20,495 nt of DNA from a virus: positions 1 through 20,495 of the IMG/VR virus record IMGVR_UViG_3300020446_000102, one strand, 5' to 3'. Below, piece by piece: positions 1-20,495 of this stretch (the first letter of the stretch is position 1; every line of letters starts with the position of its first letter). The position numbers and the translations under genes were made by a program. The notes under the pieces were generated by a model. That model did no database searches and had not been told where the DNA came from. It was given only the letters and a program-made list of their open reading frames with translations.

Positions 1-2
1 AG

Positions 3-302
3 TTTGCAGCACCAAGTCCTTTACTTGACGATGATGATGCGATGGAATCACTCTGGAAAAAACAGTTTTCTCTTGCAGAGATTGTTGCACCAGACCAGTT
101 CAAGACATATGAAGAGTTAAAGACTCGTCTAGATTATGTACTTGGAAACAAGAAGTCCGCTGCACCACAGTTTGAAGAAGAAGATACTGATCGTGGAGAA
201 GCAGAAGAGTTAGTAACTGCTGCTGTTTCAAAACCAACTCCTGCAGTCGCAGAAGAGGAGGACGATGCACTATCGTACTTTGCGAAACTCGCAGAAGAAT
301 AA
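3..302 (+). CDS. gp32: gp32 single-stranded DNA-binding protein, C-terminal end (5' truncated)
   Basis: The reading frame is open from the first bases of the window, so the start lies upstream; the ATG at 42 is internal. The visible ~99 residues include F-x-L-x-x-IVAPDQFKTYEELKTRLDYVLGNK, which matches the end of the T4 gp32 core (F-D-L-T-E-F-V-D-x-S-K-F-K-S-F-G-E-L-E-x-K-F-D-x-V-M-G). A strongly acidic tail follows, rich in Glu/Asp and ending DDALSYFAKLAEE. In T4 the gp32 core binds ssDNA cooperatively, and the acidic tail recruits other replication and recombination proteins. The gene is convergent with gp53 and ends just before a strong hairpin terminator. The family call rests on the C-terminal match only, because the OB-fold and zinc-binding region are outside the window. 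Confidence 0.82.
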   Translation, partial: FAAPSPLLDDDDAMESLWKKQFSLAEIVAPDQFKTYEELKTRLDYVLGNKKSAAPQFEEEDTDRGEAEELVTAAVSKPTPAVAEEEDDALSYFAKLAEE

Positions 303-308
303 TTACAC

Positions 309-333
309 GGGGGTCAAACGACCCCCTTTTTTT
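309..333 (+). terminator. Rho-independent terminator after gp32
   Basis: A perfect 7-bp GC-rich stem (GGGGGTC at 309-315, GACCCCC at 320-326) closes a 4-nt AAAC loop and is followed by seven T (327-333). It begins 7 nt after the gp32 stop. The T tract is on the + strand side only. Leftward transcripts from the gp53 operon would form the same stem but meet only a short mixed A/T run, so termination should be weaker in that direction. The T tract overlaps the end of gp53. Confidence 0.92.
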
Positions 334-1060
334 ATGGATTGACTACATCAGTATTTTCTGTTCCAATCAAACTATTTGTGATGTAATTTGAACTCTTATC
401 GTATCTCACAATATCTCTAAAATCATTAATGAATAATTGTACAAAACTACGGTCTAAAACATCTATATCTCTCTTCTTTTCATTTTCCTCAATCTCAAAA
501 TCGTAGTTTGTAACAGGATATGCAATATTATCAGTTAATACTGTAAATTCATCTTTATCATCTAGTTGACGATTTCCTGTTAAGGATTTTAATGTGTATC
601 TTATAGATGAGGGAAATTTGTTTGATGTACCATTTATTTTAAAGTGACTATCAACAATTAATTCTGGTGGTAATATTTGTCTATTTTGATCATCAGTAAT
701 TTCAAGCGTCTTATAATATTTTATTTCATTCATAGCAGTTTCACTTCCATATTTTTCAAGTGCATAATCATAAACTTTATAATCTTGAAGTGGCCACTCA
801 TGAGTTATATTTGTAATACCAGCGACTAATATTACAATATAATCTAAAGTTGGATCTCCGTATAAATCCTCTGCAACGATATCAGGTCGGTCTCCGTCAC
901 CAATCGTAAATTTATTTAATAGTGAAACATTATCCTTCAAATAATCAAATAATTTTGTTCTACGAAATATATTTTTAATGATTAAATAATCTCTTGAAGA
1001 ATTTTTATGTGGAAGTGGTGACTGATATGCTAAATCAGGTAACTCTCTAAAATATCCCAT
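332..1060 (-). CDS. gp53: Baseplate wedge protein gp53
   Basis: This 242-residue protein (T4 gp53 is about 196) resembles the T4 gp53 family. It has an N-terminal YFRELPDLAYQSP segment, then I-F-R-R near residues 31-34, and the hallmark R-P-D-x-V-A-x-x-L-Y-G-D-P-T-L-x-Y at 58-74, where T4 has R-P-E-E-L-A-N-A-I-Y-G-N-P-Q-L-Y. A W-P motif (89-90) and a charged C-terminal half follow. In T4, gp53 joins the inner wedge to the hub and to neighbouring wedges and is the last wedge protein added. Its start overlaps the gp48 stop by one base (TAATG), which suggests translational coupling. It is the last gene of the leftward operon and ends at the shared hairpin with gp32. Confidence 0.88.
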   Translation of the reverse strand: MGYFRELPDLAYQSPLPHKNSSRDYLIIKNIFRRTKLFDYLKDNVSLLNKFTIGDGDRPDIVAEDLYGDPTLDYIVILVAGITNITHEWPLQDYKVYDYALEKYGSETAMNEIKYYKTLEITDDQNRQILPPELIVDSHFKINGTSNKFPSSIRYTLKSLTGNRQLDDKDEFTVLTDNIAYPVTNYDFEIEENEKKRDIDVLDRSFVQLFINDFRDIVRYDKSSNYITNSLIGTENTDVVNP

Positions 1061-2298
1061 TAGTATCCTACCCCCTTATTTTCACTCATGGTAAACTCAT
1101 CATAATCTTCAGAGTAAATTGGATTAAGTTCTTTAAAAGTCATATTCATTCTTATACTAACTGGTGTACCATCAGCATAACTGGCATATGTTCCAGTATT
1201 AGTGTAATTAACATTCAATCCAGTCAAAGCACACATTTTAAAACTATTTAAGAATGGATGATCTTGACCATTATGCAAATAACGAAGTGAAAATACATCA
1301 GGTGACTTAAGAAAAACACCAGATGCTGAACCACCTGCCATTGTCCCTGCTTTGGCTGCCATAGACATTTTCAATTGACGTATAATTCTTTTTACCGCTA
1401 TCATTTCATCATAATATCTTGGAGTAAATGTAACACTAAATGGAAAAGTTCTAAGATTTACACCTCCGAATAATAATTCTAAATTAGAGTTTAAAACTTG
1501 ACCTGTTGACCTCGCAATCAATTGTGATACATTAACGTTAGCACCAAGTGCGTTAACTGCTTGACCACTTATTGCATTTCTTATGGCATTTTGGGTGTCC
1601 GTATTTACACCCTCTAATTCTATTCCTTGCTGTATAAAATCTAATCCTTGTTGAAATGTTCCTGCAGCATCTTTTTGAAGTTCACTTGCAGCTGCTACAC
1701 CAGCGAGTTGGAATATATTCATTTCATTATCACCCCATGATACAACATTTGAATCATTTATTTCTTGAGGAATAGGTAGTTCAATCGCATAGAGAAGTTT
1801 TTGGTTACGACTCATTCTTGAATTTGCGTCTGTTACTTTTAAACCAAAGTTTTCGTATCCTGTTTGTACTTTATCCCCAAATTTTACTGTTTTACCTCTG
1901 TATATCCCACCATTTGGATCAGTTACTACACCATATTTTTTTGATGCAGTTAAAGTCATCCCTTGCCCACCTTTTGGTGGTAAATATTCTATGCATCTTA
2001 TTAGAAAAGTATCACCAGTTTTTTCACCTGGTCCTCTGGCAAGAGGATAACCTAGTTTCTTATGAAGTTTATTTCTTCTGGGGGTTTTTCGACCTGATTT
2101 AGTGTTTGTACTACCAGATGAATTTTTATTATTTCCTACAAACTTATCTGGATTATTATTACTATTTAAATTAGTGCTTGTATCTTCAGAAAACGTTCCT
2201 ACGCTGCTATTGTTAACATTTTTATTTTTGCTAATATTATTTCTTCCTCTATTTCTAACACCACTACCTGGTCTGTTTTTACTATATTTGTTTGGCAT
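1060..2298 (-). CDS. gp48: Baseplate tail-tube cap protein gp48
   Basis: This is a 412-residue protein (T4 gp48 is about 364). Residues 1-80 are basic and rich in Asn, Ser, Lys and Arg, and probably disordered. A core follows from about residue 81 (KLGYPLARGPGEKTGDTF). The C-terminal half has the tube-like domain used for the call: T-F-P-F-S-V-T-F-T-P-R around 284-294, an Arg/Lys-rich helix at 303-316, HPFLNSFKMCALTGLNVNY near 347-365, and R-M-N-M-T-F-K-E-L-N-P-I-Y at 383-395. In T4, gp48 sits on the hub and, with gp54, nucleates the tail tube. A late-type box lies 22 nt upstream of the start, inside the end of the preceding gene. gp53 follows with a 1-base overlap. gp54 is an alternative related family, but the + strand gene at 3179 fits that role better. 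Confidence 0.82.
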   Translation of the reverse strand: MPNKYSKNRPGSGVRNRGRNNISKNKNVNNSSVGTFSEDTSTNLNSNNNPDKFVGNNKNSSGSTNTKSGRKTPRRNKLHKKLGYPLARGPGEKTGDTFLIRCIEYLPPKGGQGMTLTASKKYGVVTDPNGGIYRGKTVKFGDKVQTGYENFGLKVTDANSRMSRNQKLLYAIELPIPQEINDSNVVSWGDNEMNIFQLAGVAAASELQKDAAGTFQQGLDFIQQGIELEGVNTDTQNAIRNAISGQAVNALGANVNVSQLIARSTGQVLNSNLELLFGGVNLRTFPFSVTFTPRYYDEMIAVKRIIRQLKMSMAAKAGTMAGGSASGVFLKSPDVFSLRYLHNGQDHPFLNSFKMCALTGLNVNYTNTGTYASYADGTPVSIRMNMTFKELNPIYSEDYDEFTMSENKGVGY

Positions 2299-2315
2299 CG
2301 ACCTTTTTTACTGTA

Positions 2316-2711
2316 TCAACTATTTAGACGTATTCTTGCAAAAGGAATCGTTCTGAGTGATCTTAACTCTAATGCAGTAACTTTATATAATCCACCGACC
2401 ACTTCTGGAAAGGTATAATTCCTAACTTCTCCCCAGTGATAATTCAATCCACGAAAACCCCAATCAAACACATCAAATACTGCGACTAAGGGATGAACAT
2501 CATATGGTATGTTTGGAGTTTTAGGATTATATACAAATACATAATAATTTCCTGATTCTGGAACATTACTACCCTCTGTTAATACCTCTAATATTTCTTG
2601 TGCTAAATCATCTGGGTCTTCATTTCCAACTAACCCCTGTAGTACAGGAGAAATTCTATTTTGCTCTGCCAGTTTTCTTTTTTGACTCTGTAGGAATGTT
2701 TCTCTTGCCAT
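2316..2711 (-). CDS. Conserved phage protein of unknown function (131 aa)
   Basis: I do not recognise a named family with certainty. The N-terminus (1-22) is charged and probably helical, and residues 31-47 form an acidic stretch. The middle has a striking aromatic core: Y-Y-V-F-V-Y-N-P-K-T-P at 56-66, then Y-D-V-H-P-L-V-A-V-F-D at 70-80 and W-G-F-R-G-L-N-Y-H-W at 84-93. This has the look of small conserved proteins of T4-like marine phages in which D-x-x-P-L-V precedes G-F-x-G-L-N-x-H. It lies between gp4 and gp48 with a 1-nt gap after gp4, so it probably belongs to virion assembly. That role is inferred from position only. There are no membrane segments or signal peptide. Confidence 0.8.
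   Translation of the reverse strand: MARETFLQSQKRKLAEQNRISPVLQGLVGNEDPDDLAQEILEVLTEGSNVPESGNYYVFVYNPKTPNIPYDVHPLVAVFDVFDWGFRGLNYHWGEVRNYTFPEVVGGLYKVTALELRSLRTIPFARIRLNS
2321..2328 (-). promoter_or_regulatory. T4-late-like promoter box for gp48
   Basis: On the minus strand the sequence reads TCTAAATA, followed by G. This differs at one position from the T4 late box TATAAATA and is identical to the two boxes in the gp4/gp54 gap. It ends 22 nt upstream of the gp48 ATG and lies within the last codons of the 131-residue gene, so gp48 and gp53 may be transcribed separately from gp4. No host-type -35 element is visible at the usual spacing, as expected for T4 late promoters. Confidence 0.6.
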
Positions 2712-2712
2712 T

Positions 2713-3147
2713 TTAAATATCTAACTCGGTTTCTGTGATAACTTTAAATTCCCATCTACGATCAGCACAATATTCTCTAGCTGCTCTCCACTTTGCTTGA
2801 TTTCTTGCATATTCAAATGCTTCGCGAATGTAACCTTTTGTTTGTCTTTTTGGTTTTGCTGGAGGTTTTGTTTGTTTCTTAGGTTTTACTTCAATTAAAT
2901 ATCTTTTTATACGACCAGTATTTTCTTGAACTTTAATATAAAAATCAGGAAAATATCTATGTATTCTATTATCATGTGGGGAGATATATGGTAATGCGAT
3001 CTCTTCACTACCCCACTCAAGAATTTTATTATTTTTATCACAGTATACCATAAACTTTCTTTCCCAAAGTGACCTGTAAATAATATTGGTAGGGTCTCCC
3101 TTATACTTTCGAGGATATGATGGATAGTATTTTCCTTTATAAGCCAT
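2713..3147 (-). CDS. gp4: Head completion protein gp4 (gp4/gp50 family, PD-(D/E)XK-like)
   Basis: This 144-residue protein (T4 gp4 is about 150) strongly resembles T4 gp4: KGKYYPSYPRKYKGDPTNII at residues 4-23, then Y-R-S-L-W-E-R-K-F-M-V-Y-C-D at 24-37 and E-W-G-S-E-E-I at 44-50. A nuclease-fold signature is complete: E29 in W-E-R, P67-D68 in F-P-D-F-Y, and E86-V-K88, which together make a PD-(D/E)XK pattern. A basic Lys/Pro-rich loop follows at 88-104. In T4, gp4 is needed to finish DNA-filled heads so that tails can attach. It is the first gene of the leftward operon. Its ATG abuts the inverted-repeat promoter region, and no clear Shine-Dalgarno sequence is seen. Confidence 0.92.
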   Translation of the reverse strand: MAYKGKYYPSYPRKYKGDPTNIIYRSLWERKFMVYCDKNNKILEWGSEEIALPYISPHDNRIHRYFPDFYIKVQENTGRIKRYLIEVKPKKQTKPPAKPKRQTKGYIREAFEYARNQAKWRAAREYCADRRWEFKVITETELDI

Positions 3148-3154
3148 CTAAATA
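3147..3154 (+). promoter_or_regulatory. T4-late-like promoter box for gp54
   Basis: The + strand reads TCTAAATA, followed by G, ending 24 nt before the gp54 GTG. It overlaps the first base of the gp4 start codon on the other strand. The predicted transcript start is near 3161, giving a leader of about 18 nt. The identical octamer at the same distance upstream of gp48 and gp4 supports the call. Confidence 0.6.
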
Positions 3155-3170
3155 GGTATGATATAGTAAG

Positions 3171-3178
3171 TATTTAGA
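3171..3178 (-). promoter_or_regulatory. T4-late-like promoter box for gp4
   Basis: The minus strand reads TCTAAATA, ending 23 nt before the gp4 ATG. By the T4 late-promoter rule the transcript would start about 6-7 nt beyond the box, near 3164, leaving a leader of about 17 nt. The box is the exact mirror of the + strand box at 3147-3154. Confidence 0.6.
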
Positions 3179-4024
3179 GTGCCAGCACCAAGACCAAGAA
3201 GAATATCAGATATAATGCCAAAGTTACAGAATGTTTCTTTGACAACAAATTATTTTGTAAAATTTTCATTACCACCAACTGGTTTAAGATCTCATTTAAG
3301 GAGAAAAGGTATAAATGATAGATTTATATCTGACGATGTAGGATTACTATGTAGTGGTGCAGTATTACCAGGTAGTGCGTTAGCATCACAAAATATAACA
3401 GGTGATTACCAAGGTATGGTTGAAAGATTTGCCCATACTCGCAATTTTACTCAAGTACAATTTGAATTTTACGTTGATAATGAATATAAATCTTTAAAAT
3501 TTATAGAGCACTGGATGGAATACGTAACGGGTGCTAATCAAGTTGATCCTGGTAATGATACATATTATTTCCAACTTAACTACCCAAGTGATTATAAATC
3601 AAATGATACAAGGATAGTGAAATTTGAAAGAGATCATTTTAGATTTTTAGAATATCGTTTTATTGGGTTATTCCCCCTATCACTTAATTCTACCAGAGTT
3701 CAATATGGAAATTCTCAAATTTTGAAAGCAACTGCTTCGTTTAGTTTTGATCGATATATATCTGGTGAATCATCATCCTTACTCAGAGATCTTAGAAGAG
3801 CATATAATGATTTAGGTTTTGGTCGTGGAAATGTAGTTAAGGATGGGTTATCATTAAAAGATGATGAATTGAATGAAATTGCAGAGCGTACAACATTAAG
3901 ATATTTGAATAATGCTGATAATATAAGGAAGGGAAGTTATACTTCATTAAGTCAAAATGGGAGTTCTTCCTATCAATCAAACGTGACTTTACTAGGTACT
4001 TCATCACCAGGAATAAATCCGTAA
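3179..4024 (+). CDS. gp54: Baseplate tail-tube initiator gp54
   Basis: This 281-residue protein (T4 gp54 is about 320) has a tail-tube-like fold. A short basic N-terminus leads to T-N-Y-F-V-K-F-S-L-P-P at 23-33 (a strand like the start of gp19 and gp54), then S-G-A-V-L-P-G-S-A-L at 59-68, where T4 gp54 has Y-S-V-K-M-P-E-N-R-L. Strand segments F-T-Q-V-Q-F-E-F-Y-V-D at 90-100 and a helix with W112-M-E-Y-V follow, as in T4 W-V-N-S-V. In T4, gp54 binds gp48 and starts tube polymerisation. The start chosen is GTG at 3179; the next in-frame ATG at 3215 would remove the conserved-looking basic N-terminus. No good Shine-Dalgarno sequence precedes either. gp19-like paralogy is the main alternative. 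Confidence 0.75.
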   Translation: MPAPRPRRISDIMPKLQNVSLTTNYFVKFSLPPTGLRSHLRRKGINDRFISDDVGLLCSGAVLPGSALASQNITGDYQGMVERFAHTRNFTQVQFEFYVDNEYKSLKFIEHWMEYVTGANQVDPGNDTYYFQLNYPSDYKSNDTRIVKFERDHFRFLEYRFIGLFPLSLNSTRVQYGNSQILKATASFSFDRYISGESSSLLRDLRRAYNDLGFGRGNVVKDGLSLKDDELNEIAERTTLRYLNNADNIRKGSYTSLSQNGSSSYQSNVTLLGTSSPGINP

Positions 4025-4042
4025 TCTAAGTTTAGAAAAACG

Positions 4043-4051
4043 CTATAAATA
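4043..4051 (+). promoter_or_regulatory. T4 late promoter upstream of gp26
   Basis: The sequence is CTATAAATA, which contains the exact T4 late consensus TATAAATA. It lies in the 52-nt gap after gp54 and ends 25 nt before the gp26 ATG. It probably drives the long rightward run from gp26 to the spike genes, which are joined by overlaps with no further strong box between them. Confidence 0.75.
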
Positions 4052-4076
4052 ATCACACTGAAGTGCTTAGAATATT

Positions 4077-4796
4077 ATGCCTTTACCACAAATTGCAACA
4101 CCGACATATGAGTTGGTGTTACCTTCGTCAAATCGAAAAATAAAATTTAGACCCTTTTTAGTTAAAGAAGAAAAGATTCTCATCATAGCGATGGAGTCGC
4201 AGGATACAAAACAGATTGCTAATGCTGTCAAAAATGTTATCTCACACTGTATTTTAACAAAAGGAATAAAAGTTGAAAAACTCTCAACATTTGATATTGA
4301 ATACTTATTTTTAAATATTCGTGGAAAATCAGTTGGAGAGGATATAGAAGTGATGGTCACTTGTCCAGATGACGGAAAAACACAAGTTCCAACTTTAATT
4401 AATATTGATTCGATTAAGATTCAAACAAGTGATGAGCATCAAAAGGACATCAAACTTGATGATACTTACACTTTAAGAATGAAATATCCATCTTTAAATG
4501 AGTTTATAAAAAATAACTTTGCAACCGCAGGTGAAATGAACGTTGATGATACATTTGATTTAATTGCATCATGTATAGATCAAGTTTTTTCCGACGAGGA
4601 AAATTGGTCAGGTGCTGATTGCACTAAAAAAGAATTAAAAGATTTCTTAGATCAATTAGAATCAAAACAATTTAAGATGATTGAGAAATTTTTTGAAACT
4701 ATGCCAAAATTATCACACACAGTAAAAGTAACAAATCCAAATACAAAAAAAGAGTGTGAAATTGTAGTTGAGGGACTGCAAAGTTTTTTCGGTTAA
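4077..4796 (+). CDS. gp26: Baseplate hub/assembly protein gp26 (zero-frame product)
   Basis: This 239-residue protein (T4 gp26 is about 208) matches the T4 baseplate protein family: a TYELVLPSSNRKIKFRPF strand region at 10-27, then L-V-K-E-E-K-I-L-I-I-A-M-E-S at 28-41, and I-S-H-C near 55-58. A C-P-D-D-G turn at 96-100 and an Asp/Lys-rich C-terminal half with predicted helices follow. In T4, gp26 is required for hub assembly. Its last codons contain a T TTT TTC slippery heptamer (4784-4790), one codon before the stop, so part of the translation product is predicted to continue in the -1 frame into the next ORF. A late promoter lies just upstream. The family call is firm; a chaperone role is inferred from the frameshift architecture. 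Confidence 0.85.
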   Translation: MPLPQIATPTYELVLPSSNRKIKFRPFLVKEEKILIIAMESQDTKQIANAVKNVISHCILTKGIKVEKLSTFDIEYLFLNIRGKSVGEDIEVMVTCPDDGKTQVPTLINIDSIKIQTSDEHQKDIKLDDTYTLRMKYPSLNEFIKNNFATAGEMNVDDTFDLIASCIDQVFSDEENWSGADCTKKELKDFLDQLESKQFKMIEKFFETMPKLSHTVKVTNPNTKKECEIVVEGLQSFFG

Positions 4797-4826
4797 GTAT
4801 GGCACATGAGGATCTTGCGTCATACT
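4784..4826 (+). promoter_or_regulatory. Predicted programmed -1 ribosomal frameshift signal (slippery heptamer plus stem-loop)
   Basis: In the gp26 frame the codons read AGT TTT TTC GGT TAA, so T_TTT_TTC at 4784-4790 is an exact X_XXY_YYZ heptamer. After a 5-nt spacer (4791-4795), the bases AGTATGGC (4796-4803) pair with GCGTCATACT-side bases 4819-4826 in eight consecutive pairs, one of them a G-U wobble. The stem continues past mismatches at 4804/4818 and 4807/4815. The -1 frame is open from 4772 to the stop at 4979-4981. A slip gives 238 gp26 residues, then Arg-Leu-Ser and the 60-residue ORF, 301 residues in all. The stem also sequesters the AUG at 4799. This is seen directly; function is inferred. 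Confidence 0.72.
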
Positions 4827-4981
4827 ATAAATTGAATTTTGCTTTGATTCAACATCATAAATATAGCTTGACAGAGTTAGAAAATATGATGCCTTGGGAA
4901 AGAGAAATTTATGTTTCACTTCTATCTCAATATGTTGAAGAAGAAAATTTAAAAGCACAACAGCAACAAAATAGTCTATAA
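4799..4981 (+). CDS. Small gp51-position protein, probably made as the -1 frameshift extension of gp26
   Basis: This 60-residue ORF contains L-N-F-A-L-I-Q-H-H-K-Y-S-L-T-E-L-E-N followed by M-P-W-E-R-E-I-Y-V-S-L-L, a pattern typical of short helical tail-assembly proteins, and a Gln-rich end. It starts 2 nt after the gp26 stop in the -1 frame. No Shine-Dalgarno sequence precedes its ATG, and that ATG is inside the predicted frameshift stem. It is therefore better read as the C-terminal domain of a gp26 fusion, as in the lambda G-T and similar tail chaperones, than as a free protein. T4 has gene 51 (hub assembly catalyst) at this position, but I cannot show homology from sequence alone. The stop overlaps the next start (TAATG). 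Confidence 0.7.
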   Translation: MAHEDLASYYKLNFALIQHHKYSLTELENMMPWEREIYVSLLSQYVEEENLKAQQQQNSL

Positions 4982-6576
4982 TGGATGAGGAACAAGGATT
5001 AGCATCGCCACTTGCAGGAGGCATAAGAGCCGTCAGAAGAACGGTATCTTCTAGTGTCTTTAGTGGTCGTCAAGAACCAGTGCAACCTCAAGCAGATCCA
5101 ATAACAACGAATTTACTACAACAAAATACTTTATCACTTAATAATATTTCGGGACAGTTACAAAATATATCATCACAGGTAAGTGGATTAAATAGTTCTT
5201 TACTTGTTATTAAAGATAATCTTACCCTTAGTGATACTTTAGATAGACAAAGAGAGGCAGCAAAACAAAATCGTGAGGCGATATTAGCAGAGCAAGGTTT
5301 AAGAGAAGGAAAAGAAAGTCAAATTGAAAGTCGTATACAACAAGCACTAACGTTTCCCGTCCGTAGAATCGCAGAGAAAACACAATTCGGATTGTCAAGA
5401 TTAACTAATTTCTTCTTAATATTGACAGGTGGATGGTTGACAAATACAGTTGTTAATATGATAAATGCAAATGCTGATGGTAACATTGATTTGTTGAATC
5501 AATTGAAAACAAGATTACAAAGACAATTACTCATAGTTGGTGGAACTATGATTGGATTGAGTTTGGGACTTAAGAGAGTATTGCAGGGAATAGGATTTAT
5601 TGCATCATCAGCATTAAAACTTGCAAGAGGTGGATTAATAAGAAATCCTTTTCTTGCCCTTACAGCGGGTTTAGTAGCAGCAGCAGTAGCATTTCAAGGT
5701 AAACTTCCATCTACGGGAAACACAACACTTGATGTTGCTGGATATGCGACAGCGGGATTAACTTTGCTTGGATTATTTGATTTTTTAAAAAAATCTTTTG
5801 GATCACTAATAAAAAAAATACCAGGTGGAGAGGCAACTGCTAAAAAGGTATCAAACTTTTTTGGTAAAAAAGCAACACAAAAAGCTGCAGAGGAAACTGC
5901 CAAAGCTGTTGGAAAAAAAGGTTTTATGGGATTCTTAAAAGGTGGATTAAAAAGGCTTACAGGCAAACTTGGCGGTCCTTTTGTATCTTTTATTTTACAA
6001 TTAATAAGTGGTGAAAAAATAGATAATGCAATTGCTGGTGCGATTGGATTTGCTGGAGGTGCTGCTATTGGTCAAGCTTTGATACCAATTCCTTTTGTGG
6101 GTGCATTACTTGGTGGTATTCTAGGAGAGGAGGGTATTAAATCAATATACAAAGGAATTAAATTCTTTCTTGGATTTAGAGAAAAAGAGATAGAAGACGT
6201 AGAAACCACAGACCCATTAGCAGAATTGAGTTTAAAAGATGGCATATCTGAGAATGTAAGTGATTTACAATCGTCTAATGTAGCGATGAATACTGGAAGT
6301 GAAGATCTCTTTAGTTTGTCTAATCAAATTGGAGATGTATCTGATAATATAGTTCCTGTAAAGAATGATAACGTTTCAATAGCTGATGCTATATCAAATG
6401 TAGAGGAGGGTACAGCTGAAATTGTAACACTTGCATTAAATAATAATCAACAAACAAAAGGAACCTCTGGTTTCACTGATTCAGGTGGAGAAACGAATCA
6501 ACTACCTAATATTGGTTTCGATAGAAATAATATTCATACGTTATTTGCAACATCACAATATGGAGCTAACGCATGA
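4981..6576 (+). CDS. Hydrophobic virion structural protein, candidate tape measure (531 aa)
   Basis: No T4 family is recognised with certainty. Residues 38-125 are Gln/Ser/Asn-rich and helical, including a likely coiled coil at 85-125. Several apolar segments follow: 142-163 (F-F-L-I-L-T-G-G-W-L), 183-200, 222-238, 252-267 and 350-381 (Gly/Ala/Ile-rich), separated by Lys-rich patches. The C-terminal 130 residues are acidic and polar. Tape-measure proteins have this mix of long helices and transmembrane-like segments, and the gene directly follows the gp26 frameshift unit, the position of a tape measure in many phages. T4 gp29, the known tape measure, is 590 residues. The start overlaps the preceding stop by one base, and its end overlaps the next gene by four (ATGA). 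The function is inferred. Confidence 0.8.
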   Translation: MDEEQGLASPLAGGIRAVRRTVSSSVFSGRQEPVQPQADPITTNLLQQNTLSLNNISGQLQNISSQVSGLNSSLLVIKDNLTLSDTLDRQREAAKQNREAILAEQGLREGKESQIESRIQQALTFPVRRIAEKTQFGLSRLTNFFLILTGGWLTNTVVNMINANADGNIDLLNQLKTRLQRQLLIVGGTMIGLSLGLKRVLQGIGFIASSALKLARGGLIRNPFLALTAGLVAAAVAFQGKLPSTGNTTLDVAGYATAGLTLLGLFDFLKKSFGSLIKKIPGGEATAKKVSNFFGKKATQKAAEETAKAVGKKGFMGFLKGGLKRLTGKLGGPFVSFILQLISGEKIDNAIAGAIGFAGGAAIGQALIPIPFVGALLGGILGEEGIKSIYKGIKFFLGFREKEIEDVETTDPLAELSLKDGISENVSDLQSSNVAMNTGSEDLFSLSNQIGDVSDNIVPVKNDNVSIADAISNVEEGTAEIVTLALNNNQQTKGTSGFTDSGGETNQLPNIGFDRNNIHTLFATSQYGANA

Positions 6577-7946
6577 CGATTCAAAAAAGGCGAAATTCAT
6601 TATTTAAATCATCGATTAGTATTAGATCGATATCTAAATCAGTTCAAAAATTTTCTGATGGATTATTATCATCGACTAAAAATGCAGATGAAATAATAAA
6701 AACAACAAGAGATAAAAATTTATTTAAAAGTAAACTTACAAGGAAGGATAGTGAATTCTTTAGAAAAAGACAGGAGAATATAAGACGAAAAGATAGAGAG
6801 GATGAATTAGAGGCATCTTCAGTACAAGGTGTGCCAAAAACTCAAGGCACGATTCTTGCAAGAAGCACAAGAGGATTCTTAGGGAGAATGTTAGATTTTC
6901 TTGGAGTGCTTTTAATTGGTTGGGCGATTGAAAATTTACCTAAAATTATTTCTGGTGTACAGGGTTTGATAAAAAGAATATCATCGGTAACTGGTATTTT
7001 GGGACTTTTTATAGAGGGTGTACAAAATATACTTATGGGTATTGGTCCTCTTATACAAAATACATTATCAGGATTATTGAGATTTGATTTTAATAAAGAT
7101 AAAAATGACATCGACAAGGGACTAGAAGAAGTAGAGCAAGGATTATTAGTAACTAGAAATGAACTTGTGCAATCTGCTAATGAGTTTTCAAAACCAATAA
7201 ATGAAGAAGTTGGTCTTGAATCACCACCATTTGATAAAAAAGAGGAATCTGGAACTTCTGATGGTCAATTGGAAATGGATAAAGCGAATGCCAAAATTTC
7301 ACCAGAAATTGAAGCGAGAAAGAAAGAGATAGAGGAAATATTAAATATTGGTGGTGGAGAGGAAGAACAGGAAGAAGTTGTTGAAGGTGATGTAGATAAC
7401 ATAGAGGGTGTGCCAACTAATGAATTAGAAGAGGTTGGAGAAGAAGGTGGGGAGACTGATTCTCAGAGTGGTGGTGGAATCACTAGTGGATCTGTTGATG
7501 GTGTTAAAGATCCAACGAGTGACATAAAGAAAACATTAGAAACATCAGGAAAAAATAATACTGAGGTCAACAAAAAAAAGAGTGGGATGTTCTCATTTTT
7601 AGGTTTTGGAAAGAAAAAAGAAGATGATAATGTAATTTCTTCAACAAAAGATGAAATTAATTTAGAACCACAGGAGGGATATGCTAATATAGAAGGTATG
7701 TTTAGTGGATTTGGTGTAGATGATGCACAGGACTTATCAATTTTACCTGTTAAAAAGGACGTAAATTTAAAGACACGTAAAAAATCAAAGAATAAAATAA
7801 TAATAGTTGAAAAAGCAGTTAGAGATGCATCAAGTGTTGGTTTATCTATGCCATCTAAAGGATCTTCAGTTACTATTGTTCAATCATTAGATGAACAAAA
7901 AATTCTTATGAATATGCAAAGCACTTCTACATTAAAGTACACGTAA
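6573..7946 (+). CDS. Virion structural protein with shared hydrophobic motif (457 aa)
   Basis: No named family is recognised. The N-terminal 80 residues are strongly basic and Ser-rich, with a helical K/R-E run at 55-80. A hydrophobic block at 100-170 contains G-F-L-G-R-M-L-D-F-L-G-V-L-L-I-G-W at 101-117, which parallels F-F-L-I-L-T-G-G-W in the preceding protein (144-152). Residues 180-330 are acidic, Glu/Gly/Ser-rich and probably disordered. A basic segment at 398-410 and a beta-like C-terminus follow. A GGAG-type ribosome site precedes the ATG, which overlaps the upstream stop (ATGA). It lies between the candidate tape measure and gp27, the interval that holds hub assembly genes in T4, so a tail interior or hub role is plausible but not shown. 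Confidence 0.78.
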   Translation: MTIQKRRNSLFKSSISIRSISKSVQKFSDGLLSSTKNADEIIKTTRDKNLFKSKLTRKDSEFFRKRQENIRRKDREDELEASSVQGVPKTQGTILARSTRGFLGRMLDFLGVLLIGWAIENLPKIISGVQGLIKRISSVTGILGLFIEGVQNILMGIGPLIQNTLSGLLRFDFNKDKNDIDKGLEEVEQGLLVTRNELVQSANEFSKPINEEVGLESPPFDKKEESGTSDGQLEMDKANAKISPEIEARKKEIEEILNIGGGEEEQEEVVEGDVDNIEGVPTNELEEVGEEGGETDSQSGGGITSGSVDGVKDPTSDIKKTLETSGKNNTEVNKKKSGMFSFLGFGKKKEDDNVISSTKDEINLEPQEGYANIEGMFSGFGVDDAQDLSILPVKKDVNLKTRKKSKNKIIIVEKAVRDASSVGLSMPSKGSSVTIVQSLDEQKILMNMQSTSTLKYT

Positions 7947-9259
7947 TGGCAGCAATAGATAAATCACTTTACGAAAAATTTGAAATAGAAAACGTTGATA
8001 GGTCTCGAACTGTCGATATAAAAGGTGGTGTTGTTAGTTTTAATTATTATGAGGATGTATTTTCACCCATGAAAACAGCAAGAATTGTTGTAGCGAATAC
8101 AGGTAATGTTATTGAGGGGGATGATGGTAAATTACAATCAATATATAATGGTTTACCGTTAAGGGGTGGAGAGAGAATCATCATAAAAATCGCAGGAAAT
8201 TCATTAGAAAATGAGGGGTTAGAAATAGAAGATTTTTATGTTGGATCAATAACAGACGTAATGATAGACGAACAGAGAGAGTCTTTTGTATTGAATTTAA
8301 TATCACGGGAAGCGATTACTAATGAAACAGTACGGGTAGGTAAGAGATTTCCTGCATCGCAAAAAATATCTGACAGTGTTAAAGATATTTGTAAGAATTA
8401 TTTAAGTTCCGATAAATTAAAAGATGTTGATGAAACTCAAAATCCCTATGGTTTCATCGCGAATATGAGAAAACCCTTTACCATCTTGACTATGTTAGCA
8501 TCAAAATCAGTGCCTGGTAATATTTCTGGAAAGAACGCAACTGCAGGATATTTTTTCTTTGAAACACAAAATGGTTTTAATTTTAAATCAATTGATAAAT
8601 TAATAAGTACAAAACCATTCCCTGAAAAATATGTTTACACACCAAGCATTATAGATTCAAATGATCCAAAAAAAGATTTTAAAATATTAGAATTTAAAAC
8701 TTCTAAAAATCAAAATTTATTAGAAAACCTTGAAAGAGGATCCTATTGTAGTTCTCGTACTTTTTTAAATCCATTAACATTTCAATATACACCATCAACA
8801 CAAGCGATATTTAAATTGCAAGATTACTCTGGAAAAATAGAAAATCTTGGAGATGATATAAATGTGGTGCTACCAGCATTAAGTGATACAGATAATCGTA
8901 CACTGGCATCTGTACCAAGTCGTTATATAACTGGTGTGTTGGATATAGGCACTATTGATAAAGATGTATCAGAGGTTTTAAACGCAGATCCTGCCTTAAT
9001 ACATTCACAGTCCATGATGAGATATAATACACTTTTCACTCAAATATTAACTATGGTTATCCCACTTAATACAAATTTAACAGCAGGTAACATAGTTAAT
9101 TGTGAATTTCCAAGAATTGATGTTGAAAAAAGAAAAGAACCTGACCAAGAACAAAGTGGATTATATATGATAAAAAAGTTAACTCATTTTTTTGATTCAA
9201 CTGGTTCATATACAAAATTGCAACTTGTTAGAGATACAACTGGGAGGAAACCAAAATGA
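7946..9259 (+). CDS. gp27: Baseplate hub subunit gp27
   Basis: This 437-residue protein (T4 gp27 is about 391) lies immediately upstream of gp5, its partner in T4. The N-terminal domain begins L-Y-E-K-F-E-I-E-N-V-D, then V-S-F-N-Y-Y-E-D-V-F-S-P-M-K-T-A-R-I-V-V near residues 31-49, a pattern typical of gp27-like hub proteins whose first barrel forms the tube-like trimer ring. A region with I-S-R-E-A-I-T-N-E and the following helix matches the hub middle domain. The C-terminal part ends G-L-Y-M-I-K-K-L-T-H-F-F-D and a final strand, as in contractile-tail hub proteins. In T4, gp27 trimers form the cup that holds gp5 and meets the tail tube. Start and stop overlap both neighbours by 1 and 4 bases. 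Confidence 0.85.
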   Translation: MAAIDKSLYEKFEIENVDRSRTVDIKGGVVSFNYYEDVFSPMKTARIVVANTGNVIEGDDGKLQSIYNGLPLRGGERIIIKIAGNSLENEGLEIEDFYVGSITDVMIDEQRESFVLNLISREAITNETVRVGKRFPASQKISDSVKDICKNYLSSDKLKDVDETQNPYGFIANMRKPFTILTMLASKSVPGNISGKNATAGYFFFETQNGFNFKSIDKLISTKPFPEKYVYTPSIIDSNDPKKDFKILEFKTSKNQNLLENLERGSYCSSRTFLNPLTFQYTPSTQAIFKLQDYSGKIENLGDDINVVLPALSDTDNRTLASVPSRYITGVLDIGTIDKDVSEVLNADPALIHSQSMMRYNTLFTQILTMVIPLNTNLTAGNIVNCEFPRIDVEKRKEPDQEQSGLYMIKKLTHFFDSTGSYTKLQLVRDTTGRKPK

Positions 9260-11802
9260 TTGAAAATACATTAATACAAAGTAATTTTCTTGGAAGAGAC
9301 GGATTTAAATGGTGGGTTGGTCAAGTTGCACCAGAGGATGCACAGGGTGGTCAAATAAATGGAGCAGGTTGGGGTAATCGTGTCAAAGTCAGAATATTAG
9401 GATATCATCCAGATAATGATATAGAATTAAAAAACGAGGAATTACCATACGCACATGTATTAATATCACCAGAATCTGGCACAGGTAGGGCAGGTCGAAG
9501 TAAACCCATTAAAATATCACCAGGTGATACAGTTTTAGGTTTCTTTTTAGATGGTGATACAGCACAACAACCTGTTATTTTAGGACTTTTTTCAAGTACG
9601 ATAGCTGCAAGTGCTATTTCAAAGGATAAGCAATATACAAAACCTTTTGTTCCGTTTACAGGATACACCAGCAAGGTTAAACCAAATGATAATATTGCAC
9701 AAAATGAATCGGGAGATCAAAATAGTTCTTCAAGTCCTACTAATCGACAAGTAGATACAGATACCGCTAAAAAAATTGAAGAGAGAACAGGCACAACAAC
9801 TAGAGTAGCAAGTTCGGTTATAGGAACCACTGTCACAGCAGGTGATACTGGTGGTGCTAGGTCTGCTGTGAATAAGATAAGTTCTACGTTAGAAAATTCA
9901 CTTAAAAGTTTTCAGGGTGCAACTGCTCAACAACAATTTCAAATATTATCGGAATCAGCGAGAGACATAGCTTCAGCAGCAACAGGTATGTCAGCGAGTA
10001 TGATTACATCAACTTTTGATGACATGGCACCAAAACTTAATGATGGATTGAATAATCTCTACAAATCAGAATATGGAAAGGTGTTTGCACAAACACTGGA
10101 TATATCAAAGGCAAAAAAAGCAGCACAAGCAGCTCAAATAGCAAAAGTACCTGCTATAAAAGGATTAGAAAATTTTATTCCATGTGCGATGAAAAATGTG
10201 ACAGATAAACTACAAGGTAATATCGCAAGTTTACTTGCTCCATTTCTTCAAAATGTTTCTAATATTACCCCTTGTATTGTGGATCAATTTACAGCTGGAA
10301 TATTAAACAGTATTATAGGTAGTATTGATGAAGCGTTACAACCACTCATGGGTGATATTTCTGATATATTTCCTGGTAATATATCCGATATGTTAAGATC
10401 AAAAGCAGAGGGTTTACTTGGATTATCATCTATATTAGAATGTGATTTGCCAACTGCTTCTGATAATTTAGGATCAAAAACTAATCAGTGGGTTATTGGA
10501 AAAGGACCAAAAAATATTCCGATGCCACCAATTGAAAATCTTGCTAATAAATTACTTGGGGTTGCTAATGCTGCACAATCTATACAAGAGGCAGCAGGTG
10601 CACCAGGAGGAGTAGTTGGTAACTTATTAAGTGGAGTTAATTTACCAGGTTTAGGTGCATTTGATTTCATGAGTGCAGCAAGTAATGAACCAGGATTTAA
10701 AAGTGCATTAGGTGATTGTTATACTGGACCTCCATTAAACTGCTCTGGAATTGATATTAAGATTTTCGGAGGTGGAGGAGAAGGAGCTACCGCACAAGCA
10801 ATAATTGGAGCACTAGTTGGTGATGCTTTTGCAGAGCAAACAGGAAGTTTAATAGGGGTAAAATTGACGAATGGTGGAAGTAATTATACTTCTGCCCCCT
10901 TTATAGAGATTGTTGATACTTGTAATCAAGGATATGGTGCTGTTGCTAGATCTGTTATTGATTATGATCCATCCTCACCAACTTACCAACAGGTCACTGA
11001 TATTATAATAGTCAGTGGTGGAGAAAATTACCCTGTGATCGAGACAAATGATGATACTTATACTGTGGATCATGTGGTTGTTGTTAACTCAGGTGAGGGT
11101 TATAAAGATACTGACACAGTGACTGATAATGCAGGAAATGAATATCAGATGATTTTAGATGAGAATGGAAAAATTTTGAATGTTATACCACCCAACCCTG
11201 CTTTAAATAATTTGGAGGAAATCAAAGATTTACCTGTATTATCCATCACCACAGATACTGGATTTGGTGCAATTTTAAGTCCTCAATTAGCACCTAGACC
11301 TAATTATCAAGGAGAAATCAAACAAGTTATTGACTGTATCACACCTCGTGATGGAATTGTTGGTTTTATAAATGGTGATCCTTATTATGGACCATTTCAT
11401 ATCCATCCAAACAGAGGGGTTAAGATGGTTGGTGTGGCTCATACAACAACTCCTCATGCTATAATATATGATACTCCTCAAGAAAGTAGATCAGTAAGAG
11501 CTGTTATAGGAACCAGTTCTGGTATGGTTACAGTATCATCTGATAGAGTTGAGTACACCCCACCTGAATCAACCAGTTCATCAAGCACCACACAGATGAC
11601 ACCTGATTTTGGAAGTGGAACTATTACTTATACTTCTCCATCACCAAGTCCATCACCAAGTCCATCACCATCACCAAGTCCATCACCTTCACCTTCACCT
11701 TCACCAAGTCCATCACCATCACCAAGTCCATCACCAAGTCCATCACCATCACCAAGTCCATCACCATCACCAAGTCCATCACCAAGTGGTTATGGTTACT
11801 AA
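9256..11802 (+). CDS. gp5: Baseplate hub / tail spike gp5-like protein without lysozyme domain
   Basis: This 848-residue protein (T4 gp5 is about 575) has a gp5-type OB-fold at 1-120: WWVGQV, W-G-N-R-V-K-V-R-I-L-G-Y-H, L-P-Y-A-H-V-L-I-S-P, then S-P-G-D-T-V-L-G-F-F-L-D-G-D and Q-P-V-I-L-G. Residues 150-500 are Ser/Ala-rich and mostly helical. Beta modules follow with G-G-S-N-Y at 540, G-G-E-N-Y at 588 and S-G-E-G-Y at 613, then an H715-x-H717-P motif with H729 and H734. The chain ends in 25 Ser-Pro repeats and S-G-Y-G-Y. The T4 lysozyme domain (Glu-Asp-Thr triad) is not seen. A strong GGGAGG ribosome site precedes the ATG. Its partner is gp27 just upstream. Confidence 0.85.
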   Translation: MIENTLIQSNFLGRDGFKWWVGQVAPEDAQGGQINGAGWGNRVKVRILGYHPDNDIELKNEELPYAHVLISPESGTGRAGRSKPIKISPGDTVLGFFLDGDTAQQPVILGLFSSTIAASAISKDKQYTKPFVPFTGYTSKVKPNDNIAQNESGDQNSSSSPTNRQVDTDTAKKIEERTGTTTRVASSVIGTTVTAGDTGGARSAVNKISSTLENSLKSFQGATAQQQFQILSESARDIASAATGMSASMITSTFDDMAPKLNDGLNNLYKSEYGKVFAQTLDISKAKKAAQAAQIAKVPAIKGLENFIPCAMKNVTDKLQGNIASLLAPFLQNVSNITPCIVDQFTAGILNSIIGSIDEALQPLMGDISDIFPGNISDMLRSKAEGLLGLSSILECDLPTASDNLGSKTNQWVIGKGPKNIPMPPIENLANKLLGVANAAQSIQEAAGAPGGVVGNLLSGVNLPGLGAFDFMSAASNEPGFKSALGDCYTGPPLNCSGIDIKIFGGGGEGATAQAIIGALVGDAFAEQTGSLIGVKLTNGGSNYTSAPFIEIVDTCNQGYGAVARSVIDYDPSSPTYQQVTDIIIVSGGENYPVIETNDDTYTVDHVVVVNSGEGYKDTDTVTDNAGNEYQMILDENGKILNVIPPNPALNNLEEIKDLPVLSITTDTGFGAILSPQLAPRPNYQGEIKQVIDCITPRDGIVGFINGDPYYGPFHIHPNRGVKMVGVAHTTTPHAIIYDTPQESRSVRAVIGTSSGMVTVSSDRVEYTPPESTSSSSTTQMTPDFGSGTITYTSPSPSPSPSPSPSPSPSPSPSPSPSPSPSPSPSPSPSPSPSPSPSPSPSPSGYGY
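11635..11784 (+). repeat. Low-complexity tandem repeat encoding (Ser-Pro)25
   Basis: Fifty codons encode 25 uninterrupted Ser-Pro dipeptides at the end of gp5. The DNA is built mainly from TCACCAAGTCCA (12 nt) and TCACCA (6 nt) units in mixed order, with a TCACCTTCACCT variant near the middle. Such tandem units are prone to length change by strand slippage. In-frame changes would only lengthen or shorten the Ser-Pro arm. Confidence 0.95.
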
Positions 11803-11820
11803 TAAATACAAATAAAAAAA

Positions 11821-12336
11821 ATGGGTACGAAACCAAACGAGAATTGGCAAGATAGAGTTTACGAAGCTTTTACACCTAATGTAAAATTAGATGTAAACAA
11901 CCCACAAGAAGGTTTTAGTGGTCCTATCGTTTATAATATGTTATCAAGTTCTAAACGTGGAGACCAATCATCTTATGGAATGACTGAGGGTGGACTATTT
12001 CATGTTTATAATGATCAGTGTATAGAAATTGTTGGTGGACAAAAAGTAGGAGGTGGAGGTGTTTGTTTAAATATAGTCGGTGCTAAAGGTGATGTATGGA
12101 TAACTGCGATGAGTAATGGCGATGTTAGAGTGACAGGAACAAATATTTTATTATCTGCTGATAAGGATTTATCAATAAATTGTGGTTCTAATTTTTCAGT
12201 TAGAGCAAATAAAATTAACATGAGTTCTAATGAATGCTTCATAAGAGCACCGAGAGGTCGAATATCAGTCCGAGATGTAAGTTGGTCTGGTGCTGTATTT
12301 GCTGGCACATCAGTCCCAAGTAGCATGTATAGTTGA
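11821..12336 (+). CDS. Probable beta-helix needle / spike-tip protein (171 aa)
   Basis: The family is not named with certainty. Residues 90-152 read as successive short strands with an approximately 8-residue period (GDVWITAM, GDVRVTGT, LSINCGSN, FSVRANKI, IRAPRGRI), which resembles the octad-repeat triple-stranded beta-helix at the C-terminus of T4 gp5. Residues 35-80 are rich in Gly and Ser. Cysteines lie at 67, 82, 121 and 139. The gene directly follows the lysozyme-less gp5, so it may supply the needle as a separate polypeptide. The start is the ATG at 11821, preceded by an A-rich leader with no Shine-Dalgarno sequence. A membrane-piercing role is inferred from fold-like repeats and position; a small fibre adaptor is possible instead. 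Confidence 0.75.
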   Translation: MGTKPNENWQDRVYEAFTPNVKLDVNNPQEGFSGPIVYNMLSSSKRGDQSSYGMTEGGLFHVYNDQCIEIVGGQKVGGGGVCLNIVGAKGDVWITAMSNGDVRVTGTNILLSADKDLSINCGSNFSVRANKINMSSNECFIRAPRGRISVRDVSWSGAVFAGTSVPSSMYS

Positions 12337-12345
12337 GGAAAAAAT

Positions 12346-14319
12346 ATGACAGACTTTAAAGGTGGAGGTATAACTCCCCCAGATTATGATAAAGATGATA
12401 TAAATTTTGTAAGTCAAAAAACAGAATTTACTGATGATGTTTACGTTTATGGTAAATTATATGCTAATTTAGTTGGTGGTCAACCTGATGTAAATATTAA
12501 AGATTTTGGAGCAGTTGGCGATGGTGTGAATGATGACACCGAAGCGATTCAAAAAGCGTTGAATCAATTTCAAGGTAAAGGTAGAATTAATATTCCAGAG
12601 GGCACTTTTATTGTATCAAGCACTATCATAATACCTAGTAACACTCATTTATCAGGTGAAGGAAAAGATAGTGTTATAAAAATGAAACATAATGTAGGAA
12701 GAAATACTTCTTTAATGAGAACTGGAGAAAGAGGTATAAAAAAAGAAAACATAGTTCTTGAAAATTTTACATTAGATTTTAATAGAGATAGATGGACTAT
12801 ATCAGGAGGAGAGACACTTAAAGATAATGACGGTGGTGATCAAGATAATGATGAAACTACGTTAAGCATATGTTTTAGTGAATATGTTTTAGTAAAAAAC
12901 GTAAGATGTATAGATGGATATAAACATAATATTGATGTATGTGCTCCAAGAAATCCTGAAAATAATAATGGTTCAACATATGATTCTGAACCATCAAGAT
13001 ATATTACATTAGAAAATTGTTTTACATCTGGGTCAGGAGATGATAATCTTACAACACATTTTTCATCTGATATTTTAATTAAGGGGTGTAGATCAATCAA
13101 TCCATCTGGAGTAAGGGTTCCTCAAAACTGTAATTGTTTTGAGATAGATGATGGTAGTAGAAATGTAACTATGATTAATTGCACAGCGATTGGTGGTCAT
13201 AAAGGACTCCAGATAAAAGGGCATGATTATGCTCCAGCACCATATAATGTCACAGTGGATGATTTTAAGACATATAATAATACTACTGGTGTTGATGTCA
13301 AACATATGGGTTTTGATACTGGGAATAGTCCAACTGCGAGGAATGTCAATCTAACAAATATATCAGTCGTAGCACCTAGAGATTTTACATCGGAAGGTGG
13401 TGTAACAGAACAAGCACAACGTCCTTTTAGACTATCATCATATCGAGATGTAAAACTTGTAAACATATATGTTAGTGATGATACAGTTGACAAAGCAGAT
13501 GATTTTTCTGCATCATCAACAACACGAGCAAGGGGAATGGTTCGTGTAATGGAAGGTGCATCAAACGTGTTGGTTAAAAATTTAAATATAGTTGGTTTTG
13601 CAGCAACATCTGAGGGTTTTTGGTCATCAACTAGCACAAAAGGACCTCTTATAGTTGATGGTTTCTCATCTACTGATGGACCTGAAAAAGCATTTAGATG
13701 TACAGGCACAGGTTATACTGGTTCAATTAGTCATTATATGATAAGTGGTAATCAATCCTCTGGTGAGGGTATCGACGTAGAGGGAGGGATTGAAGTTGGA
13801 AGAGGAATAGTTACTGGATATGGCACATCAATAGAAAGAACAGCAAATCATGGATATTTGGGATCCGAAAAACCAGCGTTTTTAGCAGAGTTGACCACAA
13901 CACAAACTACCTCTGGAAACACAAATGCATTCCTAAGAAATTTTGATACTGTCAGATACAACTTTGGAAATGGGTGGAATAATGCCACAGGAATATTCAC
14001 TGCTCCTGTTGCTGGTTTGTATAAGTTTAATATAGATATGACCTTTATAAATGGTGATGGTAATGACGATTCTTTTGGTGTTTACTGGAGAGTTGAGAAT
14101 AATTCAAATTATTATGAAAGAGTTCATTCTTCTAATAGAGACTTTCATGTTATCAATCCACGATTCCTATCTACAGCAGATGAAGAATGTAATTTTTGTT
14201 TTAACACAGTAGAACGACTTGATAGGGGTGCAACAGTCGGATGGTATCAGACTGACTGGGCTAACTCTTCAACTGTTGAATTACATTATGCAACTATTAC
14301 TGGATTTTTACTAAGTTAG
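12346..14319 (+). CDS. Tail fibre/spike: pectate-lyase-type beta-helix with C1q-like C-terminus (657 aa)
   Basis: An N-terminal adaptor (1-50) is followed by the pectate-lyase-3 signature D-F-G-A-V-G-D-G-V-N-D-D-T-E-A-I-Q-K-A-L at 53-72 and I-P-E-G-T-F at 83-88. A long run of beta-helix turns (about 90-500) is rich in Asn, Gly and Ser. The last 149 residues (from about 509) form a C1q/TNF-like jelly roll: T-A-P-V-A-G-L-Y-K-F-N-I-D at 552-564, then strands ending Y-A-T-I-T-G-F-L-L-S. Such beta-helices bind or cleave surface polysaccharide in phage spikes, and C1q-like domains trimerise and bind ligands. Catalytic residues cannot be assigned by eye. A GAGG ribosome site lies 7 nt before the ATG. 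It is adjacent to the spike genes and probably recognises the host surface. Confidence 0.85.
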   Translation: MTDFKGGGITPPDYDKDDINFVSQKTEFTDDVYVYGKLYANLVGGQPDVNIKDFGAVGDGVNDDTEAIQKALNQFQGKGRINIPEGTFIVSSTIIIPSNTHLSGEGKDSVIKMKHNVGRNTSLMRTGERGIKKENIVLENFTLDFNRDRWTISGGETLKDNDGGDQDNDETTLSICFSEYVLVKNVRCIDGYKHNIDVCAPRNPENNNGSTYDSEPSRYITLENCFTSGSGDDNLTTHFSSDILIKGCRSINPSGVRVPQNCNCFEIDDGSRNVTMINCTAIGGHKGLQIKGHDYAPAPYNVTVDDFKTYNNTTGVDVKHMGFDTGNSPTARNVNLTNISVVAPRDFTSEGGVTEQAQRPFRLSSYRDVKLVNIYVSDDTVDKADDFSASSTTRARGMVRVMEGASNVLVKNLNIVGFAATSEGFWSSTSTKGPLIVDGFSSTDGPEKAFRCTGTGYTGSISHYMISGNQSSGEGIDVEGGIEVGRGIVTGYGTSIERTANHGYLGSEKPAFLAELTTTQTTSGNTNAFLRNFDTVRYNFGNGWNNATGIFTAPVAGLYKFNIDMTFINGDGNDDSFGVYWRVENNSNYYERVHSSNRDFHVINPRFLSTADEECNFCFNTVERLDRGATVGWYQTDWANSSTVELHYATITGFLLS

Positions 14320-14347
14320 TTGACTCTTTTCATACATATGCTATAAT
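14320..14347 (+). promoter_or_regulatory. Sigma70-type (host/early) promoter
   Basis: TTGACT (14320-14325) and a perfect TATAAT (14342-14347) are separated by 16 nt. The -35 starts one base after the stop of the fibre gene. The expected transcript start is near 14354, about 14 nt before the ATG of the 64-residue gene. It differs from the late boxes elsewhere in the window. Confidence 0.75.
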
Positions 14348-14367
14348 GAGAGATATATTTCAAAGAA

Positions 14368-14562
14368 ATGGACGAATTTATTTTCGAGGTTGTTATTGAC
14401 ATTTGTGCTAAAACCTTTAAATTAAAGAGTGATAATGGAAATCAAAAGATAATTGCATGTGAAGATACTGAACAGTTTATGAGAGTTTTAGATGTCTGCG
14501 ATAGAATGGTAGATCCAGAAAACATAACATACGCAGATTTGGCAGTAACAACAGATAAATAA
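14368..14562 (+). CDS. Small protein of unknown function (64 aa)
   Basis: The product is not recognised. The 64 residues are soluble and slightly acidic, with no membrane segment. The pattern is a beta-like start (F-I-F-E-V-V-I-D-I-C), an L-K-S-D-N-G turn at 19-24, a strand ending I-A-C at 29-31, then a probable helix E-Q-F-M-R-V-L-D-V-C at 35-44 and an acidic end. Cysteines at 13, 31 and 44 could bind metal, but spacing gives no known motif. It sits alone between two fibre genes under its own sigma70-type promoter, with a late-type box after it. It is thus probably expressed independently of the late structural genes, early or constitutively. The promoter and codon pattern support a real gene. 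Confidence 0.68.
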   Translation: MDEFIFEVVIDICAKTFKLKSDNGNQKIIACEDTEQFMRVLDVCDRMVDPENITYADLAVTTDK

Positions 14563-14585
14563 TTTTTTAGGACTATCGCAACCAG

Positions 14586-14593
14586 CTAAATAG
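14586..14593 (+). promoter_or_regulatory. T4-late-like promoter box for the giant fibre gene
   Basis: The sequence CTAAATAG, preceded by G, matches seven of eight positions of the TCTAAATA boxes upstream of gp4, gp48 and gp54, with the same following G. It lies in the 79-nt gap after the 64-residue gene and ends 49 nt before the next ATG, a longer leader than at the other boxes. Confidence 0.5.
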
Positions 14594-14641
14594 ACCTAGT
14601 ATGTAATGGTCTTACGATCAAATTTATAGTAGTTAAAAAAG

Positions 14642-17600
14642 ATGCCTCTTAATAAGTTAGAGAATTTTTTAAAGAATACCGAGGGTCGTGTTCTTTATGT
14701 AAATCCAAATGATCTTGATTCAACCGATGGTATTGAAAATCAAGGTAACTCATTAACCAAACCCTTCAAAACAATTCAGAGAGCACTTATTGAAGCTGCG
14801 AGATTCTCCTATCTTAAAGGTGATGATAATGATTTAGTAGAAAGAACAACGATACTATTATTTCCAGGTGATCATGAAATAGATAATCGACCTGGTTTTG
14901 GTATTCGTAATGAATCTAGTACCGCAAAGGCAATAAGTCCAAGTGGTGCATCTACGGGTGCAATTAATACTTTAACTCTGAATCTCAATTCAAGTTTTGA
15001 TTTAAGTCAAGAAGATAATATTTTATATAAATTTAACAGTGTTCATGGTGGAGTTATTGTACCTAGAGGTACTTCAATTGTTGGATTAGACTTAAGAAAA
15101 ACAAAAATTAGACCATTATATGTCCCAAATCCTACAGATCCTAATGTAAAGAGCACTGCTATATTCAGAATCACTGGTGCTTGTTATTTTTGGCAATTTA
15201 CATTTTTTGATGGTGATGAATCAGGTCTTGTATATACAGATCCATCTGACTTTAGTGTAAATAATCAATCTAAACCAACATTTTCACACCATAAGATTAC
15301 TGCATTTGAATATGCTGATGGTGTTAATACACTAGAGCAATTTAGTGAACTGACAGACCTAGACATATACTATAGTAAATTAAGTAATGCTTTCAATAGA
15401 GCATCAAATCGTGAGATTGATCAGAAATATCCAAAAGCAGAGGCAGCATTTGCACCACAAAGACCTGAATTTGAAATAGTTGGTGCTTTTGCTACAGACC
15501 CACTTACAATTTCAAATATTGAATCAGGTGATGGTGCTACACCAGGTCAAGTTGTCACAGTAACAACGATTGTTCCTCATAATTTATCAAGTGGCACACC
15601 AATAAAAATTCGTGGTGTAAACGTTGCTGATTACAATATATCAACTAAAGTATCAAATGTTATTGACGTAAATAGATTTCAATACTCACTACCATTTGTT
15701 CGTCCAAACTTACCAGCAGGTTCTGCTGGAGGATTAAGTTCTGCAAATGGTCAAGTATTAGTCGAAACCGATACAGTTACTGGTGCGTCTCCATACATCT
15801 TTAACTGTTCGATGCGTTCTGTATTTGGTATGCAAGGTTTGCATGCAGATGGTGCCAAGGCAACAGGTTTCAGATCAATGGTTACTGCTCAGTTTACTGC
15901 GGTGTCCCTACAAAAAGATGATAGAGCATTTGTTAAATATGACAAGACTAATAGAAGATATAGTGGTATTGCTTTCTCAAAACAAACAGGTGCATTATTA
16001 TCTTCTGAATCATCATCAACCAATCCAAATACTGTATTTCACTTAGATCAGGAAGCAAATTATAGAAAAGAGTTTAGAACAACCCATATTAAAGTAAGTA
16101 ATGATGCTGTTGTTCAGATTGTTTCAGTTTTTGCAATTGGTTTCCATGCTCACTTTGAAATGATAAATGGTGCTGACGCATCAATTACAAACTCTAACTC
16201 TAACTTTGGTTCATTCGCACTTGTTGCTGAAGGATTTAAGAAAGAACCATTTGCTAAAGATAATAAGGGATTTATATCATCTGTCATTACTCCTCGTGCA
16301 GTTGTTAATGAGAATCAGCAAATTGAATATCTACAAACGGAACCAAATGTAGCGGTTGGAAAGAGCACGACTCCTACAAAGTTCTTCTTATTTGCACAAA
16401 ATACCCTTACTTTACCACCATCACATATCGCTCAAGGTTTCCGTATTGGTGCGAAAAAAGGTGAAAAACTATTTGTAGATAAGAATGGAAGCACTTTTGA
16501 AGCAACTGTTGTTATGCCAAATGGTAGTTCTGGAACGACCAATACATCAGAGAAGAGTGTAGAGGCAACTCATTCTGCTGCGTCTGCATCTCTAAAATCT
16601 GTTTTTACAATTATAGGTTCTCATGAATTAGCAAATGGCGAATCAATTAGAATTCAATCCGATAATGGAGATTTACCTGAAAATATTGAACCACATCGTG
16701 TTTATTTTGCGATTACGAATGCGAAGGATACATCTTTATCTCCTAATCAAATCCGTATTGCGTCTTCAAAAACTAATGCAGATCTTACGGTTCCTGTTTT
16801 TGTAAATACAGTTGCAAATACAACAGATAAATTTAGAATTATAAGTAGAGTTTCAGATAAGAAACCGAATGAACCAGGTCATCCAATACAATTTGATTCG
16901 ACTGCTGGACAGTGGTTTGTCCATACACTAGCAGCTGGTAATACTATTCATGACGGTACTGCATTATATGCAAATGCATCACAAGATGATTTAACATATG
17001 TATTAAGAAAAGATGACGATAGAAGTTTAGATGAGAAAATATACAAATTAAGATATATTGTTCCAAAAGAATTATCAAATGGTAGAGATCCAACAGATGG
17101 ATTTGTATTACAAGATTCAAGTTCTACAAATGTACTTACCGCTGCAGATTTTAATAAAAACACTCTAACAGCAAATGACTATGAATTTAATCGTAATACT
17201 AGATTTATATCACATGCTAGTTTTGATAGCACTGATAATTTAGTTAAAGTTAGATCTGATAAGATTCATAATTTAGGTGTTGGTGATCAAATAGTTGTTA
17301 GAAATATCCAAAGTTCTACCAATAGTGCTGGTGTATTCAATAAAGGTTATAATGGTACATTCACTGTTAATGAGATTGTTAATGATAAGGAATTTAGATA
17401 TTCTAATACAGATACTGATGGTGTGATTCATACCGTAGGTGATTTTATCAACAATACACATACTCGCACATCTACACTTCCTAGATTTGATAGGAACAAC
17501 AATAGTGGAAATTTCTTCATCTATAGAACTGAAACAATATCACCATATATTCAAGATGTTCAAGATGGTGTATATCATCTATTCGTATTGAATAGTAATA

Positions 17601-20495
17601 ACTCAATTGATGAAGTATCTGATGAGTTTAAAGAAAACAAATATAATCAGAACATAGTCAACTTATACCCTGAGTATGATCGTGATAATGTAGATGCTAA
17701 TCCACCTGCAGCAACATCTTATGCAAAGAGATTTCCGATAGGTGAAGTTGTTACTAACAGTTTACAGAATAGTATTACAAGAGAGACTACAAACCAATTT
17801 TTGAAGAATTTTGATTTATCAATTGGAATCTCAACATTAACAGATAATGGAACTAACGCAGTGCTCACATTAGATGAAGAGCATGGTTTACAATCTCTTA
17901 AATTTCATACAACATTAAATGGTGGTAGTGGTCACGTAAATGGCACTTATCATAATATTAAACTTTTTAATAATAATTCAACTCCTACGTCAGCACCTTG
18001 GGATGGTGCAACTGCTCATGTTGAAGTATCTGGTAATGCAGTCACATCAGTTCAAATAACTGAAGGTGGATCAGGTTATGCAGATGGTGAGACTCTATTT
18101 TTTGATAGTTCAACTTTAGCAGATGGTGGTATTGGTGGTTCACCAAACGCAAATATAGTTATCGGAACTCTTGGTATATCATCAGCTACTGGTAATTATG
18201 TACAAGTTACGGGATTATCAACTGGAACTGACTCATATCATCGTATTGCATCAGTAAACAGTTCTAAGCAACTAACAATTACAAAAACAGCAACTGATGT
18301 TATATTAAATGGTCAGCAAATCCAAGACATGGGACCTTGGGTTGCAGTTGGAACTGCAAACTTTACAACAGGTATAACTGAATTTACAACACCAGTAGAT
18401 CATGGACTGTCTGTTGGTAATAAATTCAGGGTACTGAATAGTAGCGATTCTAATCTTGGAGATTTTGTTGTTACCTCTGTTGTAGGAGTAAATACATTCT
18501 CTGCTAAGACAACAACCAGTTTAACAGATCCAAAATATATCTTAAAACATGGTTTGTCTGATAATGAAGCTATTTCTGGATCTGATGGAGAAAATATTGC
18601 TGTTCGAGGTTATAATGCTTTTGATCATGAAACCTTAATACTTAATGAGACGATTGATACTTCACTTTCTGCATTTAAAGTTAAATTACCTGGTGATGGT
18701 TTAACCTCCGCACAAAGCATAGATGCAACCTCAATAACAAAACGTTTCCCTCTTGGATCATACATCCAGATTGGAAGTGAGATTATGCGTGTTGCATCAA
18801 GTTCACTTGGTGGTGGAGGAGATGACCTTACGGTGGTACGTGGTTCATTAGGAACTAATTCTCAAAATCATTTAATCAACTCTAGAATTAAAAAAATAAA
18901 ACCGATTCCAATAGAACTTCGTAGACCATCTATATTAAGGTCTTCGGGACACACATTTGAATATGTTGGTTTTGGTCCAGGTAACTATTCGACTGCACTT
19001 CCACAATTACAAAATAGAACATTATCTGAGAGGGAGGAGTTCCTTAATCAATCTCAGGAAACATCTTGCGGTAACGTTGTTTACACTGGTATGAATGACA
19101 AGGGTGATTTCTATATTGGAAATACAAAAATATCATCTGCAAGTGGACAACAAACAACCTTTGATATACCTGTCCCAACAGTAACGGGTGAGGATCCAAA
19201 TCGACTCAGTTTTGTTGCTGATGAAGTCATCGTTAAGGAGAGACTATTAGTTGAAGGTGGTTCATCAAAACAAATATTATCACAGTTTGATGGTCCTGTT
19301 ACATTTAATAGTGATGTTCGTCTTTCTGATGACCAAAAACAAATTACAATTGAACCAGAAATTAGAGCAAGAGATGCTAACTTTAAGGATACATTAAATT
19401 CCACAAGCACAACAACTGGTGCTGTGACTGTTGAGGGTGGAGTAGGAATTGCAAAGAGTGTTCATATTGGTGGTGATTTAGTAGGTAATAATACAGGTTT
19501 TTCTGGAGTTCCAGATATTGTAGGATTTGGTTCGATAACTGCAACTAATTTCTTTGGTAATGGTGCGAACCTTACTAACACTGGTGCTGAGATAAGTCAG
19601 CCAACATCAGGTAGTGACCAATTTATTGTTTTCACTGATGTGACTAGTGGCACTATGGTTACAGGTGGAATAGATCAAAAATTAAAATATGATGTTGTAA
19701 ATAATCAACTTCATTTAGAAGATAATATTGGAATATCATTAGGTGATTCTGATGATGCAACATTTAAACACACACCTACAAGTGGAACACAAATAGAACA
19801 TACAGGAAATGATGATTTAAGATTTAGATTGGGTCAGAATCAGATGATTTTTGAGAAAACATCTGGAGAAAACTTCATAGTTTTAGACCATTCATCAGGT
19901 GAGACTAGATTAGCACATGATGGTTCTACTAAATTAGCAACTAAATCTGATGGTGTTGATATAACAGGAACTCTTGATGTCTCTACATCAGCAACTATTG
20001 ATAATATTCAAATTGATGTTACTACAAGAACTATTGAATCAACTGGTGGAAACTTAATTCTAACTGCTTCAACCGCTGATATAGATGTAACTGGTGAATT
20101 ATTTGTTTCAGATAAATTACATGTTGCATCAACACAACAAGGAAGTAGCACAGATGGCTCAATTCACGCAGAGGGTGGCATATTAGCAGAGAAACAAATT
20201 CATAGTAATAATGATATTGTTGCATTTAGTTCTTCTGATATTACACTGAAAGAAAACATTTCTCCAATTCAAAATGCTCTAGACAAGGTGATGTCTCTTA
20301 CTGGTAATGTATTTGCTTGGAAACCTGAAGCAAGTGAATTGGGTAATACGGGGATGGATACAGGTATTCTTGCTCAAGAAGTTGAGAAATTAGGATTACC
20401 TGGTGTCACAAGAGAAAGAAATGGAATCAAATCAGTTCGTTATGAAAGATTAATTCCAGTCTTGATTGAGGCAGTCAAAGAATTAACAGATAGAG
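14642..20495 (+). CDS. Giant tail fibre / structural protein with S74 intramolecular chaperone end (3' truncated)
   Basis: The frame is open from ATG 14642 to the window edge (1951 full codons), and in-frame translation was checked at several points. The N-terminus has a beta-helix opening: Y-V-N-P-N-D at 19-24, then K-P-F-K-T-I-Q-R-A-L. A G-L-H-A-D-G-A-K-A-T-G-F motif lies near 400. Six H-(G/N/E)-L modules begin at His 313, 661, 876, 1081, 1254 and 1303. A G-G-S-G-Y motif is at 1142. A stalk follows, with V-E-G-G-V-G-I-A-K near 1597. The end matches the endosialidase-type S74 chaperone: S1865-D1866-I-T-L-K-E-N-I, G-I-L-A-Q-E-V-E and R-Y-E-R-L-I-P-V-L. In that family the chaperone trimerises the fibre and cuts itself off at the Ser-Asp bond. 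No ribosome site stands out. Confidence 0.88.
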   Translation, partial: MPLNKLENFLKNTEGRVLYVNPNDLDSTDGIENQGNSLTKPFKTIQRALIEAARFSYLKGDDNDLVERTTILLFPGDHEIDNRPGFGIRNESSTAKAISPSGASTGAINTLTLNLNSSFDLSQEDNILYKFNSVHGGVIVPRGTSIVGLDLRKTKIRPLYVPNPTDPNVKSTAIFRITGACYFWQFTFFDGDESGLVYTDPSDFSVNNQSKPTFSHHKITAFEYADGVNTLEQFSELTDLDIYYSKLSNAFNRASNREIDQKYPKAEAAFAPQRPEFEIVGAFATDPLTISNIESGDGATPGQVVTVTTIVPHNLSSGTPIKIRGVNVADYNISTKVSNVIDVNRFQYSLPFVRPNLPAGSAGGLSSANGQVLVETDTVTGASPYIFNCSMRSVFGMQGLHADGAKATGFRSMVTAQFTAVSLQKDDRAFVKYDKTNRRYSGIAFSKQTGALLSSESSSTNPNTVFHLDQEANYRKEFRTTHIKVSNDAVVQIVSVFAIGFHAHFEMINGADASITNSNSNFGSFALVAEGFKKEPFAKDNKGFISSVITPRAVVNENQQIEYLQTEPNVAVGKSTTPTKFFLFAQNTLTLPPSHIAQGFRIGAKKGEKLFVDKNGSTFEATVVMPNGSSGTTNTSEKSVEATHSAASASLKSVFTIIGSHELANGESIRIQSDNGDLPENIEPHRVYFAITNAKDTSLSPNQIRIASSKTNADLTVPVFVNTVANTTDKFRIISRVSDKKPNEPGHPIQFDSTAGQWFVHTLAAGNTIHDGTALYANASQDDLTYVLRKDDDRSLDEKIYKLRYIVPKELSNGRDPTDGFVLQDSSSTNVLTAADFNKNTLTANDYEFNRNTRFISHASFDSTDNLVKVRSDKIHNLGVGDQIVVRNIQSSTNSAGVFNKGYNGTFTVNEIVNDKEFRYSNTDTDGVIHTVGDFINNTHTRTSTLPRFDRNNNSGNFFIYRTETISPYIQDVQDGVYHLFVLNSNNSIDEVSDEFKENKYNQNIVNLYPEYDRDNVDANPPAATSYAKRFPIGEVVTNSLQNSITRETTNQFLKNFDLSIGISTLTDNGTNAVLTLDEEHGLQSLKFHTTLNGGSGHVNGTYHNIKLFNNNSTPTSAPWDGATAHVEVSGNAVTSVQITEGGSGYADGETLFFDSSTLADGGIGGSPNANIVIGTLGISSATGNYVQVTGLSTGTDSYHRIASVNSSKQLTITKTATDVILNGQQIQDMGPWVAVGTANFTTGITEFTTPVDHGLSVGNKFRVLNSSDSNLGDFVVTSVVGVNTFSAKTTTSLTDPKYILKHGLSDNEAISGSDGENIAVRGYNAFDHETLILNETIDTSLSAFKVKLPGDGLTSAQSIDATSITKRFPLGSYIQIGSEIMRVASSSLGGGGDDLTVVRGSLGTNSQNHLINSRIKKIKPIPIELRRPSILRSSGHTFEYVGFGPGNYSTALPQLQNRTLSEREEFLNQSQETSCGNVVYTGMNDKGDFYIGNTKISSASGQQTTFDIPVPTVTGEDPNRLSFVADEVIVKERLLVEGGSSKQILSQFDGPVTFNSDVRLSDDQKQITIEPEIRARDANFKDTLNSTSTTTGAVTVEGGVGIAKSVHIGGDLVGNNTGFSGVPDIVGFGSITATNFFGNGANLTNTGAEISQPTSGSDQFIVFTDVTSGTMVTGGIDQKLKYDVVNNQLHLEDNIGISLGDSDDATFKHTPTSGTQIEHTGNDDLRFRLGQNQMIFEKTSGENFIVLDHSSGETRLAHDGSTKLATKSDGVDITGTLDVSTSATIDNIQIDVTTRTIESTGGNLILTASTADIDVTGELFVSDKLHVASTQQGSSTDGSIHAEGGILAEKQIHSNNDIVAFSSSDITLKENISPIQNALDKVMSLTGNVFAWKPEASELGNTGMDTGILAQEVEKLGLPGVTRERNGIKSVRYERLIPVLIEAVKELTDR

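Follow-up and report, generated by a model that had tools for sequence, protein, structure and literature searches.

The G-T frameshift is widely conserved among phages, and a 2016 review regarded T4 as the exception to it (PMC5009743). According to passages in two citing papers, Vladimirov, Gautam, and Davidson (2022, Virology 566:9-15) identified the chaperone genes of T4-like phages (PMC12846349, PMC10885494). Passages in the same papers describe poly-T slip signals in the T4-like genes for the short tail assembly chaperone (TAC-N; PMC12846349) and, in some T4-like phages, a short gene together with a separate long fusion gene (PMC10885494). As the chaperone genes and the poly-T slip are covered by the 2022 work or by the papers citing it, the core of the finding described below, a chaperone frameshift in T4-like phages, is already published, and the impression in an earlier note on this DNA that the system had not been described does not hold, at least as those passages present the matter. 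The abstract of the 2022 study reportedly names T4 genes 26 and 51 and gives the frameshift as conserved in several T4-like groups. What may be new here are the covarying stem, the Shine-Dalgarno (SD)-like element, the lineages without a start codon and the size of the sample.

We analyzed a stretch of 20,495 nucleotides from a marine T4-like phage, positions 1 to 20,495 of IMG/VR virus record IMGVR_UViG_3300020446_000102 (hereafter the window). Judged by sequence comparison, its gp26 and a 301-residue fusion of gp26 with the following 60-codon frame (ORF60) very probably form a TAC-N/TAC-NC pair made by programmed -1 ribosomal frameshifting. The comparison supports this through phase, heptamer, conservation of the stem and SD-like element, homology and fold.

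The junction in the window

The 3′ end of gp26 reads ...AGT TTT TTC GGT TAA, with a single GGT codon between the slippery heptamer and the stop (Table 1). A spacer of 5 nt (4791-4795) leads to a stem in which 4796-4803 form eight consecutive pairs with 4819-4826, one of them G-U (4802/4820), beyond which an A/C mismatch is followed by pairing of 4805 with 4817. The window RNA folds to -15.1 kcal/mol as compared with -9.1 kcal/mol for shuffles (z -2.5, 1/200). In the -1 frame, translation would continue as FF-RLS-MAHEDL... and stay open to 4981, so that the fusion comprises 238 + 3 + 60 = 301 residues. The AUG of ORF60 (4799-4801) lies inside the stem, 2 nt past the gp26 stop, and no Shine-Dalgarno sequence for it is found 5-13 nt upstream in the window sequence; the GAGGGA element, about 24 nt away, is spaced for the heptamer and not for this AUG. 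Direct reading thus bears out the heptamer, 5-nt spacer and eight-pair stem of the earlier note, as well as its open -1 frame and 60-residue ORF with an AUG in the stem that lacks a Shine-Dalgarno sequence.

Table 1. Features of the window at and around the proposed frameshift junction
Feature	Position	Strand	Remarks
Tail tube protein gene	3179..4024	+	PF23849 E 7.8e-18; phrog_45 E 1.3e-31; upstream of gp26
gp26-type gene, putative short tail assembly chaperone (TAC-N)	4077..4796	+	239 aa; PF12322 T4_baseplate E 7.5e-76; phrog_150 baseplate hub E 4.4e-81
SD-like element GAGGGA, proposed 5′ stimulator	4770..4775	+	8-9 nt 5′ of heptamer
Slippery heptamer T_TTT_TTC	4784..4790	+	gp26 frame, X_XXY_YYZ phase
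-1 frame extension RLS + ORF60 (putative TAC-C domain)	4790..4981	+	phrog_634 E 2.2e-28; cyanophage annotation gp51 'baseplate hub assembly catalyst'
gp26 0-frame stop codon TAA	4794..4796	+	read from sequence
5′ arm, downstream stem	4796..4805	+	4804 mismatched in window phage
3′ arm, downstream stem	4817..4826	+	covariation in relatives at 4804/4818 column
531-aa ORF, tape-measure candidate by position only	4981..6576	+	overlaps ORF60 stop by one base; three hydrophobic segments

Phase and slip site across relatives

The near sample consisted of 80 metagenomic viral loci and cyanophages, and the wider one of distant scans and isolate phages; the nearest named relative of the window by DNA is Prochlorococcus phage P-SSM2, whose small ORF is annotated gp51. 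Alignment of the junction across relatives, a check that the earlier note had proposed, finds the heptamer kept and the ORF60-like domain in the -1 frame at 184 of 188 loci, in frame at 4 and in the +1 frame at none, with a U6N heptamer near the gp26 stop at 182 of the 184, although, since many loci are near-identical, these counts are to be read as records and not as independent lineages (127 distinct junctions among the 182). The seventh base of the heptamer is C at 161 loci, T at 19, and A and G at 1 each. In the junction-containing relatives of the window type, TTTTTTC stands invariantly 10 bases 5′ of the gp26 stop, with the exception of one 236-kb viral contig (L058). The more distant KVP40 junction reads ATTTTTTCGTATAATG. 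In some marine lineages (L123, L149, L168, L169, L171 and L183), gp26 does not stop until 24 nt beyond the slip site, so that the two frames overlap over a longer stretch.

The four in-frame loci are L058 and three T4-like gp51 genes. L058 lacks 2 nt at the slip site (TTTTTGG, within 3205-3220), which joins gp26 and ORF60 in one frame; as proof of a fusion this is weak, since it is a single contig and the loss of 2 nt from a slip run could reflect misassembly. A candidate +1-frame exception, Stenotrophomonas phage IME-SM1 (L095/L197), was rejected: in L196, a genome 99% identical to it, the canonical TTTTTTC GGC TGA is present, so that one T has probably been lost from the slip run of the IME-SM1 record. 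This loss would scramble the annotated gp26 C-terminus relative to L196. IME-SM1, and possibly L058, illustrate how errors in the sequence of the T run can mislead.

Elements flanking the slip site

In the window's clade (72 distinct junctions), 91.3% of the cells of a 10-pair stem are standard-paired, a value that shuffles (86.1%; 0/500 reach 91.3%) and slid versions (at most 51.3%) do not attain. Column pair 21-35 (4804/4818) is variously U-A (28), G-C (18) and A-U (16). It is paired in 73 of 85 taxa, whereas 3000 independent simulations on the gp26 protein tree averaged 33 and never exceeded 59 (0/3000 reach it), and among the paired taxa there are 10 changes on each side and 10 joint ones. 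Constraint on the protein does not explain the covariation, since the pair joins a silent wobble base of an Ala codon to a second codon position. The window phage itself carries the A/C mismatch at this very pair. As a universal feature the stem had to be abandoned, for distant lineages do not keep it; the conservation that the earlier note had proposed to check is found, with covariation, in the window's clade and ends there. An Rfam search returned nothing relevant.

Upstream, an SD-like 4-mer lies within 25 nt of the heptamer, mostly 8-9 nt off, at 77 of 78 near and 52 of 65 far junctions. Codon choice follows suit: Glu232 is GAG in 77 of 85 sequences, whereas the other conserved Glu residues, Glu12 excepted, prefer GAA. 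The SD-like element and the stem would presumably both act as stimulators of slippage.

Protein identity, fold, and gene neighborhood

The match of gp26 to PF12322 scores 255 bits against a curated cut-off of 24.5, and the phrog_150 profile reaches over the small domain as well, spanning both parts. The comparison of the fusion with T4 gp51 that the earlier note had suggested gives an end-to-end profile alignment: T4 gp51 matches the profile of the in-silico fusion over 242 columns, running straight through the junction (probability 99.6, E 9.6e-24). T4 gp26 matches the same profile (probability 99.7) in an alignment that ends at FF, and the two T4 proteins match each other at 98.6. The earlier guess that T4 genes 26 and 51 are a split form of this system is thus right in that they belong to the same homologous system, and wrong in that they are not one gene split in two; rather, they are a short gene and a full-length long gene, that is, paralogues.

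For the natural L058 fusion, a model predicted from an alignment from which 8 rows from annotated records had been left out reached pLDDT 90 and pTM 0.83. Among 998 PDB chains, its best matches, all covering model residues 1-96, were the HK97 tail assembly chaperone (Z 7.4), 3fgx (7.3) and YqbN (7.0), followed by 4.4 for the next; with Z below 8, the match to the TAC fold is moderate. We take 3fgx and YqbN to be TAC relatives. Foldseek alone gave no significant match of the L058 model in the PDB, and a PDB sequence search with the profile gave no relevant one.

As expected of a TAC gene, gp26 comes just after the tail-tube gene. Pfam- and PHROG-type profile searches gave no informative family match for the 531- and 457-aa ORFs that follow the junction; in a related Rhizobium phage, a tape measure is annotated downstream. 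Farther along the window, a tandem 12/48-base repeat (11637-11787) forms the long (Pro-Ser)n C-terminal tail of a gp5-like hub/lysozyme ORF (9256-11802), and an ORF of at least 1951 aa (14642-20494), perhaps for a large structural protein, runs off the window end.

Proposed mechanism and alternative explanations

In the mechanism that we propose, gp26 would be the short chaperone, TAC-N. Ribosomes would probably pause at T_TTT_TTC, where GAGGGA, 8-9 nt upstream, could pair with 16S rRNA and the stem starts 5 nt downstream. A minority would slip back by one base, the Phe-Phe tRNAs re-pairing on UUU-UUU, pass the gp26 stop and add R-L-S and the 60-residue ORF60 domain to yield the 301-aa TAC-NC. 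Together, the short and long forms may then act as lambda gpG and gpGT do, loading the tape-measure protein and initiating assembly of the tail tube. We infer actual slippage and its rate, the effect of the stimulators and the chaperone activity from the comparison above. Against the mechanism stand the absence of the stem in distant lineages, the one stem mismatch in the window, two Vibrio phages without a heptamer and a Z-score for the TAC fold below 8.

Those Vibrio phages, D495 (L096) and BX-1 (L100), have the -1 phase and a TAATG overlap without a slippery heptamer, and they may use coupled reinitiation instead of frameshifting (a viral-contig scan found no relatives of the D495 protein). 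They speak for two separate genes, with ORF60 initiated at its own start codon (AUG at 4799) through termination-reinitiation at TAAGTATG and a -1 phase that would be a by-product of tight packing. So do the deposited annotations, which call two genes, and the AUG that lies 2 nt past the gp26 stop not just in the window but in most near relatives; given this AUG, some separate ORF60 could be made in the window phage too. However, within 14 codons past the slip, 66 of the 182 loci lack an ATG and 41 lack any ATG, GTG or TTG, so that in those the conserved start of the domain can be reached only via gp26. Furthermore, there is no variation in the heptamer codons, in contrast to other Phe codons, R-[IVL]-[AGS] between FF and the AUG site is kept in the -1 frame in most loci, the spacing of the SD-like element fits the heptamer and not the AUG, and T4 gp51 is homologous to the fusion without a break. 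Two separate genes are, all told, a very unlikely account of the junction.

Could the -1 product arise instead by transcriptional slippage on the T6 run? The homopolymer run is indeed invariant, and 19 loci have seven T. Yet the seventh base is mostly C, the X_XXY_YYZ phase is strict, and the SD-like element lies on one side of the run and the covarying stem on the other; six T is moreover a short run for slippage by bacterial RNA polymerase. We rate transcriptional slippage as less probable still than separate genes. It may also be asked whether the heptamer is kept merely through Phe-Phe and codon bias, with no recoding. Such heptamers are common in this AT-rich window, occurring at 54 of 4623 in-frame sites, so that the heptamer by itself is weak evidence and the case rests on comparison; among the 54, 4784-4790 is the only one with an ORF end no more than 15 nt away. 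On the other side, in a set chosen by the heptamer, a ground on which L058 alone of the near relatives was dropped, the slip-site Phe-Phe codons are TTT then TTC in 87 of 87 window-type loci, whereas the conserved Phe205 and Phe206 of the same protein use both codons (TTC/TTT 52/35 and 8/77, respectively). The -1 phase, too, is universal. Conservation without recoding is already contradicted by these data and can practically be dismissed. Programmed ribosomal frameshifting, the G/GT-type arrangement that the earlier note had proposed, is hence sustained by the phase, the invariant heptamer, the start-less relatives, the TAC-like fold and the end-to-end homology to T4 gp51.

Comparison with known systems

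In E. coli dnaX, the -1 signal consists of an upstream SD-like element, a heptamer and a downstream hairpin. The present signal shares this three-part layout, and resembles dnaX in that SD-like GAGG lies 8-9 nt upstream of the heptamer in most loci; dnaX differs in gene and product logic, and in a heptamer that is A6G where the present one is U6C. We lean somewhat toward viewing the slip site as a dnaX-like cassette, in which the SD-like element and poly-U heptamer extend across lineages and the covarying hairpin is confined to the window's clade; stimulators would then have been acquired, or exchanged for others, with no change in the relation of the two frames. From lambda the signal differs in its U6C heptamer, and the SD-like element and adjacent stem are nearer to dnaX than to lambda.

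The junction is thus a compact, testable signal, resolved here in unusual detail. In many deposited genomes, the extension is entered as a gene of its own ('baseplate hub assembly catalyst') or left out, as in Aeromonas phage Asswx_1, where the small domain carries no annotation. The data assign the frameshift version of one homologous system to marine, Vibrio (KVP40-like), Aeromonas and Rhizobium T4-like phages, and the version with a duplicated gene to T4. T4 gp26 is homologous to the short form and gp51 to the whole fusion, but genes 26 and 51 are divergently transcribed, unlike the overlapping frames of the window; since T4 obtains both forms from two genes, a frameshift is not needed there. 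The T4-like chaperones of 2022, as passages in the citing papers portray them, share with the window a gp26-type short form, a long form with an extra C-terminal domain and a poly-T slip site in TAC-N. With lambda gpG/gpGT, the window has in common a -1 slip near the end of the short gene, a position after the tail-tube gene and the joining of a small downstream domain (PMC5009743).
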